A stretch of DNA of 64,000 nucleotides from Armatimonas rosea (GTDB lineage Bacteria > Armatimonadota > Armatimonadia > Armatimonadales > Armatimonadaceae). The position numbers were made by a program, and so were the translations under genes. The notes below the pieces were generated by a model that worked only from the letters and a program-made list of their open reading frames with translations, was not told the DNA's origin and did not search any database. Below are positions 1 to 64,000 of this stretch, piece after piece. Each line of letters opens with the position of its first letter. Within the stretch, counting starts at the first letter, position 1. The DNA is taken from contig NZ_JACHGW010000002.1 of assembly GCF_014202505.1 (NCBI RefSeq), positions 310,001-374,000 of the forward strand, read 5' to 3'.

Positions 1-1025
1 TTGCCATCGGGGCCAAGGCGTGCGATCTTGATCGCCCCGATCCGCGCCTGACCGGTGGTGACACTGGCATTGGCCATGACATCTTGCAGGTACATCTTGC
101 GGTCTTGGGGGATCGGGTACTTACGCGAGCCGCCCAGCTCACCCCAGACATAGACAAAGTCTTGGGAGGCGGGAATCTCGAGCGTATCCAGGTCCTGAAG
201 CGGAACCTCGGGGATGGTCTCGTCGGTGAGGAGTGCGTAGAGATCGAGCTTGGTGGTGGTCTCAGGGGAGCTCACATCGCCGGGTACTGTCTTGCGCTTG
301 AGGAGCACGTGGCGCAGGTCGCCGGAGGCATTGGTGACCGTGTAGCCAAACTGGGTGAGGACAGCACGTACCCCAAAGCGCTCGTCGATCTCGTGCAGGC
401 CGCGTGGCCCCTCGCCCTTGATAAACAGGCGCTTGCGGAGCGGCTGGTCCATGGTGAGCGTGTCGCCCTCCATCAGGAGAATATTCTGCGGGTGGTCGGG
501 GCTCTTGAGAATCCCCACGATATCGAGGGTAAGCGGCGCGGGGCGGTTGGGGTTGAGCAGGCGGACGGTGATGCGGTCGGGCTGGGGAATCCCCCCGAGG
601 AGGGTGAGGAGCTCCGTGACACGCCAGCCGTTCTTGAGGTCCAGATCGCGGCCCCAGGTCGCGTTGCCACGGACATAGATCCGCCGGATACGGGTGCCGA
701 CCAGCGCCACTTGCACCTGGCCGGGGCGCAGGCGCAGCTTGCCCTCTTTCTGGAGCGCCTCGGTGAGCTTGGTGGCGAGCTCCGCACAAGTGAGGCCGCG
801 CACGGGGACGGGCGTGAGCAGGCGTGGCATCCGCAGGGCACCGTCTATAGGGACGCGCACCGCTCGGTTGAGGTAGCCGTGCCGGTCCACCTCGATCTGC
901 ACGACATCGTCGGTGTCGAGCTTGTAGTCGGTGGGGACACTGAGGGGTGCGCTGGGGAGGGGCGGAATAGGCGGCTGGGGGGCCTGCACTCCCAAGAGAA
1001 AGAGGGTGGCGAGAAGGGGGGTCAT
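1..1025 (-). CDS. Polysaccharide export protein, Wza/SLBB type (partial, C-terminus off window)
   Basis: Outer-membrane polysaccharide export (OPX) protein, expected to form the secretion channel for exopolysaccharide together with the adjacent Wzz-like protein. The reading frame is open to the left edge, giving about 341 residues. It starts with a short hydrophobic leader (MTPLLATLFLLGVQAPQPP), then a poly-export region (YKLDTDDVVQIEVDRHGYL), followed by SLBB-like segments with repeated 'V.G....P' patterns and an 'FVYVWGELGGSRKYPIP' stretch. The ATG at 1025-1023 overlaps the TGA of the Wzz gene (ATGA), so translation is coupled and the two proteins are probably made together. Family membership is inferred from these patterns and the neighbour. 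Other frames over this interval lack a recognisable protein. Confidence 0.85.
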   Translation of the reverse strand, partial: MTPLLATLFLLGVQAPQPPIPPLPSAPLSVPTDYKLDTDDVVQIEVDRHGYLNRAVRVPIDGALRMPRLLTPVPVRGLTCAELATKLTEALQKEGKLRLRPGQVQVALVGTRIRRIYVRGNATWGRDLDLKNGWRVTELLTLLGGIPQPDRITVRLLNPNRPAPLTLDIVGILKSPDHPQNILLMEGDTLTMDQPLRKRLFIKGEGPRGLHEIDERFGVRAVLTQFGYTVTNASGDLRHVLLKRKTVPGDVSSPETTTKLDLYALLTDETIPEVPLQDLDTLEIPASQDFVYVWGELGGSRKYPIPQDRKMYLQDVMANASVTTGQARIGAIKIARLGPDG

Positions 1026-2938
1026 GCTTTTTCCTCCAGAGCAGCGAGCGCGGGGAGCTCCTCGGCGGCCACCACCCCATGGAAGCGTGGGGTGTAGCCA
1101 TTGGTGAGGAGCCGCCGTGCCCGCGCGACACTCTCCTCGACCGGCGTGTCGGGCGAGGCGACTAGGACCAGGCCTCCCGCGAGCCGCTCCAGCGGGCTGA
1201 CCGTGCGGACATTCCAGACCGCTGGGCCTGCGAGCAAGATCAGGTCATTGCCAGCGGCGGCGAGGTTCGCGAGCTGCTGGGGAAGCTCCGCCAGCGATGC
1301 GCCATCGACCTCCAGCTGGGCCACTTTGACACCGTCTTGTCCCAGGACCTTCGCCACCTGTGCGGCCAGGGTCGCCGTGCGGTTGTCGGAGCGCACCCCG
1401 AGCAGGAGGCGCACCGGAACCGGCTCGCCGGGCTCGCGGTGGGCCAGCCAGTAGCCGATCTCCCGGAGCCGGTCTTCGTCGCGCGCCGTTAAGTGCTCGG
1501 TCTGGGCCGTGGGCGCGGTTCCCAGGAGCGGAATCCCCCCGACCAGCGGGAGCGCCGGCAGGGGCTCGTCGAAGTACGGCAGCTCGGGCGCGGCGGGCTT
1601 GTTGGAGAAGTACTCCGCCAGGAGCGAGAGACCAATTCCCAGAAAGAGCCCTAGAAAGACCGAGAGGATCGTGTTGAGCAGCGGCTTGGGCGAGAGCGGG
1701 ATATCGGGCTTGCGTCCCCAGTCGATCACGCGCACATTGGGCTGTCCGGTCGCTTCTTTGAGGGTCGCGGCGATCAGGCCGGTCTGGGCGGTCTTATCCG
1801 CCTCGGCGGCGGCTTCGAAGGCGGTGCGGAGGGTTAGGTACTGGAACTGCTTGTCGGCGAGGCCGGTCTGCTCTCTCTCCAGCGCATCGAGGAGCTTTTG
1901 GGTCTCGTTGATCGTCGTGCGGACCGTGGTCAGGCTGGTCTTGGCGCGGAGGAGCTCGCTCTGGATATTGGTGAAGTCCGGGTTCCGCCCGACATTCTTG
2001 CTCCCGGCGGAGAACGCGGTCTTCTGCGCCTCCTGCACCGCCTTCTCCTTGGCCGCGATCTCTTCGTCGAGGGTCTGGACCTCCGGGCTGTCCTCTTGGT
2101 AGTCCAGGAGCTTGACCTTGCGCTGTGCCTTTAGGGCGAAGATCTCGGTGCGGTAGCCGTCTATCACCGGGTTTTTATTGAGCCCATAGCCATAGACAAC
2201 GTCCTTGGGGAGGTACTTGAGCTGCTTTTCCTGGGCTTGGATCTGGGTCTGGAGGCCGGCCTCTTGCTTGCGTGCCTCTTCCAGGTCCTTGCGCACCAGC
2301 ACCGTGCGCTCGGCGCGGCCCTTGAAGTAGGCAGTGGGGTCGGAGGCGGCCATGCCTTTGTTGAAGCGCTCTAGGGCGCGCTCGGCGCGGTTTTTCTCTT
2401 GGCGGGCGATCGCGGCGGCGTCTTGGAGGTGCTTGCGGTCGAGCTGGATCCGCGCCTTGGCATCGTCGCGGGCGAGCTGGATATAGAGAACCGCGGCGGT
2501 GTTGGCGATCTTCTGTGCCTGCTCGGGGGTCGAGCCGCGGGCATTGAAGATCAGCACCTGCCCGCCGCGTCCGCCGGAGAGCTGGAGGCGGTACTGGATC
2601 TCGTCGAAGCCCATCTCGCCGAGACCGGCCTGCTGGCGGAGCTTTTTGTAGAAGTCCTGGGTCTCGATCTTCTCCATCTCGGTATCGAGCGAGGCGTTGC
2701 CGCTGCTGCCGCCCGTGACCAGCCCAAGCAGGCTCCCCAGGCCGCTACCGGGGCCGCTCGTGCCGGACTCCAACAAGACACGGGACTTGCTCTCGTAGAG
2801 GGGGGTGATGCGCTTGGTGAGAAAGAAGGTCGCCGCGACTGTCACCAAAAATACAGAGAGCGCCAGCGGCCAGCGGCGTCCGACAATCCGGGTGAGCTCA
2901 CGTAGCGTGATGGGGGGCGGAAGCACTCTCTCGTCCAT
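1022..2938 (-). CDS. Wzz/GumC-type polysaccharide copolymerase with degenerate BY-kinase-like C-terminal domain
   Basis: Inner-membrane chain-length determinant of exopolysaccharide export, 638 aa. The start at 2938 (MDERVLPPPITLRELTRIVG) puts a Wzz signature directly before TM1 (about residues 24-41); the upstream in-frame extension overlaps queD and looks non-coding. A long periplasmic coiled-coil region (about 130-390) follows, then TM2 (about 420-444). The last 140 residues follow the layout of a BY-type tyrosine kinase domain. Where Walker A should be, near residue 510, the sequence is GVRSDNRTAT with no GxGKS/T, and the Walker A' 'LIDAD' is replaced by 'AQLEVDG'. No tyrosine-rich tail is present. 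It should therefore not hydrolyse ATP. It lies 10 bases downstream of queD and overlaps the Wza-like gene by 4 bases. Confidence 0.88.
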   Translation of the reverse strand: MDERVLPPPITLRELTRIVGRRWPLALSVFLVTVAATFFLTKRITPLYESKSRVLLESGTSGPGSGLGSLLGLVTGGSSGNASLDTEMEKIETQDFYKKLRQQAGLGEMGFDEIQYRLQLSGGRGGQVLIFNARGSTPEQAQKIANTAAVLYIQLARDDAKARIQLDRKHLQDAAAIARQEKNRAERALERFNKGMAASDPTAYFKGRAERTVLVRKDLEEARKQEAGLQTQIQAQEKQLKYLPKDVVYGYGLNKNPVIDGYRTEIFALKAQRKVKLLDYQEDSPEVQTLDEEIAAKEKAVQEAQKTAFSAGSKNVGRNPDFTNIQSELLRAKTSLTTVRTTINETQKLLDALEREQTGLADKQFQYLTLRTAFEAAAEADKTAQTGLIAATLKEATGQPNVRVIDWGRKPDIPLSPKPLLNTILSVFLGLFLGIGLSLLAEYFSNKPAAPELPYFDEPLPALPLVGGIPLLGTAPTAQTEHLTARDEDRLREIGYWLAHREPGEPVPVRLLLGVRSDNRTATLAAQVAKVLGQDGVKVAQLEVDGASLAELPQQLANLAAAGNDLILLAGPAVWNVRTVSPLERLAGGLVLVASPDTPVEESVARARRLLTNGYTPRFHGVVAAEELPALAALEEKA

Positions 2939-2948
2939 GGTTCTCGAT

Positions 2949-3329
2949 TCAGGCTGCCGGTGGCAGGGGATAGTAGGCCGCGGCCTGCCCGGGGGTCTCC
3001 CAGACCTCGACCTTGTGTACGGTTGCGCCCCCAAGTGCTTGCTTACCCAGCTCGTCTGCGATCCACCGTGCGACATTCTCGGTGGTGGGGTTGTCTGCGG
3101 CGAAGGCGGGAAGGTCGTTGAGGTTGTAGTGGTCCAGCTCCTCAAGGAGCGCGAGGAGGGCTTTTTTTAGCACCCCAAAGTCCACCAGCATTCCCATGGC
3201 ATCGAGCTGCGCCCCGCGGACATAGACACGAACGATGAAGTTGTGCCCATGCAGCCGGGAGCAGGGGCCCGGGTAGTTTGGCAGAAAGTGCGCGGCGGAA
3301 AAATGTCTCTCAACAACCAGCTCGTACAT
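2949..3329 (-). CDS. queD: 6-carboxy-tetrahydropterin synthase (QueD) / 6-pyruvoyl-tetrahydropterin synthase family
   Basis: Small T-fold enzyme, 126 aa, that converts dihydroneopterin triphosphate to 6-carboxy-tetrahydropterin in queuosine/7-deazaguanine synthesis (or 6-pyruvoyl-tetrahydropterin in the related family). Visible residues are the zinc histidines H14, H27 and H29 in HFSAAHF and LHGHNF, the catalytic cysteine C23 in 'GPCSRLHGH', and a late acidic segment (KVEVWETP). The length is normal for the family. It is the first gene of a minus-strand unit leading into the EPS export genes, an unusual neighbourhood. No other que gene is in the window. A -10-like TATAAT lies 11 bases before the ATG. 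Confidence 0.9.
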   Translation of the reverse strand: MYELVVERHFSAAHFLPNYPGPCSRLHGHNFIVRVYVRGAQLDAMGMLVDFGVLKKALLALLEELDHYNLNDLPAFAADNPTTENVARWIADELGKQALGGATVHKVEVWETPGQAAAYYPLPPAA

Positions 3330-3399
3330 TGCAACCGTTCATTATATCCTGCGTTTCTGGGGTTTTCCGGAATCCGCGCGGGGCGGGTAGTATGCGCGT
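3330..3399. promoter_or_regulatory. Divergent promoter region between queD and the GyrI-like gene
   Basis: Two -10 hexamers face away from each other. TATAAT on the minus strand (3346-3341) lies 11 bases before the queD ATG. TAGTAT on the plus strand (3388-3393) lies 6 bases before the ATG of the gene at 3400. The short spacing implies very short or absent 5' leaders. No convincing -35 element is visible on either side. Confidence 0.5.
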
Positions 3400-3852
3400 A
3401 TGGAAATGAGAATTCAAGAGCTCCCCGCTTTTGTGGTGGTGGGAGCACGGTACCAAGGTGGGATGCAGAGCGGCGAGATCTCGCAGTTCTGGGAGCAGTG
3501 GGGCAATGCAATCGCGGACCTGCCTGCCAGCGAGCCCGGGGTCTCCTACGGGCTGACGGTGGGCTTCGATGGCAGCACGATGACGATCGACTATCTGGCG
3601 GCGGCTCCCGTGGCCGCCGATGCGCCCGTCCCCGAGGGCATGGTGCGCTGGGAGGTTCCCGCCCAGACCTATGCCGTGTTCGACTGCACGCTCGCCACTC
3701 TCAGTGAGACGATCATGAAGGTCTACGATAGTTGGCTTCCTCAGTCCGAGTACCAGCGTGGCTACGGCCCCGAGCTGGAGCGCTACGACGAGACCTTCGA
3801 CACGCCCGAGCAGCCCCTGACTTTTTGGTTGCCGATTTTAACGGGGGCGTAA
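3400..3852 (+). CDS. GyrI-like / AraC effector-binding domain protein
   Basis: Stand-alone small-molecule-binding domain of the GyrI/SHS2 fold, 150 aa. The pattern is typical: an N-terminal strand (IQELPAFVVVGARYQGGM), a central 'YGLTVGFDG....DYLAAAPV' and the late 'YDSWLPQSEYQRGYGPELERYDE' signature of effector-binding domains. It has no DNA-binding part, so it may bind or degrade small toxic molecules, or act like SbmC/GyrI. The start is set by the TAGTAT box 6 bases upstream and the absence of a Shine-Dalgarno. It stands alone, divergent from queD, and is followed by palindromic element A. Confidence 0.75.
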   Translation: MEMRIQELPAFVVVGARYQGGMQSGEISQFWEQWGNAIADLPASEPGVSYGLTVGFDGSTMTIDYLAAAPVAADAPVPEGMVRWEVPAQTYAVFDCTLATLSETIMKVYDSWLPQSEYQRGYGPELERYDETFDTPEQPLTFWLPILTGA

Positions 3853-3865
3853 CCCACCCCCTACT

Positions 3866-3926
3866 CCCCCTCCCTTCCCCCCGACGAAGTCGGGTCTCAG
3901 GGGAAGGGAGGGGGCCGGGGGGAGGG
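3866..3926. repeat. Palindromic G/C-run element A (nested hairpins)
   Basis: A perfect 15-base inverted repeat, 3866-3880 (CCCCCTCCCTTCCCC) against 3900-3914. It encloses a second hairpin (CCGAC-gaa-GTCGG, 3881-3893) and is followed by a G-rich tail (ccggggggaggg, 3915-3926). It lies between two convergent genes and may act as a two-way terminator, although no T-run follows. The same architecture recurs in elements B-F. Confidence 0.8.
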
Positions 3927-3932
3927 ATGCCC

Positions 3933-4832
3933 TTATACCGCTTCTGTCAGACGCTTCTTGGCCTCCGCGTAGACCTCGGCGCTGAGCGGGCCGCGGGAGG
4001 CGGCGAGGACGTTGTCGGCGAGGTGGGCCGGGTTCTTGGTGCCCACGATATTGGTGTGCATGCCCGGGTGGGTGTTGGTGAAGCGCAGGAGCCACTGGGT
4101 GCGGGTCTCGCCCTCGTCGAGGAGCTCGTCGAGGTTGGCCTTCTCCCAGGTTGTCCAGCGGTCGGTGTTGCCCAGGCCCGCGCCAGGCTCGCCGCGCGCC
4201 ACACCGCCGCGGATGATCACGCCCGCCCCCGAGTCGGCGGCGGCCTGGATGGCGTCCTCGTGGACACGCTCCAGCGCGGAGTACGGAATCTGGAAGACAT
4301 CAAAGACCCCGGAGGCGATGTAGCTCTCGATATGCGGGTGGGTGGAGCTAATGCCGATCCAGCGCACTTTTCCCTGGTCCTTCATCTCCTGGAGCGCCGC
4401 GACCAGCTCGCCCGCCTCGGTCTGCTCGACACTGGGATTGTGGAGCTGCATCACATCGACATAGTCGGTCTTCATGCGCTCTAGGCTCTCGTGCAGGCCC
4501 CGGAAGAGGTTCTCCCGTGTCCAGACATGCGGGGTCTCGTCGGTGTGCTCGTCCTTGTGGACCACGGTGCAGCCGCACTTGGTCGCCAGCACGAACTCGC
4601 TCCGGCGATGCGCCAGGTACTTGCCGATAAACTCCTCAGAGCGCCCGTAGTCGTTTGCGGTGTCGATAAACGTGATGCCGGAGTCGAGGACCGCGTTGAG
4701 GATCGTCTCCGCCTCTTGCTCCGTGACAGGCCTGCCGCCCCAGATACGCGTCCCGCGCACTTCCATGGCGCCGTAGCCCAGCTTGGTGACGGTCAGCCCC
4801 GTCCGGCCAAAGGTGTTTGTTGGAATTCCCAT
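3933..4832 (-). CDS. Aldo/keto reductase
   Basis: NAD(P)H-dependent oxidoreductase of the AKR superfamily, 299 aa, a (beta/alpha)8 barrel. The full catalytic tetrad is visible: Asp and Tyr in 'IDTANDYGRSEEFIG', Lys in 'VLATKCG' and His in 'MQLHNPS'. The start motif 'FGRTGLTVTKLGYGAM' is typical of the family, and the C-terminal 'IVGTKNPAHLADNV' is the usual cofactor region. The substrate cannot be read from sequence. It has its own promoter: TACAAT (4844-4839) lies 6 bases before the ATG, with no Shine-Dalgarno. Confidence 0.92.
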   Translation of the reverse strand: MGIPTNTFGRTGLTVTKLGYGAMEVRGTRIWGGRPVTEQEAETILNAVLDSGITFIDTANDYGRSEEFIGKYLAHRRSEFVLATKCGCTVVHKDEHTDETPHVWTRENLFRGLHESLERMKTDYVDVMQLHNPSVEQTEAGELVAALQEMKDQGKVRWIGISSTHPHIESYIASGVFDVFQIPYSALERVHEDAIQAAADSGAGVIIRGGVARGEPGAGLGNTDRWTTWEKANLDELLDEGETRTQWLLRFTNTHPGMHTNIVGTKNPAHLADNVLAASRGPLSAEVYAEAKKRLTEAV

Positions 4833-4838
4833 GGCCGG

Positions 4839-4844
4839 ATTGTA
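4839..4844 (-). promoter_or_regulatory. -10 hexamer of a probable leaderless promoter (aldo/keto reductase)
   Basis: TACAAT on the minus strand with only 6 bases (4838-4833) between it and the ATG at 4832. A start of transcription at the usual distance would fall on or next to the ATG. No ribosome binding site fits in the gap. The -35 region is weak. Confidence 0.45.
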
Positions 4845-4855
4845 CCTGGCTTTGC

Positions 4856-5992
4856 CTAGCGCTTGTTCTCGTTGAGGTTTGCCCCAAGTGTCTTCTCGGC
4901 GGCGTTGTAGAACGTGTCCTTGTCCTTGATCACAGCCTGCGCGGGGAGGAAGTCGGTGAGGGTCTTGGTGCCGTCTATTTTCTTCACCGCCGTCCCGATT
5001 GCCATGAACTCGATCAGGCCACTGCCCAGGTTGTAGACATAGGTCTTGATCCCCACGACATCGTCGGCCCCGACCAGCTCCGCATCGGCGCGGATGCGGG
5101 TGATGGCGTTCTCCCGCGCCTCGTAGATCAGGGAGCTCAGCTCGTGAATCTCCCCGCGCACCAGAGACTTGAACGCCGATGTAAAGCTCCCCACAAAGCC
5201 GAGGGAGTAGACCGAGACCCCCAGCACGAGCTGGATGGGCTGGTAGCCCATGTGCCAGACATTCCAGAGCTCCTCGTTGGTGAGGTCGCTGGTGATCGGG
5301 GTCTCTTTGTGGCGCGGGTCCAGGTCGGCGTGGCGCGACGCGGTCCCGACCATGACCATCTCCTGCATGCCGTTGAGCGGAAGAATCGTGGTCTGGATGC
5401 CCAGCACCGCGTTGGCCCCGACTGTCCGCGCCTCCTCGGTGATGCGCCAGAGAGCCCGGTGCCGGGTCTCGTTGAAGACATCGGAGAACTCTTTTACCTC
5501 CCCGCGCGCCAGCGAGCGCAGGCCACCGACAATCCCGCCGCCGACCCCGATTGAGTACGCCACATTCCCAAAGACAAACTTCAGCGGCATGAAGCCACAG
5601 TCGAGCTGGCAGTAGAGCTCCTGGCCATCCGCAGAGGTGGAGAAGGCAAGTTTTTCGGACTTGGCACCTTCGTGGTGGATGCAGGAGCCAATCGAGAGAA
5701 ACTCGACATTGCCTGACTGCCAGATGAGCTCGCTGGAGACCCCCGTGATCCCGCTGCCCCCGTGGTGCTCTGCCTCTTTGACCATGCGCTCCAGCGCGGT
5801 CTGGCGGCCCTCGTGGACGATCTGGGTGACCTGCTCGATCTCACCGCCCATCATGGTCTTGAAGCCCGCGCCCACGGAGCCGACAAAGCCCATGGAGTAC
5901 ACACTATTGCCAATCACCAGCTCGCCGGGCGCGAAGCCCTTCTGGTGCAGGCAGTACATCTCGTTGCCGGAGAGCCCGGTCATAATCGCCAT
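4856..5992 (-). CDS. Triple YbjQ/UPF0145 (DUF74) domain protein
   Basis: 378 aa from the ATG at 5992. That ATG is preceded by AGAGGA at a good distance; a GTG 12 codons further upstream is possible. The protein is three tandem copies of a heavy-metal-binding YbjQ-like domain (about residues 5-110, 125-240 and 250-355). Each copy carries the same plan: 'LVIGNSVYSMGFVGS', a stretch like 'GGEIEQVTQIVHEGR..AL.RM..EA', and a glycine-rich 'GA(D/N)AV.GI' strand. YbjQ-type proteins are normally about 105 aa single domains that assemble into pentamers. The copies have diverged, with a cysteine pair in copy 2 (ELYCQLDCGF). The function of the family is not established. The final 20 residues form a charged tail. 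Confidence 0.82.
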   Translation of the reverse strand: MAIMTGLSGNEMYCLHQKGFAPGELVIGNSVYSMGFVGSVGAGFKTMMGGEIEQVTQIVHEGRQTALERMVKEAEHHGGSGITGVSSELIWQSGNVEFLSIGSCIHHEGAKSEKLAFSTSADGQELYCQLDCGFMPLKFVFGNVAYSIGVGGGIVGGLRSLARGEVKEFSDVFNETRHRALWRITEEARTVGANAVLGIQTTILPLNGMQEMVMVGTASRHADLDPRHKETPITSDLTNEELWNVWHMGYQPIQLVLGVSVYSLGFVGSFTSAFKSLVRGEIHELSSLIYEARENAITRIRADAELVGADDVVGIKTYVYNLGSGLIEFMAIGTAVKKIDGTKTLTDFLPAQAVIKDKDTFYNAAEKTLGANLNENKR

Positions 5993-6049
5993 TGTTGGTT
6001 GTCCTCTTCTTTGTTGGGACACTACCACACTTTTCTCGGTTGCAGGGGG

Positions 6050-6580
6050 CTATAGAATCAGCCGCGCTAGCGCCGCGATATTGTAGGCATCGTCGATTCC
6101 CCGGTGGTGCCGTCCCAGCAACGGCAGCCCGACATGGCGAAGCGCGGTGGCCATGCCGAGGGGACGTGTCCCGAGCTTGTCAGCGAAGCGCTTCTTGAGG
6201 TTGAGGTGCCGCGTGGCATTAAATGCGGGCGGCGGTGTGAGCCCGTGCCGCGCGAGGTCTTGGAGAAACTGAGTCAGATCGTAGGCACCCCAGGAGCAGA
6301 GGGTGTAGGGCTCGGGGCCGATCCAGTCGAGGAACGCGGGGAAGACTGTGGAGAAGCCTTCAGCACGGTCGACATCCCGTTGGGAGATTCCCGTGAGCTG
6401 GGTGCAGAATGCGGAGAGCTCAGGGTTGAGCGTGGGGCGGACAAAGCGGCTAAACTCCCGCGTGGGCTCTGCTATGGGGGAGAGTAGCTCGACCGCCCCG
6501 ATCTCGATAATCTCCATCTCCTCGCGGGGCATCCCGCTCTCGCGGCAGGTGGCTTCTAGGTCAACAATAATAAAGCGCAT
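6050..6580 (-). CDS. DEDDh 3'-5' exonuclease (ERI1/RNase T-like), copy 1
   Basis: 176 aa single-domain exonuclease. The acidic motifs are present: 'IIVDLEAT' (ExoI, D and E), an Asp in 'GAYDLTQFL' (ExoII), and 'HHRGIDDAYNIAAL' (ExoIII, general-base His and Asp). This is the ERI1-like subfamily, which trims RNA 3' ends in other organisms; the substrate here is unknown. It is the last gene of a three-gene run (7552 to 6050) in which a paralogue and a membrane protein precede it, with a 9-base gap to the membrane protein gene. Confidence 0.88.
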   Translation of the reverse strand: MRFIIVDLEATCRESGMPREEMEIIEIGAVELLSPIAEPTREFSRFVRPTLNPELSAFCTQLTGISQRDVDRAEGFSTVFPAFLDWIGPEPYTLCSWGAYDLTQFLQDLARHGLTPPPAFNATRHLNLKKRFADKLGTRPLGMATALRHVGLPLLGRHHRGIDDAYNIAALARLIL

Positions 6581-6589
6581 TACAGCGCT

Positions 6590-6988
6590 CTATCGCTCGG
6601 GGGAGGCGTCTTGCTCAGCGAGCACTCGCTCCCGGAGCGGGACACGGGTCCAGATGTACCAGAGGCCGATCAGCCCCAGTGCGACACAGCCACACTTTCC
6701 CCAGAGCGGGCGGATGGCAAAGAGCGAGCTGATACTCACCGCCAGCGAGAGGCTCACCGACGCGAACCACTTGGCTCTGAGCGGCATTCCCAGCCCGGCG
6801 CGGTAGTCTTGGAGGAGGGGGCCGACCATCGGCAGGTTGAGGAGCCAGGTTAAGAACTTCTCGCTGCTCTTGGAGAAGCACCAGGCCGCCGCGACAAAGA
6901 ATCCGGTCGCGGGCAGGCCCGGCACGACAATTCCGACAAACCCCAGCCCCACACAGAGGAATCCGAGAGTGAGCCAGAGGTAGCGCAT
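6590..6988 (-). CDS. DUF454 (YbaN-like) inner-membrane protein
   Basis: 132 aa, with two N-terminal membrane segments: 'LTLGFLCVGLGFVGIVVPGLP' (quoted without its last residue) and the adjoining 'TGFFVAAAWCFSKSS'. The DUF454 signature 'PGLPATGFFVAAAWCFSKSSEKF' region is followed by a third hydrophobic stretch and a fourth near 'CGCVALGLIGLWYIW'. The function is unknown. It sits between two exonuclease paralogues with gaps of 3 and 9 bases. TATACT 9 bases upstream of its ATG could give it a promoter inside the end of the preceding gene. Confidence 0.85.
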   Translation of the reverse strand: MRYLWLTLGFLCVGLGFVGIVVPGLPATGFFVAAAWCFSKSSEKFLTWLLNLPMVGPLLQDYRAGLGMPLRAKWFASVSLSLAVSISSLFAIRPLWGKCGCVALGLIGLWYIWTRVPLRERVLAEQDASPER

Positions 6989-6991
6989 ATG

Positions 6992-7552
6992 CTAGCGAGT
7001 ATACCGCTTGTCGGGGCTCCCAAGCGTCGGCAAGAGCTGCCGCGCGATCCGTGCCACCGAGCGGGCATCGTCGGGGGCGCGGTGGGCACGCCCGGCGCGG
7101 GTCAGGTTCAGGTGGCGCAGAGCCGGCCCCAGCCCGGTCGGCGGCAGGTTCTGCCAGCGCGAGAAGGCGGACTTGAGGTTCAGCGAGCGCTCGAAGCTTG
7201 CCGGGAGGGTCACCCGGTGCCGCTGGGCATCGCGCCGTAGCTGCGCGAGGTCGTAGTCGCCCCAGGTGCAGAGCGTGAAGGGCTCCTTGCCAAGCCAGGC
7301 GAGAAACTGCGCAAAGACCAGGGGAAACGGGTCGGCCTGATCCACCTCAAACTGAGTCAGCCCCGTGCTCCGCAGGCAGTAGCTAGACAGAGCCGGTGTC
7401 CCGACCGGGCGCACCAGCATCCCAAACTCACTGGAGACCGCCGCGCTCGCGCTGGGCAGCTCCACCGCCCCGATCTCCAAAATCTCCGTTTTCTCCGGCG
7501 AGACCTGCTCTTCCCAGCTGGTCGCCTCCACATCAAAAATCACGTACCGCAT
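6992..7552 (-). CDS. DEDDh 3'-5' exonuclease (ERI1/RNase T-like), copy 2
   Basis: 186 aa paralogue of the gene at 6050-6580. The same frame is kept: 'VIFDVEAT' (ExoI), 'GDYDLAQLRRD' (ExoII), 'RAHRAPDDARSVARI' (ExoIII, with His and Asp retained). Both copies share 'TEILEIGAVEL'-type and 'PFTLCTWGDYDL'-type blocks, so they arose by duplication. It is the first gene of the three-gene minus-strand run. TATACT directly precedes the ATG, too close to be a normal -10 for this start. Confidence 0.88.
   Translation of the reverse strand: MRYVIFDVEATSWEEQVSPEKTEILEIGAVELPSASAAVSSEFGMLVRPVGTPALSSYCLRSTGLTQFEVDQADPFPLVFAQFLAWLGKEPFTLCTWGDYDLAQLRRDAQRHRVTLPASFERSLNLKSAFSRWQNLPPTGLGPALRHLNLTRAGRAHRAPDDARSVARIARQLLPTLGSPDKRYTR
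6998..7003 (-). promoter_or_regulatory. -10 hexamer inside the 3' end of the exonuclease gene (for DUF454)
   Basis: TATACT on the minus strand ends 9 bases before the DUF454 ATG at 6988. It overlaps the last codons of the upstream gene, so DUF454 and exonuclease copy 1 could also be transcribed separately. Confidence 0.35.
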
Positions 7553-7604
7553 AGTATAGTTTTATCGCATGTTGCCCCGGTTTTGCTCAAGCCGGACTGG
7601 GAAA

Positions 7605-8327
7605 TTACCAGTCGTAGCGCTGGCCTTCGTGGGTCATGTAGAGGTAGCCGGGATGCGGGCGGTCCAGCACCGTGGCGAGGATTGTCTGCGCGGTGTCGTC
7701 GGGCTCTTGTGTCGCCTTGAGGTTCTTGGTGCCGTGCATGAAGCTGCGCATCCAGCCCGGATCGAAGAGATAGCTCTCGATGTCGTGCTCGTGGGCGTGG
7801 TTGGCCAGAATGACGGTCTGGACATTGAGGGCGGCCTTGGACATGCAGTAGCCGTAGCGCAGCTTGCGGTTCGTGCGCCGCGACTGCTCCATGCTACCCG
7901 CCTCCGACGAGATATTCACGAGCTTCTTGAGGCTCCCTCGTGTCAGGTGCCCAAACACCGACTGCGCTACTCTCAGCGGCCCCAGGGAGTTGACATTGTA
8001 GACCTCTTGCATCAGCGTAAAGTCCAGCGGATCGGTGATGCTGCCGGTGAAGTCGCCTAGAATGGCGGCGTTGTTGATGAGCAGGTCCAGGTGCTCGCAG
8101 TGCTCGCGGAGCTTGTCCGCCGCCCGGAGCACCGAGCGGTCGCAGGAGACATCGAGGGCGATGCGGTGCAGGCGCTCGCCGTGGGTTTTAGCCAGCGTGT
8201 CGAGGCCCGCGCCATCGAGCCCGTACTCGCCCGCAAAGACCCGAAAGCCGCGCTCTAGGAGTGCCTTGGTGAAGCCCAGTCCTAGCCCGCGATCGGCTCC
8301 CGTCACGTAGGCCGTTTGTTCTTTCAT
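7605..8327 (-). CDS. Short-chain dehydrogenase/reductase
   Basis: 240 aa Rossmann-fold NAD(P)-dependent oxidoreductase. The cofactor motif is 'YVTGADRGLGLG' near the N-terminus, followed by 'LLINNAAI' and a catalytic Y-x3-K in 'YGYCMSKAALN'. The start at 8327 (MKEQTAYVTG) is chosen over a much longer upstream frame because the longer frame has no protein character and overlaps the next gene head-on. TATCCT lies 7 bases before this ATG. The substrate is unknown. It is a single gene, divergent from the esterase cluster. Confidence 0.9.
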   Translation of the reverse strand: MKEQTAYVTGADRGLGLGFTKALLERGFRVFAGEYGLDGAGLDTLAKTHGERLHRIALDVSCDRSVLRAADKLREHCEHLDLLINNAAILGDFTGSITDPLDFTLMQEVYNVNSLGPLRVAQSVFGHLTRGSLKKLVNISSEAGSMEQSRRTNRKLRYGYCMSKAALNVQTVILANHAHEHDIESYLFDPGWMRSFMHGTKNLKATQEPDDTAQTILATVLDRPHPGYLYMTHEGQRYDW

Positions 8328-8334
8328 GTTTTGT

Positions 8335-8340
8335 AGGATA
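8335..8340 (-). promoter_or_regulatory. -10 hexamer of a probable leaderless promoter (SDR)
   Basis: TATCCT on the minus strand with 7 bases (8334-8328, A-rich) to the ATG at 8327. No Shine-Dalgarno fits. Confidence 0.4.
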
Positions 8341-8381
8341 CCCGCCCTTGGATGGCGAAACTTGCTCTTAAGGAAACGACA

Positions 8382-9143
8382 ATGACAAAGCGACGTTATG
8401 GAGTGGGCGCACTGGTAGCGCTCTTGGCACTGGGCGGCGGGCTGGCGCGGGCACAGGAGCCGGCCGGGGTGGGGCAGCAGAGGCCGCTGGCGCTGGAGAA
8501 GAGTGTCACCAAGGTGCTCAAGGCGGGCTACTTGCTCTACCTGCCCAAGGACTACGGCAAGGACCCTGCGAAGAAGTGGCCCGTGATGGTCTTTCTGCAC
8601 GGCTCGGGCGAGAGCGGGGCGGATCTCGAAAAGGTGAAGGTGCACGGCCCGCCCAAGCTGATCGCGCAGGGGCAGGACCTGCCCTTTATCGTGGTCTCGC
8701 CGCAGGCCCCGGTCTTTCCGCGCCGTGGCTGGGATGTCGAGACCCTCAACGCGCTCCTCGACGATGTTCTGGCGAAGTACGCCACCGACACAGACCGGGT
8801 CTATCTCACCGGGCTCTCGATGGGCGGCTACGGGACATGGGCGTGGGCGACCGCCAACCCCGAGCGCTTTGCCGCAATCGCCCCGATCTGCGGGGGCGGC
8901 CAGCCCCGGCAGGGAGCGCGGGCGCTGAAGAACACGCCGATCTGGGTCTTTCATGGCGCTAAAGACCCTACCGTCCCGATTCAGGAGTCGCAGGACATGG
9001 TCGATGCGCTCAAGAAAGCCGGTGCCACGGAGGTGAAGTTTACGATCTACCCCGAGGCCCAGCACGACTCCTGGACCCAGACCTACGACAACCCGGAGCT
9101 CTTCACCTGGCTGCTGGCGCACACCCGAAAGAAGCCGCAGTGA
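8382..9143 (+). CDS. Secreted alpha/beta-hydrolase (PHB-depolymerase/prolyl-oligopeptidase-like esterase)
   Basis: 253 aa from the ATG at 8382, which has AAGGAA 7-8 bases upstream and starts a clean signal peptide (GVGALVALLALGGGLARAQ). An ATG 10 codons earlier is less likely. The nucleophile elbow is 'TGLSMGGYGTW'. The catalytic Asp is in 'GAKDPTVPI' and the His in 'PEAQHDSW'. The 'LHGSGESGADLE' region forms the oxyanion hole. It is likely an extracellular or periplasmic carboxylesterase acting on esterified carbohydrate or a similar substrate. Its stop overlaps the GTG start of the PhzF gene (GTGA). Confidence 0.85.
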   Translation: MTKRRYGVGALVALLALGGGLARAQEPAGVGQQRPLALEKSVTKVLKAGYLLYLPKDYGKDPAKKWPVMVFLHGSGESGADLEKVKVHGPPKLIAQGQDLPFIVVSPQAPVFPRRGWDVETLNALLDDVLAKYATDTDRVYLTGLSMGGYGTWAWATANPERFAAIAPICGGGQPRQGARALKNTPIWVFHGAKDPTVPIQESQDMVDALKKAGATEVKFTIYPEAQHDSWTQTYDNPELFTWLLAHTRKKPQ

Positions 9144-9934
9144 GCCACACGCTCTACGTGGTCGATGCCTTCACCGACCAGCCGTTTCGTGGCAACCCTG
9201 CCGCAGTCTGTGTCACGGAGGGGCCGCGGGACGCCGCGTGGATGCAGGGGGTGGCGCAGGAGCTGAACCTCTCGGAGACGGCGTTTCTCTACCCACTGGA
9301 GTCGGGGGGCTACCACCTGCGCTGGTTCACACCGGGCGCGGAGGTGACACTCTGCGGCCACGCCACCCTGGCGAGCGCCTTCACGCTCTGGCAGATAGGT
9401 GCGCTGCCCCACGAGGCCGAGGCGCACTTTCACACCCTCAGTGGCTGGCTGAGCTGCACGCGCACAGGGGAGTGGATCGCGATGGACTTTCCCACCAAGG
9501 CGATCACTCCTTGCTCCCCGCCCGACGGCTTGGCGGAGGCACTGGGAGCGGAGCCGCGCTTTGTGGGGCTCAACAACATGGACTACCTGGTGGAGCTCGA
9601 AGACGCCGCCACGCTACGCGGTCTCCAGCCCCATGTCACGGCGCTGGCGAGCCTCCCGGTGCGTGGGGTGATTGTCACGGCACCGAGCGACACGCCGGAG
9701 TTTGACTTCGTCTCACGCTTCTTTGCCCCCGCAGTCGGGGTGAACGAGGACCCCGTGACCGGCTCGGCGCACTGCGCGCTGGGGCCGTACTGGGAGGCCA
9801 AGCTGGGCAAGTCTGAGCTGATCGGCTACCAGGCCAGCGCCCGCGGCGGCGTGGTCAAGCTCAGTGTCCGTGGCGAGCGCATCTTGCTCTGTGGGCAGGC
9901 GGTGCTGGTTAGCCAGGTGGAGCTCTTTGTCTGA
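9140..9934 (+). CDS. PhzF-family isomerase
   Basis: 264 aa, GTG start overlapping the upstream stop (GTGA). Two-lobed diaminopimelate-epimerase fold. The PhzF signature is clear: 'VDAFTDQPFRGNPAAVC' at the N-terminus, the catalytic glutamate in 'LNLSETAFLYP', 'TLCGHATLA' and 'EDPVTGSAHCALGPYW'. PhzF itself isomerises an intermediate of phenazine synthesis. No other phz gene is present, so this is one of the many PhzF homologues of unknown substrate. Confidence 0.92.
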   Translation: MSHTLYVVDAFTDQPFRGNPAAVCVTEGPRDAAWMQGVAQELNLSETAFLYPLESGGYHLRWFTPGAEVTLCGHATLASAFTLWQIGALPHEAEAHFHTLSGWLSCTRTGEWIAMDFPTKAITPCSPPDGLAEALGAEPRFVGLNNMDYLVELEDAATLRGLQPHVTALASLPVRGVIVTAPSDTPEFDFVSRFFAPAVGVNEDPVTGSAHCALGPYWEAKLGKSELIGYQASARGGVVKLSVRGERILLCGQAVLVSQVELFV

Positions 9935-9935
9935 G

Positions 9936-10805
9936 ATGCAGCCTGTTCGTCGCACCCGAGACCTGATCTACGCCAAGCACGACGGGGTCGCGCTGACTCT
10001 GGATGTCTTTCAACCGGCGCGGCCCAATGGGGCGGGGATCATCAAGCTTGTCAGCGGTGGCTGGAAGTCGAGCCATGAGCAGATCACCGACGGCGGCTGG
10101 CCGGAGTTTGGCTACACGACCTTCACCGTGGTGCATGGCTCGCAGCCGCACTTTCGGGTGGAGCAGATCGTGCTGGATATCGACCGCGCGGTACGCTTTG
10201 TCCGCGCCAACGCCCGCCGCTTTGGCGTGAACCCCAACACGCTTGGGATCACGGGCAGTAGCGCCGGCGGGCACCTGAGCCTGATGCAGGCCACCCACGG
10301 CGAGCCCGGCGACCCGCGCGCAACCGATCCCGTGGAGCGCGAGAGCAGCGCCGTGCAGGCCGCCGCGTGCCTCTACCCCCCGACCGACTACCTCAACTGG
10401 TTCGCCGATGGTGACAATGCTGTCGGAGTGGGCAGGCTGGCGGACTACGCGGCGGCGTTTGGCCCGAAGTCGGCGACCCCCGAGGGGCGCGAGGCGCTGG
10501 GCCGCCTGCTCTCCCCGATCTACGCCGTACACAAAACCCAGCCGCCGGTCTTCATTGTCCATGGCGACTCCGACACGCAGGTCTCGGTCACCCAGGCGCG
10601 GCGGTTCTGGCAGCGCTGCCAAGAGGTCGGGGCGGTCTGTGAGGTGCGGATTCGCGAGGGCGCAGGCCACGGTGGCTGGAAGGAGCTCCCCGACGATACC
10701 AAGCGCATGGCGGAGTGGTTCGACCTGCACCTGCTGGGCAAGAAACCCCAAGTGCCCTTCACGTTTGGTATCGTATCGTTGCCCCGTGGAGCGGGGCGGA
10801 GCTAA
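9936..10805 (+). CDS. Alpha/beta-hydrolase, carbohydrate esterase/lipase-like
   Basis: 289 aa from the ATG at 9936, one base after the PhzF stop; the longer in-frame extension lies inside phzF. The nucleophile elbow is 'GITGSSAGGHLSL'. The oxyanion region is 'IIKLVSGGWKSSHEQ'. The Asp is in 'VHGDSDTQV' and the His in 'GAGHGGWKEL'. This layout matches bifunctional feruloyl/acetyl-xylan esterase-like and BD-FAE-type enzymes. It has no signal peptide, so it probably acts in the cytoplasm. It is the third gene of a plus-strand run of tightly packed enzymes (8382-14452). Confidence 0.85.
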   Translation: MQPVRRTRDLIYAKHDGVALTLDVFQPARPNGAGIIKLVSGGWKSSHEQITDGGWPEFGYTTFTVVHGSQPHFRVEQIVLDIDRAVRFVRANARRFGVNPNTLGITGSSAGGHLSLMQATHGEPGDPRATDPVERESSAVQAAACLYPPTDYLNWFADGDNAVGVGRLADYAAAFGPKSATPEGREALGRLLSPIYAVHKTQPPVFIVHGDSDTQVSVTQARRFWQRCQEVGAVCEVRIREGAGHGGWKELPDDTKRMAEWFDLHLLGKKPQVPFTFGIVSLPRGAGRS

Positions 10806-10809
10806 AAAG

Positions 10810-11637
10810 ATGCACCCTCTCTACCGCTTTGACCAGAGCGCGCCCGTTGTCGCCGATCCTGCCGCGCTCACCGACGAGCACATCGCCGCTTACCACCGCG
10901 ACGGCTTCCTGGCTGTTGAGGGGGTCCTGACGCCCGCGGAGGTGGAGAGCGCCAAGGCCGCGCTGGCCGACCTGCTCTACTTCCGTGTCCCCGACGCCGA
11001 GCGGGTTGTCCAGCCCGAGCCGGCTATCAAAGACCTCTGGCCGAGCTTCTCCCCCGACCAAAAAGCCGATGCGACCCGCAAGCTCTTTCGCTTTATCGAG
11101 TTTGAGCCGCGCCTGAAGTCCCTGGCAGTGGAGCACCCCGCGATCCAGGCGCTCCTCACGCGGCTCCTGGGCGGCGAGGCTCCCGTACTGATCCAGGATA
11201 TGGCGCTACTCAAGCCGCCGCACATCGGCACGGAGAAGCCCTGGCACCAGGACATGGCCTACTTCACCTGGGGGCCGCCCGAGAAAGTGATCGGAGTCTG
11301 GATCGCGCTGGATGCGGCGACCGCGGAGAACGGCTGCATGCATGTCCTGCCCGGCACCCACACCGAAGGCGCGCGCCCCCACTTCCACCTGCGGGACTGC
11401 CAGCTCGCCGATGCTGCCGTCGACGTGGAGCGCGATGTGCTCGTCCCACTTGCCCCCGGCGGTGCCCTGTTTTTCTCGTCGCTGCTCCACCACGGAACCC
11501 CGCCCAATCAATCGCCCCACCGGCGCTGGGCGCTCCAGTACCACTACCGCGCCGCGTCGGCGACCCCGGTGACCCGCGACGAGCACGCGGCGCTCTTCTT
11601 CGATGGCGACCTCTACGCGGGCTGCCTGGGTGGCTAA
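10810..11637 (+). CDS. Phytanoyl-CoA dioxygenase (PhyH) family, Fe(II)/2-oxoglutarate type
   Basis: 275 aa from the ATG at 10810, five bases after the preceding stop. Double-stranded beta-helix oxygenase. The iron triad is visible: HxD in 'PWHQDMAYFTW', the distal His in 'SLLHHGTPPNQS', and the Arg for 2-oxoglutarate in 'HRRWALQYHYR'. The middle 'WIALDAATAENGCMHVLPGTH' block (quoted in part) is typical of the family. The substrate is unknown. This copy has an intact metal site, unlike the second PhyH gene downstream. Confidence 0.88.
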   Translation: MHPLYRFDQSAPVVADPAALTDEHIAAYHRDGFLAVEGVLTPAEVESAKAALADLLYFRVPDAERVVQPEPAIKDLWPSFSPDQKADATRKLFRFIEFEPRLKSLAVEHPAIQALLTRLLGGEAPVLIQDMALLKPPHIGTEKPWHQDMAYFTWGPPEKVIGVWIALDAATAENGCMHVLPGTHTEGARPHFHLRDCQLADAAVDVERDVLVPLAPGGALFFSSLLHHGTPPNQSPHRRWALQYHYRAASATPVTRDEHAALFFDGDLYAGCLGG

Positions 11638-11649
11638 AGGCACAATCCT

Positions 11650-13581
11650 ATGATCACTCTCCAGGGAAATCAGCTCTGTGCGGAGAACGCTCACTTCCGC
11701 CGGACGTGGCGCATCGCCGCCGCGGGGACGCTTCACCCAGAGTCGTTCGTGTTGCTCGAAAGCGGCTATGAGTGGCTCGCCCCCCACGCGCTCTCCACGG
11801 ACGAGGCAACTGACGCTATTCTCACGCCGTGTCCGCCTCCCTCCGTGGTCGAAGCCCCCTCGGTCTGCGCGGAGCTGCGGGTCGGTGGGCAAGTCTATCG
11901 CCTGCAGGTCTTCCCAGAGGCGCGTGGCGTGCGAATCCAACAAAAAAGCCCCTCTTCCTCACGAGGAACGAGTGATCAAGGGAAGAGGGGGCAGGGGGAG
12001 ATGGTATCGGGTATCGAGGCCGATCCGGTTGCCACGAGCTCTCCCCAAAGCAACTTGAATGAGACACTGGCGCTGGCACCGCTGCACCTGCGGCTGACAC
12101 AGGTGACCCTGGTGGACCAGACCGACCACCACAATGAGCTGGTCTTTGAGAGCGAGTGGCTGCTTCACACGTCGGAGCGGGCGTGGGAGCTGGCGGGGTG
12201 CTTGTTCTATATCGAGGACGTGCTTACCGGCAATGGGCTGATCGTCCTCAAGGAAGCGCCCCTTCCCACGGTGCGCCCCGTCTCTGCCCCGTGGGACCTC
12301 CAGGTCGCTGCCCGCGAGCGCCATATCACTCTGGCAACCGATACCTACGCCACCACGGTGCTCGCCTACACCGGCGGAAAGCTCGGGCGGATCGCCGCGC
12401 TTCAGAGCTACCAGCGCTGCCTGCGTCCCTCTGTGCCGAGCCGCGACGGGCTCCTGGTGAGCAATACCTGGGGCGATCGGAACCGCGACGGGCGCATCAA
12501 CGCTGCGTTTTTGACCCAAGAGATCGAGGCGGGCGCACGGCTCGGGGTGGACGTGATCCAGATCGACGATGGCTGGCAGGTCGGAGCGACCAGCAACTCG
12601 GTGCGGGCCAAGGAGCAGGGCGGGGTCTGGGAGGGGTTCTACGCCGCGACAGACCGTTTCTGGAGTGTCAGCCCGGAGCGCTTTCCCGACGGCCTAGAGC
12701 CGCTGGTCGCTGCCGCCAAAGAGCACGGCCTGCGCTTCGGGCTCTGGTTTGGCCCCGATTCCGCCGGTGACTTTGCCAACTGGCAGCGCGATGCGGCGAC
12801 AGTCGTTCGGCTTCACCAAGAGCTGGGCATCGACTACATCAAGATCGACGGTGTCAAGCTACGCTCTGAGCTTGGGGAGACGAACCTCCATGCGTTCTTC
12901 GACCAAGTCCTCACCGAGACCGAGGGCCGCGTGGTCTTCGATCTGGATGTGACGGCGGAGGCGCGGCCGGGCTACTTGGGGATGGTGCGCGTGGGGCCGC
13001 TCTTTGTGGAGAACCGCTACACCGACTGGCGGCGCTACTGGCCCCACCAGACACTGAGAAACCTCTGGAAGCTCGCGCACCACCTCGACCCCGTGCGCCT
13101 GCGGCTGGAGTGGCTCAATCACGCGCGCAACCAAGACAAGTACGAAAACGATCCGCTTGCCCCGATCCACTACCGCCCCGACTCTCTCTTTGCCACCGTG
13201 ATGCTCTCCTCGCCACTGGGCTGGTTTGAGAGCTCGCAGCTTCCAGAGAGCTACTTTGCGGAGGCCGCGCCGCTGATCGCGACATGGAAGGCCCACCGCG
13301 CGGCGCTCTTCTCGGGGACGATCTATCCGATCGGAAGCGCCCCCGATGGAGTCGCCTGGACCGGCTTTGTCTCGGTCGGCGCAAGCGGCACCTACCTGCT
13401 CGCCTTCCGGGAAGCCTCCCCCGAGGCGCAGTGGAGCTCTCCCTGGCCGTTTCCTGTTCCTGACGCGGCGGGAGCGTTTGTGCGGCTCGGCGGCGACGGC
13501 ACGGCGCATCTAGACAAGGGAGAGCTCCGCGTGAATCTCCCCAACACCCATCGCTTTTTCTTTGGTTTTAAGGCAAACTAG
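11650..13581 (+). CDS. GH36-like alpha-galactosidase / melibiase
   Basis: 643 aa glycoside hydrolase of clan GH-D, with an N-terminal beta-sandwich (1-270), a TIM barrel (about 275-560) and a C-terminal beta domain. Key signatures are 'NTWGDRNRDGRIN', 'VIQIDDGWQVG', the catalytic nucleophile D400 in 'YIKIDGVK' and an acid/base candidate in 'VVFDLDVTAE' (430-433). No signal peptide is evident, so it is probably cytoplasmic. Residues about 99-118 (starting QKSPSSSRGTSDQG) are encoded by palindromic element B and interrupt the N-terminal domain in frame. It may act on oligosaccharides released by other enzymes; alpha-galactosidase is the default guess within a broad family. Confidence 0.85.
   Translation: MITLQGNQLCAENAHFRRTWRIAAAGTLHPESFVLLESGYEWLAPHALSTDEATDAILTPCPPPSVVEAPSVCAELRVGGQVYRLQVFPEARGVRIQQKSPSSSRGTSDQGKRGQGEMVSGIEADPVATSSPQSNLNETLALAPLHLRLTQVTLVDQTDHHNELVFESEWLLHTSERAWELAGCLFYIEDVLTGNGLIVLKEAPLPTVRPVSAPWDLQVAARERHITLATDTYATTVLAYTGGKLGRIAALQSYQRCLRPSVPSRDGLLVSNTWGDRNRDGRINAAFLTQEIEAGARLGVDVIQIDDGWQVGATSNSVRAKEQGGVWEGFYAATDRFWSVSPERFPDGLEPLVAAAKEHGLRFGLWFGPDSAGDFANWQRDAATVVRLHQELGIDYIKIDGVKLRSELGETNLHAFFDQVLTETEGRVVFDLDVTAEARPGYLGMVRVGPLFVENRYTDWRRYWPHQTLRNLWKLAHHLDPVRLRLEWLNHARNQDKYENDPLAPIHYRPDSLFATVMLSSPLGWFESSQLPESYFAEAAPLIATWKAHRAALFSGTIYPIGSAPDGVAWTGFVSVGASGTYLLAFREASPEAQWSSPWPFPVPDAAGAFVRLGGDGTAHLDKGELRVNLPNTHRFFFGFKAN
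11949..12000. repeat. Palindromic G/C-run element B, inside the GH36 gene
   Basis: A perfect 10-base inverted repeat (CCCCTCTTCC, 11949-11958, against 11981-11990) with an inner TCAC/GTGA pair, followed by the G-rich tail 'gcagggggag'. It is read through in frame by the GH36 gene. It has the same plan as the intergenic elements. Confidence 0.7.
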
Positions 13582-13585
13582 CGCT

Positions 13586-14452
13586 ATGTCAATGCTGCAA
13601 GACGATCTGCCGGTGACGGCACGCGAGGAGTACTTCTTCGACCTCAATGGCTTTATTATTCTGCGCAATGTCCTCACCCCCGAGCACCTTGCGGAGCTGA
13701 ATGCGATCCTAGACAACATCAAGCAGCTCCAGCCGCCGCTGGCTCCGGGCGAGTGGTACGGTGGGGTACATGCCCATAGCTACGGCGGCGCAGAAGGCAT
13801 CAATCTCCAGCAGATCTACGAGGCAGGCGAGCCCTTTGAGCGCCTGATCGACCACCCGGGCTGGTTTGCCAAGGTGAAGCACTTTGTCGGGGGGGAGGGG
13901 ACGTTTGACTGGCACCACGGGCCGCTCTTTATCGACGAGAACTTCGCCAACCTGCGGGGGCCGGGCGAGGCGATTGGGATTCACTCGGGGGGCGTCGACG
14001 GGGTGACACGCTGCCAGTTCCGCTATCAGAACGGGCGCTTCCACTGCGGGCAGATCAATATCCTCATGGCCCTGAGCGATATCGGGCCGGGCGATGGGGC
14101 GACCATGGTGATCCCTGCCAGCCATAAGTCCAACTTCACCCACCCGGACACGCATGCCCACCAGATGAAGGGCGGCGAGGTGCGCTCCGCCGACGGCATG
14201 GAGGGCGCGATCGAGGTACACCTCAACGCCGGCGATGCGATTCTTTTTGTGGATGCCATCGCCCATGGCTCGGCCAAGCGCGTGAATCCGGGCGAGCGGC
14301 GGATCGTGGTCTACCGCTACGGGCCATCGTGGGGGAACTTCCGCCACCCGTACCAAGTCTCGCCGGAGTTTTTGGAGCGCCTGACACCCCGCCAGCGGAA
14401 AGTGGTCTGCCCGCAGCCGCCGCTCCCCCGGACTCCCAACCGGCTAGGCTAG
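13586..14452 (+). CDS. Phytanoyl-CoA dioxygenase-like protein with HxG in place of HxD
   Basis: 288 aa, starting at ATG 13586 (MSMLQDDLPV), four bases after the GH36 stop. PhyH-type double-stranded beta-helix. The core 'MALSDIGPGDGATMVIPASH' and 'NAGDAILFVDAIAHGSAKR' blocks are present. The first iron-ligand position reads 'IGIHSGG' (H-x-G), or possibly 'RFHCGQ', so the acidic ligand of the usual facial triad is missing. The distal His (AIAHGSA) and the Arg (RRIVVYRYG) remain. The gene converges on and overlaps the M24 peptidase gene by 9 bases. Confidence 0.82.
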   Translation: MSMLQDDLPVTAREEYFFDLNGFIILRNVLTPEHLAELNAILDNIKQLQPPLAPGEWYGGVHAHSYGGAEGINLQQIYEAGEPFERLIDHPGWFAKVKHFVGGEGTFDWHHGPLFIDENFANLRGPGEAIGIHSGGVDGVTRCQFRYQNGRFHCGQINILMALSDIGPGDGATMVIPASHKSNFTHPDTHAHQMKGGEVRSADGMEGAIEVHLNAGDAILFVDAIAHGSAKRVNPGERRIVVYRYGPSWGNFRHPYQVSPEFLERLTPRQRKVVCPQPPLPRTPNRLG

Positions 14453-15724
14453 CGCCACCTGCGCCTGCATCAGCGCCTCGACCTCCGCGATCTCGAAGGG
14501 GACATGGGCCGTCAGCACCTCGCAGCCGGTCTCGGTGATGACAATCGTGTCCTCGACTCGGATGTAGAGGGTCTCCTCGGGGACCCAGAGCATGGGGTCG
14601 ATGGAGATCACCAGCCCTACCTGCATCGGGACATCGAAGTACGAGCCGACATCGTGGACCGCCATCCCGACCGGATGCGAGAGGTGCCCGCGGAACTCCA
14701 GCGCCTTACGGGCCGCCTCGGCGTAGATCGGCTTGGAGAATGTCGTCCGCTCCCAGACACCGCGCATCTCCTCGGCGGTCTCGGCGAGGATCTCGCGGGG
14801 GAGCGCGCCGGGGCGGAGGCGCTTTAAGAGGGCTTTGTGGTAGGTGACAATAAAGCCATAGAGCTCCCGCTGGTATCCCTCAAACCTGCCATTGACCGGC
14901 CACATGCGCCCGATATCGTTGGTGTAGTTGCAGACATCGGGGGCGTAGTCCATCAGCACCAAGTCGCCGTCGGTGAGGAGCGAGTCGTTCTGGTTGTAGT
15001 GGCCGTCCCAGATATTGGCCCCGCAGGCGATAATCGGGCAGTACCCCTCCCGCCGCGCGCCGCCATCGCGGTAGAGCCCATCCGCAATCGCCCCGAGCTG
15101 GTACTCGCGCATCCCCGGCCGGGTCGCCTCAATCGCTGCTTTCACGGCAAGCCCGGTGAGCTTTCCGGTGTAGCGCATCAGCTCGATCTCGTGGGGGCTC
15201 TTGATGACCCGGAGCGCATCGACGATTGGGCTCAGGTCGCGCAGCTCCGCCCGGGGGAGCACGGCGCGGAGGCGTGCTTGAAAGCGTGCGGCGCGGGAGA
15301 CCTCGCCGTCCCACGGGTCCTTGGCGACTGTCTTGGCATAGAGCTGCAAGACATCGCGGCACTCCACCCGGCCCTCGGGCGGTGCAAAGGGCGTGTAGAG
15401 CATCGTGACTCCCGCCAGTCTCTCCTCGAGCGCCTCCAGCCCGTAGACCGCGTTTAGGCCCAGCGTCTCCGCCGCACTGCCGCCGGGGACAAAGAGCGCC
15501 GTGGTCTGGTCGCGGCCATCCAGCAGAAGATACGCCTGGGGAAGCTCGACCCCGCAGAGATAGAAAAACTCATTGGTCTGGCGAAAGACCTCAAAGCCAC
15601 GCACCGGGCCGCCGCCCTGGAGCAGCGCACAGGCCGTGGGACCAATCGCCTCAAAGACACGGGCCCGGCGCGTGGCGAACTCCTCGGCGGGGAACCAGTG
15701 GGAAACAGCGTAAAGGGATTTCAT
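14444..15724 (-). CDS. M24-family metallopeptidase (Xaa-Pro aminopeptidase-like)
   Basis: 426 aa pita-bread-fold peptidase with the N-terminal creatinase-like domain (about 1-170) and the catalytic domain. Metal ligands are visible: Asp pair in 'LVLMDYAPD....TNDIGR', His in 'SHPVGMAVHDVGSY', and the last Glu in 'IRVEDTIVIT'. The fourth ligand, normally Glu in a 'TIEPG'-like motif, is Asp here ('ISIDPMLW'). The gene starts directly after the TAG of the DUF3500 gene (no gap), so they form one unit. It probably trims X-Pro peptides. The effect of the Glu-to-Asp change is unknown. Confidence 0.88.
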   Translation of the reverse strand: MKSLYAVSHWFPAEEFATRRARVFEAIGPTACALLQGGGPVRGFEVFRQTNEFFYLCGVELPQAYLLLDGRDQTTALFVPGGSAAETLGLNAVYGLEALEERLAGVTMLYTPFAPPEGRVECRDVLQLYAKTVAKDPWDGEVSRAARFQARLRAVLPRAELRDLSPIVDALRVIKSPHEIELMRYTGKLTGLAVKAAIEATRPGMREYQLGAIADGLYRDGGARREGYCPIIACGANIWDGHYNQNDSLLTDGDLVLMDYAPDVCNYTNDIGRMWPVNGRFEGYQRELYGFIVTYHKALLKRLRPGALPREILAETAEEMRGVWERTTFSKPIYAEAARKALEFRGHLSHPVGMAVHDVGSYFDVPMQVGLVISIDPMLWVPEETLYIRVEDTIVITETGCEVLTAHVPFEIAEVEALMQAQVALA

Positions 15725-16714
15725 CTAGGTATGTCCATCTGCAAGTTTGGCATCTTTTGCGATATTGACCCAGGTGTGGACATGCGGCGCGCCGCGGAAG
15801 TGCCAGACCAGAGCCGGGCCTTCGAGCCGCCAGATGTCCCAGATGCCGTCGCTCCCCAGGTCGTCTTGTTTGTAGAACGCGAGGTGGATCTTGTCCAGCC
15901 CACCATTGGCCTCAATCGCCTTCATGGCGTCGTTGGCGTCGGAGGGGCGGTAGGGGGAGAGTAGGCTCTGCATGGTCTTCTGCACGAGCTTCTTCTGATC
16001 CTTAGAGAGCTCCCCAATGGCGATTCCCGCAAACTCTCCGGTCTTGCCCTGAAGCTTGATCTGATCCTCGCTGGGCGCGCTGTCTCGGAGTGCCACCGCG
16101 CGCTGCTTACCGTCTAGGGCTTGGAACACGGCGTTGGCTTGCTGTGCCTGCTGCCAGTAGACATTACCTGGGTGGCTGGGGTCTTCGGTGTCCTTGGGGG
16201 CATGGCCGTAGAAGATCGGTCCGCCAAAGGCCGCGTTGGCGTTGGAGTGCCCATCGGCGCGTAGCGTGACATGGCGGCCGGTGAGCACCCACTCAAACTT
16301 GCCACTTTTAGGGTCCCCAAAGAGCGCGACATGGTACTGGTTCAGCCCGCCACCGTCGTGCTTCATCTGCTCTAGAACCCGCGGGTACCACTCGTCGCTG
16401 GTGACACCGCGCAGGATTCCCTCGACCATCTTTTGCTGATCGGCGGTGAAGATCTCGGCGATAGTCGGCTTGACAATGGCCCAGTTGGCTCCCACCATAC
16501 TGCGCTTGGGATGCTCCCAGGGCATGCAGAGCGTCTCGCGCTGCTTGGGGGTCAGGCTCTCAAAGAGTGTCTTGACCAGGGTCTCGGCTTGGGGCGCTTT
16601 GGTAGTCTGTGCCTCGGCGGGGAGGAGCCCCACGCTCGCTCCTCCGAGGGCAATGCCCCCCACGGTTTGCAAAAACTGGCGTCGGCTCACACCATCGCGT
16701 GATAAATCACTCAT
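15725..16714 (-). CDS. DUF3500 family protein, Tat-exported
   Basis: 329 aa from the ATG at 16714, which has GGAGG spaced ideally upstream. An earlier ATG nine codons upstream would mask this site. The N-terminus has a twin-arginine signal (SRRQFLQTVGGIALGGASVG), so the protein is exported folded, probably with a cofactor or metal. The rest matches DUF3500: repeated short helices plus 'FEWVLTGRHVTLRADGHSNA' and 'GPALVWHFRGAPHVHTWV' histidine-rich strands. The function of the family is not established. Its gene is divergent from blaI, sharing a 200-base intergenic region, and is followed immediately by the M24 peptidase. Confidence 0.85.
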   Translation of the reverse strand: MSDLSRDGVSRRQFLQTVGGIALGGASVGLLPAEAQTTKAPQAETLVKTLFESLTPKQRETLCMPWEHPKRSMVGANWAIVKPTIAEIFTADQQKMVEGILRGVTSDEWYPRVLEQMKHDGGGLNQYHVALFGDPKSGKFEWVLTGRHVTLRADGHSNANAAFGGPIFYGHAPKDTEDPSHPGNVYWQQAQQANAVFQALDGKQRAVALRDSAPSEDQIKLQGKTGEFAGIAIGELSKDQKKLVQKTMQSLLSPYRPSDANDAMKAIEANGGLDKIHLAFYKQDDLGSDGIWDIWRLEGPALVWHFRGAPHVHTWVNIAKDAKLADGHT

Positions 16715-16826
16715 TTTTGTTCCTCCCTTTGGAACCCTCACAAAGTGTCAATTCCGCAGGAGGAGCAGGTTCTCCTGCAACAATCATTCGGTTGTAATTT
16801 TTCCACCCCAGACAGCGATAGTTCTC

Positions 16827-16883
16827 TTGACGACGATTGTGGTTATGGGATACACTCTCGTAACCACGTATGTGGTTAACCAC
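16827..16883 (+). promoter_or_regulatory. blaI promoter with candidate BlaI operator palindromes
   Basis: A plausible sigma70 promoter reads TTGACG (16827-16832), 18 bases, TACACT (16851-16856). Four copies of the half-site GTGGTTA/TAACCAC lie on and after it, at 16840-16846, 16861-16867, 16872-16878 and 16877-16883. The last three form two overlapping palindromes: TAACCAC-GTAT-GTGGTTA (16861-16878) and GTGGTTAACCAC (16872-16883). They straddle the expected transcription start, as expected for BlaI/MecI autoregulation. The core differs from the classical TACA/TGTA operator. The interval from 16715 to 16826 also carries the upstream region of the divergent DUF3500 gene; no clear promoter was seen for it. 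Confidence 0.6.
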
Positions 16884-16914
16884 GGATGTCATTACGATAA
16901 GAGAACGAACTACG

Positions 16915-17325
16915 ATGCCAAAACCCACTCTGGGAAACCTGGAGCTTGAGATCCTGCAGCACATCACCGAGCATGCCCCTGTCACGGTTGGGCAGGTCAC
17001 GGAGAGCTTCGCCGTCCCACGCGGATTCACGCGCTCTACCATCAACACCAGTGTCGAGCGGCTCTTTAAGAAAGGCTACCTGACACGCACCGCGGAGCCG
17101 GAGGGCACGGTCTTTCGCTACTCCCCCGCGGTTCCTTCGGAGGAGGTGCTCAGTGGGCTGGTCGAGCGCTTTGTCGAGAACACCCTCGCGGGATCGCTCT
17201 CGCCTTTTGTGGCCTACTTTGCGCGTCGAAAACCTCTCTCCGCCGAAGAGGTAGCCCAGCTACGCTCTTTAGTGGACACTTTGGAAGCGGCAGGAGCCCA
17301 GGATGAATCTGACAAGCCTCAATGA
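16915..17325 (+). CDS. blaI: BlaI/MecI/CopY-family transcriptional repressor
   Basis: 136 aa winged-helix repressor. The family pattern is 'LGNLELEILQHITEHAPVTV', followed by the recognition helix segment 'FTRSTINTSVERLFKKGYLT' and a beta wing. The C-terminal helices (SEEVLSGLVERFVENTLAG) form the dimerisation part. In the classical system an M56 peptidase cleaves this protein to lift repression. The gene for such a peptidase overlaps by 23 bases downstream. The start at 16915 follows the operator palindromes. Confidence 0.92.
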   Translation: MPKPTLGNLELEILQHITEHAPVTVGQVTESFAVPRGFTRSTINTSVERLFKKGYLTRTAEPEGTVFRYSPAVPSEEVLSGLVERFVENTLAGSLSPFVAYFARRKPLSAEEVAQLRSLVDTLEAAGAQDESDKPQ

Positions 17326-19297
17326 GCTGGTCATGCCCTGGGCCGAGGGGATGTTTCGTGCCTGCTGGCAGGGAGCACTCGCCGTGGGGATGGTCTGGTG
17401 CCTCTGTCGGCTCTCTCCCTGCCTGCCTGCCGCAACCCGCGCGCTACTCTGGTGGCTTGTCTGTCTCAAGGCACTTCTTAGCCTCGTCACCACAGGCCCG
17501 CTGAAGCTGGCTGTGCTCCCTGCCGCCCCTGTGCCAAGCGCCGCGACAGCTGTCTTAACGCCGGTTGCCGTACAGGCAGTTTCGGTGAAAGCGCTTCCCC
17601 CCTTTACATCGATATCGCCGAGCAGTTCGATACGCCAGGCTCCCAGCGTGCCTCTTCCTCGCCCCTCACTGTCGAGTATATTATTCGCCCTCTGGTTGAC
17701 CGGCGTGTTGGCCCTACTTGCCCTTGTTGGTCTAGAGCGGCGGGCAGTGCGGCGGCTGGCGGCTCAGGCCCGTCCCTGCGATGCGGTAACACCGCTTCGG
17801 GAGATCGCACGCGCCCTCGGGCTTGCGGCGTCGCCGCCGCTCTTAGTCTCGGAGCGGGCCAATAGCTCGCTCGTGATGGGGCTGTGGCGGCCCAAGGTGG
17901 TGCTGTGCCAAGCGGATCTGCTGCGTCTCACGCAGAGCGAGCTGGGAGCGGTTCTTGCCCACGAGCTGGCCCATATTCGCCGCAGGGATCTTCTGGCGGG
18001 CATGCTTCCCAATCTGGCGCGGCTGGTGTTCTTCTTCGACCCGTTTGTCTGGCTCGCCTGCCGTGAGTACGATCTAGCACGAGAGGCCGCCTGCGATGCC
18101 GAGGCACTGCGAGTTAGTGGCATGGCACCGGCGGACTACGGGCGCCTCTTGCTCAAGCTGAGCCTGCCCTCGCCGCCGCTCACCCCGACCGCGGGCATAG
18201 TGACTCTCGGCGTCGCATCCCCCGATAGCCTGCTTCTCCGCCGCCGCCTTGAGGGGCTCCGCCGAAGTGGGGGGCTGCCGCGCGGCGGGGCTAGCCTTGT
18301 TCTTCTCGTCACTCTGGGAGCCCTGAGCCTCCATCCCATCCGAGGGAGCGCACGGCCCGCTGCCGCGCGCCACGAAGTGCCGGTCGCAAAGCCTCTCGCT
18401 CCCCCTGCTATCGTCTCGGCTGGCCTGCCAGCCGTGACTCTCCCCAACCTGGTTTTCACGAAAGGAACTGACACAATGTTTACACGCTTCATGGAACAGA
18501 AACCGCTGACTCGTCCCATTGGGCAGAAGCCCAAGCTATCCGCTGCCCTAGCGACAGCCTCTCTCGCCCTAGTCTCCGCTCCCGCACTCCTCGCCCCGGC
18601 TCCCACGGCGGCCCAGACCCCTCCTCCCGCACCGGCGGTCCCCGCGGAGCCTGCCACATCCACGGCACCTGTCGTCCCTGTTGTCCAAGCGGGGCGCTAC
18701 CAGTACACGCTACGGATGGGCAGCTCGTACTCGACACATACCCAAGAGAGGAGGGTCGCTAGCGCCCAGCGCGAGCTGGCAAAGGCGCAACCCGGAGACT
18801 GCCTCGTAGTAGATCGTGACGGCAAGCGCTACCTCATCACCGACCCTGAGACCCTGCGCAAGCTCCAAGACAACGATGCGCCGATGGAGGAGCTGGGCAA
18901 GCAAATGGAGGCCAAGGGGAAAGAGATGGAGCTAAGCAGCAAGCCCATGGAAGCGCTGGGCAAGCAGATGGAAGCCTTTGGCAAGCAAATGGAGGGAAAA
19001 GGACAGGAGCTGGAGGCGCTGGGCAAGCAGCTAGAGGGCGCGTCTGAGACAGAGCGACAGAGCATCCTCGAGAAGATGCAAGCGCGCCAGCAAGAGATGA
19101 AAGCTCCCGCTGAGGAGATGAGACAACTAGGAAAGAAAATGAGAGAGCACGGAGATAAGATGCGCGGGCCAGGCAACGAGATGCGCGAGCTGGGCCAGAA
19201 GATGCGCGTGGCAGCCAAGGAAGCCAATGAGCGCATGGTAACCCTCCTCGACACGGCATTCAAGAACAACCTCGCAGTCGAGCAGAAAGGCTCCTAG
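17303..19297 (+). CDS. M56 (BlaR1/MecR1-like) membrane metallopeptidase fused to a heptad-repeat secreted domain
   Basis: 664 aa. The ATG at 17303 lies inside the end of blaI with GGAG upstream. Residues 1-390 are an M56 peptidase: membrane helices near 17-60 and 125-145, zinc motif HELAH (220-224), third ligand region 'LAREAACDAEAL', and a last helix near 'LVLLVTLGALSL'. There is no penicillin-binding sensor domain. From residue 392 (MFTRFMEQ) the sequence looks like a separate exported protein. It has a good ribosome binding site (GAAAGGAA) just before the ATG at 18476 and its own signal-peptide-like segment (LSAALATASLALVSAPALLA). Residues about 527-655 consist of heptads such as MEALGKQ and MRELGQK. 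Both full-length and internally started products are possible. The sensor function is inferred. Confidence 0.85.
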   Translation: MNLTSLNELVMPWAEGMFRACWQGALAVGMVWCLCRLSPCLPAATRALLWWLVCLKALLSLVTTGPLKLAVLPAAPVPSAATAVLTPVAVQAVSVKALPPFTSISPSSSIRQAPSVPLPRPSLSSILFALWLTGVLALLALVGLERRAVRRLAAQARPCDAVTPLREIARALGLAASPPLLVSERANSSLVMGLWRPKVVLCQADLLRLTQSELGAVLAHELAHIRRRDLLAGMLPNLARLVFFFDPFVWLACREYDLAREAACDAEALRVSGMAPADYGRLLLKLSLPSPPLTPTAGIVTLGVASPDSLLLRRRLEGLRRSGGLPRGGASLVLLVTLGALSLHPIRGSARPAAARHEVPVAKPLAPPAIVSAGLPAVTLPNLVFTKGTDTMFTRFMEQKPLTRPIGQKPKLSAALATASLALVSAPALLAPAPTAAQTPPPAPAVPAEPATSTAPVVPVVQAGRYQYTLRMGSSYSTHTQERRVASAQRELAKAQPGDCLVVDRDGKRYLITDPETLRKLQDNDAPMEELGKQMEAKGKEMELSSKPMEALGKQMEAFGKQMEGKGQELEALGKQLEGASETERQSILEKMQARQQEMKAPAEEMRQLGKKMREHGDKMRGPGNEMRELGQKMRVAAKEANERMVTLLDTAFKNNLAVEQKGS

Positions 19298-19311
19298 TCA
19301 ACACGGTCACG

Positions 19312-19341
19312 GGGACGAGCACGCAGGGTTGCGCTCGTCCC
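19312..19341 (+). terminator. Hairpin after the BlaI-M56 operon
   Basis: GGGACGAGC (19312-19320) pairs with GCTCGTCCC (19333-19341). A third copy of the half (gactcgtccc) follows 20 bases later. There is no T-run, so this is a weak or atypical terminator. Nothing else was seen in the 94-base gap apart from a poor TAGAAC box 7 bases before the next ATG. Confidence 0.4.
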
Positions 19342-19391
19342 TAATCGGTGTAAGAGGCGCGACTCGTCCCAAATCAGGTAGAACGTAAGGC

Positions 19392-20069
19392 ATGAGCAAG
19401 CAAATTTCCACCCTCTATCTGACCGGTGCTAACAACCATGACTGGGAGCGGACCGGTCCGTTTCTGCGCGATGTTCTCTCGGCCTCAGGCGACTTTGCGG
19501 TCACCTACGCCGAAGACGCATCCACGGCGCTGGAGGCCGATTTGGCGCGCTTTGACCTGCTCTTTCTCGACTACAACGGCCCGCTCTGGAGCGAGGCGGC
19601 GCAGGCAAACTTTTTACAGGCCGTCAAGAGCGGCAAGGGCGTTGTGGTCTTGCACGCCGCCGACAATGCGTTTCCGGGCTGGGTGGAGTACGAAAAGCTG
19701 GTTGGCTTGATGTGGCGCGAGGGCACGGGGCATGGAAAGTTCCATGCGTTCACCGTCACGATCCAAAACGCGGAGCACCCGATCACGGCAGGCCTGACGG
19801 ACTTTGTGACGGAGGATGAGCTCTACCATAGGCTCGTTCCGATGCACGGGACGCCGGTGGAGGTGCTCGCCAGCGCGTACTCGTCGCCCGAGAGCGGCGG
19901 CACGGGTGAGCTTGAGCCCATGCTCATGACCACCCACTACGGCGCGGGACGGGTGTTTCACACGGCGCTCGGGCATGTCTGGAAAGGCTCGTCGCTGGCG
20001 GCGGTTGAGAATGCGGCCTTCCAAGAGACCCTCCTGCGTGGTGCCCGCTGGGCTGCAGAGAAGCACTAG
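19392..20069 (+). CDS. ThuA-like domain protein
   Basis: 225 aa class-I glutamine-amidotransferase-like fold of the trehalose-utilisation (ThuA) family. Typical blocks are 'LTGANNHDWERTGPFLRDVL', 'DLLFLDYNGPLW', 'GVVVLHAADNAFPGW' and 'PMLMTTHYGAGRVFHTALGH' (quoted in part). The catalytic Cys of true amidotransferases is absent, as usual here. ThuA-like proteins are associated with sugar or glycoside metabolism and often accompany Gfo/Idh oxidoreductases. No signal peptide. It is followed after 2 bases by the LamG gene, so the two are an operon. Confidence 0.88.
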   Translation: MSKQISTLYLTGANNHDWERTGPFLRDVLSASGDFAVTYAEDASTALEADLARFDLLFLDYNGPLWSEAAQANFLQAVKSGKGVVVLHAADNAFPGWVEYEKLVGLMWREGTGHGKFHAFTVTIQNAEHPITAGLTDFVTEDELYHRLVPMHGTPVEVLASAYSSPESGGTGELEPMLMTTHYGAGRVFHTALGHVWKGSSLAAVENAAFQETLLRGARWAAEKH

Positions 20070-20071
20070 AC

Positions 20072-21187
20072 ATGGATCGTGTTGCGACTGTTACCCACCT
20101 CAAAGGCTGTGTGGCCTTCTGGGACTTTGTCAAGCGCGAACAGGGCGGGACCCAGCGCTTTGTCTCCCATGTCCACCCCTACGCCCTCGATGCGGGCAAC
20201 TATATCAAGGACTACTGGGGCGAGGGGCGCGACGCTACCTACGCGGACTTCCCGCTCTTGGGGCGTGGGCCGTTTGGTGAGGCCGTGCGGATTCGCAAAG
20301 AAGACGACCCGAGCTTCCGCCCGTTTCTCTTTGTGCCCCGCGCGCGGCTCCACGACACACCGCTGGATATCAAGGGCGCGGGAAAGTCCGTCACGGTCGT
20401 GGTCTGGGCGATCCGGGAGAGCGGCAACCACGCGCTCGCCGGGATCTGGCATGAGGGCACCGATCTTAAGCAGGACACCACCACGGGGATTCAGAGAGTG
20501 GAGAAGGGGCAGCGGCAGTACGCGCTCTTTGCCGGGCTCAACAAAGAGGGCTCGGCGTGTGGGCATGTCTCGGAGAACGGGGGGAGCTCGTTTCTGTGCC
20601 GCTACGCGCTGCACAAGTGCAACTCCGCCGCCGTCTCGCCCACGGTGCCCGCCGACTCACCCGCCGACGTGCTCGACCGCTCGTGGCAGTGCTTTGCCAT
20701 GACCTTCGACCACAAAAAACACGAGCTGACCGGCTGGCTCAACGGGGTCTCCGGCGAGCGCTGGCTGGAGAATCCGCAAAAAGACACCCTGCTCTCGTTT
20801 GCCGCCAATGCCTGGAAGCAGGGCCACGCGCCCGGCACCGACCCCAGCTTTCCCCCCGATCAGTACTACACGCCGCCCGAGAAGAAGCCGCGCCGTGTCA
20901 CCCCGCTCGAAGGCTCCGCTGAGCTACACGAGTTCGGCTACACCCGTGTCAAAGTCACGCGGCAGACGCGCGAGCTGGCGGCGCTGCGGCTCAATCCCTG
21001 GTGGTACCCGCACGGCATCTACACGCCCAAAGACGCCACCAGCGGCGGACCGTTCACGATCGGGCGCGTCATCCACAGCTCCCGCGGTGTTGGCTTCACC
21101 GGCTGGATCGGGGGCGTCGCGGTCTTCAACCGTGCCCTCTCAGAGCGAGAGTTGCTGACCCTATCGGCGCTCCGAGCGTCTTCTTAG
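20072..21187 (+). CDS. LamG/concanavalin-like domain protein
   Basis: 371 aa, no signal peptide or enzyme motif. The C-terminal end (VGFTGWIGGVAVFNRALSERE quoted in part, with LLTLSA) is the classical last strand of a LamG/laminin-G-like jelly roll, and the early 'GCVAFWDF' is the usual first strand. An extended insertion of Pro-rich loops separates the halves. The likely role is carbohydrate or protein binding. It is the second gene of the ThuA operon. A partial second copy of its 3' end lies 0.9 kb downstream. Confidence 0.78.
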   Translation: MDRVATVTHLKGCVAFWDFVKREQGGTQRFVSHVHPYALDAGNYIKDYWGEGRDATYADFPLLGRGPFGEAVRIRKEDDPSFRPFLFVPRARLHDTPLDIKGAGKSVTVVVWAIRESGNHALAGIWHEGTDLKQDTTTGIQRVEKGQRQYALFAGLNKEGSACGHVSENGGSSFLCRYALHKCNSAAVSPTVPADSPADVLDRSWQCFAMTFDHKKHELTGWLNGVSGERWLENPQKDTLLSFAANAWKQGHAPGTDPSFPPDQYYTPPEKKPRRVTPLEGSAELHEFGYTRVKVTRQTRELAALRLNPWWYPHGIYTPKDATSGGPFTIGRVIHSSRGVGFTGWIGGVAVFNRALSERELLTLSALRASS

Positions 21188-21349
21188 ATAGTGTCTTGGT
21201 CAAGCATGGTTGGGGCCATCCTAATTGGGGTAAACTGTTGCTGAACTTAAACTACTCTACATCGGGGATACTCCGCTTAACGGCCGCACGACTCGGACAG
21301 ACACCGTCGTCGAAGGGGAGTAAACAGTGTATAGGAAAGATTGAAAAGT

Positions 21350-22093
21350 ATGAAAATGTTTCGAAGAATACTGCTCGTAGCGGTATCAGTACTTATAATG
21401 GGATGCGGCCCCGGCAAAATCCCTAGTGAGGCTAACCTAACTATAGACAAGAGTAGCATTACTGCTGTCATTGATGAAGGGGTATGCTCAGGATTAAAAG
21501 AGATAGGAGAGTTCACGATCACAAACAACAATCCTGGTTCATCCACTTACACTATATATAAAAGCGACAACTTCACGACTGAAAGCGATTCTATTATAGT
21601 ACCAGCCAACGACATCCGCAAGGTAAAAGTGTTTTTTAATTGCAAAGACCCATTGCCCGCAACTAAACAAATTATCAAAGTCGAAATCAGTACTGTTGTT
21701 AACAGCAACCTGCGTTTTACATCCACGGATATTGCGGTGTCGGTAACTGCCGGTCCTAGCGCGGTTGCGATTAGCTTGGATAAAACGAGGATTGATGCTC
21801 TCTTCGTCGATGCTGCCTGCCCACAGACGATGGGGACATTTACCATTACAAATAACAACAAAGGGAGTGTCAAATACACACTGGCACCAAGCACCAACTT
21901 CACGGTCAGTACGTCCAGCTTTACTCTGGCTCAGGGGGCTACGAAGACCATCACGGTTCAGTACGACTGTGTCGTTGAGCCGCCGCTCAAACAGAGTATC
22001 GGAATCACCGCGACGGCACCGAGTGGCAGCACCACTCTGAAGGGAACCGCAACCGCCTCCGTGGAAGTCGATCTGAAGTCGGATCTGCTGTAG
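21350..22093 (+). CDS. AT-rich lipoprotein with two Ig-like repeats, unrecognised
   Basis: 247 aa from the ATG at 21350, with AGGAAAG 10 bases upstream. The signal peptide ends in a lipobox (LIMGC), so it should be anchored in a membrane. The body is two repeats of about 105 aa. Each begins with a strand like 'IDKSSITAVIDEGVCSGLK' or 'LDKTRIDALFVDAACPQ', then 'GEFTITNNN' or 'GTFTITNNN', and ends with 'V.V.(F/Y)(N/D)C'. Two cysteines are conserved per repeat. It resembles BACON/Ig-like adhesion modules. Codon use is visibly AT-richer than all neighbours, a sign of horizontal origin. The 162 bases before it are also AT-rich and hold no gene. It separates the LamG gene from a broken LamG copy. 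Confidence 0.72.
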   Translation: MKMFRRILLVAVSVLIMGCGPGKIPSEANLTIDKSSITAVIDEGVCSGLKEIGEFTITNNNPGSSTYTIYKSDNFTTESDSIIVPANDIRKVKVFFNCKDPLPATKQIIKVEISTVVNSNLRFTSTDIAVSVTAGPSAVAISLDKTRIDALFVDAACPQTMGTFTITNNNKGSVKYTLAPSTNFTVSTSSFTLAQGATKTITVQYDCVVEPPLKQSIGITATAPSGSTTLKGTATASVEVDLKSDLL

Positions 22094-22094
22094 C

Positions 22095-22193
22095 GTCGGC
22101 TTCACCGGCTGGATTGGGGGAGTGGCGGTTTTTAATCGCGCGCTGAGCGAAAAAGAGCTGCTTGTCTTGTCGGCACTACGAGTAGTGTCCTAG
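22095..22193 (+). pseudogene. Remnant of a second LamG gene (3' end only)
   Basis: Directly after the lipoprotein stop, a 33-codon open stretch including its stop encodes 28 of 32 residues identical to the last 32 residues of the LamG gene ending at 21187 (GWIGGVAVFNRALSEKELLV here). Nucleotide differences are mostly synonymous, so the copies separated long ago. There is no start codon or upstream part. The gap 22194-22329 holds two tiny hairpins (CTCAC-gccc-GTGAG; ACCCG...CGGGT) and the ribosome binding site of the next gene. Confidence 0.8.
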
Positions 22194-22329
22194 CAGTCCT
22201 GTTCGCTGGACTTGTCGAGGCGGGGGATGCTCTACCCACTCACGCCCGTGAGGAGCTTTTCACACTAGCTACCCGGTGCGCTTCGGGTAAAATCCGCCCC
22301 GAGCCACTATCGTAAGGAACGGAGCGACG

Positions 22330-23976
22330 ATGAACTACACACAGCAACTCTCACGGATAGAGCGGGCGATTGCCGGGCTTCACAAACAGTACGACCCGAC
22401 CGAGCGCATGCTCAAGGTACCGTTTTCCTCGCCGGGCTACCACACCACGCTCAAGGGCGGGATGGTCCACCCCAACAAGCAGTCCCTGGAGTACGCCCTG
22501 GCGCTACTGGACACGGAGAAGCCCGAGTGGATCGAGCGCGGAAAGGCGATCCTGGAGCGCGTGGTCGGGCTTCAGGATACCAACCCGGCCAGCAAGACCT
22601 TCGGGATCTGGTCGTGGTTTCTGGAAGAGCCGCTCTCGCAGATGAGCCCGCCGGACTACAACTGGGCCGACTTCTGCGGTGTCTCGCTCCTGCAGGTCGT
22701 GCGGGTACACCGGGAGAAGCTCAGCCCGGAGCTGCGACGCGCGGTCGAGGCGGCGATCCTCAACGCCTGCCGCTCCATTGTCAAGCGCAACGTCTCCCCT
22801 AGCTACACCAATATCGCTGTCATGGATGCCTATGTCACCCTCATGACCGGAGAGCTGCTCCAGCGCCCCGAGCTCCTGAGCGATGGCCTGGCGCGGCTGG
22901 GACGCTTTGCCAAGTACACCCAGGACAACGGGGCCTTTGAGGAGTACAACAGCCCCACCTACACGATCGTGGCGCTATCCGAGCTCTCCCGGGTGGCAGG
23001 CCATATAAAAGATCCCCGTGCGCTTGCCCTGGTGCAGCCGCTCGTCTACAAAGCCTGGGAAGAGTTCGCGGGCCACTTCCACGCCCCGACCCGACAGTGG
23101 GCCGGGCCGCACAGCCGCGCCTACGCCTCGCTCTTGAGCAACCAAGCACTCAGTGTCATCCAGCGCGGCACGCAGAACCGGGTGAGCTTCGGGGTGGAGT
23201 ACTTCGACCGTGAGGAGCCACATGTCCCGCTGGTCTGTCCGCGTGCCCTGGAGCCGCTCTTTGGCCCGCTCAGCCAGCCGCGGACGGTCACCGAGACCTT
23301 TATCAAGCGGGTGAACCGGGTCGGGACCACCTACCTGCACCCCGACTACGCGCTCGGGACGGTCAACCAGGAAGATCTCTGGAACCAGCGCCGCGCCCTC
23401 TTGCTGTACTTCGGGGACGCCAAGACACCCGGCTACGCCCACCTGCGCTTTTTAAAGAACGGCTATGATTTCTCGTCGGCGATCTTGACAACGAAGCAGC
23501 GCGAGGGGCTCGTGGTTGGCGCGGTGACGTTTATCACCAACGGCGGCGACACCCATATCTCGCTGGATAAAGTTAAGAACGCCACGATCAAGGCCAAGGA
23601 CCTGCGCCTGCGCCTAGAGCTAGGAGGACCCGCCGCGAAGGCAGTGACGATCGCTCAGACGATAGGGAAAAATGCTGCCACCCTCACGCTCCCTACCTTT
23701 CAGCTACGCTTTATCACGGCGATGGCCCAGTTTGGCGAGTTCGAGGGCAAGCTCGTGATTGGCGGTGACGACACGCGGAAGTGGGTGGATATCGTCCTCT
23801 ACGAGGGTGACGAGAGAGAGTTCAACCTCGCTGCTCTGGACCAGGCACTGCTCGCGTTTACGCTACGGGTGGGAACGCAGGGCTCGTTCCAGGGCCAAGG
23901 CAGTGCGGGCTCCTACACGCTCTCGTCGCAGGGGCTCAGTATCACCGTTCCCACCAAGCCTGGGCCGCGCAAGTGA
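22330..23976 (+). CDS. Putative alpha/alpha-toroid protein (polysaccharide-lyase/heparinase-like), unassigned
   Basis: 548 aa, start supported by AAGGAACGGAG upstream. I do not recognise a precise family. The N-terminal 300 residues are helical with repeated aromatic-rich turns (IWSWFLEEPLSQMSPPDYNW; FEEYNSPTYTIVALSELSRV), like the (alpha/alpha)6 toroids of alginate lyases and heparinases. The last 200 residues are predicted beta strands, as in the C-terminal sandwich of such enzymes. Histidine, tyrosine and asparagine residues that could be catalytic are present (GPHSRAYASLLSN). No signal peptide. Its stop overlaps the GTG start of the kinase gene by 4 bases, so the two are co-translated. 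Confidence 0.6.
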   Translation: MNYTQQLSRIERAIAGLHKQYDPTERMLKVPFSSPGYHTTLKGGMVHPNKQSLEYALALLDTEKPEWIERGKAILERVVGLQDTNPASKTFGIWSWFLEEPLSQMSPPDYNWADFCGVSLLQVVRVHREKLSPELRRAVEAAILNACRSIVKRNVSPSYTNIAVMDAYVTLMTGELLQRPELLSDGLARLGRFAKYTQDNGAFEEYNSPTYTIVALSELSRVAGHIKDPRALALVQPLVYKAWEEFAGHFHAPTRQWAGPHSRAYASLLSNQALSVIQRGTQNRVSFGVEYFDREEPHVPLVCPRALEPLFGPLSQPRTVTETFIKRVNRVGTTYLHPDYALGTVNQEDLWNQRRALLLYFGDAKTPGYAHLRFLKNGYDFSSAILTTKQREGLVVGAVTFITNGGDTHISLDKVKNATIKAKDLRLRLELGGPAAKAVTIAQTIGKNAATLTLPTFQLRFITAMAQFGEFEGKLVIGGDDTRKWVDIVLYEGDEREFNLAALDQALLAFTLRVGTQGSFQGQGSAGSYTLSSQGLSITVPTKPGPRK

Positions 23977-24848
23977 CCCCGGAGCGCCTCCGGGAGCGGG
24001 TGCCGCTCTTTGCCGAGGCGCGTGCGCTGGAGCTGATGCCGCTGGCCGATGGGGTGAGCCACAACAACACCAACTACAAGGTGTGGGCCGACGGCACCGC
24101 GTACTTTCTGCGGGTTCCGGGGACGGCGGCGCCGTTTCTGGGGGTGCAGCGCGACGAAGAGCTCGCGGCGCTGCGGGCGGCGGGGGCGCAGGGTCTCGCC
24201 CCCGAAGTACTCTTTGCTGCGCCCGATGGCCTGCTCGTCTTGCCGTTTCTCGCCGGCGGGCACTGGACCCCCGCCGAGGCCGCGCGCCCGGAGAATATCG
24301 TCCGCCTCGCCCAGACCCTGCGCCGCCTCCACGACATCCGCGAGGTCGCGGCGCACTGCTCGGTCTACGAGCGGATCGAGCGGCTGATCGCCAGCGCGAC
24401 CCAGCTCGGCCAGGCCCTCCCCGACAACCTCCCCGCGCTCCTCGCCTGGATGGCCACGCTCCGCCAGCAGCGCGCCACCGACCCCCGCGCGAGCGTCGGG
24501 CTCTGTCACGGCGACTTCTGGCTGCACAACTTCCTCGACGATGGCAAGCAGCTCTGGCTGATCGACTGGGAGTTTGCGGGACGCGGCGATGGGCTGGTGG
24601 ACTTGGCCAAGATCACGATTGGCGGGAGCAGCTACACCCCCGCGCACCAGCAAGCACTCTTGCACGCCTACGGCTACACCGAGCCGGGCGACCTGACGCT
24701 CTTGGACGAGCAGAAAACCCTCCTCCTGCTTTTTCAGGCGGTCTGGGCGCTGGTGCTCCACGGCCTGCGCGGCCCCGAGAGCGCGTTTGACTACCTCGCC
24801 CACTCCCAGCAGACCTTCCGCCAGATTAACCGTGCGCTCAGCCTCTAA
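23973..24848 (+). CDS. Choline/aminoglycoside kinase-family phosphotransferase
   Basis: 291 aa, GTG start in a GTGA overlap. Protein-kinase-like fold. The Brenner-type catalytic loop is 'GLCHGDFWLHNFL' (D181) and the metal-binding 'LWLIDWEFAGRGDGLVDLA' supplies the DFG-equivalent Asp. The N-terminal 'LADGVSHNNTNYKV' is a nucleotide-binding loop very like that of choline/ethanolamine kinases. The substrate may be a choline-like or sugar alcohol. The coupling to the putative lyase suggests phosphorylation of one of its products (inference). It converges on the DHDPS gene with an 11-base overlap. Confidence 0.85.
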   Translation: MTPERLRERVPLFAEARALELMPLADGVSHNNTNYKVWADGTAYFLRVPGTAAPFLGVQRDEELAALRAAGAQGLAPEVLFAAPDGLLVLPFLAGGHWTPAEAARPENIVRLAQTLRRLHDIREVAAHCSVYERIERLIASATQLGQALPDNLPALLAWMATLRQQRATDPRASVGLCHGDFWLHNFLDDGKQLWLIDWEFAGRGDGLVDLAKITIGGSSYTPAHQQALLHAYGYTEPGDLTLLDEQKTLLLLFQAVWALVLHGLRGPESAFDYLAHSQQTFRQINRALSL

Positions 24849-25851
24849 GATAGCCCTGGGTGGGGAGGAGCCCGTGCGCCTTCAGGAGCGCGATCCCCTC
24901 GACAATAAAGCTCTGCGGCAGGCGCGCACCGCCGTAGAGCAGGGGCGGCTCAACTTTTAGCGCGTCATCCCCGTAGGCGCGGCAGTGGTCGAGGACTTTG
25001 TTGGCGTTGGCGAAGGCATTGCCATGGGGAAACTCCGCGACCAGCGCAAAGGCGGCGCTAACCACGGTCTCTAGTGTCTGGGAGAGCGCCTCGGCGGCGG
25101 CTTGCTCACCGCTATCGAGCAGGCGCAGGAGCTCGGCGAGCTCGGGGGCGAAGACATTGGCGGTGCTTAGAAGAAAGCCGTCGTAGGGGCCGCCGCCCGT
25201 GCGGGGCCAGGGGACGTAGCCGCCTTTTTCCGCGCCGCGCACCAGGAATACCCCACCAAAGTCCAGGCCACTCTGGGCCACACGGTCTGCGCCGCTGGTG
25301 TCCTTGAAGAGGATGACATTGGCAAACTCCGCCGTGAGCGCCGCGACTGTCTCCGGCGCGAGCTCGTTCTGTGTCACTTGTGGGAGCTGGTAGAGCGCGG
25401 TCGGCCAGCCACGGGCGAGCACCTGCGCCAGGCCCGCACGAAGCGCCTCCTGCGAGAGCTCGCTGCCCTTAGGCGGGCAGATCGTCACCCCAGCCACAGC
25501 GGGATGCGTCCGCAGCGGCTCCAAAGATTCTAAGCAGGCGAGCAGCTCCTCCACGGAGGTCTTGAGCACGCCGATCAGCACGCGAATGCCTGCCACGGCG
25601 GCGGCGTCCAAGACAATGCCTAGGAGCCGGTGAATATCATCGTCACCCATCTCCCAGCCCTCGCCGGTGGAGCCGGGGACCAGGATGCCCTTCACCTGCG
25701 GCGCGAGCGCGGTCAGGTGCGCCTGGATGCGGGTAGGATCGGGCATGTGCGCGGCCTGAAAGTGCGTCAGGGTGGGGCACCAGAGGCGTGGGATACCACC
25801 GGGGAAGAGCGCTGCCTGGAGCGCCTGGCGCTGAGAGTTAATAGTACTCAT
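24838..25851 (-). CDS. Dihydrodipicolinate synthase / KDG aldolase superfamily lyase
   Basis: 337 aa TIM-barrel class-I aldolase/lyase. Signatures: 'VPGSTGEGWEM' (pyruvate carboxylate binding), 'PTALYQLPQVTQN' (catalytic Tyr region), Schiff-base Lys183 in 'VILFKDTSGADR'. DapA itself is about 290 aa; this longer, divergent form is more like sugar-acid lyases (for example 2-keto-3-deoxygluconate or N-acetylneuraminate types). It is the last gene of the eleven-gene glycan operon, consistent with splitting a keto-deoxy sugar acid into pyruvate and an aldehyde. Its ATG overlaps the sulfatase TGA (ATGA). Confidence 0.85.
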   Translation of the reverse strand: MSTINSQRQALQAALFPGGIPRLWCPTLTHFQAAHMPDPTRIQAHLTALAPQVKGILVPGSTGEGWEMGDDDIHRLLGIVLDAAAVAGIRVLIGVLKTSVEELLACLESLEPLRTHPAVAGVTICPPKGSELSQEALRAGLAQVLARGWPTALYQLPQVTQNELAPETVAALTAEFANVILFKDTSGADRVAQSGLDFGGVFLVRGAEKGGYVPWPRTGGGPYDGFLLSTANVFAPELAELLRLLDSGEQAAAEALSQTLETVVSAAFALVAEFPHGNAFANANKVLDHCRAYGDDALKVEPPLLYGGARLPQSFIVEGIALLKAHGLLPTQGYLRG

Positions 25852-27773
25852 TCTTTGGTACTGACCTTCAGCGCACGGAGCGTCCCGGCAAAGCGTGGCA
25901 GGCTGGCATACGCCGAATCGACCGGGTTGGCGCTATCGAACCCCACGCAGAACGGCTCCTGCGGCTGGCGGCTGAGCGGCCCGCTGAGCTTGTGGGTAGC
26001 GACGACCTCCCCATTCACCTTCAGGCTCAGCGCACCGTCGGCGGCGATTCTGGCTTCGAGCACGGCGTTCTCTGCGAGGGGGCGGGGTGAGGTGAGGCGC
26101 ACGAGCTCTCCGCCCGACGGATGGACCGCAAAGACCGCGTGGCCGTCCTTGAGGTAGAGCGCGTAGCCCGTACTCGTCCCCCCGTGGGCAACCAAGACGC
26201 CACTCGTGGGCTTGCCCTCCAGCGTGCAGGAGATCGTCAGCGGGCGATTGACAACCTGCGGAGCTTGTGCACCGCTGAGCGTGTCACCTACCTTGAGGGA
26301 GTCCAGCGTGGCGGGCTTTGTGGACGTGGCTTGGGCGCTTTCTTCAAACGGGTAGAGGGTGACGGGGTTCTTGACCTCGCCTGCGGGGCGGCGGCCGGGG
26401 CCGGGGACGGTCTCACCCAGCTCGGCGCGCATTGCCACCGCAAGGGCTTTCAGGCGAGTGACAATCTCCGGGTGCGCGGCGGCCACATCGGTGCGCTCCC
26501 CGATCTCGGTGTCGAGGTTGTAGAGGCGGGGAGACTCCAGCGAGGCAGCGACGGTTGCGCCCGCCTTGCCCATTCCCTCGCTCTGGGGCGCGATGGCGAG
26601 CTTCCAGGGGCCGGAGCGGACGGCTTGAAGCTGGTAGCCATTGAAGTAGTAGCGGGCCTCGTGCGGCGACTGTTTTGTCTTCCCCAGCAGGAGCGGCGCG
26701 ATATCCTTGCCGTCGATCTTGCGATCGGTGGGGACAGTGCCCCCGGCGAGCTGGACAAAGGTCGGGAGAAAGTCGATTGTCCCTGCCACGGCATCGCTGG
26801 TGCTGCCGGGGGCGATCTTTCCAGGCCACGCGACGAGGGTCGGCTCGCGGACCCCGCCCTCCCAGGTGCTGCCCTTGCCGCCGCGTAGCGGGCCGGCCTC
26901 GCCGCTGTCCTTGCCCTGGGTCAGCCAGGGGCCATTGTCCGACGTAAAGATAACAAGCGTGTTCTTATCCAGCCCGAGCTTCGCCAGGGTCTCCCGCACC
27001 CGCCCGACACTCCAGTCCACCTCCTCCACCCAGTCCCCGACACGGCCGTTGGCGGACTTGCCGCGGAACTGTGCGCCCGGATGGATCGGCGTATGGATCG
27101 CGGTGTGGGGCAAGTAGAGAAAGAACGGCTTTTTTTGATTGTCCGTGATGAACTTAATGGCCTCGTCGGTGTAGCGCTCCGTGAGGCGGCTCTGCTCCTC
27201 GCCCGTGAGTAGCTCGATCACTTTATCGTCGCGCAGGAGTGGCACGACGGGTTGTGTGCCGCCCTTGGCCTTCTTGAGCATGTCGTTGGAGTAGGGAAAG
27301 CCAAAGTAGTGGTCGAAGCCATGGCGCGTGGGCAGGAACTCCGGCTGGTCCCCGAGGTGCCACTTGCCGATACACATAGTCGCGTAGCCCTGGTCTTTGA
27401 GTAGCTCCGCCACCGTGTGCTCGTCTTTGTTGAGCCCGTTTTTCTCGCCGGGAAAGAACACGCCGGGAATCGAGACCCGCGCCCCGTAGCAGCCCGTGAG
27501 CACCTGCGCCCGCGAGACCGAGCAGACCGGTGCGGCATAGAACGAGGTTAGCTTCATGCCCTCGCGTGCCATCTTATCCAAGTTCGGCGTGCGGTTCTTG
27601 GTCGAGCCAAACGGCCCGATATCCCCGTAGCCCATGTCGTCGATAAAGATCAGGACGATATTGGGTTTTTGTGTGGCCCCCACCTGCCCCCTGGCCCCCA
27701 CCGAGTGGGGGGAGAGAAAGGAGGGGGCGGCGAGCAGGAGCGCGGCACTGGCGAGAGAAAGAAGCGTTTTCAT
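25848..27773 (-). CDS. Arylsulfatase with C-terminal beta-sandwich domain
   Basis: 641 aa exported sulfatase (signal peptide about 1-33). The metal-binding start is 'NIVLIFIDDMGYGDIGPFG' and the formylglycine site is C84 in 'APVCSVSRAQVLTG', in which the usual Pro of CxPSR is Val. 'GKWHLGDQPE' and 'SDNGPW' supply further active-site residues. Residues about 480-641 form an extra domain with LamG-like strands. Activation needs a formylglycine-generating enzyme, which is not in this window. Residues 19-33 (LSPHSVGARGQVGA) come from palindromic element C and alter the end of the signal peptide. It overlaps the DHDPS gene downstream by 4 bases. Confidence 0.9.
   Translation of the reverse strand: MKTLLSLASAALLLAAPSFLSPHSVGARGQVGATQKPNIVLIFIDDMGYGDIGPFGSTKNRTPNLDKMAREGMKLTSFYAAPVCSVSRAQVLTGCYGARVSIPGVFFPGEKNGLNKDEHTVAELLKDQGYATMCIGKWHLGDQPEFLPTRHGFDHYFGFPYSNDMLKKAKGGTQPVVPLLRDDKVIELLTGEEQSRLTERYTDEAIKFITDNQKKPFFLYLPHTAIHTPIHPGAQFRGKSANGRVGDWVEEVDWSVGRVRETLAKLGLDKNTLVIFTSDNGPWLTQGKDSGEAGPLRGGKGSTWEGGVREPTLVAWPGKIAPGSTSDAVAGTIDFLPTFVQLAGGTVPTDRKIDGKDIAPLLLGKTKQSPHEARYYFNGYQLQAVRSGPWKLAIAPQSEGMGKAGATVAASLESPRLYNLDTEIGERTDVAAAHPEIVTRLKALAVAMRAELGETVPGPGRRPAGEVKNPVTLYPFEESAQATSTKPATLDSLKVGDTLSGAQAPQVVNRPLTISCTLEGKPTSGVLVAHGGTSTGYALYLKDGHAVFAVHPSGGELVRLTSPRPLAENAVLEARIAADGALSLKVNGEVVATHKLSGPLSRQPQEPFCVGFDSANPVDSAYASLPRFAGTLRALKVSTKE
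27663..27725. repeat. Palindromic G/C-run element C, inside the sulfatase signal region
   Basis: CCCCCAC (27695-27701), loop CGA, GTGGGGG (27705-27711), with flanking runs 'ccccctcc' and 'caggtggggg' on the minus strand. It is read in frame by the sulfatase and encodes the residues between the hydrophobic core of the signal peptide and the mature enzyme. Confidence 0.6.
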
Positions 27774-27777
27774 ACGA

Positions 27778-28524
27778 TTAACCTCGGCCCACGAGGGGCA
27801 TCTTGGTGGCCATGACGGTCATAAACAGGACATTTGCGTCCAGCGGGAGGCTGGCCATGTGGAGCACGGACTGCGCGACATGCTCCACATCCATCACCGG
27901 CTCGACCGCCAGGGTGCCGTCGGCCTGTGGGACTCCCTGCTGCATCTTCTGCGTGTTGTCGGTGAGGGCGTTGCCGATATCGATCTGGCCGCAGGCGATA
28001 TTGTAGGCGCGGCCATCCAGCGCCGTGGACTTGGTCAGCCCGGAGATCGCGTGCTTGGTGGCGGTGTACGATGCCGAGTAGGGGCGGGGCACCTGTGCCG
28101 AGACCGAGCCGTTGTTGATGATGCGCCCGCCCATCGGGTCCTGGCTCTTCATCAGCTTGAACGCCTCTTGCGTGCACAGAAAGGTCGCGGTGAGGTTTGT
28201 CTCCACCACGGCCTGCCAGTCGTCGAGGCTCAGCGTGTCGATGGGGCCATTGCGGACGATCCCGGCGTTGTTGAAGAGCACATCGAGCCGCCCAAACGCC
28301 GCCTTGGTCTGGGCAAAGAGCGCCCGAATCGCCTCGGGGTCGCGCACATCGGTGGGGACCGCCAGCGCCCGCTCGCCCGCCTCGCCCGCCAGAGCGACGG
28401 TCTGCTCCAGCGCATCGGCGCGGCGGCCGGCCAGCGCGACGGAGTACCCGGCGTGGAGGAGCGCTAGGGTGACGGCGCGGCCCACGCCGCTCCCTGCTCC
28501 CGTGACAAGGGCGATCTTACTCAT
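27778..28524 (-). CDS. Short-chain dehydrogenase/reductase
   Basis: 248 aa NAD(P)-dependent oxidoreductase. '[13 protein letters not shown]' binds the cofactor, 'LFNNAGI' follows, and the catalytic motif is Y-x3-K in '[13 protein letters not shown]'. The start at 28524 overlaps the MFS stop (ATGA); the longer frame extending upstream lies within the transporter gene. In the glycan operon it may oxidise or reduce a sugar or sugar acid taken up by the adjacent transporter (inference). The gap to the next gene is 4 bases. Confidence 0.9.
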
Positions 28525-29777
28525 GAGTGATTTTCTTCTTTCTGCTCGGGCCAAGTGAGCGCAAAGAGCGCTGCGAGGAGCGGCAGGACACCCGCCACGA
28601 GGATCATCGGGGCGAACTTGCCCATCGCATTGGTGTGCGTGTCGGCGTAGCGGCCCACGAGCGGGTGGAGCAGGGAGTTGATGAGCCACGACGAAGCACC
28701 GACGGCTCCGAGGCACTTCGCGGTGTGCTGTGGCGAGACATCTTGCATCAGGGCATAGAGGATCGCAAAGACCCCCATGAGCCCGGCCCCGACCAGGCAG
28801 TAGAGCGGCACCATGATCTCGCGGCCGGGGAGGAAAATAAGTGGGGTTGCGAGCAGGCACAGCCCCGATGCAAAGAGCAGAATTTTCTGGCGGGCACGCT
28901 CGATCGAGCACGTGGGGGAGACCAGCTTGCGTGTGAGAAAACCGATCCCAATGCTCCCCACATCGGCCGTCAGGTAGAACGCGATCAGGAGATACTGGAG
29001 CTGCTTGTCGGTGAACTTGAGGTCGATTACCAGGTGGCGTGGGAGCCAGACGCGATAAAAATGCCAGCTCATGTTCACCGCCACTCCTAGCGCCAGCACG
29101 ATCCAGAACCTGCGCTGGGTAAAGAGCGAGACAAACGGCACCGTGACTGCCTCGGTAGCCTTAGCCGGAGTGTGTGCGATCTCGCGGGCCCGCTCGCCGC
29201 GGGTGACAAGTAGCCACGCGACCACCCAGACCAGCCCGATCGCGCCGACAATCATAAACATCCTGCGCCAGCCCTCGCCATTGTCTTTGACCAGCGCAAG
29301 CACCAGAAGCGGGGTGACTACCGCCCCGACTGTCATGCCGCTATTGAAGATACTGTTGGCCAGTGCCCGAGACTCGCGCGGAATGATCCGTCCGATAATC
29401 CCCACGGCAACCGGCCAGTTGAAGGCCTCGCCGCCGCCCAGAACAATCCGGCAGACCTGGAGCTGGAAGAGGGTCTCCACAAAGCCGGTCGCAAAGCCCG
29501 CCGCAGACCAGACCAGTAGCGCGATAGGGTAGAGCCAGCGTAGGTTCACCCGGTCGGCGAGGAAGCCGGCCAGGAGCAGAAAGACCGCGTAGGAGTAGCC
29601 AAACGCCGCCTCCAGCTTGCCGTAGCCCTCCTCCCCGAGCTGAAACTCCGCCTTGATATAGGTCGAGATAGACCCCAGGGTCTGGCGGTCCATGTAGTTG
29701 ATCATGGTCGCAAAAAGCATCATCGCGACGACATGCCACTTCCATTGAGGAATCGTGGATTTCGGTGAGTCGGTCAT
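28521..29777 (-). CDS. MFS transporter, hexuronate/anion:cation symporter type
   Basis: 418 aa with about 12 membrane helices. The start '[20 protein letters not shown]' is the TM1 signature of the ExuT/ACS family. '[20 protein letters not shown]' (TM2-loop2-3 motif) and '[20 protein letters not shown]' (TM4) are equally typical. These transporters take up hexuronates, glucarate and related organic anions with protons or sodium. The ATG at 29777 is preferred to the TTG three codons earlier. It suggests that the locus delivers a uronic acid or similar anion to the cytoplasm. Confidence 0.9.
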
Positions 29778-29808
29778 TGAGCTCAAGGGCTTTGGCTTTC
29801 TTTGCGCT

Positions 29809-31203
29809 TCACGGGTAGGGCGGAAGCGCCTTTAGTTTCGCCGAGAGCTCGGCAACCACCTTCGGGTGCTGTGTGGCGACATTGTGATTCTCTTCCGGGT
29901 CGCTGTTGTGATCGTAGAGCTCGTTCGTCCCATCGCTCCACTGCGTGAAGCGCCAGCGCTCGGTGCGGACACTCTGGCCGTAGCGACTCTGTCCCCGAGT
30001 CACCAGCGTAAAGGCGGCGTCTTTGAAGGGGCGCTTGGGATCGCGCAGCACGGGGCGCAGGCTCTTGCCCGCAAGGCCCGTCGGCACACTTAGCCCACAC
30101 GACTCCGCGACGGTGGGGAAGAGATCGACAAACTCCACCAGAGAGCGGCTGGTCTTTCCCCCTTTGATTCCGGGGGCGGCGATAATCAGGGGAGCGCGGC
30201 AGCTTCGCTCAAAGAGGGTGTTCTTGTTCCACCACTGACGCTCGCCGGTGTGGTAGCCGTGATCCCCGATAAAGACCACCACGGTCTTGTCCCAGAGCTT
30301 GCCTCTATCGAGTGCATCGAGTACCCGCCCGAGCTGGGCGTCCATGTAGCTGGCCGTGGCGCAGTAGGCACGTAGAAACTCCAGGCGCTCTTTGTCGGTG
30401 AACTTGTCGAAGGCCTGCTGGTAGCCCCCGGCAAGCGCCAGCGGCGGCGCAGCGGTCATGTCCACCGGGTCTTTCCAGAGCGTGAGCGCCTCCGGGGGAT
30501 AGAGCTCGAAGTACTTCTTGGGTGCGATAAACGGATCGTGTGGCTTGAGGAACCCACAGCCGATAAACCAAGGGTTGCTCCCCTGCTGCTCGATAAGCTT
30601 CACCACTGCCGCGGCCGTCTGACCATCGGGCTGGTCGTCGTCACCGCCCTCCGCCATTCCCCACTGGCACCAGGGAAGTGTACCCCCCGTGAGGTTGCGG
30701 CCCTCGTTTTTCTGACCCAGCTTGGTCGGAGAGAACGCGGTGGCTGCGTGCCAGGACTGGGGTAGGTCCATCCAGAGGGCCTTCTCCGCCTCGCTGGCGC
30801 CGCTCAGGTGGTAGAGCTTCCCAAAAGCTTCGGCGTGCCAGCCGTTCTCCTTAAAGTACTGCGGCAGGGTCAGCACCGCGGGGAGCTGAGAGCGCAGGCG
30901 TGTCGTGTTGTTGACGATCTTCGTCTGCTCGGGGCGCAGCCCGGTGAGCAGCGAGCTGCGGCTGGGGTTGCAGACCGGGTACTGCACATAGGCTCGCTCA
31001 AAACGCACGCCATGAGCCGCCAAGCGCGCCAGGTTCGGTAGCTTGACTCTCGCGTGCGTGAAGACCCCGCCTTCGTCCCGAAAGTCATCCGCGACAATAA
31101 AGAGCACATTGGGCTTGGCGGTTGGCTTTTGCTGTGCGCTTGCGGGCAACACTGCCTGGAAAGTCAGCAGAGAGGCAACGAGAGTGCAAGGAAGATACTT
31201 CAT
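29809..31203 (-). CDS. Sulfatase, iduronate-2-sulfatase-like
   Basis: 464 aa exported sulfatase (signal peptide about 1-24, ending ASAQQ). Active-site Cys78 lies in 'YPVCNPSRSSLLTG', a complete CxPSR motif. 'NVLFIVADDFRDE' gives the metal-binding Asp pair, 'GFLKPHDPF' and 'FIGDHGYHTGER' the other metal and sulfate ligands. The order and spacing resemble iduronate-2-sulfatases, which fits a uronate-containing sulfated glycan. The ATG overlaps the stop of the beta-helix gene (4 bases). The tail is short with no extra domain. Confidence 0.92.
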   Translation of the reverse strand: MKYLPCTLVASLLTFQAVLPASAQQKPTAKPNVLFIVADDFRDEGGVFTHARVKLPNLARLAAHGVRFERAYVQYPVCNPSRSSLLTGLRPEQTKIVNNTTRLRSQLPAVLTLPQYFKENGWHAEAFGKLYHLSGASEAEKALWMDLPQSWHAATAFSPTKLGQKNEGRNLTGGTLPWCQWGMAEGGDDDQPDGQTAAAVVKLIEQQGSNPWFIGCGFLKPHDPFIAPKKYFELYPPEALTLWKDPVDMTAAPPLALAGGYQQAFDKFTDKERLEFLRAYCATASYMDAQLGRVLDALDRGKLWDKTVVVFIGDHGYHTGERQWWNKNTLFERSCRAPLIIAAPGIKGGKTSRSLVEFVDLFPTVAESCGLSVPTGLAGKSLRPVLRDPKRPFKDAAFTLVTRGQSRYGQSVRTERWRFTQWSDGTNELYDHNSDPEENHNVATQHPKVVAELSAKLKALPPYP

Positions 31204-33125
31204 GTCTTTTTCTTTTTTATCGAGCGATTGTTCTCTTCGCGCATGTTGCTGGAGCCATCCGTGAACTTTAAAGTGACATCGACAAGCTGGTTGTCTTGGA
31301 GGAGGCAGTCCAGACCTTGCTGGAAGAGAAGCTCACCCGTCTCCTGGTTGCTGATCCAGTTGTTCTTGAGGACGATATTGCGGGGGCGGGGGCCGTTGGA
31401 GCCCGCGTGGAACCAGAAGCGGAAGTCTTCGAAGTGGTTGTTCTCAAAGGTCACATCGGCGCAGCGGAAGCGGGTGCTGGAGCTATCCGTGCCAATGTCG
31501 GAGGTGCTACAGCGGCGGATCACCGAGCCACGGTTGAGGCTCTCCTCGTGGAGCACGATATCGCCCGCAGCGGCGGCAGTGGGCAGCGACTCAAGAGTGA
31601 CGCGAAAGGTCTGGCCGGTGCTCGTGGCATCCACCGCAACCACGCGCGCCATCCCGCGCAGGTTCTGCTGGTTGGGGGACCAGACACTGGCCCAGTCACC
31701 CTTGCGCCAGAGAAACGGCTCCTTACTCTCAAAGGTCGGGGTGAGCGTGAGTGTCGTGCCCGCCACCTCCACCAGCTTCTGCGCCCGCGAGTAGATCGCA
31801 AAGCTATCGTCGTAGGTGGCCGCGCCGTCCCAGTCGCTGTCCTCAATCAGCACTCCCCAGCGGCTATTTTTGATGTGCAGGCCATCGCGCCAGGAGACAA
31901 AGAGCTCGGTCTCGGGGTGGGCCATCTTCAGGTCCATGTTGCGCAGGGTGATGGGGCCGGTATTGTGGGTGATCAGCGACCAGAAGTGCGGCGAGCTCTC
32001 GTACCGAAGGTTGCTGAAGAGCACGCGGGCGCTGCGGGTGATGAGGTTCACCCTGCCTCGGTGGGCGTACTTCACGTGTGGCACCACGAACTCAGTCGCC
32101 CCTTGCTCGGCGGCGCGGCGCATGCGTGGCTTCATGACCGCATCGGGGGTGGCGCTGTTCAGGGCGCTCGGGCGGATATGGAGGCGCACCCGGCGCTCGC
32201 TGTCGAGGCGGGTGACCTCTTCGATATAGAGGTTGTCGCCCCGCCCGGTTCGCGCTCCAGGAGAGTCCGGGAAGAAGGAGCGCCCGAAGAACGCGGCCCG
32301 AAACTCGTTTTTCCCGACCTCTGGCACCGGGTAGCGCTCCGGCACCTCCAGGTCGATCGTCATCGCCTCCACATCGACCTTGCGGATCGTCCCCTGGTAG
32401 TAGGGCTTGGGATCGTAGTCGATCTGAAAGCCATCGAGCTGGACATTCTCCGCGTCGTCGAGCTGCGCGAAGCTATCCGGGGGATGGAGCACGACCCGAG
32501 CCCCGCCGCCCTCGATCTTGAGGTTCTTTGCTCCCTTGAGCGCGAAGAGGGCCTCCTCGGTGAAGTCGCGCAGGCCGACCGCGCGGTAGGTCTTGGAGCC
32601 ATCGAAGCGCAGGATCGCGCTATCGGCCTGGCGCGTAGCGGCGACCGCTCTTTGGATCGCGGCGAAGTCATCGGTGACACCATCGCCCACGGCCCCGAAG
32701 TCGCGCACCTGGAAGACCTTGGCACCGGGGAAGGTCGGGGTACAGAGTGCGAGCTGGAAGCCGAGGCGGTAGCGGGCATTTTTCGGGGTCGCAGTAACAC
32801 GGATCTCGTCACCGGCGGCGAGCCCTTCGAGCCGTGTCTCCAGCCGCGTCGGTGCCAGGCCAGGGCGCACTTTCACCGTCCGGAGCGCTCTCTTGCCGAC
32901 CCGGATCGTCACCTCAACCTCCTCACCCGAGAGTGTCTCCACCCATGCCATCCCGAGCTGGTAGTCGCCCGCCTCCGCGACCCGGTGGGTCCATGTCTGG
33001 GGTTGTGTCGTGCTAGTTTGATCGACCATGTAGACAAAAGTCTTACTGGCGGGGGAGGGCATGACCTTGGTCGGGGTGCCTTGGACAAAGGGCAGCAGGC
33101 TTGCCAGCAGGAGGGCGGTCTTCAT
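31200..33125 (-). CDS. Right-handed beta-helix protein, pectate-lyase-superfamily type
   Basis: 641 aa with signal peptide (about 1-17). Residues 20-130 form a beta-sandwich carbohydrate-binding-like domain. The helix begins with 'VRDFGAVGDGVTDDFAAIQR', the start of pectate-lyase-3/GH28-type helices, and then shows regular Asn-rich turns ('LKNNWISNQETG', 'ENNHFEDFRF'). A GH110-like alpha-1,3-galactosidase or a polysaccharide lyase are both possible. The catalytic residues are not certain from sequence alone. It is the likely backbone-cleaving or side-chain-removing enzyme of the glycan operon. Confidence 0.75.
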   Translation of the reverse strand: MKTALLLASLLPFVQGTPTKVMPSPASKTFVYMVDQTSTTQPQTWTHRVAEAGDYQLGMAWVETLSGEEVEVTIRVGKRALRTVKVRPGLAPTRLETRLEGLAAGDEIRVTATPKNARYRLGFQLALCTPTFPGAKVFQVRDFGAVGDGVTDDFAAIQRAVAATRQADSAILRFDGSKTYRAVGLRDFTEEALFALKGAKNLKIEGGGARVVLHPPDSFAQLDDAENVQLDGFQIDYDPKPYYQGTIRKVDVEAMTIDLEVPERYPVPEVGKNEFRAAFFGRSFFPDSPGARTGRGDNLYIEEVTRLDSERRVRLHIRPSALNSATPDAVMKPRMRRAAEQGATEFVVPHVKYAHRGRVNLITRSARVLFSNLRYESSPHFWSLITHNTGPITLRNMDLKMAHPETELFVSWRDGLHIKNSRWGVLIEDSDWDGAATYDDSFAIYSRAQKLVEVAGTTLTLTPTFESKEPFLWRKGDWASVWSPNQQNLRGMARVVAVDATSTGQTFRVTLESLPTAAAAGDIVLHEESLNRGSVIRRCSTSDIGTDSSSTRFRCADVTFENNHFEDFRFWFHAGSNGPRPRNIVLKNNWISNQETGELLFQQGLDCLLQDNQLVDVTLKFTDGSSNMREENNRSIKKKKT

Positions 33126-34060
33126 GGCGATTTGACAGCGAGGAGCTTCTTCATCGCCTCGCCCATGGCCTCCCCGATGAGATAGTAGGTCTCGGCGTTG
33201 GTGTTCCAGTGGTAGCCCTGGCCCGTGGGAGAGAGCTCCTGCGGTCGCCAGAAGTTTCGGGTGCTCACAAAGGCGACCGTGCCCTTGAGCTCCGGGCGGG
33301 CGGCGGCGGCGGCCTGGGCCTTCATCAGCGAGAGGGCGCGCGGGTGAGTCTCGGTGGGGCCGTTCATCCCGGTCTCGGCGATCACAAACGGGAGGTTCGG
33401 GGCATTGAGGTCTCTTCGCATGTCTTTAATGAAAGTGACCATGTTGCTCTCGTACTCGGCGTTGAAGGTATTGCTGATGCGGTCGTTCCAGCCCTGGTGC
33501 CAGCCAAAGCCCGCCAAGACATAGCGCCCATCGCTGCCGGGGACAAGCTCCTTGAGCCGCGCCAGAGCCGCCTTGGTGAGCGCGACCGTCTCCCGGTAGT
33601 ACTTGCCGAGGCTCTCGGGGTTCTTCGCCAGCTCCGCATCGCCCTTCTCGCCCAGGGAGTAGGGGAGCTTGCCGGCGCTGGGCGGACGAAAGTCCACGGC
33701 GAGGCTCTTGCCGCCCCAGGCGCACTTAATGAGCAGCACGGGTTCATCGAGCGCCTCGCCCAGCACCCACCCAAAGCCCAGCTCCGGGCCGATCTTCTCG
33801 GGAGTCGCGCCGTAGCCCACGGTGAGCGGCCCCTTGCGCTCCAGATACGAGATCCAGACATCGTCGCGCTTCTTCCACTGCCCTGTGCGCTCTTGCAGCG
33901 GCGCGAAGTGCTTGACCGTGGCGGGGTCTTTCGCCAGAAACTCCAGGGAGCCCTTGCCACCGTTGCGCTTGGGGTCGGCCGCGATAAAGCCCTGGCCCTC
34001 CATATTGGACTGTCCCGCGAGGATAAATACCTGCACGGGCTTGGTTTGTCGTTTTATCAT
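33122..34060 (-). CDS. SGNH-type sialate/carbohydrate O-acetylesterase (DUF303)
   Basis: 312 aa SGNH hydrolase. Block I is 'VFILAGQSNMEGQGF' with the nucleophile Ser, and block III-like 'GFGWHQGWND' follows. The C-terminal 'GQGYHWNTNAETYYLIG' carries the catalytic His. The family removes acetyl groups from sugars. There is no clear signal peptide, so it could act on imported oligosaccharides. Overlaps both neighbours by 4 bases. Confidence 0.85.
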   Translation of the reverse strand: MIKRQTKPVQVFILAGQSNMEGQGFIAADPKRNGGKGSLEFLAKDPATVKHFAPLQERTGQWKKRDDVWISYLERKGPLTVGYGATPEKIGPELGFGWVLGEALDEPVLLIKCAWGGKSLAVDFRPPSAGKLPYSLGEKGDAELAKNPESLGKYYRETVALTKAALARLKELVPGSDGRYVLAGFGWHQGWNDRISNTFNAEYESNMVTFIKDMRRDLNAPNLPFVIAETGMNGPTETHPRALSLMKAQAAAAARPELKGTVAFVSTRNFWRPQELSPTGQGYHWNTNAETYYLIGEAMGEAMKKLLAVKSP

Positions 34061-35382
34061 AGCGTTTCACCGAAGCGCCAGCCCTCGCGGGCAGGCTCTT
34101 TCACAAAGGCATTGAGCTCCGGGCGGTTGGTGATGCGCCCGGCCTTGGCGTCCCACTCGATCCGGGTGTTGAAGCGCTGGGCGAGGACTCCCAGCAGGAT
34201 GATCTCGGTGAGGTTGGCCGAGACCTTGAAGTTGGAGCCGGGCTCGGGCCCCTCGCCCTTGATCGCCCGGAGCCACTCGCGGAACGAGCCACCTTGGACG
34301 CGGGGGATGGTCTTGGGGGGCGGGCTTGCTTTCCACTTCTGCTTGACCTCGTCGGGAAAGAAGACCGGCTGCCCCGCGTGGGTCCCACAGCCGAGCAAGC
34401 CCTTGGAGCCAAACAGCCAGCAAGCGCGGCCCAGCAGCGCATCGCGCTCCACCCCGAAGGTGTTGACCTGCACGGCCTTGGTCCAGTCCTGGGGGCCATC
34501 GAACCAGTCTAGAATTACCGGCCCGCGTGCTCCCTTGGCGGGGAAGTGGAAGCGGATGTGGCTGGCCTTGGGGATCACGCCCTCCAGGGATTTCTCGCGC
34601 TGGAGGCACTCCACGACCGTCGGGGGATCGAGGTCGAGCGCCCAGACGGGGGTATCGAGCGTGTGGCAGCCGAAGTCGCCGAGCATGCCGCTGCCAAAGT
34701 CGTAGAAGGCGCGCCACTTGAGCGGCAGGTAGTCGCGGTAGAACTCCCGTTTCGCCGCCGGGCCCAGCCAGAGGTCCCAGGAGAGGCCGTCGGGGATCGC
34801 CGACGGCGGCGGTGGCATGGTCGCGGGGTTGCCAAAGTGCTGCCCGCCCAGCTCCGGCCCACTGTTGCAGCAGACCACCTGCGAGACACTCCCGATCACC
34901 CCCGCCCGCACCGCCTCCACCGAGTTGCGAATGCCATCGTCGGCGTGCCCCTGGTTGCCCATCTGCGTCACAACCTTGTAGCGCTCTTTGGACTTAGCCA
35001 GCGTCCGGCACTGCCAGATATTGTGGGTGAGCGGCTTCTGCGTGTAGACATGAATCCCACGCTCCATCGCCAGCTGCGTGGCGGCAAAGTGCGTGTGATC
35101 GGGAGTCGAGACCACGACCGCATCGAGCTCCTTGTGCATCTTGTCCAGCATCACCCGGAAGTCCTCGAAGAAGGGCTGGTTGGTCCGCCAGGCCTTCATG
35201 TTCTCGGCGCACTGGTTGTGGTCCACATCGCAGAAGGCGACCAGGTTTTCCTCGGAGCAGCCGAGCTTGTAGGGCTGCTGGGCGATCCACCCGCCAGCGC
35301 CGATAAAGCCGATATTGAGCTTGCCATTGGCGGACTTGCCCGGCTTGCCGATCGTAAAAGGAGCGGAGTTTTGCGGTTTCAT
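34057..35382 (-). CDS. Gfo/Idh/MocA-family oxidoreductase
   Basis: 441 aa. N-terminal Rossmann domain with 'NIGFIGAGGWIAQQPY', 'VAFCDVDHN' and 'VVVSTPDHTHFAA'; the sugar-handling motif appears as 'YTQKPLTHN' (E/Q for the usual EKP). 'GMLGDFGCHTLDTPVWAL' is the typical C-domain catalytic stretch. The long form with a C-terminal extension is common in planctomycetes and relatives. Such enzymes oxidise or epimerise sugars and sugar acids with NAD(P), which fits the operon. No signal peptide, in contrast to Tat-exported relatives. Confidence 0.9.
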   Translation of the reverse strand: MKPQNSAPFTIGKPGKSANGKLNIGFIGAGGWIAQQPYKLGCSEENLVAFCDVDHNQCAENMKAWRTNQPFFEDFRVMLDKMHKELDAVVVSTPDHTHFAATQLAMERGIHVYTQKPLTHNIWQCRTLAKSKERYKVVTQMGNQGHADDGIRNSVEAVRAGVIGSVSQVVCCNSGPELGGQHFGNPATMPPPPSAIPDGLSWDLWLGPAAKREFYRDYLPLKWRAFYDFGSGMLGDFGCHTLDTPVWALDLDPPTVVECLQREKSLEGVIPKASHIRFHFPAKGARGPVILDWFDGPQDWTKAVQVNTFGVERDALLGRACWLFGSKGLLGCGTHAGQPVFFPDEVKQKWKASPPPKTIPRVQGGSFREWLRAIKGEGPEPGSNFKVSANLTEIILLGVLAQRFNTRIEWDAKAGRITNRPELNAFVKEPAREGWRFGETL

Positions 35383-35398
35383 AGGTTGCTTCTCTGCA

Positions 35399-36244
35399 TC
35401 ATTCCTTAGCCCCGCGCCCTTTTCCTGCGAGGGCCTTCTCCAGCAGCGGCTTCAGGCGCTCGGCGTAGACCGCGTAGCCCTCGGGCGTGAGGTGGATGTT
35501 GTCGGGGGTGAAGAGCCCGGGCTTGAGGGTGCCGCTGGCGCTGGTAAAGTCGCTCCAGAGGTCTAGCACGTGGACCTTGGGATCGCTCTCCAGCTTGAGG
35601 GGATCGAGCGCAGCATTGGTCTTCTTGATGTCCTCGTAGAACGCATTGCCGGGCGCGTGGGCGGGGAGGATCTTGGCGACAATTACCTCGGCCTTGGGGA
35701 ACTTTGCGCGCAGGTTCTCGACGCACGCCTTGACCCCCTTGGCGGCGGCCTCGACACCGGTCTCGGGGGTGAAGAACATGTTGTTGTTGCCGATCATCAG
35801 CACGATCAGGCGTGGCTGGAGCCCTTCGACACCGCCGTGGTCCAAGCGCCAGAGGACATTCTGGGTCTTGTCGCCGCCGATTCCGATATTGACGGTCTTA
35901 TAGCTCCCGAAGTGCCTCGCCCAGGACGTGCCCCACTGCTGGGTGAGGCTATCGCCCACCAGCAAGACATCCACGGGGCCTTGATTGGCCTTCACATAGT
36001 CCACGAGCTTGGCGTGGGTATCGAGCCAGCTGGTCCCGCCCCAGAACCCCGCCGACGGTGTGGAGGGCCAGAGCGCAGGCAGGTGCTTTTTCTCGTCGGC
36101 TCCGGGCCGGCGCTCGTACTCGGGCTTGAGGACATAGGCGCGCTCCGCCTCGGTCAGCGGCCAGCCCGTTTTCTGGGGCTCGTCGGCGCGCACCAGGGAG
36201 CCGCAGAGCAGCGTGAGGCAGGCAAGCGCCTGAGACCGGGTCAT
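35399..36244 (-). CDS. Secreted SGNH/GDSL hydrolase (PAF-acetylhydrolase-like)
   Basis: 281 aa from the ATG at 36244 (ATGA overlap with the upstream gene), which starts a signal peptide (SQALACLTLLCGSLVRA). Block I 'VLLVGDSLTQQWG', block II 'IGIGGDKTQNVLWRL', block III 'IVLMIGNNNMFF' and block V 'PDNIHLTPEGY' with Asp and His are complete. The arrangement matches the platelet-activating-factor acetylhydrolase type often found beside glycan-degrading enzymes. It probably removes acetyl groups outside the cytoplasm. Confidence 0.9.
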   Translation of the reverse strand: MTRSQALACLTLLCGSLVRADEPQKTGWPLTEAERAYVLKPEYERRPGADEKKHLPALWPSTPSAGFWGGTSWLDTHAKLVDYVKANQGPVDVLLVGDSLTQQWGTSWARHFGSYKTVNIGIGGDKTQNVLWRLDHGGVEGLQPRLIVLMIGNNNMFFTPETGVEAAAKGVKACVENLRAKFPKAEVIVAKILPAHAPGNAFYEDIKKTNAALDPLKLESDPKVHVLDLWSDFTSASGTLKPGLFTPDNIHLTPEGYAVYAERLKPLLEKALAGKGRGAKE

Positions 36245-37824
36245 CGGGGGGCCTCCTGTCGGACGGCGATGGGGACGTAGCCGCGCTCCAGGCCGCGCGG
36301 GGGCTTGACCAGTAGCGCAGGATCGAGTGTCGCGAGGGTGCCCGTGCTGGGCGGCGGCAGGTACTCTTTCTTCTCCGTCCAAGCCGCGTGGATCTTCTCA
36401 ACCACGGCCTGCAAGCGCTGCTTCTCCGCCTCGCTTAGATCGGCGTCCTGGAGCGACGGCTGGTCGATAAAGCGGTACCAGTAGTAGGTCACGACACTCC
36501 CATCGGCGAGCTTGGCTTCAAACGGGCCGGCCTTCGCGCCGGGCCTCTTCCAGACACTCTCGCTGCTCTCCGGCGACGAGTAGACCTGGCCGGTGCGGGC
36601 GGGCTCGAACTGCGCGGTCTTGAGCCCGGTCTGGTCGGGGACAAGCGAGACCGTGATGGCGGTGAGGGTCTTGCCCTCTTTTTTTGTGTACTCGGGGAAG
36701 GAGCCGCGCCGCATGGTCTTGGTCCACGGCTCCAATACGGACTCGTTCCACTGGAGGCCAAAGGTGCTCTGGTCAAACGCCTTGGTCTCCACCCAACCCT
36801 CGACCCCCTTCATCGGGAGCTTCTCACTACCCTGGCGAACCACCAAAGGCCGCGCTTTGCACGGAGGCGTGTTGGACGCCTTGTCGTCGAAGCGGCTTGG
36901 AGCTTTCCCGTCTCCTGCGAGCCAGCGCTCCACTTGATGATAGAGGGCGTCTTTGGAGTAGTGGGTCAGGTTGTGCAGCAGAACTGTCCGCCCCTGCTTG
37001 TCCACGGGAAACTGCAGGCGCGGGATCTTGTTGTAGACCGCCCCCCCAACCTCGGCGCTCTGAAACCGAGGGACGGTGTTGATCTCGATCGCGCCGCCGG
37101 TCACCAGGCCGGGCCGGGCATCGAGGCCGCGTGTCACCGCGGGTGCGTGGCGGCGGGAGATACGGCTCCAGGTCACGGGAGTGTAGAAGGCAACCGGCCC
37201 CTTGAAGTTGGTCGCATTGAGAAAGAGCGTCCAGCACTGGTTGCCCGTGGGAATCGGAAGCCCCGCGGTCTGGGACTTGGCCTGGGTCAGCGGCAGGGCC
37301 ATCCAGGCGTAGCCGAGTAGCTCGCCGCAGGTGCCGTCCTGGAAGGTCATGCCATCGGGCGGGACCAGAATCCGCGGGCTGAGCTGCGCGATCCCCAGCT
37401 CGTCGGGCTTGAGCGCGTTGAGCTTCCCAAACCCCCAGCCTGGCGATGCGATCTCGTGGTTGTAGCCATTGGCGGTGCCGTTCATGCGAAACTTGGCGGT
37501 GGGGGAGCCAAAGCGCGTGCTGGCCCAGAAGCCCAGGCCGCCCTCGATCGTCTGAAACACATCGCGGTAGCTGGGGCCGCGCTCGGGCCAGTTGTCCCGC
37601 GCGACCGTGCCCGTGGGCAGGAGCGGCTCGTTGATCTTGCGGTTCTCGGGGACGATCCAAATCGACGCCAGCCCGATCTGGAAGTCCCGCAGAGGCCTCT
37701 CGACCAGCGGCCAGGCATTGGCGTAGAGGCTGACACCGTAGCCAAACTCCTCGGGCGGCGCGGGGACATCCATGCTGATATAGCCGCCCAGCCCCTCCCA
37801 TACCCGCTGTAGTTTCTGTTGCAT
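36241..37824 (-). CDS. Conserved-looking hypothetical protein of the glycan operon
   Basis: 527 aa, unrecognised. No signal peptide or membrane segment is visible at the N-terminus (MQQKLQRVWEGLGGYISMDV), although the sequence composition (many Trp, Tyr, Pro; motifs such as 'GQVYSSPESSESVWKRPGAK' and 'YYWYRFIDQPSLQDADLSEA') resembles exported or cell-surface proteins. A repeated 'LLGYAWMALPL'-type strand content suggests mainly beta structure. The gap to the sulfatase upstream is 9 bases and it overlaps the GDSL hydrolase by 4 bases, so it belongs to the unit. It could be a glycan-binding or carbohydrate-active protein of undescribed family. Confidence 0.6.
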   Translation of the reverse strand: MQQKLQRVWEGLGGYISMDVPAPPEEFGYGVSLYANAWPLVERPLRDFQIGLASIWIVPENRKINEPLLPTGTVARDNWPERGPSYRDVFQTIEGGLGFWASTRFGSPTAKFRMNGTANGYNHEIASPGWGFGKLNALKPDELGIAQLSPRILVPPDGMTFQDGTCGELLGYAWMALPLTQAKSQTAGLPIPTGNQCWTLFLNATNFKGPVAFYTPVTWSRISRRHAPAVTRGLDARPGLVTGGAIEINTVPRFQSAEVGGAVYNKIPRLQFPVDKQGRTVLLHNLTHYSKDALYHQVERWLAGDGKAPSRFDDKASNTPPCKARPLVVRQGSEKLPMKGVEGWVETKAFDQSTFGLQWNESVLEPWTKTMRRGSFPEYTKKEGKTLTAITVSLVPDQTGLKTAQFEPARTGQVYSSPESSESVWKRPGAKAGPFEAKLADGSVVTYYWYRFIDQPSLQDADLSEAEKQRLQAVVEKIHAAWTEKKEYLPPPSTGTLATLDPALLVKPPRGLERGYVPIAVRQEAPR

Positions 37825-37833
37825 CTTGATCTC

Positions 37834-39336
37834 TTACTTCTTTCCCTGCGCCAGGAACTCGTCCCGCGTGAGGATACCATCGTGGTTGGTGTCGAGCTTG
37901 GCGAAGCGTGCCTTGGCGGCGGCGGGGTCGGTCTTGTTGCTCAAAAACTGCTCCAGAGTGAGCTTGCCCGTCTTCTTAGTATCGAGCTTATCGAAGCGCC
38001 CTTCCAGCACCTTGTCGGTGACCGTCGCCACCGCGTCTTCTTTCTTCTTGGCCTTGCTGGCGTGGCGGCCCGTGCCATCGCCTTGGTCGAGGATGCCCCC
38101 GGCGGGGTTGAGTTTGTCGAGCGCGGCCAGCAGGCGCTTGCGGGCGGCAAGCGCACTAGGGTCCTTGGTATCGGCGGGGACAAGCGGCTCACTAAACGGG
38201 GCACCGCTCATGTCAAAGAGCTCGCCAGCCTGGTTGAGCTTCCATTTCTGCTCACGGACATACCACTGGCGGGCCAGCTCGATAAAGATCCAGTCGCGCG
38301 GCGTCCCCGGCTTGCCCAGCACGGAGGCGCTAAAGCTCTGGCCATCAAGCCGGTTTTTCGTGGGGAGCGGCGCGCCTGCCAGCGCGGCAAAGGTCGGGAA
38401 AAAATCTGTGGAGTCGATTAGCTGCTCAGAGACGCGGCCTTGGGGGGTGACACTGGGCCAGCTGACGATCAGGGGGACCAGAGCCCCGCCCTCCAGCATC
38501 ATGCCTTTCTGCCCCGAGAGTGGCTTGCCCCCGATGGTCGAGGTCTTGGCGTAGCCCCCCGCGGTGCCATTATCGCCCACAAAGACAATCAGGGTCTTCT
38601 CGCGCAGCTTCAGCCGCTCCAGCTCCGCGACTAGCTTACCCACCAGCTTGTCCATGTAGACCAGGTTGTCGCTGTAAAGGTCCTTGCTCCCCGGCGCGCT
38701 GTCGGGCGTGGGCTGAATCTCCCCATGGACATGCGACATCGAGTAGTAGAGATAGAACGGCTTTGCCTGGTTTTTGTTGAGAAAGCTCACAACATGCTGG
38801 TGCATCAGGTCGGGCATGTACGCTTTGGGGCCGAGGGTCTTGCCTTGACCGTTCTCGGTATAGGCCTCTTTCTTGCCGCCCTTACTCCAGTAGACCCCGC
38901 TCCCATTGAAGCGCAGGTAGTCGTCGAAGCCAAAGTCTGCGGGGCCGAGCGGGAGCTGACCCCACTTGCCGACTGCCGCCGTCACGTAGCCCGCTTGCTT
39001 GAGCACCGTGGGCATCATGGTCTCCCCATCCGGCGTCATCTGCCCCGTGGCGTCCTGATTGGTTGCCCCCGTGCGAAAGGCATAACGCCCCGTGAGAATG
39101 CACGCCCGCGAGGGTCCACAGAGAGGGGCGGTGTAGGCGCGGGTGTAGCGCGTCCCGTTCTTTGCCAGCGCATCGATATGGGGCGTCTTCACCCCATCGG
39201 CACCATAGCACCCCACATTGGCAACCCCAAGGTCATCGGCAAGGATAAAGACGATATTGGGCTTCGCGGGCTGCGCCATGCCAGGAAGCGTGGGCAGAGC
39301 CAGCAGGGCAGCGGAGAGAAGAAGTGTGGGTTTCAT
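37834..39336 (-). CDS. Sulfatase with C-terminal EF-hand pair
   Basis: 500 aa exported sulfatase (signal peptide about 1-22). Active-site Cys73 is in 'APLCGPSRACILTG' (complete CxPSR). 'NIVFILADDLGVANVGCYG' supplies metal ligands and 'VGDNGTAGGYAKTS' a further Asp. Residues about 450-500 hold two EF-hand loops ('DTKKTGKLTLEQ' and 'DTNHDGILTRDE'); the second is canonical, the first is weaker. EF-hand tails on sulfatases are known mainly from planctomycete-type bacteria. It is the first gene of the eleven-gene run; the gap to the PhyH-HEAT gene upstream is 41 bases. Confidence 0.9.
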   Translation of the reverse strand: MKPTLLLSAALLALPTLPGMAQPAKPNIVFILADDLGVANVGCYGADGVKTPHIDALAKNGTRYTRAYTAPLCGPSRACILTGRYAFRTGATNQDATGQMTPDGETMMPTVLKQAGYVTAAVGKWGQLPLGPADFGFDDYLRFNGSGVYWSKGGKKEAYTENGQGKTLGPKAYMPDLMHQHVVSFLNKNQAKPFYLYYSMSHVHGEIQPTPDSAPGSKDLYSDNLVYMDKLVGKLVAELERLKLREKTLIVFVGDNGTAGGYAKTSTIGGKPLSGQKGMMLEGGALVPLIVSWPSVTPQGRVSEQLIDSTDFFPTFAALAGAPLPTKNRLDGQSFSASVLGKPGTPRDWIFIELARQWYVREQKWKLNQAGELFDMSGAPFSEPLVPADTKDPSALAARKRLLAALDKLNPAGGILDQGDGTGRHASKAKKKEDAVATVTDKVLEGRFDKLDTKKTGKLTLEQFLSNKTDPAAAKARFAKLDTNHDGILTRDEFLAQGKK

Positions 39337-39377
39337 TGCGAGATTGGACGTGATTTAGGTGTGGTGGTTCAAAGGGC

Positions 39378-40805
39378 CTAGAAACTACTCTCCCGCGTGG
39401 TGAGCGGGCACCAGCGGGTGGTGTGGAAGTGGTGCAGGAGGGTCTTGAGCGCCTCCGGGGACGCCGACCCGAGCTGCTCTAGGGCGATCGTGGCGTGGCC
39501 GCGGACGTAGCGGTTCTGGTCGGTGAGGGCGCTGGCCAGCGCGGGGACGGCGGAGACGGCTTTCTCGCGGAACTTTGCCAGACCGTAGGCGGCATTGAAG
39601 CGCGTCTGGGCGTCGGGGTCTTCAAGCAGGCGTGTCAGCGCGGGCACGGAGAGCTCGGGCTGGCTCTTGATCTGGCCTAAAGCATCCGCGAGCTGGCGCC
39701 TGACAAACGCCGAGGGATCGTCGGTGAGAGGTGTGAGTGCGGGGAGTGCCTCCGCCGCACGTGCTCCCAGATCGCCCAGCGCATAGACCGCATAGCCGCG
39801 TGTGCGCTCGCTCTCCGACGCCAGCGCCTCGGTGAGCGTGGGAAGCGCCGCCGCTCCCGCCACACTCAGCCCGTAGCACGCCGCGCGCCGGAGATCGTCG
39901 CGCTCGCCGTCGTGCAGGAGACCCTCACGCAACACAGCGACGCCCTCCGCACCGAGGCCCCCGAGCGTATAGGCCGCACTCAGCCGCGTCTCCTCCGCGC
40001 TGTCCCAGAGCTCGGTTTTGAGCGCCTCGGGATCGCCCGTGGTCTCCCACGCACTCTCGCCCGCTAGCCAGTGCCACATCTGCCGCCAGAGCGGGCTGCG
40101 AGGATTTTTCGCCAGCTCCGCGCTTAGTGGAATCTCTGCCGACTCACGCTTCCAGTGCGCCTCGCCAGGCATCGGCTCATCGAGGCGCGTGAACTGGAAC
40201 TTGAACATGTAGCGCTCTCTGTCCGTGTGGTTGGGAAACGCCCGGTGCCAGAGGTCGAAGTGGATGAGGATCACGCTCCCCGCCTCGCCCGCCACGGGAA
40301 GCCCGATGCCGTCGGGATCGAGCGCCGCGACTTCAGGGCTCAGCGGCAGGGTCGGCACCCGCGACTCGTAGTACTGGCTCCCGGGGATGGCACCGGTCGG
40401 CCCGATCTCTGCAGGGGCATCTTGCGGGTAGTACATCGCCATGATCCAGCGGGGATGGTGGTCGCGCACCTTGGAGTAGCCCCAGTAGCTATCTTTATGC
40501 CAGCCGCCGCCGTTGCCGCCCGGCCCATTGGGATGCGCAAACCGGTGGACATGCATCACGTACGACGGCCCTAAAAGGCTGGTCAGCGCGCCGCGCACTT
40601 GGGGCGCATCGAAGACCTCCTGCACCTCGGGGATGCGGGGGAGGATATTGTTGCCCGGGTTGCCGTCCTCGGCGAGGATCTTCTTGGTCTTCTCAAAAAC
40701 CTGCTCATGAAACGATGGCGGAAGGTCTACTTTTAACACGCAGTAGCCATTGACAATAAAATCGCGCATCGCTGCATCGTCGAAAAGAAACGCATCCAAA
40801 CCCAT
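39378..40805 (-). CDS. Phytanoyl-CoA dioxygenase fused to HEAT repeats
   Basis: 475 aa from the ATG at 40805, with AAGGAG 9 bases upstream; the longer frame reaching into the ROK intergenic region is not used. Residues 1-250 are a PhyH oxygenase: HxD in 'GGWHKDSYWGYSK', distal His in 'HFDLWHRAFPNHTDRERY' and an Arg near 'KFQFTR'. Residues about 285-465 are at least six HEAT/PBS-lyase-like repeats of about 30 residues ('RLSAAYTLGGLGAEGVAVL', 'RRAACYGLSVAG', 'RGYAVYALGDLG', 'RRQLADALGQI', 'RFNAAYGLAKF', 'RGHATIALEQLG'). The repeats probably form a docking platform. The substrate is unknown. The 73 bases upstream carry no other gene. Confidence 0.85.
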   Translation of the reverse strand: MGLDAFLFDDAAMRDFIVNGYCVLKVDLPPSFHEQVFEKTKKILAEDGNPGNNILPRIPEVQEVFDAPQVRGALTSLLGPSYVMHVHRFAHPNGPGGNGGGWHKDSYWGYSKVRDHHPRWIMAMYYPQDAPAEIGPTGAIPGSQYYESRVPTLPLSPEVAALDPDGIGLPVAGEAGSVILIHFDLWHRAFPNHTDRERYMFKFQFTRLDEPMPGEAHWKRESAEIPLSAELAKNPRSPLWRQMWHWLAGESAWETTGDPEALKTELWDSAEETRLSAAYTLGGLGAEGVAVLREGLLHDGERDDLRRAACYGLSVAGAAALPTLTEALASESERTRGYAVYALGDLGARAAEALPALTPLTDDPSAFVRRQLADALGQIKSQPELSVPALTRLLEDPDAQTRFNAAYGLAKFREKAVSAVPALASALTDQNRYVRGHATIALEQLGSASPEALKTLLHHFHTTRWCPLTTRESSF

Positions 40806-40878
40806 CTGCCCTTGCTCCTTCACGCTTCCCCACCGAAAGCTTGCGGGAATGATAACAGATTCCGCGCTCCGTGTCTGC

Positions 40879-41706
40879 CTATTTCCCACCTTGAAGGGCG
40901 ATACGCGCCGCGCCGTAGGCCACGACAAGCTCTCCTGCAGCTACCCGTTTCAGCGTGCAGGCCTCCCAGAGCTCAGGCAGGCTGTAGGCTTGTGCGGCGC
41001 TCCGGGCCGCGGCTTCGTAGCCGGGAAGTAGAAATGTCCCGCCACCGACCGCCAAGTGCGCTGGGTTGAGGAGGTTGATCACCGCCGCAAGCCCAAGCCC
41101 AAGTGCCCTGCCGCCCTCACAAATCACCGCTTGAAGCTCTGGCTCCTCCGCCCTCGCCGCAAGCTCTGCGGGCGATACGCCACACCGGGCCGCGAGGGCC
41201 GCGCCGCCCGCGAGCAGATCGAGGCGCTGGACACTCCCCTCCCCGGTAAGGGGCAGGTACCCCAGCTCCCCGGCCCAGCCCGTGGCACCACGCAAGGGCA
41301 CTCCCTCCACCAGGAACGCCGCCCCGACCGCGGTGCCTACCAGCACCACCCCCGCCGTCAGCCCCGACTCTGGGTTGGCAAATTCCTCCGCGAGTGCGGC
41401 CGTGAGGTCATTGGTGACCGTGACGGGACAGGCAAGGTCACGGAGGGCTTGGGGAGCGCTCCAGCCCACCAGCGCCGGGAGCACATCGCAGGCCACCACG
41501 CAGCCGCTTGCATCGACCAGACCCGGTACTGCAATTCCAAGCGCCTCGGGCCGCTCGGGCTGGTCCCGCACAAAGGCACGTAGCGCGGCCTCCAGCGCCG
41601 CCGGGGTAAACGCTGGCCCGGTCGCGAGACGCTCCACCCGTGCGCCACAGGCCAAGAGTAGCTTTGTTCCCCCGAGATCAACCCCGACGGATTCTCTGGC
41701 CGTCAT
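40879..41706 (-). CDS. ROK-family sugar kinase-like protein lacking the zinc motif
   Basis: 275 aa actin-like ATPase fold. Phosphate 1 motif 'VGVDLGGTKLLLACG', then 'LGIAVPGLVD', 'VTVTNDLTAALAEEF' with the catalytic Asp, and 'TGWAGELGYLPL'. The signature cysteine cluster of ROK kinases (CxCGxxGCxE) that should follow 'ELGYL' is missing; the region reads 'TGEGSVQRLDLLAGGAALAA' instead. It could be a sugar kinase of a zinc-independent branch or a non-catalytic sensor. No DNA-binding domain. Overlaps the CYTH gene by 4 bases. Confidence 0.82.
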   Translation of the reverse strand: MTARESVGVDLGGTKLLLACGARVERLATGPAFTPAALEAALRAFVRDQPERPEALGIAVPGLVDASGCVVACDVLPALVGWSAPQALRDLACPVTVTNDLTAALAEEFANPESGLTAGVVLVGTAVGAAFLVEGVPLRGATGWAGELGYLPLTGEGSVQRLDLLAGGAALAARCGVSPAELAARAEEPELQAVICEGGRALGLGLAAVINLLNPAHLAVGGGTFLLPGYEAAARSAAQAYSLPELWEACTLKRVAAGELVVAYGAARIALQGGK

Positions 41707-42176
41707 TCTGCGGGGTGTCCCCAGTGTTTGTAGGGCACGGCTGCAAGGTTGGAGTTGTAGTACCGCGCCTCGCCGGTAATCTCCGCGCCGACCCAGTCAG
41801 GGAGGGCGAGCTCTTGCGCCTCGGACTCCAGCTCGATCTCCGCGACGATGAGCCCCTCGTTGTCCCCGAGAAAGGCGTCGATCTCCCAGCACATGCCCTT
41901 GTGCTCGACCACGTGACGCAGCTTCTCCACCAGCGGGCCGTCGCAGAGTGTGAGAAGCGCCTTGGCATCGTCCAAAGGAATCCCGTACTCAAACTCCGCC
42001 CGGCTCGCTCCCGTGGTGATTCCCTTGACCGTCAGAAAGCCGTGCTCCCCCGCCACGCGGACCCGCACGGTGCGGTGCTTGTCGCGGTTGAGGTAGCCCT
42101 GGCAGTAGTAGGTGGGCGTGGTGCTCTGCCAGCCGTCGCCCGTCACCAGAAACTTACGCTCTATCTCCGTTGCCAT
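41703..42176 (-). CDS. CYTH-domain triphosphatase-like protein
   Basis: 157 aa triphosphate-tunnel enzyme. The EXEXK signature is the N-terminus 'MATEIERKFLV'; tunnel residues follow in 'RTVRVRVAGEHGFLTVKG', 'FEYGIPLDDAKAL' and 'GMCWEIDAFLGDN'. The short bacterial forms usually hydrolyse inorganic tripolyphosphate; thiamine triphosphatase or adenylate cyclase activity is also known in the superfamily. The start is the ATG at 42176; the much longer frame upstream crosses the GNAT gene and is not credible. It starts the unit that continues into the ROK gene. Confidence 0.88.
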   Translation of the reverse strand: MATEIERKFLVTGDGWQSTTPTYYCQGYLNRDKHRTVRVRVAGEHGFLTVKGITTGASRAEFEYGIPLDDAKALLTLCDGPLVEKLRHVVEHKGMCWEIDAFLGDNEGLIVAEIELESEAQELALPDWVGAEITGEARYYNSNLAAVPYKHWGHPAE

Positions 42177-42198
42177 TCTTGAACCGTTTCCTTGCTCG

Positions 42199-42285
42199 GG
42201 GCCTGAAAGGCCCACCACCCAGAGGGTACCCGGGCCGCGCAAGCGCGAAGCGGCCCAGGGCCGCACCCCATCTTTCTGCACGGCC
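42199..42285. other. Intergenic hairpins between CYTH and GNAT genes
   Basis: Within the 125-base gap are GGGCC-tgaaa-GGCCC (42199-42213) and GGGCCGC...GCGGCCC (42232-42256). The sequence GGGTACCCGG also occurs in the structured region at 46721. They probably end transcription of the GNAT gene or form a leader for CYTH. No T-run is present. Confidence 0.45.
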
Positions 42286-42301
42286 CCGTCAAATGTGGGG
42301 C

Positions 42302-42712
42302 TTACTGCGGCGTTGCGTTCCTTCGTCGGAAGCGCTTGCCTTGTCCCGCGAGGCTCTGGTAGCCCAGTGTGACGTAGTAGGGAACAAGCTCCGGGTCGCA
42401 GACAAGGTCGATGGAGTAGACCCCGGCCAGCCGCTGCTCTATCTGCTGCACCAGGGCTTTCCCTATCCCGCACTTTTGGTGGCCGGGGCGTACCTCCAGG
42501 AGCGGGATAAAGGCGGCAAAGACTCCGTCGGAGAGGGCGGTGACAAAGCCGACAACTTCCTGTGTGTCGGTGTCGTAGGCCAGTACAAAGGCAAAGCTTC
42601 GCTCTAGAATCTCCCAGTGCTGCTCGGGGGTAGGGGGCGTCGGCCAGCCCACAAAAAAGCCGCGTAGCGCCTCGGGAGTGAGTCCCTCTAAGTGGTCTCG
42701 GTAGACAATCAT
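42302..42712 (-). CDS. GNAT-family N-acetyltransferase
   Basis: 136 aa acetyl-CoA-dependent acetyltransferase. Motif A is 'PLLEVRPGHQKCGIGKALVQ' (RxxGxG/A pyrophosphate loop), preceded by the strand 'VVGFVTALSDGVFAAFI' and followed by 'YYVTLGYQSL' (motif B). It resembles the aminoglycoside/GCN5-type single-domain group. The substrate is unknown. The upstream hypothetical gene ends 3 bases before its ATG, so both share a transcript. Confidence 0.88.
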   Translation of the reverse strand: MIVYRDHLEGLTPEALRGFFVGWPTPPTPEQHWEILERSFAFVLAYDTDTQEVVGFVTALSDGVFAAFIPLLEVRPGHQKCGIGKALVQQIEQRLAGVYSIDLVCDPELVPYYVTLGYQSLAGQGKRFRRRNATPQ

Positions 42713-42715
42713 CGG

Positions 42716-43207
42716 CTACTTGGGGGCGAGGGGGGGCGGCATGGCGTCCCAGGCGAGGAGTGCTTTCTCCGTCGCGGGACCGTTCTTCTTCAGCCATGCT
42801 GTCGCTGCCTCGCTCACATCGGTGCCATAGAAGCGGCGGGAGTACACCACCGATCCCCCGACTCTTTTTCGTAGCCGGAACCGCGTGAAGGCGAGCTCTA
42901 GGAACGCATCGGTGGCGAGCAGGGCGACAACCAGGTGTTCCGCGGGCTTGGCCTTGGTCGCAGGCACGGAGCTGGTCTTGAGGACGACGACCTTCGCGGA
43001 CTTGGTTGCTTGGTAGTTGTCCAGGAGCGTGTTTGCTCTCATGGCAAGCCCCTGCGGGTCGGTGACCTTGGGATAGACCACCAGGGTGACCATGTCGATC
43101 CACTTCTCCAGATCCTCTTGGTCTTTGGGCGTGTACTCGTGCTGGTCCCCTTGGCTCCAGCGGTGGAAGTAGGGAACTCCTGCGAGGGAGAAGGAGGGGG
43201 GCTTCAT
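42716..43207 (-). CDS. Hypothetical protein
   Basis: 163 aa, no recognised family. No signal peptide. It has Trp/Tyr-rich N-terminal stretches (GVPYFHRWSQGDQHEYTPKD), a helix-strand pattern ('LEKWIDMVTLVVYPKV'), a strand with 'AEHLVVALLATDAFLELAFTRF' (quoted in part) and a lysine-rich C-terminus. Possibly a compact alpha/beta protein. It starts the two-gene unit with the GNAT gene from a promoter with TATAAT 6 bases before the ATG. Confidence 0.7.
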   Translation of the reverse strand: MKPPSFSLAGVPYFHRWSQGDQHEYTPKDQEDLEKWIDMVTLVVYPKVTDPQGLAMRANTLLDNYQATKSAKVVVLKTSSVPATKAKPAEHLVVALLATDAFLELAFTRFRLRKRVGGSVVYSRRFYGTDVSEAATAWLKKNGPATEKALLAWDAMPPPLAPK

Positions 43208-43213
43208 GAGGCC

Positions 43214-43219
43214 ATTATA
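43214..43219 (-). promoter_or_regulatory. -10 hexamer of a probable leaderless promoter
   Basis: A perfect TATAAT on the minus strand with 6 bases (GGCCTC) to the ATG at 43207. Confidence 0.55.
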
Positions 43220-43225
43220 GCATAA

Positions 43226-43609
43226 TCATAATTCGTAGAGCTCCAGCGGGAGGCCGTCGGGGTCGGCGAAGAAGACAAAGCGCTTGCTCGTGAGCGCATC
43301 GGTGCGGACTTCCTCGACCGTGATGCCTTGAGACTCCAGAGCGCCCTTACACGCCGCGACATCGTCCACAGCAAACGCCAGGTGCCGCAAGCCCTGTGCC
43401 TCAGGGTACGACGGCCTAGGCGGGGCGCCGGGAAACGAGAACAGCTCGAGCTGTGCGCCATCGGGGAGCGCCAGATCGAGCTTGTAGGAGTTTCGGGCCG
43501 CCCGGAAGTGCTCGCTGACGATCCGCAGGCCCAGGACCTCGGTGTAGAAGCGCTTCGAGACCGCGTAGTCCGAGCAGATGATCGCCGCGTGGTGGATTCC
43601 CTTGAGCAT
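43226..43609 (-). CDS. VOC/glyoxalase-like protein (lactoylglutathione-lyase type)
   Basis: 127 aa from the ATG at 43609. Two betaalphabetabetabeta modules of the vicinal-oxygen-chelate fold. Metal ligands: His in 'LKGIHHAAIICSD', Glu in 'QLELFSFPG', His in 'GLRHLAFAVDD' and Glu in 'DGLPLELYEL'. This matches the 'SMU1112c/YaeR-like' subgroup. The start is favoured over an upstream ATG because TACAAT lies 5 bases before it. Role: probably detoxification or small-molecule chemistry. Confidence 0.88.
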   Translation of the reverse strand: MLKGIHHAAIICSDYAVSKRFYTEVLGLRIVSEHFRAARNSYKLDLALPDGAQLELFSFPGAPPRPSYPEAQGLRHLAFAVDDVAACKGALESQGITVEEVRTDALTSKRFVFFADPDGLPLELYEL

Positions 43610-43614
43610 GGGGG

Positions 43615-43620
43615 ATTGTA
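43615..43620 (-). promoter_or_regulatory. -10 hexamer of a probable leaderless promoter (VOC gene)
   Basis: TACAAT on the minus strand with five C residues between it and the ATG at 43609. No ribosome binding site. Confidence 0.55.
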
Positions 43621-43635
43621 GCACAGGGCTAGTGC

Positions 43636-44046
43636 CTAGTTGTCGCCGCCGCTGTGCGTGGGCTCCAGCAAGTCCCAGAGGTTCCCGTAGAGGTCCTGGA
43701 ACACCGCGACCGTCCCGTAGCTCTCTTGTGTCGGCTCTCGGACAAAGACCACGCCCTTGGCTTTGTAGGCCGCAAAGTCGCGCCAGAAATCGTCGGTGTA
43801 GAGAAAGAGAAAGACCCGGCCACCGGTCTGGTCGCCCACCCGCGCGCGCTGCTGCTCGCTCGTCGCCCGCGCCAGCAAGAGCCCCGATTCCTTGGCTCCG
43901 GGCGGCGCGACCACCACCCAGCGCTTGTCCTGGGCAGGCTGGTAGGTGTCTTCCCGAAGCGTGAAGCCCAGCGTGTCCACATAGAAAGCAAGCGCTTCGT
44001 CGTAGTCACGGACAACCACGGAGACAAGGCCAAGAGACTGTGGCAT
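43636..44046 (-). CDS. VOC-family protein
   Basis: 136 aa vicinal-oxygen-chelate fold, a distant paralogue of the gene at 43226. N-terminal 'LGLVSVVVRDYDEALAFYVD' and 'LGFTLREDTY' are typical, as is the C-terminal 'VAVFQDLYGNLWDLLEPTH'. The first metal His is replaced (SLGLVSVVV), so it may belong to the antibiotic-resistance/glyoxalase-like group that lacks a metal. The gene is followed by the FKBP gene with no gap. Confidence 0.85.
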   Translation of the reverse strand: MPQSLGLVSVVVRDYDEALAFYVDTLGFTLREDTYQPAQDKRWVVVAPPGAKESGLLLARATSEQQRARVGDQTGGRVFLFLYTDDFWRDFAAYKAKGVVFVREPTQESYGTVAVFQDLYGNLWDLLEPTHSGGDN

Positions 44047-44403
44047 TTAAGATGCCTCTTCCCGATCGTCTGTCGTCGCAAGGACGATCTCCGAAGACTT
44101 AATATCAAAAATAAGTGCTGCGTTTGCAGGGACGCTCCCTAGCGCCATGTCACCATAGCACAAATGGGGGCTTGCGCGAAACCGGCGTACTCCGCCCGAA
44201 CGGAGCCCCTCCAATCCGTACCGAAATCCCGCGACAAAGTCCCGGTCGCCCACGGTATACATGGCCTCCTGGTCTTGGACGAGAAAATCCCCGCGACAGA
44301 GCTGAATGTCGTACCGCAGGCGCACACAGTCGCCCCTTTTTAGCTCAGGGCCACTCCCGATGGTCTCTGAGAGGATTTTGATTCCTGACTTTGGCGAGGT
44401 CAT
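44047..44403 (-). CDS. FKBP-type peptidyl-prolyl isomerase
   Basis: 118 aa, ATG overlapping the fusion-gene stop (ATGA). The core matches FKBPs: 'RGDCVRLRYDIQLCRGDFLV', 'YTVGDRDFVAGFRYGLEGLR', 'RFRASPHLCYGDMALG' and 'ALIFDIKSSEIV'. No signal peptide, so cytoplasmic. It may aid folding of the large membrane protein it is coupled to, or act generally. The last gene of the lipid operon. Confidence 0.85.
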   Translation of the reverse strand: MTSPKSGIKILSETIGSGPELKRGDCVRLRYDIQLCRGDFLVQDQEAMYTVGDRDFVAGFRYGLEGLRSGGVRRFRASPHLCYGDMALGSVPANAALIFDIKSSEIVLATTDDREEAS

Positions 44404-46277
44404 GTTTGTTCGCTTTTGTTCAAACCGCTGCAATCGACCGCTCCATGGCTCATAAAGTCCTCCCGTTTGTGCTTCCAGATACTCGCCAGACGATAAAACG
44501 GCTTGCTCGGGTCGAGATGGTGCACGAGATGGAAATTTTGCCCCAGTAGCAGCCAGGTCAGCCAAGGGGAGCTGCGCACCGAGGTCGCCTGGTAGGGTGT
44601 TGTTGCTTGGTGCGGCGCATGAGGAAGCCAGGAGAAGGTCGCCGCTAGCGTAAACAGCGCCAGGCGCGCGGGAAGAATCCAGCCCAGCAACAAGGCACGA
44701 AAGAGAGAGGGGTGGAGCAACCCTGCGCCAACGGCGAGCGCAACATAGACACTTCCGCAAAGCACAAGGTCCGCCCGTTCAAGCCAGGGCCTGGTTGTCC
44801 ATCGTGAAAGGTAGAACCGCAGGTAGCCGATGTCTTGGGTCAGCCAGCGCAGAGGGACGGCCCAGCTTGGTCCCGCTCCGCACCAAAAATCGGGGTCGTC
44901 GGTGGGGACATTGGTGTGCAGGTGGTGCTCGCGGTGGAGGAAGCAATACGGGCGAAACGCTCCTGTCAAGAGTACCGAGCAGAGATGTCCCACGGCTGCA
45001 TTCAGGACTTTCCCCCGAGAGACATTGCCATGCACGGCTTCGTGGATGGGGGTAAACCCGGCGAAGGCGGCCACGAATCCGATTCCCACCGATAGCCATG
45101 CGGGGAGCCAGCCTTGGAAAGCACCGACCACGGCCAGCGCCATCGCGGTGCAGCAAGCGACCGCCAGCAGCGAGATAGGGAGATCGAGAGCGGGCTTTGG
45201 GGACGGTGTTTCGGAAGGCGGGGCCGCTTGTCGCTGTAGCCACTGACGGGCCCAGCGGCCGAGCGCGCGGGCGGCAAACCGCGGAACCCAGCCGTTGGCG
45301 AACGCCATCAAGATGGCACGGATGGTTAAAAAACTGACTTTTCCGCTGGAGACGATGTACACGGGCTCCCACGCGGAAGGCTTCATCTTGTCACGAAAGC
45401 GGTACAGGCCTTCTAGGTTATAGAGCCAGCCCATCGAGCGTGCGCAGACACGCAGCAGCCTTGTGAGCCACACATGATTTTGGGAGTTTTGCTCCGCATC
45501 AAGCCCTGCCAGTGCCACCATTCCTAGGCTCACCACCTCAGCGCCTTCGTCGCGCAGCTGGCACATCACCGCATCCACCAGGGACTCCCCACAACCGGCG
45601 GGCGCCTCGGGGGGGATCATCATGTCTTCAAGAAGCCAGCCATTCCGGCCGTAGATGGGCACGCAGACAGCGAAGCCATGGACAACTCCGTCCGACTCGA
45701 CCACAAAGTAGCGGCGACGTTCCGCGTGCTGAAACAGCTCTAGGGTCACCATAAAACCCATCGGGGGGAGCGCCTTTTGCTCCGCCCACGAGTCGACAAT
45801 CTCTACAAAGCGCTTTCGGAGCGGCGTGCCTGGGGCGACCTCGCCACAATCAATCAGCCGGACGGTAACACCGGCTCGTCTGGCCTTGCTGAGCCGGTTG
45901 CGTAGCTTGCCAGAGCTGCCCAAAACCTCTTGCCACTGCGCCGGATTCCAGACCGCGGCAAGCCCGACCAGCAAGGCATCAAAGGAGCCGCCAAGCCGCT
46001 CAACGAGGGGCCGAGTTACGCCGAAAAAAACGACCTTACGTCCCTTCTTCCTTGCCGCTTCACGAAACGCGCTGGCAACCGCGAGGGTCTCCTCCGAGGC
46101 GCAGAGCGGCCCCCCGACCGCGACCCAGTACCCTCCCCGGTCGGCGTACGCCACCATGGCATCGCCCTTGCTCCACACCGAGAGCCCCGGCTCCAGAACC
46201 ATGAACGAGTGGAGGTTGCGACCGTACTTCGCCAGCGCTTCGAGCAACCGAGCCTGCTGGGGCTCAGACTCCCTCAT
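44400..46277 (-). CDS. DUF2156 (aminoacyl-phospholipid-synthase-like) domain fused to a fatty-acid desaturase
   Basis: 625 aa. Residues 1-310 are the cytoplasmic C-terminal domain of phosphatidylglycerol lysyltransferases (DUF2156, GNAT-like): 'AMVAYADRGGYWVAVGGPLC', 'GSSGKLRNRLSKARRAGVTV', 'FFVVE'-like strand 'RYFVVESDGVVHGFAVCVP', and the classical end 'YNLEGLYRFRDKMKPSAWEP'. The flippase part of MprF is absent. Residues 365-625 are a membrane fatty-acid desaturase or hydroxylase with all three histidine boxes: HEAVHG (412-417), HREHH (448-452) and HLVHH (583-587), flanked by four or more hydrophobic segments. Both halves act on lipids. The fusion is in one continuous frame without internal start. 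The gene overlaps both neighbours by 4 bases. Confidence 0.88.
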   Translation of the reverse strand: MRESEPQQARLLEALAKYGRNLHSFMVLEPGLSVWSKGDAMVAYADRGGYWVAVGGPLCASEETLAVASAFREAARKKGRKVVFFGVTRPLVERLGGSFDALLVGLAAVWNPAQWQEVLGSSGKLRNRLSKARRAGVTVRLIDCGEVAPGTPLRKRFVEIVDSWAEQKALPPMGFMVTLELFQHAERRRYFVVESDGVVHGFAVCVPIYGRNGWLLEDMMIPPEAPAGCGESLVDAVMCQLRDEGAEVVSLGMVALAGLDAEQNSQNHVWLTRLLRVCARSMGWLYNLEGLYRFRDKMKPSAWEPVYIVSSGKVSFLTIRAILMAFANGWVPRFAARALGRWARQWLQRQAAPPSETPSPKPALDLPISLLAVACCTAMALAVVGAFQGWLPAWLSVGIGFVAAFAGFTPIHEAVHGNVSRGKVLNAAVGHLCSVLLTGAFRPYCFLHREHHLHTNVPTDDPDFWCGAGPSWAVPLRWLTQDIGYLRFYLSRWTTRPWLERADLVLCGSVYVALAVGAGLLHPSLFRALLLGWILPARLALFTLAATFSWLPHAPHQATTPYQATSVRSSPWLTWLLLGQNFHLVHHLDPSKPFYRLASIWKHKREDFMSHGAVDCSGLNKSEQT

Positions 46278-46618
46278 GGCTTGCTCTTGGGTGCACGCCC
46301 ATGCGTGACGGACTGCCTACCCCTGAAGATTTCATAGGTGGTAAACCAGCTCCCAAGCGCCGCGAAGATAGGGGATTGGTCGATGCTACGGTGCGTCTTC
46401 TCAAACAGAATGTGGCCTAGATAGGGCGGGCCAAGCTGGAACCAGACGCCCAGGGCAAAGAGGGGGAGGCTCAGAAACCAGGCACCGAGTCCGCAGAAAA
46501 CCAGCGCCGAGAGATTGCTCAAGAAGTGAACCCACCGGTTCAGCGGAGCAGCGTGATCGGGCAGGTAGATACTTTCGTAGAACTCACCAAAGGATCTCCG
46601 AAACTCGCCGCTAGCCAT
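46274..46618 (-). CDS. Mpo1-like / DUF962 membrane protein
   Basis: 114 aa with two hydrophobic helices ('NLSALVFCGLGAWFLSLPLF' region). Motifs shared with Mpo1/DUF962 proteins are 'APLNRWVHFLSN' and 'YLGHILFEKTHRSIDQSP', where the histidines are the iron ligands. In yeast the family member is an Fe-dependent dioxygenase that shortens 2-hydroxy fatty acids by alpha-oxidation. First gene of the three-gene lipid operon, with AGGAGA 9 bases before the ATG. Confidence 0.8.
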   Translation of the reverse strand: MASGEFRRSFGEFYESIYLPDHAAPLNRWVHFLSNLSALVFCGLGAWFLSLPLFALGVWFQLGPPYLGHILFEKTHRSIDQSPIFAALGSWFTTYEIFRGRQSVTHGRAPKSKP

Positions 46619-46676
46619 CTCAACGTCTCCTATCTTATGGACTTAGTGAGATTATACCCCTTATCGAAGTAGGCCT

Positions 46677-46790
46677 GGACAACGAGTGTCCGGGCTTGAG
46701 AGGGCGATCAACCCGCCTGCGGGTACCCGGCCTTCGTCGCCAACCGAATCGATTGGGCACGAAGGTGTCCGTCGCCCTTTTAAGCCCAAG
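46677..46790. other. Structured intergenic region (multi-stem)
   Basis: The 196-base gap 46619-46814 contains nested inverted repeats: GGACA-acgag-TGTCC (46677-46691), GGGCTT/AAGCCC (46692-46697, 46782-46787) continued by AGGGCGA/TCGCCCT (46701-46707, 46772-46778), and inside this ACCCGC-ct-GCGGGT and CCTTCGT/ACGAAGG. It folds like a branched RNA. The block TCCGG(G)CTTGAGAGGGC recurs at 61199. No gene is seen in this gap. Confidence 0.6.
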
Positions 46791-46814
46791 GACTTGTTCC
46801 TAGGGCACTACGTG

Positions 46815-48611
46815 CTACTGCCGCTCCAGCCAAGGCGCGACTTTCTCGACCCAGCGGGCGGCGTGTTCGCGGAGGCCGGGGCCGCTGAAGTGGACGCCTT
46901 TGCCGCCGGTGTCACGCCACTCGGACGTGAGGGCATCGCTGTCGGGGCCTTGCAGGGCGAGGCGCTCTTTCCAGAGGGCGGCTTGGGCGGCGCGAATCTC
47001 GGGCGAGGACTCGTCACCGGGGACATGGTAGCTCACTTGGGCCACAAACCACGGCGCATTCCAGCCGATCGCCCGGCGCGAGTCGCGGATGAGCTTGGCG
47101 AGGTAGTCGTGGTAGAGGGTCCCCGCCAGGGTGCGCGTCGTGTCTCTCTGGTTGGCATCGCTCTCGCCCTGGTGCCACAAGACCGCGCGAAAGCCGCGTG
47201 TGCCGAGCGGCTTCATGCGGCTGGTGAACATCACAAACGCCTCCCCTTTGGACTCCCAGAGACCGTCGGCGCGTCTTTGGACACGGCTCTCGATGGTCGG
47301 GGGATTGGGAAACGTGCTGCCTTGGGGAAGCCATTCGCGGACACTGCTCCCCCCGATTCCGCAGGCGATAAAGCCGACGGGGACACCAAAGCGCGTCGCG
47401 ATCGCGTCGCCAAACGGAGGTAGAAAGCTCCCGCCGCCGCCGCTCGCACCGGGCTGTGGGTCGTTTGCAAGCTGCCAGCGCGTGCCCTCGAAGGTGACCA
47501 CATTACCTGTCTTAGTGCTCTGTTTCTCCTCACCATGGTTGGCCGAGTTGGACTGCCCCGCCACCACAAAGACCTCACCGACTCCGACATGCGCGACGCT
47601 CGCTTCGGCGAGGACGGCATCCGCGCGCATGGCCCGGACCTCCAGACGGTACCAGCCCCCCGCGGGTGCCTCCAGTGTCGCCGTAAACGCCGTGCCGTCG
47701 AACGTCGGCTTGAGCCTTTGCCACGGACGGTCGCTCAGCCGCGCCTCCAGCACGGTGCCTTTCTCGGCAGGTGCTGTGAGCGTGCCGGTGATCGTGAGCT
47801 TACCCTTCGTCCGTGACGAGCGCTGGGTCACCTGGTAGTCCAAGGGGGCCGTGAGCCGCAGGCCGGTCGCCTGCGCGATCACAAAGTCCACTAGCTCCTG
47901 GCACTGGAAGAACCCGGGCCACATGTTGTGTCCCTGGCCGGGCGGGACGATCAGCTGCATCTTTCCGCCCAGCGCCTCGTAGCGTCGCTTGACCTCACCC
48001 GCATTCTTTTCCAGCGGCACAACCGTGTCGCTATCGCCCTGGATGGCGAAGAGGGGGACCTGTGCCTTTGCCAGCCCGGCCAGCTTCTCGATCGGGTTGT
48101 GCTCCTTCAGCCTGGCGAGCAGCTCGGCTTCCGTCAGGTGGTAGGCCCCGCTTGCCTTTGCGGCGCCGGGATAGCTGGTCAGATCACAAACCGGGTAGAT
48201 TCCGGCAAAGCCCGCCACTTTCTCGGGGTTCTCCACCGCCCAGCCCAGGGTCATGAGCCCGCCGCGGCTTCTGCCCAGTAGCACCGGTTTTGCCGCAAAG
48301 CCGCGCTTCTGAGTGAGCTCCGTGTGGAGCGCGGTGAAGAGTGCGCGGCCATCGGGGCTCCCGTAGGACTCGCCCACATCGATTCCCGCAACCGCGATCC
48401 CCGCCGCTGCAAAGCGCTCAAACATCCAGCGCTCCTCGGGGCCGGGCAGACCGGGGAGCGTGGGGGCGTACCAGACCCAGGGAGTGGGCCGACTGATGGG
48501 CTTGCCCTCCGGGAGAGGCGGGAGGATCACAAACGCAGGTCGCCCTGCCACGGTGAATGTCTCACCGGGCAGGGGGCGGGTCTTCGTGGGAGCTTGGAGA
48601 GGTTCTCTCAT
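46815..48611 (-). CDS. Alpha/beta-hydrolase fused to SGNH O-acetylesterase (two-esterase protein)
   Basis: 598 aa from the ATG at 48611, which overlaps the rhamnosidase TGA; the longer frame lies inside that gene. Residues 1-260 are an alpha/beta-hydrolase: nucleophile elbow 'LLGRSRGGLMTLG', Asp in 'IQGDSDTVVPL', His in 'GQGHNMWPG'. Residues about 270-340 are a beta-sandwich linker. Residues 345-598 are a DUF303-type SGNH esterase: 'VFVVAGQSNSANHG', 'VLWHQGESDANQ' and 'GGKGVHFSGPGLREHA'. No signal peptide. It is coupled to a GH78 alpha-rhamnosidase, so it probably removes two different acyl groups from rhamnose-containing glycans (inference). Confidence 0.87.
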   Translation of the reverse strand: MREPLQAPTKTRPLPGETFTVAGRPAFVILPPLPEGKPISRPTPWVWYAPTLPGLPGPEERWMFERFAAAGIAVAGIDVGESYGSPDGRALFTALHTELTQKRGFAAKPVLLGRSRGGLMTLGWAVENPEKVAGFAGIYPVCDLTSYPGAAKASGAYHLTEAELLARLKEHNPIEKLAGLAKAQVPLFAIQGDSDTVVPLEKNAGEVKRRYEALGGKMQLIVPPGQGHNMWPGFFQCQELVDFVIAQATGLRLTAPLDYQVTQRSSRTKGKLTITGTLTAPAEKGTVLEARLSDRPWQRLKPTFDGTAFTATLEAPAGGWYRLEVRAMRADAVLAEASVAHVGVGEVFVVAGQSNSANHGEEKQSTKTGNVVTFEGTRWQLANDPQPGASGGGGSFLPPFGDAIATRFGVPVGFIACGIGGSSVREWLPQGSTFPNPPTIESRVQRRADGLWESKGEAFVMFTSRMKPLGTRGFRAVLWHQGESDANQRDTTRTLAGTLYHDYLAKLIRDSRRAIGWNAPWFVAQVSYHVPGDESSPEIRAAQAALWKERLALQGPDSDALTSEWRDTGGKGVHFSGPGLREHAARWVEKVAPWLERQ

Positions 48612-50701
48612 AGTAGATCGATCTCGTAGATGGACCAGTGGTAGGTGGGGCTGGTGCCGGTCTGGGTGATGCGGACGAAGCGGGCGGTCTGGGGAGCAAA
48701 CGTGATGGTGGTGATCCCGAGCTCGCCCTTGCCGGTGGCGACCGGCGAGCTCCAGTGGGTGCCGTCTTGGGAGACCGTCACCGCGTAGCCCACGGGCGAG
48801 TCCCAGAGCGCCCAAGTGTTGTCTAGGACGATCTTGAAGAAGCGCTCCGGGCGCTGGAGGTCGAGCTGGAACCACTGGCCGGGGTACTGGGTCTTGGTCA
48901 TGTCCCGCCAGCCCGTCCAGTGGTCGCCGTCGATGGCGCTGCTGGCCGGAACCGCGATAGGGATCTTAGCACCGCTGAAGAGAAAAGAGCTGTCGGGCAC
49001 GGACGCCGACGCGACCCAGTGCTTCTTCTCCAGCGGCTTGACCTTTTTAACGGGCTTTGGCGCGGGCTTGGGCGACGTGAGCGGCAGGCTCCCGAGGCCG
49101 CGGAGCTTCCACGTGCCCGTGGGAACGGAGAACGTGACATAGTCCGCGTCCTCCCCGAGAAACGCCACCCCCACCGGAGTGCGCTGGGCACGGCCACTCT
49201 CCCAGAGCGTTCGGTTGCCGAGCTTGATCGCCTTCAGCGCCGAGAAGGCCGCCTTGGGAATCCCGACAATGGCTTTCGTCGTTGGCGGCGCTGTCACCGT
49301 GAGGGCGTACTCGGTCTTGGTCTTCTTGATCGCGACCGTCACGCTGCCCTTCACCGTAGGGACAACGAGATTTATCTCCGTCAGAAACGCCTCTTTGGGC
49401 AAGACGTGGAAGGTCGCCCAGCCGGGCTCCACCGGGGTGACACCCGTGATGCTCTGGGAGAGGATCAGCGCGGGCGGGTTCCAGCCATGGTTCAGCGACG
49501 ATGCATCGTCGAAGGCGTCTATCCGCGATGCCCACCAGCGGTCGTAGTGCTCCCAGAGGGTGGTGAAGGTGCAGGGGATCATGGTCTTGTAGCGCTCGTA
49601 CATCCGAAGGAGCGCGTACTCTTGCCGCCCCATCGTGCAGAGCGCCTCAAAGACCCACCGGTCGAAGAAACAGCTCGCGTAGGTCTTCTTGGTCAGGACA
49701 TTCTCGTAGATCGCGTCCCACTTCCCGCGCTCCGCCAGCCCGACATTCACCGCCATCGCATTGGCACGGTCATCGGGCGTAGTGACCTGCGCGGACTGGT
49801 AGTAGCTCCCCTTCCAGAACTGGCTGTCGAAGCTCGCCTGGATCGCGGCCCGCCTCCGGTCGAGCTCGGGCACATCAGAGTCATGGCCCGTGGCGAGCGC
49901 GATCTTCTTAAGCGTGCCGAGGCAGTTGTAGAAGAAGCATGTCTCCGTTACCGCGATATCCTTGACCTCCTTGCCCCAGTCGAACCACGTCCGCTTGCCA
50001 AATGGATACGTTTCAAACAAAAACCGCTTGGTCTGCTCGTAGATCTTCCGTAGCGACTCCAGATCGCCGGTGTGCAAGTAGTAGAACCACAGCCCGTAGT
50101 CTCCGAGGAACTCCAAGTGCTGGCCGGGGTAGAACTTGGGCTCTAGCTTGCGTAGCACCAGCTCCTTGGCCAGTGTGTGCGCTCTCTGGTCAAAGACATA
50201 GAAACACTGGTTCAGCTCCGGCGTCCCATCGCCCCAGAAGCCGACCCGCTCCCGGTCGGGACAGTCGTAGAAGTGGTCCCGCATGCAGATGTAGGCCGTG
50301 CGCGCCGCCTTGGTCCAGAGCGTGTTGTAGTCGCTATCGTTGCAGACAAACGAGCCGGCAAAGCTCGTGTCGTAGCCCGTCTCGCGGTACTGCACGGCTC
50401 GAACCGTCATCCCCGCTGGAATCGTGTAGACCGCGCCCTCGCCACTGACCCAGTTCTTCGCCTCGTAGCGCTGCACGCCCGGCTTGGCCGTGCAGGTCTC
50501 CGTAGGCGTCAGATAGAGCACCAGCGGGTTGCTGGAGTTGAAGGAAATCTGCCCCCCGCTGGGGCTCTCCACCTCGATCCACGGCTGAAAGTGGCAGTTG
50601 TACGGCATCGTGCAGACCAGCTTCCACGGCACGTCCTCGACGTGCGGTAGGTCCTTCGACGTTCGCAAGTAGGGCTTCAGCCCAAAGTCTTTAATGGCCA
50701 T
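48608..50701 (-). CDS. GH78 alpha-L-rhamnosidase with C-terminal F5/8-type carbohydrate-binding domain
   Basis: 697 aa from the ATG at 50701. The catalytic (alpha/alpha)6 barrel shows 'FYDCPDRERVGFWGD', which contains the acidic residues that act as general acid and base in GH78, and 'TTLWEHYDRWWASRIDAFDD' region typical of the family. The usual N-terminal domains are reduced. Residues about 565-697 form an F5/8-type C (CBM32-like) sandwich ('AIDGDHWTGWRDMTKTQYPG', 'RFVRITQTGTSPTYHW'). A Lys/Pro linker (PKPAPKPVKKVKPLEKK) joins the two. No signal peptide was found. It cleaves terminal alpha-L-rhamnose. Confidence 0.88.
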   Translation of the reverse strand: MAIKDFGLKPYLRTSKDLPHVEDVPWKLVCTMPYNCHFQPWIEVESPSGGQISFNSSNPLVLYLTPTETCTAKPGVQRYEAKNWVSGEGAVYTIPAGMTVRAVQYRETGYDTSFAGSFVCNDSDYNTLWTKAARTAYICMRDHFYDCPDRERVGFWGDGTPELNQCFYVFDQRAHTLAKELVLRKLEPKFYPGQHLEFLGDYGLWFYYLHTGDLESLRKIYEQTKRFLFETYPFGKRTWFDWGKEVKDIAVTETCFFYNCLGTLKKIALATGHDSDVPELDRRRAAIQASFDSQFWKGSYYQSAQVTTPDDRANAMAVNVGLAERGKWDAIYENVLTKKTYASCFFDRWVFEALCTMGRQEYALLRMYERYKTMIPCTFTTLWEHYDRWWASRIDAFDDASSLNHGWNPPALILSQSITGVTPVEPGWATFHVLPKEAFLTEINLVVPTVKGSVTVAIKKTKTEYALTVTAPPTTKAIVGIPKAAFSALKAIKLGNRTLWESGRAQRTPVGVAFLGEDADYVTFSVPTGTWKLRGLGSLPLTSPKPAPKPVKKVKPLEKKHWVASASVPDSSFLFSGAKIPIAVPASSAIDGDHWTGWRDMTKTQYPGQWFQLDLQRPERFFKIVLDNTWALWDSPVGYAVTVSQDGTHWSSPVATGKGELGITTITFAPQTARFVRITQTGTSPTYHWSIYEIDLL

Positions 50702-50765
50702 ATTTTTACTTCGCCCAATTCCAACCGGCGGCATACGGGCGTGGATAGAAATACAAATCCCTCTC

Positions 50766-51611
50766 TTATGGTCGCTCAGGATTGTTACACAGGCATTGAA
50801 TCTGGGCCCCATCATAGGGGCTAGGGTCCTCTGGTGAACGGAGAATAATAACCCCCGTGCCGTGGCACTCGGAGCACGAGGGATTCGGAATACTGCGCTC
50901 TTTAAAACCACGATTCCATGCTAATAGCTGCCAGTCCTGACCTTCTCGAAGAAAGGGATTCTCTTCAAATTGTCCGCCGCGTTCGGCGCACTGACGGCCT
51001 TGCTCGTGGAGTGCGGCGAGATGCTCCTCAAAGTCATCGATGGCTTTCCAATGAAAGTGGGCGGTGCGTGGCTCTAGGGTGAAGGCGAAGTAGTTGCCTC
51101 CCGCGTTGGGGGGCTGGTCCCAGCGCCGACTGATCGGCTCGCCGGTCAGGTGGCAGTAGAGCAGGGTTCCGACTGCGCCGTGGGAGACAATTGCGATTGG
51201 GCCGTCGGTGGGATCGGCGGCGACCAGGGCCTCGACAGCGCTCACGATTCGGTTCTGGGCAGCGCGTGCCGTCTCCCAGCCACGCACGGACTGCTCGGGG
51301 TGGGCGAAGAAGACATTGGCGACCTGCTCGAACTCGTCGGGCGGGAGAAACCCGGTCGCCGATCGGTCGTTCTCCCCGAGGGCCTCGAGCTGCGTAAAGC
51401 CAAGACCGAGGAGATTGGCCAGCAGCTCGGCACCGTCGATGGCCTTCTGCTCCGTGCTGGAGTAGATCGCCGTGAGGGTAGGGACCCAGGGCTGGCGCAG
51501 GCCCTGCTCCATGCGCTCCCGCCCGCGCTCCGAGAGCGGCCACTGCGGCACGGGCACCGCGGGGTCGATTTTTACATTGGGGTGGGTGATGAAGTAGATG
51601 AGCTTGGGCAT
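50766..51611 (-). CDS. Histidine phosphatase (PGAM fold) with CxxCxGxG zinc-knuckle tail
   Basis: 281 aa from the ATG at 51611. Residues 1-195 are a histidine-phosphatase domain in which the phosphorylated His sits in 'YFITHPNVKIDPAVPVPQW' rather than the usual RHG motif. 'IYSSTEQKAIDGA' and 'IAIVSHGAVGTLLYCHL' give the other active-site Arg-equivalent and His. Residues about 245-280 carry 'CSECHGTG' and 'QCLCNN', like a half of the DnaJ zinc module. Function is not known. TAAACT lies 8 bases before the ATG, consistent with a leaderless promoter. Confidence 0.82.
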   Translation of the reverse strand: MPKLIYFITHPNVKIDPAVPVPQWPLSERGRERMEQGLRQPWVPTLTAIYSSTEQKAIDGAELLANLLGLGFTQLEALGENDRSATGFLPPDEFEQVANVFFAHPEQSVRGWETARAAQNRIVSAVEALVAADPTDGPIAIVSHGAVGTLLYCHLTGEPISRRWDQPPNAGGNYFAFTLEPRTAHFHWKAIDDFEEHLAALHEQGRQCAERGGQFEENPFLREGQDWQLLAWNRGFKERSIPNPSCSECHGTGVIILRSPEDPSPYDGAQIQCLCNNPERP

Positions 51612-51619
51612 TTGTGGGA

Positions 51620-51664
51620 AGTTTAGCACAAAGGAGCTACCCGTGTTCAGGCGGCGGCTATAAT
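51620..51664. promoter_or_regulatory. Divergent leaderless promoters (histidine phosphatase / coiled-coil protein)
   Basis: TAAACT on the minus strand (51625-51620) is 8 bases from the ATG at 51611. A perfect TATAAT on the plus strand (51659-51664) is 5 bases from the ATG at 51670. Only 58 bases separate the two starts, and there is no Shine-Dalgarno before the plus-strand ATG. Confidence 0.55.
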
Positions 51665-51669
51665 AGGCC

Positions 51670-52623
51670 ATGGAGATTTTTCCTCAGAACCTGAGTAGCC
51701 GCTACCATATCGAGCTCGTGCGGCGACGCTCTGCCAAGGGGGTTGCAGAGCCGAGGGTGGATGAGCCTATCCCCAAGCCGGAGCTGGGGAAGATGGGGCG
51801 TTACTGGGCCCAGAGCATGGAACTTACTGAGGAGCAGGCGGCTCTCGCGGCACCGGCAGCCGCACCAGGAGCCAAGAGTATGGCGGCGCTGACGATGATG
51901 ATGGGAGGACTCTTTGCTGTGCTTCCCGCCATTGTCGTGGGGGCGTCGCTGCGCAACGCAGCACTGGGATTTTCTGTCTTTGGCGCGGGCACGACCGCGC
52001 TTTGGTTTCTTGCCCATGGCCCCGTTGCCCAGTTTGTCTTTCGAAAGGCGCACGAAGCACTCACACCTAAAGAAGTGGAGGACATGATCAGCCGCTGCCA
52101 GGATGAGCTGACAAAAGCCTATCTTCAGCTCGTGCGCGATGCGGTGCTGGTCGAGGCCAACGACGCGACAGCACTCAAGGTGCGCGAGGCGCTCTCGGCG
52201 CTCGGGGAGGCCATTGAGGCGCTTCCTGCCGTCGTGATCCAGCCGCAAGATAGCACGCTACTACAGCGGCAGGCGCGGGAGCTGACCGAGCGCGCTGCGA
52301 CCGAGACCGACCCCGTGATCTCCGCCTCGCTCCTGCGCCAGGCCGAGTCCGCCGAGCAGCGCGCCGAGAGCCAGGAAAAATCCGCGCTCGTGGGGCGCCG
52401 CGCCACTGTTTTGCGTGAGGAGATTCTCTCCAAGATCGCCGCGCTCCGGGACGCAATCGCGGCGCAGCAGTCGGGTGCACTCGATGCCACGGCGCTCGCT
52501 GCGCTCTCGGAGTCCGCCCGCAGTGTCGCCAAAGAGTCGCAGAGCGCCGCCTCCGCCCAAGACGAGCTCGCACGCTTTCTCGCTCCCCAAGAAACGCCAC
52601 TCGTACAGAAAGTCCAGCCATGA
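51670..52623 (+). CDS. Membrane protein with long coiled coil, unrecognised
   Basis: 317 aa. The N-terminal 70 residues are soluble, then one or two membrane segments ('MAALTMMMGGLFAVLPAIVV' and 'AALGFSVFGAGTTALWFLA'). Residues about 130-310 are Ala/Glu/Ser-rich helix with coiled-coil character ('LLQRQARELTERAATETDPV', 'EIAAL'-like heptads). No known domain. The start is fixed by the TATAAT box. It is coupled to the SGNH hydrolase by an ATGA overlap. Confidence 0.75.
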   Translation: MEIFPQNLSSRYHIELVRRRSAKGVAEPRVDEPIPKPELGKMGRYWAQSMELTEEQAALAAPAAAPGAKSMAALTMMMGGLFAVLPAIVVGASLRNAALGFSVFGAGTTALWFLAHGPVAQFVFRKAHEALTPKEVEDMISRCQDELTKAYLQLVRDAVLVEANDATALKVREALSALGEAIEALPAVVIQPQDSTLLQRQARELTERAATETDPVISASLLRQAESAEQRAESQEKSALVGRRATVLREEILSKIAALRDAIAAQQSGALDATALAALSESARSVAKESQSAASAQDELARFLAPQETPLVQKVQP

Positions 52624-53855
52624 ACCGTCAAGATTTCCCGCTCGTCCCTGCCCAAGAGTGCCGCCCGCGCCAGGGGCTCCCGAACTTTTTAGCAAAGGCA
52701 AAGAAGCCCGGTGCCGAGGTCAAGATCGGCTATCTGGGGGGCTCGATCACCGCGCAGCCCGGCTGGCGGCCCAAGACCCTGGCGCACTTTCAGAAGGCAT
52801 TTCCTGAGGCAAAGTTCTCGGAGATCAATGCGGCCATCGGCGGCACGGGCTCGGATCTCGGGGTCTTCCGGCTCAAGCAAGACGTCTTAGACAAGAAGCC
52901 GGACTTGCTGTTTGTGGAGTTCGCGGTCAACGACGGTGGCGCGGCACCGGAGCAGATCACGCGCTGCATGGAGGGGATTGTCCGCCAGACCTGGAAGGCG
53001 CTCCCGAGCTGCGATATCTGCTTTGTCTACACGGTCACCGAGAGCCTCGTCCCGCCGCTCTTGGAGGGCAAGTTCCCCCGCGCCGCCAGCGTGATGGAGG
53101 GAGTCGCGGAGCACTACGGGATTCCCAGCATTCATCTGGCGCTTGAAGTGGCGGCGCTGGCGAAGGCGGGGAAGCTGCTCTGGAAAGCGCCTCTGCCGAA
53201 GGAGAGAAGCGCCGACGGCCCGCTGGTCTTTGCCAACGATGGGGTGCATCCCTACCCCGAGACCGGCCACGAGCTCTATCTTCAGGCTATCGTTCGCTCG
53301 CTGGAGCCGATTGCAATGGCATCGCAGCGGGCGCGGCGGCACGGGCTGCCCAAGCCGCTGAACGGAGCAAACTACGAGAAGGCAACGCTGGTTCCGGTGA
53401 GCCCGGCGCAGCTCTCGGCGGGGTTTGTGGCGCTCGATCCGGCGAGCAACCCGGTCGCGAAGAGCTTTGCGGGGCGGATGGGCGGTGGACTTTACCGCAG
53501 CACGCAGCCTGGTGCCACCCTGACGTTCTCCTTTACCGGCACCTACGCCGCGCTCTACGATATTCTGGGGCCGGACTGTGGGCAGGTGACGGTCCTACTG
53601 GACAACCAGCCGCCGCGCCTCGTGCCGCGCTTCGATGCCTACTGTACCTACCACCGGCTGGCGACTCTTCTCATTGGTGCCGATCTGCCCGACACGCTCC
53701 ATACGGTCATGATCACTCTTCACCCCGACCAGCCGGACAAGGCGAAGATTCTCGCCCAGCGCAAGGAAAAAATGGACAACCCGGCACGCTTCAACGACCG
53801 AGCGCTCTATCCCGGCGCATTGCTGATTGTCGGGGAGCTGAAGAAAGGCGCGTGA
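52620..53855 (+). CDS. SGNH/GDSL hydrolase with C-terminal beta domain
   Basis: 411 aa. Block I is 'IGYLGGSITAQPGWR', block II 'NAAIGGTGSDLGVFRL', block III 'FVEFAVNDGG', and block V 'FANDGVHPYPETGHELYL' carries Asp and His. Residues about 265-411 are a beta-sandwich ('GLYRSTQPGATLTFSFTGTY', 'GQVTVLLDN'). There is no signal peptide. This arrangement is found in acyl-esterases that deacylate glycans. The stop is next to the stop of the convergent GDYXXLXY gene. Confidence 0.85.
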   Translation: MNRQDFPLVPAQECRPRQGLPNFLAKAKKPGAEVKIGYLGGSITAQPGWRPKTLAHFQKAFPEAKFSEINAAIGGTGSDLGVFRLKQDVLDKKPDLLFVEFAVNDGGAAPEQITRCMEGIVRQTWKALPSCDICFVYTVTESLVPPLLEGKFPRAASVMEGVAEHYGIPSIHLALEVAALAKAGKLLWKAPLPKERSADGPLVFANDGVHPYPETGHELYLQAIVRSLEPIAMASQRARRHGLPKPLNGANYEKATLVPVSPAQLSAGFVALDPASNPVAKSFAGRMGGGLYRSTQPGATLTFSFTGTYAALYDILGPDCGQVTVLLDNQPPRLVPRFDAYCTYHRLATLLIGADLPDTLHTVMITLHPDQPDKAKILAQRKEKMDNPARFNDRALYPGALLIVGELKKGA

Positions 53856-54389
53856 CTATCGCTTGGGCGTAGGGCGCTTGGGCTCGACCGTCACCGCTTT
53901 TAGGACGGCGTGTCCTTGGGTGTCCACCCGCACCTCCGCGATGAGCTGACGGTCGTTGCGGCGCCCTTCGCGCTCCAGCTCCGGGCCTTTTCCACGGGGG
54001 ACAAACCAGCTCTCGATACCGTAAGCGACGCGGCAGTGGGTCTTGTCCGCGCTGGTGACCGTCCCCTTGAGGAACGCGAAAGAGTCGGTGGGGCGCGTGC
54101 GGGAGGGGGCTCCGGGCTCCACAAAGCGGCCTGAGCGCTCAAGGGGCATGTAGACCGTCTCGCCTTTCTGCAAAGGTGGCCCCGCCAGCCAGCTACTCTG
54201 CACTTCCGAAATACTATAGCTCAGCACGACATACTCGCCGCGGAAGAAGTCCACGGGGTCGATGGGCTCGACCCGGAGCAGGACCGACTGCCCCGTGCGG
54301 AGCGTCAGCTGCCGCGCTCCCAGGAGCCCGAGTATCAGCGCCACTTGGAGCGCCACGATCAGCGCGAACCGTCTTGGAAACGCTTGCAT
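53856..54389 (-). CDS. GDYXXLXY-domain membrane protein
   Basis: 177 aa from the ATG at 54389, with an N-terminal membrane anchor ('FALIVALQVALILGLLGARQ'). The family-naming motif appears as GEYVVLSY in 'DFFRGEYVVLSYSISEVQ'. The rest is a beta-rich extracytoplasmic domain. Members almost always neighbour DUF2157/DUF4401 membrane proteins, as here (4-base gap). Function unknown; a cell-envelope role is likely. Confidence 0.85.
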   Translation of the reverse strand: MQAFPRRFALIVALQVALILGLLGARQLTLRTGQSVLLRVEPIDPVDFFRGEYVVLSYSISEVQSSWLAGPPLQKGETVYMPLERSGRFVEPGAPSRTRPTDSFAFLKGTVTSADKTHCRVAYGIESWFVPRGKGPELEREGRRNDRQLIAEVRVDTQGHAVLKAVTVEPKRPTPKR

Positions 54390-54393
54390 TGCC

Positions 54394-55557
54394 TTACTCC
54401 CTCTCCGCCAGTTTCTTGAGCAGTGTCCGTCGCATGCGCTCCAGCGCCAGCCCGCCGCCCAGCAGGACAACTCCCGCGCTCAGGAAGAAAATCTCCATCG
54501 GGAGGCGCTCCCAGAGCAGCTCGACATAGCGGCTCAGCACCTCCAGCGCAAAGAACGCCAGCGCCAGCTGCACCCACCCCGGCTCCCGTCGCTCATAGCC
54601 GACCCAGAGGACGCCTAGAATCACCAGGAGCAAGAGAATATTAAAGCCCGTCCGTAGCAGGGCCTCGTCGATGCCGCCCCCCACGAGCAAGCCTCCCGCC
54701 AGCACTGCCAGTGCGAGGAGCACCAGCCCCTCGCCCCGCTCCAGCGGCTCTTGGCCCCGCCGGAAGAGTAGCGCAAGAGTGGTTGCCAAGGTCACCGCGC
54801 CCAAGAGCACTAGCCGAAGCTTCCCACCCGGCGCAAGGTAGGCCCACTCCGCGCTAGGGGAGCTGTAAAAGGAGAGCCCAAAATCGGCGAGGAGGGTCAA
54901 GGTGGCCAAGACCACAAAGGCACCGAGCCCGGCGAGCCCGGCGAGGCGGGGGACTAAGCGGCCTAGCGCCACGAGGAGCGTGCCCCAGAGCAGGGAGACC
55001 GCGCAGAACCCGCCGGGGCTGTCGTACCAGAACGCGGCCTCCCCACCCAGCGCGACCGTGAGCAGGATCAGGCCCAGCCCGAGCATCGCCCGCGACTCCA
55101 GGAGCCAGCCCAGCGGCAGGACACCCACGGCCCAGAGAACCAAAAGCGACGGTGCCTCGGCGTTGATGTGCATGGCCTGCGCCACCAGAAAGACATTCGC
55201 GCCGTAGAGCAGGACCCCCAGAAAGAGCAAGGCATTGCCCGTCCCATGGTAGCTCTCCCCAACATAGCGCAACCGAAAGCCCCCCCCGTACGCGAGCACC
55301 ATCGCCACCAGCAGGCCACCGAGCTTTGCCGCGCCGGGGATCACGGCCCAGTTGGAGGCGACAAAGACAATCATCCCGATCCCGATCAGCAGCGCCCCCA
55401 GAAACGAGAGTGCCACCGCGAGCCTGCTCCGCGCCGGGCCATCTTGGCCATCGTAGCGCGCCAGCAAGCGCTCCGCAAGGGCGGCGTCCACCAGGCCCTC
55501 GTCGTGCCAGTGTTCCACTTCGAGCTGGAGCCGCCGAACGAACTCGGATTCTTTCAT
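54394..55557 (-). CDS. DUF2157 membrane protein
   Basis: 387 aa. The cytoplasmic start 'FVRRLQLEVEHWHDEGLVDA' is the DUF2157 signature, followed by 10 or more hydrophobic segments (for instance 'LAVALSFLGALLIGIGMIVF' and 'GLGAFVVLATLTLLADFGLS'). The C-terminal half resembles the DUF4401 partner. It forms an operon with the GDYXXLXY gene. Function unknown. TACAGT lies 5 bases before the ATG, indicating a leaderless start. Confidence 0.85.
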   Translation of the reverse strand: MKESEFVRRLQLEVEHWHDEGLVDAALAERLLARYDGQDGPARSRLAVALSFLGALLIGIGMIVFVASNWAVIPGAAKLGGLLVAMVLAYGGGFRLRYVGESYHGTGNALLFLGVLLYGANVFLVAQAMHINAEAPSLLVLWAVGVLPLGWLLESRAMLGLGLILLTVALGGEAAFWYDSPGGFCAVSLLWGTLLVALGRLVPRLAGLAGLGAFVVLATLTLLADFGLSFYSSPSAEWAYLAPGGKLRLVLLGAVTLATTLALLFRRGQEPLERGEGLVLLALAVLAGGLLVGGGIDEALLRTGFNILLLLVILGVLWVGYERREPGWVQLALAFFALEVLSRYVELLWERLPMEIFFLSAGVVLLGGGLALERMRRTLLKKLAERE

Positions 55558-55562
55558 GGCTT

Positions 55563-55634
55563 ACTGTAGCCCCGTTCTGCACTCTCTGCGTGGGGCTTTC
55601 GACGGAGTTTGTGGGCACGGGGTCTGGGTACAAT
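55563..55634. promoter_or_regulatory. Divergent promoter boxes (DUF2157 / PQQ-propeller gene)
   Basis: TACAGT on the minus strand (55568-55563) is 5 bases from the DUF2157 ATG at 55557. TACAAT on the plus strand (55629-55634) would start a transcript near 55641 with a 40-base leader to the ATG at 55681. Confidence 0.45.
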
Positions 55635-55680
55635 GCCCTATGCGGCCGATTTCCAACCGGCGGCGAGGATTACAAGAAGT

Positions 55681-56850
55681 ATGGCAAATAACTGGCTTCA
55701 GTACGGCGGCCCGAACCGGGATTTCTCGCTTCCTCAAGCCCCCGCCCCGAGAGGTGCGCCGACCGTGCGCTGGCGTCGGGGGCTGGGCGAGGGGACGGCG
55801 GGGATTGTCGGGGACGAAAAAGCGCTCTTTACGCTCTACGCCGAGGGGTTCAATAAGAGCCGCGAGGCCGGGGTTGAGGTGGTGGTGAGCCTGGATGCGG
55901 CGACGGGTAAGACGCGCTGGGAGCACAAGACACCCGTGGCGATGCTGCCCAAGCAGGAGTCGTACACAAGTGATCCAATCCGGCCTCAGGCGACCCCGCT
56001 TCTCTGGCAGGGCAAGTTGCTGACGCTGGGCTTTACGGGCTTTCTCAAGTGCTTTGAGGCCGCGACGGGCAAGATTTTATGGGAGCGCGACTTGGTCAAA
56101 GAGCTGGACGCGACACCCGTCCAGTTTGGATTTGCCGCAAGCCCCCTCGCCTACGACGGCGCGTTTGTGGTGCACGTGGGGGGAAAGCAGGCCACACTGG
56201 TCGCCTTTGAGCCACGCGATGGCCGCATCCGCTGGAAGTCTGCGCCGGCTGAGCCAAGCTACGCCTCCCCGATGCGGGTGCGTATCGACGGCGAAGACCA
56301 GCTGGTGCAGCTCACGCGGGATGCGCTGGTGGGGGTGGCGGCCAAAGACGGTGCGGCGCGCTGGAGCTATCCGATGCCCAAGCTCGGGCTGACCAATGTC
56401 CCCACGCCTTTGGTGCTCCCGGAGCAGCGTGTCGTGATCTCGGGCCAGGGCGTGCTCGGGACGCGCCTGCTGAGGCTTACTAAAAACGCTGCTACAGAGG
56501 TCTGGGTAAACACGAAGTCCACCTACTTCTACTGCAACTGGGCCGCCACGCGTGAGCTCGTGCTGGGCTGCAACAACGGCGGCTTTATCAGCGCGTTACG
56601 CCTCACCGATGGCCAGGAGCTCTGGCGCGAGCGGGGGCAGACTGACGGCAATCTCTTGCAGCTCGGTGACGACACGCTCTTTCTGCGCGGCGATGGCTTG
56701 CTCACGCGGGGCCGAGCGACGGAAGGGGGCCTCAAGACAGAGCCCGGTGTGCCGCTCCTCACCGGGCGCTGCTGGACCCCGCCAACCGTGATCGGGGAGC
56801 TGTTCTACGCGCGCGACAACAAGGAGATTCTTGCCGCGTCGCTGAAGTAG
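55681..56850 (+). CDS. PQQ-type beta-propeller protein (BamB-like)
   Basis: 389 aa from the ATG at 55681 (MANNWLQYGG), preceded by a GAGGA-like site; upstream in-frame codons are not needed. At least five propeller blades show the PQQ repeat pattern 'ALDAATGKTRWEHKTPV', 'CFEAATGKILWERDLV', 'FEPRDGRIRWKSAP', 'GVAAKDGAARWSYPM' and 'ALRLTDGQELWRERG'. No signal peptide and no quinoprotein dehydrogenase residues, so it is probably a binding or scaffold propeller. The first strand 'NWLQYGGPNRDFS' is typical of such proteins in planctomycete-like bacteria. Confidence 0.85.
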   Translation: MANNWLQYGGPNRDFSLPQAPAPRGAPTVRWRRGLGEGTAGIVGDEKALFTLYAEGFNKSREAGVEVVVSLDAATGKTRWEHKTPVAMLPKQESYTSDPIRPQATPLLWQGKLLTLGFTGFLKCFEAATGKILWERDLVKELDATPVQFGFAASPLAYDGAFVVHVGGKQATLVAFEPRDGRIRWKSAPAEPSYASPMRVRIDGEDQLVQLTRDALVGVAAKDGAARWSYPMPKLGLTNVPTPLVLPEQRVVISGQGVLGTRLLRLTKNAATEVWVNTKSTYFYCNWAATRELVLGCNNGGFISALRLTDGQELWRERGQTDGNLLQLGDDTLFLRGDGLLTRGRATEGGLKTEPGVPLLTGRCWTPPTVIGELFYARDNKEILAASLK

Positions 56851-56858
56851 GTATCATC

Positions 56859-57377
56859 ATGTTCCTGACTCCTCCCGACGAGAAAGCTCTTCGCGCCACT
56901 GCCTTCGCTGCCCTGATCGCCTACGCTCTCCAGCGCGACAGTGGGATGTGCGAGTACCGCCCGAGCTTCGCGCTGTTTCAGGTGCCTAGCAAGCCCCAGC
57001 TCGTCCGTGTCCCTAAGCTCTCTCTCCCCGACGATGCCCAGCAGCAGTTCGAGGCCCACAATGGGGCGTCTCTCAAGACCGTAGCTCTCTCCCGCTCCGA
57101 GCAGGCGCGGCTCACCGAGGCGTTTCGGGTGGAGCAGCGCCGCCAGAAGTTTCTCCCCGCAAAGAAAACAATTGGGAAAGTCACGCTGGAGCTTGGCCCG
57201 AGTTGGTGGGATGGCAAGCAAGCTGTCTTGGTGAGCTTTCGCTACCAGTACTCCTTCGACGATCACTCTCTCGGGGATGGCGGCAGTGGCTCGGCGGTCT
57301 TTGGAGGGATAGTGCTGCAGGGAGAGGCGCGCCGCTGGAAGCTCTCGCAGGTCGTCCCCGTGCTGGCCGCCGGATAA
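56859..57377 (+). CDS. Hypothetical protein
   Basis: 172 aa, no recognised domain. No signal peptide. N-terminal helix 'LRATAFAALIAYALQRDSGM' is followed by mixed strands; the C-terminal half ('TLELGPSWWDGKQAVLVSF', 'GSAVFGGIVLQGEARRWKL') is beta-rich and ends like a small enzyme-inhibitor or transport-factor fold. It follows the propeller gene after 8 bases and may be co-transcribed. Confidence 0.65.
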   Translation: MFLTPPDEKALRATAFAALIAYALQRDSGMCEYRPSFALFQVPSKPQLVRVPKLSLPDDAQQQFEAHNGASLKTVALSRSEQARLTEAFRVEQRRQKFLPAKKTIGKVTLELGPSWWDGKQAVLVSFRYQYSFDDHSLGDGGSGSAVFGGIVLQGEARRWKLSQVVPVLAAG

Positions 57378-57414
57378 AGGAAAAAGCTCTCAGACCGCCG
57401 AACTAGATCGTACA

Positions 57415-59586
57415 ATGGCGCACGCAAGACTCCGAGCACTGGGGCTGATCGTCTGGGGTCTGCTAGCAACGGCGGCGCATGCCCAGACTGCTTTCGAGGC
57501 GAAAGTGCGGCCACTCTTGCTCAAGCGCTGCACCCCCTGCCACGGGGCAGAGAAACAGCAAGGTAACCTGCGCCTAGACTCAAAAAATGGCTGGCAAGCA
57601 AGCGGGGTGATTGTCCCCGGCAAGCCCGAGAAGAGCCGCCTGATCGAGCGCATCAAGAGCAAAGACGCCCCCATGCCGCCGACCGGCCTCCTGCCTGCGA
57701 GCGAGCAAGCCGTGCTGACGGAGTGGGTGCGCGCCGGTGCTCCCGACCCGAGGACAGCCACAGTAGCGGCGAGCCCCGCGCTGGGCCCGAAGCTGCGGAG
57801 CCGGGACTTTGCGGTCACTGAGGCGGATAAAAAGTGGTGGGCGTTTCAGCCGGTCAAGCCGCCCGCGGCCGCAACAAACATCGACAAGCTTCTTCTGGCG
57901 CGGCTCACCCCCAAGGGCCTGGCACTGAGCCCGCCGGCGACACCCCGCGAGCAGGTGCGGCGGCTGTACTTCGACCTCTGGGGGCTGCCACCAAGCCCCG
58001 ACGAGGTCGCGGCGTTTGAGAAGAACCCCAGCGAGGCGGCGTGGGCGGCGCTCGTGGACAAGCTACTTGCCTCGCCGCGCTATGGGGAGCGCTGGGGGCG
58101 GCACTGGCTCGATCTGGTGCGCTTCGCCGAGACCAATGGCTACGAGCGCGATAGCGAGAAGCCCCATGCCTGGCGCTACCGGGACTATGTCATCGATGCC
58201 TTCAACACCGACAAGCCCTACGATCGGTTTATCCAGGAGCAGCTCGCCGGCGATGAGCTGGAGGGCGGCGGCGATGCGGGGATTATCGCGACGGGCTTCT
58301 TCCGGCTGCATGTCTGGGACGACGAGCCCGATAACACGCTGGTGGCGGAGTTCGACGACCTCGACGATGTGATGGTGACCACGGGCGCGGCGTTTCTGGG
58401 GCTGACGATTGGCTGTGCGCGCTGTCACGACCACAAGTACGACCCCCTCAGCCAGCGCGACTACTACCGGTTGCTGAGCTTTCTACGCGGGATCGATCCC
58501 TACGGCCAGCACAAGACCGGCGGCGGCGGGCGTGGCACGGGGCGGATCACGCGCTCGCTCGCCAACCCTACGGAGCAGGCGCTGGCGGTGAACGAGAACG
58601 GGGCCAGTGCAAAGTCAACCTACGTGCTCTCCCGCGGCGAGGTGGGCTCTCCCCGCGAGGAGGTCTTTCCCGCCTTCCCTGAGGTGCTGGCGCAGAAGCC
58701 CCCGGTGATCCTGGCGCACGGTCAGTCGTCGGGGCGGCGCACGGCGCTGGCGGCGTGGATCGCGAGCCCGAGCAACCCCCTCACGGCGCGGGTGCTGGTC
58801 AACCGGCTCTGGCAGCACCACTTTGGGGTCGGGATCGTCCCCACGCCGGATGACTTTGGCAACACCGGGCTCCGTCCCACCAATCTCCCGCTGCTAGACT
58901 ATCTGGCAGGTGAGCTGGTGCGCGGCGGGTGGCGGCTCAAGCGCCTGCAGAAGCTCATGGTCACCAGCCGCGCGTATCGGATGTCATCGCGGACCGACAA
59001 CCCGAGAGCCCTCGCGCTCGACCAGGACAACACGCTCCTCTGGCGGCAGAACCTGCGGCGGATCGAGGCCGAGGCGGTGCGCGACACGCTGCTCGCCGTG
59101 AGTGGGCTGCTCGACCTGAAGCAAGGCGGCCCCAGTGTCTATCCGACCCTCCCCGCCGAGATCCGCGACTCCGGCAACCCTGCCAACGCCAACTGGCACG
59201 ATAGCCCCGAGGCGGAGCAGAACCGGCGCAGTGTCTATTTGGTGGTCAAGCGCGCCCTAAAAGTCCCGCTCCTGGATGCCCTGGACTTCGCCAACAGCAC
59301 CTCGCCCGCGGGCGTGCGCCCGGTCACGACCACGGCACCGCAAGCCCTGATTCTCCTCAACGACTCCTTTGTCCAGAGGCAGGCCGAGGCGCTCGCCACG
59401 CGCCTGGCGACGGAGAACAACCCCGACAAGCTCACCCGCGCCTTCGCCCTCGCGCTCCAACGCATGCCGCGCCAGAGCGAGCGCCAAGCCGCCCTGCACC
59501 TGCTCGGCCCCCAGCCCGACCACGCCGCCTGGGTCGGCCTCTGCCGCGCACTGCTCAACCTCAACGAGGTGATCTATGTGGATTAA
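57415..59586 (+). CDS. Planctomycete-type cytochrome c + DUF1549 + DUF1553 (PSCyt/PSD1) protein
   Basis: 723 aa exported protein (signal peptide about 1-23). Residues about 25-110 are a PSCyt1 haem domain with CxxCH as '[16 protein letters not shown]'; the axial Met is likely in '[10 protein letters not shown]'. Residues about 150-350 are PSCyt2/DUF1549 ('[20 protein letters not shown]', with '[18 protein letters not shown]' as a second CxxCH). Residues about 430-690 are PSD1/DUF1553 ('[16 protein letters not shown]'). The LamG insert seen in longer relatives is absent. The partner DUF1501 gene follows after element D. The family function is unproven; a role in exported carbohydrate oxidation has been proposed. 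Confidence 0.9.
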
Positions 59587-59592
59587 GACCAG

Positions 59593-59671
59593 CCCCCTAA
59601 CCCCCGCCCGGCGGGGGGAATCTAAGGAATCCGATTCCAATTTGTCCCCCCGTTTCACGGGGGTTAGGGGG
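59593..59671. repeat. Palindromic G/C-run element D
   Basis: A perfect 14-base inverted repeat (CCCCCTAACCCCCG, 59593-59606, against 59658-59671) encloses a small GGAAT-ccg-ATTCC hairpin and a CCCGG/GG-rich run. Its right end, AGGGGGG (59666-59672), lies 7 bases before the DUF1501 ATG and is the only Shine-Dalgarno candidate there. Confidence 0.75.
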
Positions 59672-59679
59672 GCAACACC

Positions 59680-61143
59680 ATGAACCCCGACGACCACCGC
59701 CTTCTCACGCCGCTGCCGCGCCCACTCTGGGAGCAAGGCGCGGGCTTCCCCGCCCTTGCGCTGGCTAACTTGCTCGCTGACTCCCCCTTCGCGAAGCCGG
59801 AGGGGGCTGGGGGGAGGCAAAACACGCGCAAGAAGGCCAAGTCTTGCATCTTTCTCTTTATGTTCGGTGGCCCCAGCCAAGTGGATTTGTTCGACTACAA
59901 GCCGGAGCTGCAAAAGCGCGATGGGCAGACGATTGAGAACGAGTTTCGGCGCGGGACTAAGACAAAGGCGACCCTGCAAGCAAGCCGGCGGAGCTTCAAG
60001 CAGCATGGGAAGTCCGGGCTCTGGTGCTCGGATGCGTTTCCCCAGCTCGCGCGGCACATGGACAAGCTGGCGGTGGTCAAGTCGCTCTACTCGGACTCGT
60101 TTGCCCATGGCAGTGCGCTCTTGCAGATGAACAGCGGGCGGATTCTCCAGGGGCACCCGTCGCTGGGGGCGTGGCTCTCCTACGGGCTGGGGACGCTCAA
60201 TAAAAACCTGCCGGACTACGTGGTGATGCTCGACCCGCGGGGTGGCCCGACCACGGGCGCACCCAACTGGAGCAGCGGCTTCATGCCGGCCAAGTACCAG
60301 GGAACCGTGCTCCGAACCGATAGCCAGCCCATGCTGGACCTCAAGCCGTCGGCGGGGACGAGCCGCGAGCAGCAGCGGCGCGAGCTGGATTTTTTGCAAG
60401 TGGTCAATGCGGAGCACGAGCGCACCCACCCCGGCTACTCCGAGCTGGCGGCCCGGATCGCGAGCTACGAGCTGGCCTTTAAGCTCCAGACCACGGCTCC
60501 CGAGGCGCTCGATCTCTCGAAAGAGGACCCGCGCACCCTGGAGCGCTATGGCATCAACACACCCAAGCCGACCTGGCACCCGCTGGCGCAGGGGCCCGCG
60601 CCGTTTGGGCGGCAGTGTCTCACCGCGCGGCGCTTGGTCGAGCGGGGCGTGCGCTTTGTGCAGCTCTACTCGGGCGGCGGCGGAGCGGGGGGGCAGAATA
60701 CCTGGGACGGTCACCATGGGATCGAGGAGAACTTGCGGCTCCACTGTCCCGAGGTGGACCAGCCAATTGCGGCGCTCTTGGAGGACCTGGAGCAGCGCGG
60801 TCTGCTCGACGAGACCCTGGTGGTCTGGGGTGGGGAGTTTGGGCGCATGCCGGTCTCGGAGACCTTCAACACAGGCGGTAAGCCGGGCGGACGAGACCAC
60901 AACCCGAAAGGCTTCACCTACTGGCTGGCCGGTGCCGGTGTCAAGGCGGGCACGAGCTACGGCGAGACCGATGAGCTGGGCGAGGCGGCGGTGGTCAATC
61001 GCCACCACCTGCGCGACCTGCACGCGACCATTCTCCATCTGATGGGGCTGGACCACACGCGCCTGACCTACCCGCACGGGGGCTTGCAAGAGAAGCTCAC
61101 CGGGGTCTTGCCAACAAGTATCATTCAAGGAGTCGTGGCATAA
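59680..61143 (+). CDS. DUF1501 protein
   Basis: 487 aa, the usual partner of the PSCyt/PSD1 protein. The alkaline-phosphatase/sulfatase-like core is clear: 'CIFLFMFGGPSQVDLFDYKP', 'KSLYSDSFAHGSALLQMNSG', 'RRLVERGVRFVQLYSGGG', 'VVWGGEFGRMPVSE' and 'GGRDHNPKGFTYWLAGAGVK'. Residues about 34-51 (DSPFAKPEGAGGRQNTRK) are encoded by palindromic element E and precede the conserved start of the domain. The N-terminus has no normal Tat signal, although the family usually carries one. It may have been altered by the element. The start is supported by the G-rich tail of element D. Confidence 0.9.
   Translation: MNPDDHRLLTPLPRPLWEQGAGFPALALANLLADSPFAKPEGAGGRQNTRKKAKSCIFLFMFGGPSQVDLFDYKPELQKRDGQTIENEFRRGTKTKATLQASRRSFKQHGKSGLWCSDAFPQLARHMDKLAVVKSLYSDSFAHGSALLQMNSGRILQGHPSLGAWLSYGLGTLNKNLPDYVVMLDPRGGPTTGAPNWSSGFMPAKYQGTVLRTDSQPMLDLKPSAGTSREQQRRELDFLQVVNAEHERTHPGYSELAARIASYELAFKLQTTAPEALDLSKEDPRTLERYGINTPKPTWHPLAQGPAPFGRQCLTARRLVERGVRFVQLYSGGGGAGGQNTWDGHHGIEENLRLHCPEVDQPIAALLEDLEQRGLLDETLVVWGGEFGRMPVSETFNTGGKPGGRDHNPKGFTYWLAGAGVKAGTSYGETDELGEAAVVNRHHLRDLHATILHLMGLDHTRLTYPHGGLQEKLTGVLPTSIIQGVVA
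59783..59822. repeat. Palindromic G/C-run element E, inside the DUF1501 gene
   Basis: CCCCCT...AGGGGG (59783-59788, 59801-59806) around the palindrome CTTCGCGAAG (59787-59796), then the tail 'ctggggggaggcaaaa'. The tail and the 'gccggaggggg' part are shared with the F pair. It is read in frame by the DUF1501 gene. Confidence 0.7.
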
Positions 61144-61181
61144 CAGGGGGATATGTGCCAGAACCACAGCCCGAGGATCAG

Positions 61182-61216
61182 GCCGGAACCACAAGGGTTC
61201 CGGCTTGAGAGGGCTA
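61182..61216. other. Intergenic hairpin carrying the shared CTTGAGAGGGC motif
   Basis: GCCGGAACC (61182-61190) pairs with GGTTCCGGC (61196-61204). It is followed at once by TTGAGAGGGC. The run TCCGG(G)CTTGAGAGGGC is shared with 46689-46705. It lies between the convergent DUF1501 and SDR genes, in a gap of 95 bases with nothing else visible. Confidence 0.5.
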
Positions 61217-61238
61217 CTATATTGTCCGGGCCTGCAAA

Positions 61239-62099
61239 CTAAGCCGCAAAGAGCTGGAGGCCGCCATCGACCCGGAGGATCTGGCCGGAGATAAAGCGTG
61301 CCTCTGGCGAGCAGAGAAACACCACCCCGTCGGCGACCTCGGCGGGGAGGCCGTAGCGGTCCAAGGTCCCCTCGGTGACCGTCATGGCCGGGTCGAGCGG
61401 GCGGGTCGCATCGAAGCGTGCGGTGCGGGTGGGGCCGGGGCTGACCGCATTGACCCGCACGGCGTGGGGCCGGAGCTGATACGCCAGGCAGCGCGTGTAC
61501 TCCACGATCCCCGCCTTCGCCACCGCATAGATCACACCATCGTCGCGGCCGATATGCGCCGCACTGGAGGCGATATTGACGATCGCGCCACCCTTGCGCT
61601 CGGCCATCTTCCCGCCCACGGCCTGGCACAGAAGGATCGTCCCAATGAGGTTGCGGTTGAGCATGGCGTGCATGTCCACCAGCTTCACCCCCAGGGCATC
61701 GTTGGGCTTGGGCTTGCCCCCCGCCGCCGCGATATCGCCGCCGGCTGCATTCACCAAGATATCGATCGGCCCCAGCGCCGCCTCGATCTCGCCGATAAAG
61801 CGTGCCACGTCGCTCTCGCTGGAGACATCGCCCACGACGCCCAGCTTTGCGCCCGCCGCCGCCGCGGAGGCATCGAGGTCGGCAAACTCCCCAAACTCCG
61901 CCGGAGCCTCACGGGAGATATCGTGAATCGCCACAATCGCCCCGCGCGCCGCGAGCCGTGAGGCCATCGTGTGCCCCAAGCCGCGCCCCGAGCCCGTCAC
62001 CAGGGCCACCTTGCCTGCCAAGTCCATTGTTTCCATGCCAGACCGTTTCGCGCTAGCGCCGGCTTTTTCCTGCTCGGACGAGGCGTTATTCACGGTCAT
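61239..62099 (-). CDS. Short-chain dehydrogenase/reductase
   Basis: 286 aa NAD(P)-dependent oxidoreductase. 'VALVTGSGRGLGHTMASRLA' binds cofactor, then 'DILVNAAGGD' and Y-x3-K in 'GVIYAVAKAGIVEY'. The C-terminal 'FISGQILRVDGGLQ' is typical. The start at 62099 has GGGAGG 9 bases upstream (from a copy of the palindromic element); starts at 62036 or 62027, which give the usual family N-terminus, remain possible. The extra 22-25 residues (MTVNNASSEQEKAGASAKRS) are low-complexity. Confidence 0.88.
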   Translation of the reverse strand: MTVNNASSEQEKAGASAKRSGMETMDLAGKVALVTGSGRGLGHTMASRLAARGAIVAIHDISREAPAEFGEFADLDASAAAAGAKLGVVGDVSSESDVARFIGEIEAALGPIDILVNAAGGDIAAAGGKPKPNDALGVKLVDMHAMLNRNLIGTILLCQAVGGKMAERKGGAIVNIASSAAHIGRDDGVIYAVAKAGIVEYTRCLAYQLRPHAVRVNAVSPGPTRTARFDATRPLDPAMTVTEGTLDRYGLPAEVADGVVFLCSPEARFISGQILRVDGGLQLFAA

Positions 62100-62103
62100 T
62101 CGG

Positions 62104-62225
62104 TTTTGCCTCCCGGCTCGCTTAGGCTCGCCACCCTCCAGCTTCGTGAAGGGTTTTATGGGCTTGAACTACCCCCTTCGCTTGCCGGAGGGGGTCGCGC
62201 TCTAAGGCGCGGGGGGAGGCAAAAA
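62104..62225. repeat. Inverted pair of palindromic elements F
   Basis: Two copies of about 55 bases face each other. Copy 2 (62170-62225) reads 'cccccttcgcttgccggagg', then a second hairpin (GCGCtctaagGCGC) and the tail 'ggggggaggcaaaa'. Copy 1 (62104-62156) is its reverse complement with substitutions and a shorter G-run. The pair lies between two minus-strand genes and its outer end supplies the SDR ribosome binding site. Confidence 0.78.
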
Positions 62226-62235
62226 CGTGAAGACC

Positions 62236-63516
62236 TTATTCGAGCTCCAGGTCCTCGACCCGCAGGAGAGGGGGCGTGGGGAGGTCCTGGCTGAGGTCGA
62301 AGTCCTCGAAGCGGGGGCGGGCGTGGCGTAGCCAGTCTGGGGCGGGCGTGTCCGGGGAGGTTGGCGCGGGCTCGGTGAGCTCGAGGGGCTTGAGGAACTT
62401 GATCTCCTCCATGTGCTTCCCTGAGCGCGACATCGAGGCAAAGACCGAGAAGAAGAGCCCCACCAAGTAGCAAAACGCGAAGCCCGGCCAGTCCGGAAGC
62501 GCAGGGACGAGCCGGGGGAAGAAGGTGAAGACGATCAGGGTTACCGCAGTGACGAGCCCCAGCAAGAGGACAATCCCCATCACGAGCAGGCTCGGGCTAA
62601 AGGCATTGGCCAGCCAGAGGTGGCGGCGGACCTCCTCAGGGATGGTGAAGTACTGGCGGCGGCGGTAGCGCAGGATCCAGTGGTCGGTGTCGAGCAGGTA
62701 CATCGTGTTCCAGACCAGCACCACCAGCGACCAGAGCAGCCCCCACCAGCTCCACCAGCCGAGAATGTGGTGGGCGGCCCAGCAGAAGAAGCTGGTCAGG
62801 CACATCCAGAGATACCAGGGAAGCGCAAGCCACGCGGGCACGAGATAGCCACCCACTTGCTCCGCAAGGGCGCTCTGTGCGAAGGAGCTCCCAAGATCGG
62901 CGAGTACCCCCTCGCGGTAGGCCTGGAGCGACTCCGGGCGGCGTTTTTGGCCCCAGAGCGCACGGGCGAGGCTGATAGGGAGCCCCGCACTATCGGGCGC
63001 AACCCCTAGGCCATCGCGGGCGGCCTGCTCCGCCTCCTGCCAGCGCCGTAGCCCTAAGAGCGCCTCGGCGCGTGCCTGGTGGCTATCGGGGTCCTCCGGG
63101 TAGAGCTCGGTGAGCTCCTCGCCAATCGCCAGAGCCTCTTTCCAGCGCTTGGTCTGGCCGTAGACCTGGGAGAGCACCCAGAGCGCGGCGGACTCGTGGG
63201 GATCGAGGCGGACCGCCTCTTGCGCCGCCGCCAGTGCCTCGGGCTTCTTCCCCAGAGCGAGCAGGGCAAAGGCGCGCAGGCGGTGGGGATACTCCTCAAA
63301 CGGGTCTTCGACCGCGGCACGCTCCGCCCAGCGCAGGGCCTGGACATAGTCGTTGCACTGGAGATAGGCACAGGCCAGGACCGCCAGCACCTCGGGATCG
63401 TCGGGGGCCTCGCGCAGGGCATCGGTCAGGAGCGGGATGGCCTGCTGCGGGCGGTCGAGCTGGAGCAGGTGGCGGGCACGTGTCAGGCTCTCTCTGCTAC
63501 GGTCTTCGCTGTCCAT
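62236..63516 (-). CDS. TPR-repeat membrane protein
   Basis: 426 aa. Residues about 10-200 hold five to six tetratricopeptide repeats ('ARHLLQLDRPQQAIPLLTDA', 'LACAYLQCNDYVQALRWAER', 'FALLALGKKPEALAAAQEAV', 'LSQVYGQTKRWKEALAIGEE', 'AEALLGLRRWQEAEQAARDG'). Residues about 220-400 contain four or so membrane segments ('LPWYLWMCLTSFFCWAAHHI', 'WSWWGLLWSLVVLVW', 'LLVMGIVLLLGLVTAVTLIV', 'FAFCYLVGLFFSVF'). The acidic C-terminal tail is soluble. It lies 9 bases after the AAA+ gene, so the two are probably an operon in which the ATPase and the TPR protein act together. Confidence 0.82.
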   Translation of the reverse strand: MDSEDRSRESLTRARHLLQLDRPQQAIPLLTDALREAPDDPEVLAVLACAYLQCNDYVQALRWAERAAVEDPFEEYPHRLRAFALLALGKKPEALAAAQEAVRLDPHESAALWVLSQVYGQTKRWKEALAIGEELTELYPEDPDSHQARAEALLGLRRWQEAEQAARDGLGVAPDSAGLPISLARALWGQKRRPESLQAYREGVLADLGSSFAQSALAEQVGGYLVPAWLALPWYLWMCLTSFFCWAAHHILGWWSWWGLLWSLVVLVWNTMYLLDTDHWILRYRRRQYFTIPEEVRRHLWLANAFSPSLLVMGIVLLLGLVTAVTLIVFTFFPRLVPALPDWPGFAFCYLVGLFFSVFASMSRSGKHMEEIKFLKPLELTEPAPTSPDTPAPDWLRHARPRFEDFDLSQDLPTPPLLRVEDLELE

Positions 63517-63525
63517 GGTCTCCTC

Positions 63526-64000
63526 CTAGAGTAGCTTCTTGGCCCTCAGGTACTCCACGAGCTCATCGTAGATTCCCCCCTCATTGGCAAAGAGGGCGTA
63601 GTTGCGCGCCATGTCCAGCCAGGGCCGGGGGCTCGGGTGGACCTCGCGCAGGGCTTTCTTGAAGTCGTCGTTGCCGATAGGCCGGACCGTGCCGCGGACG
63701 ACCGAGTCCTCTAGGGCGTACTCCGCAGCGGTCTCGACCAGGTGCACCAGATCGGCCCCGGAGAAGTCGTCGGTGCGGGCGCTGAGGGCGGCGTAGTCCA
63801 GAGTCCCGACCGGCCGCTGGGCACACTGCAGGCGCAGGATCGCCTCGCGCGCCGGGGCATCGGGAGGCAAGACAAGCAGCGTGCGGTCGAGGCGCCCCGG
63901 CCGCCGCAGGGCCGCGTCGATATCCCACGGGTGGTTGGTCGCCGCCAGGACAAAGATCCCCTCGTTGTCGCTGCCAACCCCGTCGAGCTCGGAGAGGAGC
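63526..64000 (-). CDS. AAA+ ATPase (partial, N-terminus off window)
   Basis: The visible 158 residues are the C-terminal part of an AAA+ module of the CDC48/katanin/spastin kind. 'LLSELDGVGSDNEGIFVLAA' (Walker B region and sensor 1), 'TNHPWDIDAALRRPGRLDRT' (arginine-finger region) and 'LSARTDDFSGADLVHLVETA' (sensor 2, lid) are all recognisable. The frame stays open to the right edge. The final helix ends 'LVEYLRAKKLL'. It is upstream of the TPR membrane protein gene by 9 bases. Confidence 0.88.
   Translation of the reverse strand, partial: LLSELDGVGSDNEGIFVLAATNHPWDIDAALRRPGRLDRTLLVLPPDAPAREAILRLQCAQRPVGTLDYAALSARTDDFSGADLVHLVETAAEYALEDSVVRGTVRPIGNDDFKKALREVHPSPRPWLDMARNYALFANEGGIYDELVEYLRAKKLL

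Follow-up and report, generated by a model that had tools for sequence, protein, structure and literature searches.

A BlaI–M56 operon of Armatimonas rosea with a helical-hairpin domain behind the protease and a possible internal start

BlaR1-type proteases are known mainly as sensors of beta-lactams. At one locus of Armatimonas rosea a BlaR1-like peptidase frame runs on into a segment with a possible start codon of its own, which raises the question whether the gene encodes one product or two and what occupies the place of the sensor. The locus was analysed within a window of 64,000 nucleotides (contig NZ_JACHGW010000002.1, positions 310,001 to 374,000, forward strand), and all coordinates are counted from its first letter. 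The protease part comprises the following features:

17303–19297, + strand: fused open reading frame of M56 peptidase, linker, signal-peptide-like segment and hairpin domain
17360–18178, + strand: Peptidase_M56 domain, residues 20–292 (Pfam PF05569, E 2.8e-40)
17960–17974, + strand: zinc motif HELAH within the M56 domain
18284–18334, + strand: fourth transmembrane helix, residues 328–344 (estimated dG −0.14)

The statement of the initial annotation that the peptidase continues in frame into the C-terminal segment was confirmed by a single frame of 664 codons (664 amino acids) without internal stop. The match to PF05569 scores 138.8 bits at a gathering cut-off of 31. Residues H220, E221, H224, E261 and D265 are invariant across 17 sequences, and the zinc motif of the protease is intact at the sequence level. 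The best match of the predicted full-length model is to cryo-EM structures of BlaR1 (8exp, E 5.5e-6). Shared with BlaR1 and MecR1 are the HExxH motif and the downstream ED ligand region of the M56 domain, membrane helices on both sides of the protease domain, an overlapping BlaI-type repressor gene upstream and the position of a C-terminal outer sensor. In contrast, the present protein carries a hairpin and an extra signal-peptide-like segment and lacks a penicillin-binding sensor. The absence of such a sensor had also been pointed out from the outset, and no penicillin-binding (transpeptidase-like) domain was found among the Pfam matches of the fused frame; the NCBIfam model blaR1_generic covers residues 122–285 only, with 70 bits compared to a cut-off of 400. 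Across the joint, between 17900 and 19309, the fused frame scored best of the three frames in 23 of 23 scoring windows and positive in 22 of them.

In place of the penicillin sensor the frame encodes a domain that could be delimited as follows:

18680–19294, + strand: hairpin domain with alpha/beta base, helix arms and C-terminal strand (21-sequence alignment, AlphaFold model)
18845–19036 and 19046–19264, + strand: helix arms of the hairpin (AlphaFold model)

The signal-peptide-like stretch and the approximately 12 heptads reported behind the ATG at 18476 were both found, the latter as seven heptads (MEELGKQ to LEALGKQ), a turn and five further ones (MRQLGKK to MRVAAKE). The AlphaFold model (25 rows) has a mean pLDDT of 78.5 and exceeds 90 in the greater part of the domain. 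The domain consists of a small helix/strand base, an antiparallel pair of helices, 64 and 73 residues long, and a final strand. Within the arms (18845–19264) the charge following the heptad methionine is opposite, ME in the first and MR in the second, which fits an intramolecular antiparallel hairpin. Alignment with 20 of the 24 motif-bearing homologues described below runs end to end at 22–33% identity, including the C-terminal ending, and D55, G94, M97, M154, G165 and A199 are invariant in all 21 sequences. The protein shows the base motif WF..GK.Y..xD, glycine-containing heptads and the C-terminal R.LI..A..GLA of the family; it reads LVVD where most homologues have LWFR. No Pfam family above cut-off covers the hairpin domain in ten homologues examined. 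When the fold of the hairpin was compared with known structures, nothing matched at E ≤ 0.001, and a second comparison returned only generic helical hairpins with Z ≤ 10.7, a range common for long helices. The profile search of PDB sequences yielded two designed antiparallel coiled coils. The C-terminal part of the protein is a genuine domain that has no name in Pfam.

Single-sequence searches with the C-terminal part returned little. Matches at E ≤ 0.01 occurred in 17 of 291 genomes of the phylum, only the own genome being strong; plasmids gave no match, viral contigs no full relative, and a first search of genome contigs 22 pattern stretches of which none was confirmed. With a degenerate DNA pattern for the heptad ME.LG[KR]QME, 96 stretches were found in genome contigs, all of which were read. 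Most are unrelated, for example members of a small Bacillus-type protein family, and five stretches from viral contigs were all judged unrelated by eye. The domain motif is held by 24 of the 96: in 17 loci it is fused to M56, in six it stands alone (Janthinobacterium), and one is cut by the locus edge. The fused homologues come from Massilia, Telluria, Herbaspirillum, Undibacterium, Lysobacter, Pseudoxanthomonas, Arenimonas, Holophagales and others; they span Burkholderiales, Xanthomonadales and Holophagales and have the hairpin directly behind transmembrane helix 4. A BlaI-like gene lies upstream in 11 of 19 fused homologues, as assigned by eye.

A profile search matched 16 of the 291 genomes of the window's phylum at E ≤ 0.001. 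Of these, the own genome (1.7e-46) is the only one in which the base is matched, whereas the alignments of the others begin no earlier than position 65 of the profile and resemble generic coiled coils; the full domain thus occurs in 1 of 291 genomes, and no close orthologue showing conservation of the start at 18476 is among them. In the phylum to which the Holophagales genome belongs, 14 of 396 matched at E ≤ 1e-8. Among these are both fused proteins preceded by a BlaI-like gene (L198, L199, L200) and short stand-alone exported ones of Acidobacteriota, namely L193 (221 aa), L196 (246 aa, lipoprotein-like) and L197 (194 aa), none of which adjoins an M56 gene in the stretches read. An order-wide search around the Janthinobacterium genome G294 covered 200 genomes and matched in none but G294. 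The M56–hairpin fusion therefore already occurs elsewhere, and split versions, which the initial annotation had proposed to look for in relatives, exist as stand-alone exported homologues in Janthinobacterium and Acidobacteriota. In those parts of the literature that the search reached, no report of an M56 protease with a coiled-coil sensor was found.

Free and fused forms also meet at one locus. In all six Janthinobacterium loci (L058, L077, L081, L082, L089, L146) the free hairpin gene lies between adhC and a uvrD-like helicase gene, and in Massilia/Telluria (L070, L073, L129) an M56–hairpin gene follows adhC; L111 has an adhC ending like that of these three. The signal peptide of the free form may be a former helix 4.

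The M56 proteases of the phylum (L001–L037, L231–L270), with up to 12 matches per genome, display an unusual range of outer domains, named by eye: HAF-type repeats, carboxypeptidase-regulatory-like domains, WD40-like domains, coiled coils and NLDF-type domains.

What distinguishes the present protein is the region between helix 4 and the hairpin:

18437–18466, + strand: TLPNLVFTKG, possible remnant of an earlier NLDF-type sensor domain (shuffle test)
18462–18466, + strand: AAGGA, Shine-Dalgarno-like site nine bases upstream of the ATG at 18476
18476–18613, + strand: internal ATG and signal-peptide-like segment, hydrophobic core at 18536–18586
after 18613, + strand: possible signal peptidase site TAA-Q

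The hydrophobic core corresponds to residues 412–428, with a mean Kyte–Doolittle value (KD) of 1.84 over residues 412–430. The homologues of Massilia, Lysobacter, Pseudoxanthomonas and Holophagales (L069, L070, L122, L126) share the one-frame order, many with a BlaI-like gene upstream, but their hairpin follows straight after helix 4. In the 16 full-length fused homologues no further hydrophobic segment lies between helix 4 and the hairpin: the best estimated dG is 1.45 here and at least 3.07 in all 16 (the 17th, L120, is cut and was left out of the hydrophobicity comparison). Among 62 M56 frames of the phylum with helix 4, a dG below 2 after this helix occurs once, and a mixed set of 35 M56 proteins contains one second hydrophobic segment; both times it is the protein studied here. 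The signal region is not reused elsewhere in the genome (next best E 0.109). In the AlphaFold model residues 343–463 are without helix and of low confidence. The M56–hairpin fusion as such is not novel, whereas the additional segment resembling a signal peptide, which has a possible start of its own, is.

Where the segment came from was approached by likeness. L011, which belongs to the same family of M56 proteins, has TLPNLDFAQG where its outer domain begins, and TLPNLVFTKG resembles this sequence. The likeness was noticed first and then tested, and it was equalled by 3 of 5000 shuffles. L275 has a similar NLDF-type start (NLDFTHGLAGW) after an M56-like helix 4. This is suggestive of an NLDF-type sensor having been removed and the hairpin module inserted in its place. 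In accordance with the layout of stand-alone exported forms, a positive region is followed by the hydrophobic core, TAA-Q and a proline-rich linker. The stand-alone L058 (Janthinobacterium), L193, L196 and L197 (Acidobacteriota) consist of signal peptide, a mostly proline-rich linker and hairpin domain, similar to the would-be product of a start at 18476, but are genes of their own and not placed behind an M56 frame. Against the signal peptides of four stand-alone proteins, 188, 142, 25 and 739 of 1000 shuffles were as good. We infer, with less certainty, that the second hydrophobic segment is the fusion joint of a complete exported hairpin module. About equally well, the extra segment may stem from a donor M56 protein as its helix 4, a comparison equalled by 49 of 1000 shuffles for the sum and by 96 of 1000 for the n-region alone; the ATG at 18476 would then be incidental.

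This ATG is in frame with the M56 frame, and its ribosome binding site had been described as strong. The duplex energies do not bear this out: 399 of 1174 internal in-frame ATGs of the genome pair at least as well with the anti-Shine-Dalgarno sequence (the standard one was assumed, the 16S tail not being found in the fetched locus), so that the site is ordinary for this genome. Among the 841 internal ATGs of 238 genes of the genome, a Shine-Dalgarno motif was counted 86 times and a signal-peptide-like N-terminus 26 times; only the ATG at 18476 has both, where independence (86/841 × 26/841) would predict about 2.7 per 841. The impression that the C-terminal segment looks like a gene of its own is right. 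Export of a separate hairpin protein from 18476 is plausible on these sequence features, and that one gene yields both a membrane sensor-protease and a free hairpin from the internal start is a tentative proposal. Topology favours internal initiation: behind helix 4 the chain is already outside, so that another membrane-spanning segment would place the hairpin in the cytoplasm again, in contrast to the homologues, and only with a fresh start is an ordinary signal peptide at this position topologically sensible.

The gene is preceded by a repressor gene with a conspicuous control region:

16827–16856, + strand: sigma-70-like promoter candidate TTGACG-18-TACACT (consensus scan, 9/12)
16861–16878, no strand: perfect palindrome TAACCAC-GTAT-GTGGTTA, predicted BlaI operator
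16915–17325, + strand: blaI-like repressor gene (Penicillinase_R, PF03965, E 1.6e-24)
19312–19341, + strand: 9-bp inverted repeat 3' of the stop, possible terminator without T run

We infer the blaI start at 16915, the longest frame beginning at 16870; the 3' end overlaps the M56 start by 23 bases. Degenerate copies of the palindrome lie at 16828–16845 and 16877–16894, and with up to three mismatches the window holds three sites compared to a chance mean of 0.59. In the whole genome the perfect palindrome is unique; one additional site with a single mismatch sits in a coding frame and was dismissed as chance. The palindrome is the likely BlaI operator, and its uniqueness would point towards autoregulation of the blaI–M56 operon and of nothing else. 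The intergenic region that contains the operator cluster is bordered on its other side by a divergent gene for a DUF3500 protein with TAT signal (15725–16741, − strand).

Our preferred reading, to which we assign a probability of about 0.5, is a two-gene BlaI–M56 signalling operon in which the outer part of the protease was replaced by a mobile periplasmic helical hairpin, the second segment being the joint and the internal start providing a free hairpin. BlaI would bind the palindrome at its own promoter and repress the operon; a signal from the cell envelope would act on the hairpin and change the protease, which would cleave BlaI, as BlaR1 does. A complete exported hairpin module would have been fused in frame behind M56, its hydrophobic segment still marking the joint. 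Initiation at 18476 would produce a freely exported hairpin protein beside the full-length product and would be the simplest way to put the hairpin domain outside. Somewhat doubtfully, the free hairpin could compete or pair with that of the receptor and determine the operon's threshold; sensor shedding, for which BlaR1 relies on signal peptidase, would here be built into the gene.

A single product is a serious contender, though at less than even odds: a continuous BlaR1-like receptor with the hairpin outside, whose Ala/Pro-rich linker crosses or lies on the membrane, the ATG at 18476 being incidental. The 17 fused homologues, 16 of them full-length and without a second signal, are in accordance with it, as are the coding of the joint in the fused frame, the ordinary Shine-Dalgarno site and the marginal hydrophobicity of the segment. 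However, its dG of 1.45 comes near the range accepted for helix 4 of the homologues (−1.9 to 1.31), and the succession from positive region to proline-rich linker, as in the exported forms, likewise argues against this reading.

Release of the sensor by a signal peptidase cut after the hydrophobic segment, at TAA-Q, would resemble Staphylococcus aureus BlaR1, for which cleavage by SpsB between Gly331 and Gln332, just past the last membrane helix, with shedding of the sensor is described (PMC9834060). Besides this precedent, a motif of the type [AVSTG]x[AG]Q within a few residues of the end of helix 4 speaks for it, which occurs in 12 of 20 hairpin M56 proteins compared to 2 of 15 others, but this pattern is a crude one and the proteins counted are related to each other. 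In the full-length protein the segment would moreover enter from outside and thus the wrong way round, unless helix 4 is not inserted, and we consider this reading unlikely. ANAQ, AHAQ or AQAQ occur right after the last helix, the place of the BlaR1 cut, in L069, L070, L072, L085, L111, L122 and others. In the present protein the motif is missing from helix 4, but TAA-Q stands at the end of the second segment. Release of the sensor may thus be common to the hairpin M56 family, with a different route taken here.

That two genes were joined by a sequencing or assembly error, with a stop codon lost or the frame shifted, would suit the existence of separate hairpin homologues and the other-frame TGA at 18469, four bases ahead of the ATG as in a tight operon junction, but is very improbable: the fused frame codes best in every scoring window at the joint, leaving a frameshift or lost stop unsupported, the frame ending at 18469 scores negative, and the genome is 98.2% complete in 19 contigs.

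Taken with the operon preferred above, the hairpin represents a widespread coiled-coil sensor type without a Pfam name that occurs in protease-bound and in free exported forms across phyla, and the gene of A. rosea may yield both forms from one frame. The Massilia/Janthinobacterium locus offers a ready natural comparison of the free and the protease-bound hairpin. The ligand of the hairpin, once found, would open a non-antibiotic branch of BlaI/M56 signalling.

Follow-up and report, generated by a model that had tools for sequence, protein, structure and literature searches.

The window, by which we mean the whole 64,000-nucleotide stretch of Armatimonas rosea DNA analysed here, carries on its minus strand genes for an Mpo1-like protein, a fusion of a DUF2156 domain to a desaturase-fold domain, and an FKBP, which follow one another through successive 4 bp ATGA overlaps of their open reading frames (Table 1). 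The first-pass annotation of this DNA had described both the overlaps and the 625-residue fusion with its three histidine boxes, and both descriptions hold: the genes lie and overlap as it placed them, the two Pfam domains of the fusion score well above their gathering cut-offs, and HMM searches detected all of the expected domains, which favours the observation.

Table 1. Features of the Mpo1-like/fusion locus and the adjoining FKBP gene, in window coordinates.
Feature	Position	Strand	Remarks
Mpo1-like (DUF962) small membrane protein, 114 aa	46274..46618	-	First gene of conserved pair; PF06127 E 5.8e-9, over cut-off
DUF2156-desaturase fusion, 625 aa	44400..46277	-	Second gene of pair; PF09924 and PF00487 in one open frame
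LPG_synthase_C (dual-GNAT aminoacyl-tRNA:lipid transferase) domain, residues 15-309	45351..46235	-	PF09924 E 6.6e-42
Basic linker, residues about 326-366	45180..45302	-	Least conserved part of fusion; 47% between window and L004
Desaturase-fold membrane di-iron domain, residues 389-613	44439..45113	-	PF00487 E 9.9e-32
ATGA stop/start overlap, Mpo1-like gene/fusion gene	46274..46277	-	Present in all three loci
FKBP-type peptidyl-prolyl isomerase, 118 aa	44047..44403	-	PF00254 (FKBP_C) E 1.4e-11

When one genome per species was scanned, a full-length fusion, 67% identical to that of the window, emerged in a Pirellula MAG (locus L004), and a whole-genome search recovered a second relative at 56% identity (genome G492, locus L031). 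Both are planctomycete genomes, G492 belonging to the same family as the Pirellula MAG, and in both the fusion is an uninterrupted frame with the two Pfam domains in the order found in the window. The earlier concern that the frame might be a sequencing artefact or a frameshift fusion is ruled out, because in both of these genomes the fusion occurs as a single frame free of stop codons. Third codon positions of the three fusions have drifted to 32-40% identity while protein identity, taken domain by domain, has been kept at 48-72%, which means that purifying selection has maintained the fusions through a long period of divergence. It is unlikely that the Pirellula contig was mis-binned, as the independent genome G492 also has the gene pair and the flanks of L033 show no relation to the window.

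In three of three genomes the Mpo1-like gene immediately precedes the fusion on its upstream side, with the identical ATGA overlap, and this pair is the only linked content common to the three neighbourhoods. Neighbourhood comparison showed the FKBP gene to be absent from both other loci (L033 and L031), and among 18 order relatives there was no close FKBP orthologue, the best being about 31-33% identical. The gene order of the window thus recurs for the Mpo1-like gene and the fusion in both genomes and for FKBP in neither, which excludes FKBP from the conserved unit and led us to reject it as a member of the pathway. The conserved unit is two genes, followed in the window by unrelated local genes, and the three-gene operon that had been proposed does not survive as a unit, since the directon of the window also runs on past FKBP. 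A glyoxalase-like gene (43636-44046, minus strand) begins right at the stop of the FKBP gene (TAA then ATG), and the directon continues with gaps of less than 20 nt through a second glyoxalase-like gene, an unassigned gene and a GNAT gene. The two glyoxalase-like genes are tandem members of the glyoxalase/VOC family directly downstream of FKBP (43226-44046, minus strand); a 163-aa open reading frame in the same directon (42716-43207, minus strand) had no Pfam or NCBIfam match. In the Pirellula locus, a prokaryotic diacylglycerol kinase gene (5215-5616, plus strand of L004) ends 8 bp upstream of the Mpo1-like gene, a lipid context found at this one locus only; a VanZ-family gene lies further upstream of the kinase. 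Scans for promoters and terminators gave nothing above chance, PADLOC found no match to anti-phage defence systems, and none of the open reading frames around the pair was recognisable as a carotenoid gene.

The fusion is rare, and its distribution is sporadic and crosses phyla. Among the 291 genomes of the window's phylum that were searched, no other carried the fusion, and none carried the desaturase half at an E-value threshold of 1e-10. The family of the Pirellula MAG, represented by 241 genomes, yielded two with the fusion and one with a DUF2156 protein that lacks the desaturase half, and larger draws from the planctomycete order and class added no fusion. These genome searches covered about 1,900 genome slots, a figure in which some genomes recur, and the pattern scan detects close relatives only, so that more members of the fusion family may exist. 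Carriage by phages or plasmids was considered and rejected: phages gave no match, viral contigs no relatives, and both halves were never found together on a plasmid. The fusions were monophyletic in a tree built from DUF2156 domains (support 99/99), with the window and L004 sequences as sisters inside the clade (95/91). The absence of the fusion and of the desaturase half from other genomes of the phylum rules out vertical inheritance within it and indicates that the pair moved horizontally; the simplest reading is that it was transferred between phyla as a unit, in one direction or the other.

The N-terminal half of the window fusion matches PF09924 with 144 bits against a cut-off of 27.5. 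MprF, LpiA and LysX have a homologous dual-GNAT synthase domain, and the key positions of that domain are conserved in the fusion: Y286, G290, L291, K297, W303, E304 and Y307 are invariant across the fusions, two standalone DUF2156 proteins and the MprF of the genome. The architecture differs from theirs in that LPG_synthase_C stands at the N-terminus of the fusion, whereas the synthase domain of MprF is C-terminal, and in that the C-terminus of the fusion is occupied by the desaturase-fold domain. The flippase half of MprF, LPG_synthase_TM (PF03706), had no match in the fusion, and there is no strong transmembrane segment before residue 366, so the first-pass annotation had read this absence correctly. 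The fusion scored 87.5 bits with the MprF equivalog model NF033480, against a cut-off of 600 bits. The genome of the window also encodes a full-length MprF with both LPG_synthase_TM and LPG_synthase_C (L036), as well as a standalone DUF2156 protein (L034), which suggests that the aminoacylation of ordinary lipids is already provided for elsewhere in the genome.

Members of the DUF2156 family aminoacylate the hydroxyls of a range of lipid acceptors, including phosphatidylglycerol (PG) and the glycolipid glucosyl-DAG (PMC11630815), DAG (PMC10580965), and ergosterol (PMC9437257). It is quite improbable, in our estimation, that the DUF2156-like half of the fusion is instead some other GNAT-type acyltransferase, for example one that transfers an acyl group from acyl-CoA or acyl-ACP to an amino acid, with the gene pair making either an N-acyl amino acid or some small lipid that is secreted. 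The tree is compatible with such an enzyme, as the fusion clade groups with standalone DUF2156 proteins and long branches separate it from true MprF proteins; the half also matches Acetyltransf_1 weakly, and no description of a standalone member of the clade turned up in the literature searched. Retention of the invariant LPG_synthase_C positions argues against it, as do matches of the N-terminal half to the synthase domains of solved MprF and LpiA structures, with E-values of 7e-18 to 4e-10.

The C-terminal half matches PF00487 with 111 bits in the window fusion, where the cut-off is 29.7, and its histidine boxes are intact (H412xxxH416, H448xxHH452xH454, LPH553xxH556 and H583xxHH587). Hydrophobic segments lie near residues 366-388, 393-411, 504-522 and 528-546, the first of them just before the domain. 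The curated model that fits best in all three fusions is the CrtR beta-carotene hydroxylase, NF045688, at 130.8, 121.1 and 128.0 bits (E 5e-38 for the window). All three are far below its equivalog cut-off of 475 bits, and the fusion differs from CrtR further in being joined to a DUF2156 domain; lower-scoring models included the L-arginine hydroxylase GntB (45-48 bits), CrtW and DesA/DesB. Plasmid-borne relatives of this half are about 30-37% identical to it and repeat this pattern of scores, with 94-162 bits for the CrtR model. They lie beside NRPS and glycosyltransferase genes in Mycobacterium, beside nitric oxide synthase, aminotransferase and GNAT genes in Nostoc, and beside monooxygenase and other aromatic-degradation-type genes in Novosphingobium. 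Since these relatives combine the same CrtR pattern with non-lipid contexts, CrtR-likeness is best taken as a label for a branch and not for a substrate. No solved structure matched the C-terminal half by sequence, the best identities of the fusion to characterised proteins were low, and an AlphaFold2 model built with two sequences only was uninformative, at a mean pLDDT of 36. By sequence, the CrtR-like hydroxylase branch comes nearest to the C-terminal half, and the label of fatty-acid desaturase goes beyond the evidence. The fatty-acid substrate that the first-pass annotation had suggested is accordingly unsupported, given a best score of 131 bits with CrtR, below 475, and plasmid relatives found outside lipid contexts.

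The main rival reading, though a distinctly unlikely one, is that the DUF2156 half aminoacylates an ordinary lipid such as PG, DAG or a glycolipid, after which the di-iron half hydroxylates or dehydrogenates the amino acid headgroup and not the lipid tail. It would be in keeping with the weak match to GntB, an enzyme which is itself not fused to a transferase, and with the plasmid relatives that adjoin NRPS genes or nitric oxide synthase and aminotransferase genes. A precedent comes from OlsE, an enzyme that adds a hydroxyl to the ornithine part of ornithine lipids (PMC3972451); the likeness is one of function, aminolipid headgroup oxidation, and OlsE also is not fused to a transferase. The score for CrtR is, however, far above that for GntB (131 against 47 bits in the window fusion), and oxidation of the headgroup would leave unexplained the Mpo1-like partner, which has a known relative that acts on 2-hydroxy fatty acids.

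The Mpo1-like proteins of the three loci are 65-73% identical to one another, score 36.4, 37.1 and 30.8 bits against a Pfam cut-off of 24, and share five invariant histidines (22, 31, 69, 76 and 106). Yeast Mpo1 is a 2-hydroxy fatty acid dioxygenase; the partner described here differs from it in being bacterial, 114 aa long and located beside the fusion in all loci found. The linkage of this gene to the fusion in three genomes argues for a common pathway.

The reading that we tentatively favour, while rating it somewhat short of an even chance, is that the two genes of the pair make up a lipid-tailoring cassette that moves horizontally, in which the fusion would be a bifunctional membrane enzyme that oxidises a lipid and aminoacylates it. 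The CrtR-like di-iron half would hydroxylate, or less likely desaturate, a membrane lipid; this half scores best against a hydroxylase model. The cytosolic dual-GNAT half would take an amino acid from aminoacyl-tRNA and esterify a lipid hydroxyl with it, possibly the very hydroxyl that the di-iron half had just introduced. The di-iron domain might also serve as the membrane anchor, as the flippase half does in MprF, a role made plausible by the finding that the isolated catalytic domain of MprF works poorly or not at all in cells, mainly through inefficient substrate uptake from the membrane (PMC8131360). The Mpo1-like protein might then contribute a further iron-dependent oxidation of the same lipid or its acyl chain, possibly a third oxidative step.

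The two halves could, on the other hand, act on different molecules. It is unlikely, we think, that the desaturase-fold half works independently (on acyl chains or carotenoids, for example) or mainly as an anchor, with the fusion merely co-regulating two membrane modifications. Such an arrangement would fit the lower conservation of the C-terminal half in three of three comparisons (60 against 72% identity, 55 against 57% and 48 against 61% for the C- and N-terminal halves, respectively), and related DUF2156 proteins do occur with other partners, among them an alpha/beta hydrolase and a hydrophobic-looking tail. All 11 box histidines (412 and 416; 448, 451, 452 and 454; 553 and 556; 583, 586 and 587) are nevertheless invariant in the three fusions while the non-box histidines 431, 522, 603 and 611 vary, which argues against a mere anchor, and the domain order and the Mpo1-like partner have been kept in two phyla.

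A more specific form of the lipid-tailoring reading, in which one polypeptide would hydroxylate a membrane lipid (an acyl chain, a carotenoid or another polyterpenoid), cap that same hydroxyl with an amino acid taken from aminoacyl-tRNA and pass the product to the Mpo1-like protein for oxidation, seems to us rather unlikely as a complete scheme; it would amount to an undescribed class of aminoacylated lipids made by a cross-phylum, two-gene cassette. The first-pass annotation had likewise suggested an undescribed pathway for a modified membrane lipid, and that suggestion remains plausible, no paper describing a DUF2156-desaturase fusion having turned up in the literature searched, while the parts of it that called on FKBP and on a fatty-acid substrate have fallen away. 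The architecture is new and is built from known enzyme families. In the fungal ergosteryl-3-beta-O-L-aspartate synthase, ErdS, a DUF2156 domain is likewise fused to an enzyme domain of the same pathway (PMC9437257), although there the partner is an aspartyl-tRNA synthetase and not a membrane oxygenase, and the lipid is a sterol. It is by their lipid acceptors that DUF2156 enzymes are known, and new acceptors are still emerging; a synthase joined to an oxygenase in one chain, with a third enzyme of putative oxidative function retained beside it, points directly to a new acceptor. If the proposal is true, a membrane domain with catalytic activity would here have replaced the membrane half of MprF. 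The pair also places a bacterial Mpo1-like protein in the context of a pathway.

Elsewhere in the window, a single open reading frame (39378-40928, minus strand) encodes HEAT repeats behind a phytanoyl-CoA dioxygenase (PhyH) domain. PhyH enzymes yield 2-hydroxyacyl chains, and Mpo1 is known to act on substrates of this kind; the gene lies more than 3 kb beyond the Mpo1-like/fusion pair, and any link to the pair would be conjectural.

Other DUF2156 architectures came to light in the genomes searched. A genome of the same planctomycete family as the Pirellula MAG (G516, locus L032, 4732-6198, minus strand) encodes a 488-aa protein in which a DUF2156 domain is followed by a hydrophobic-looking C-terminal extension that occupies the place of the desaturase domain in the fusion and has no Pfam match. 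Three loci from the phylum of the window (L015, 430-2553; L020, 508-2550; L022, 502-2553) encode a DUF2156 domain and an alpha/beta hydrolase in one protein, and a fourth such combination was recognised by eye in L025. The DUF2156 domains of the first three are related to that of the fusion, from which these proteins differ in having a hydrolase as partner and in carrying it at the N-terminus. An aminoacyl-lipid synthase and a hydrolase are known to be encoded together as an operon, lpiA-acvB (PMC13197417), and by analogy the DUF2156-alpha/beta hydrolase proteins may be single-chain synthase/hydrolase enzymes.
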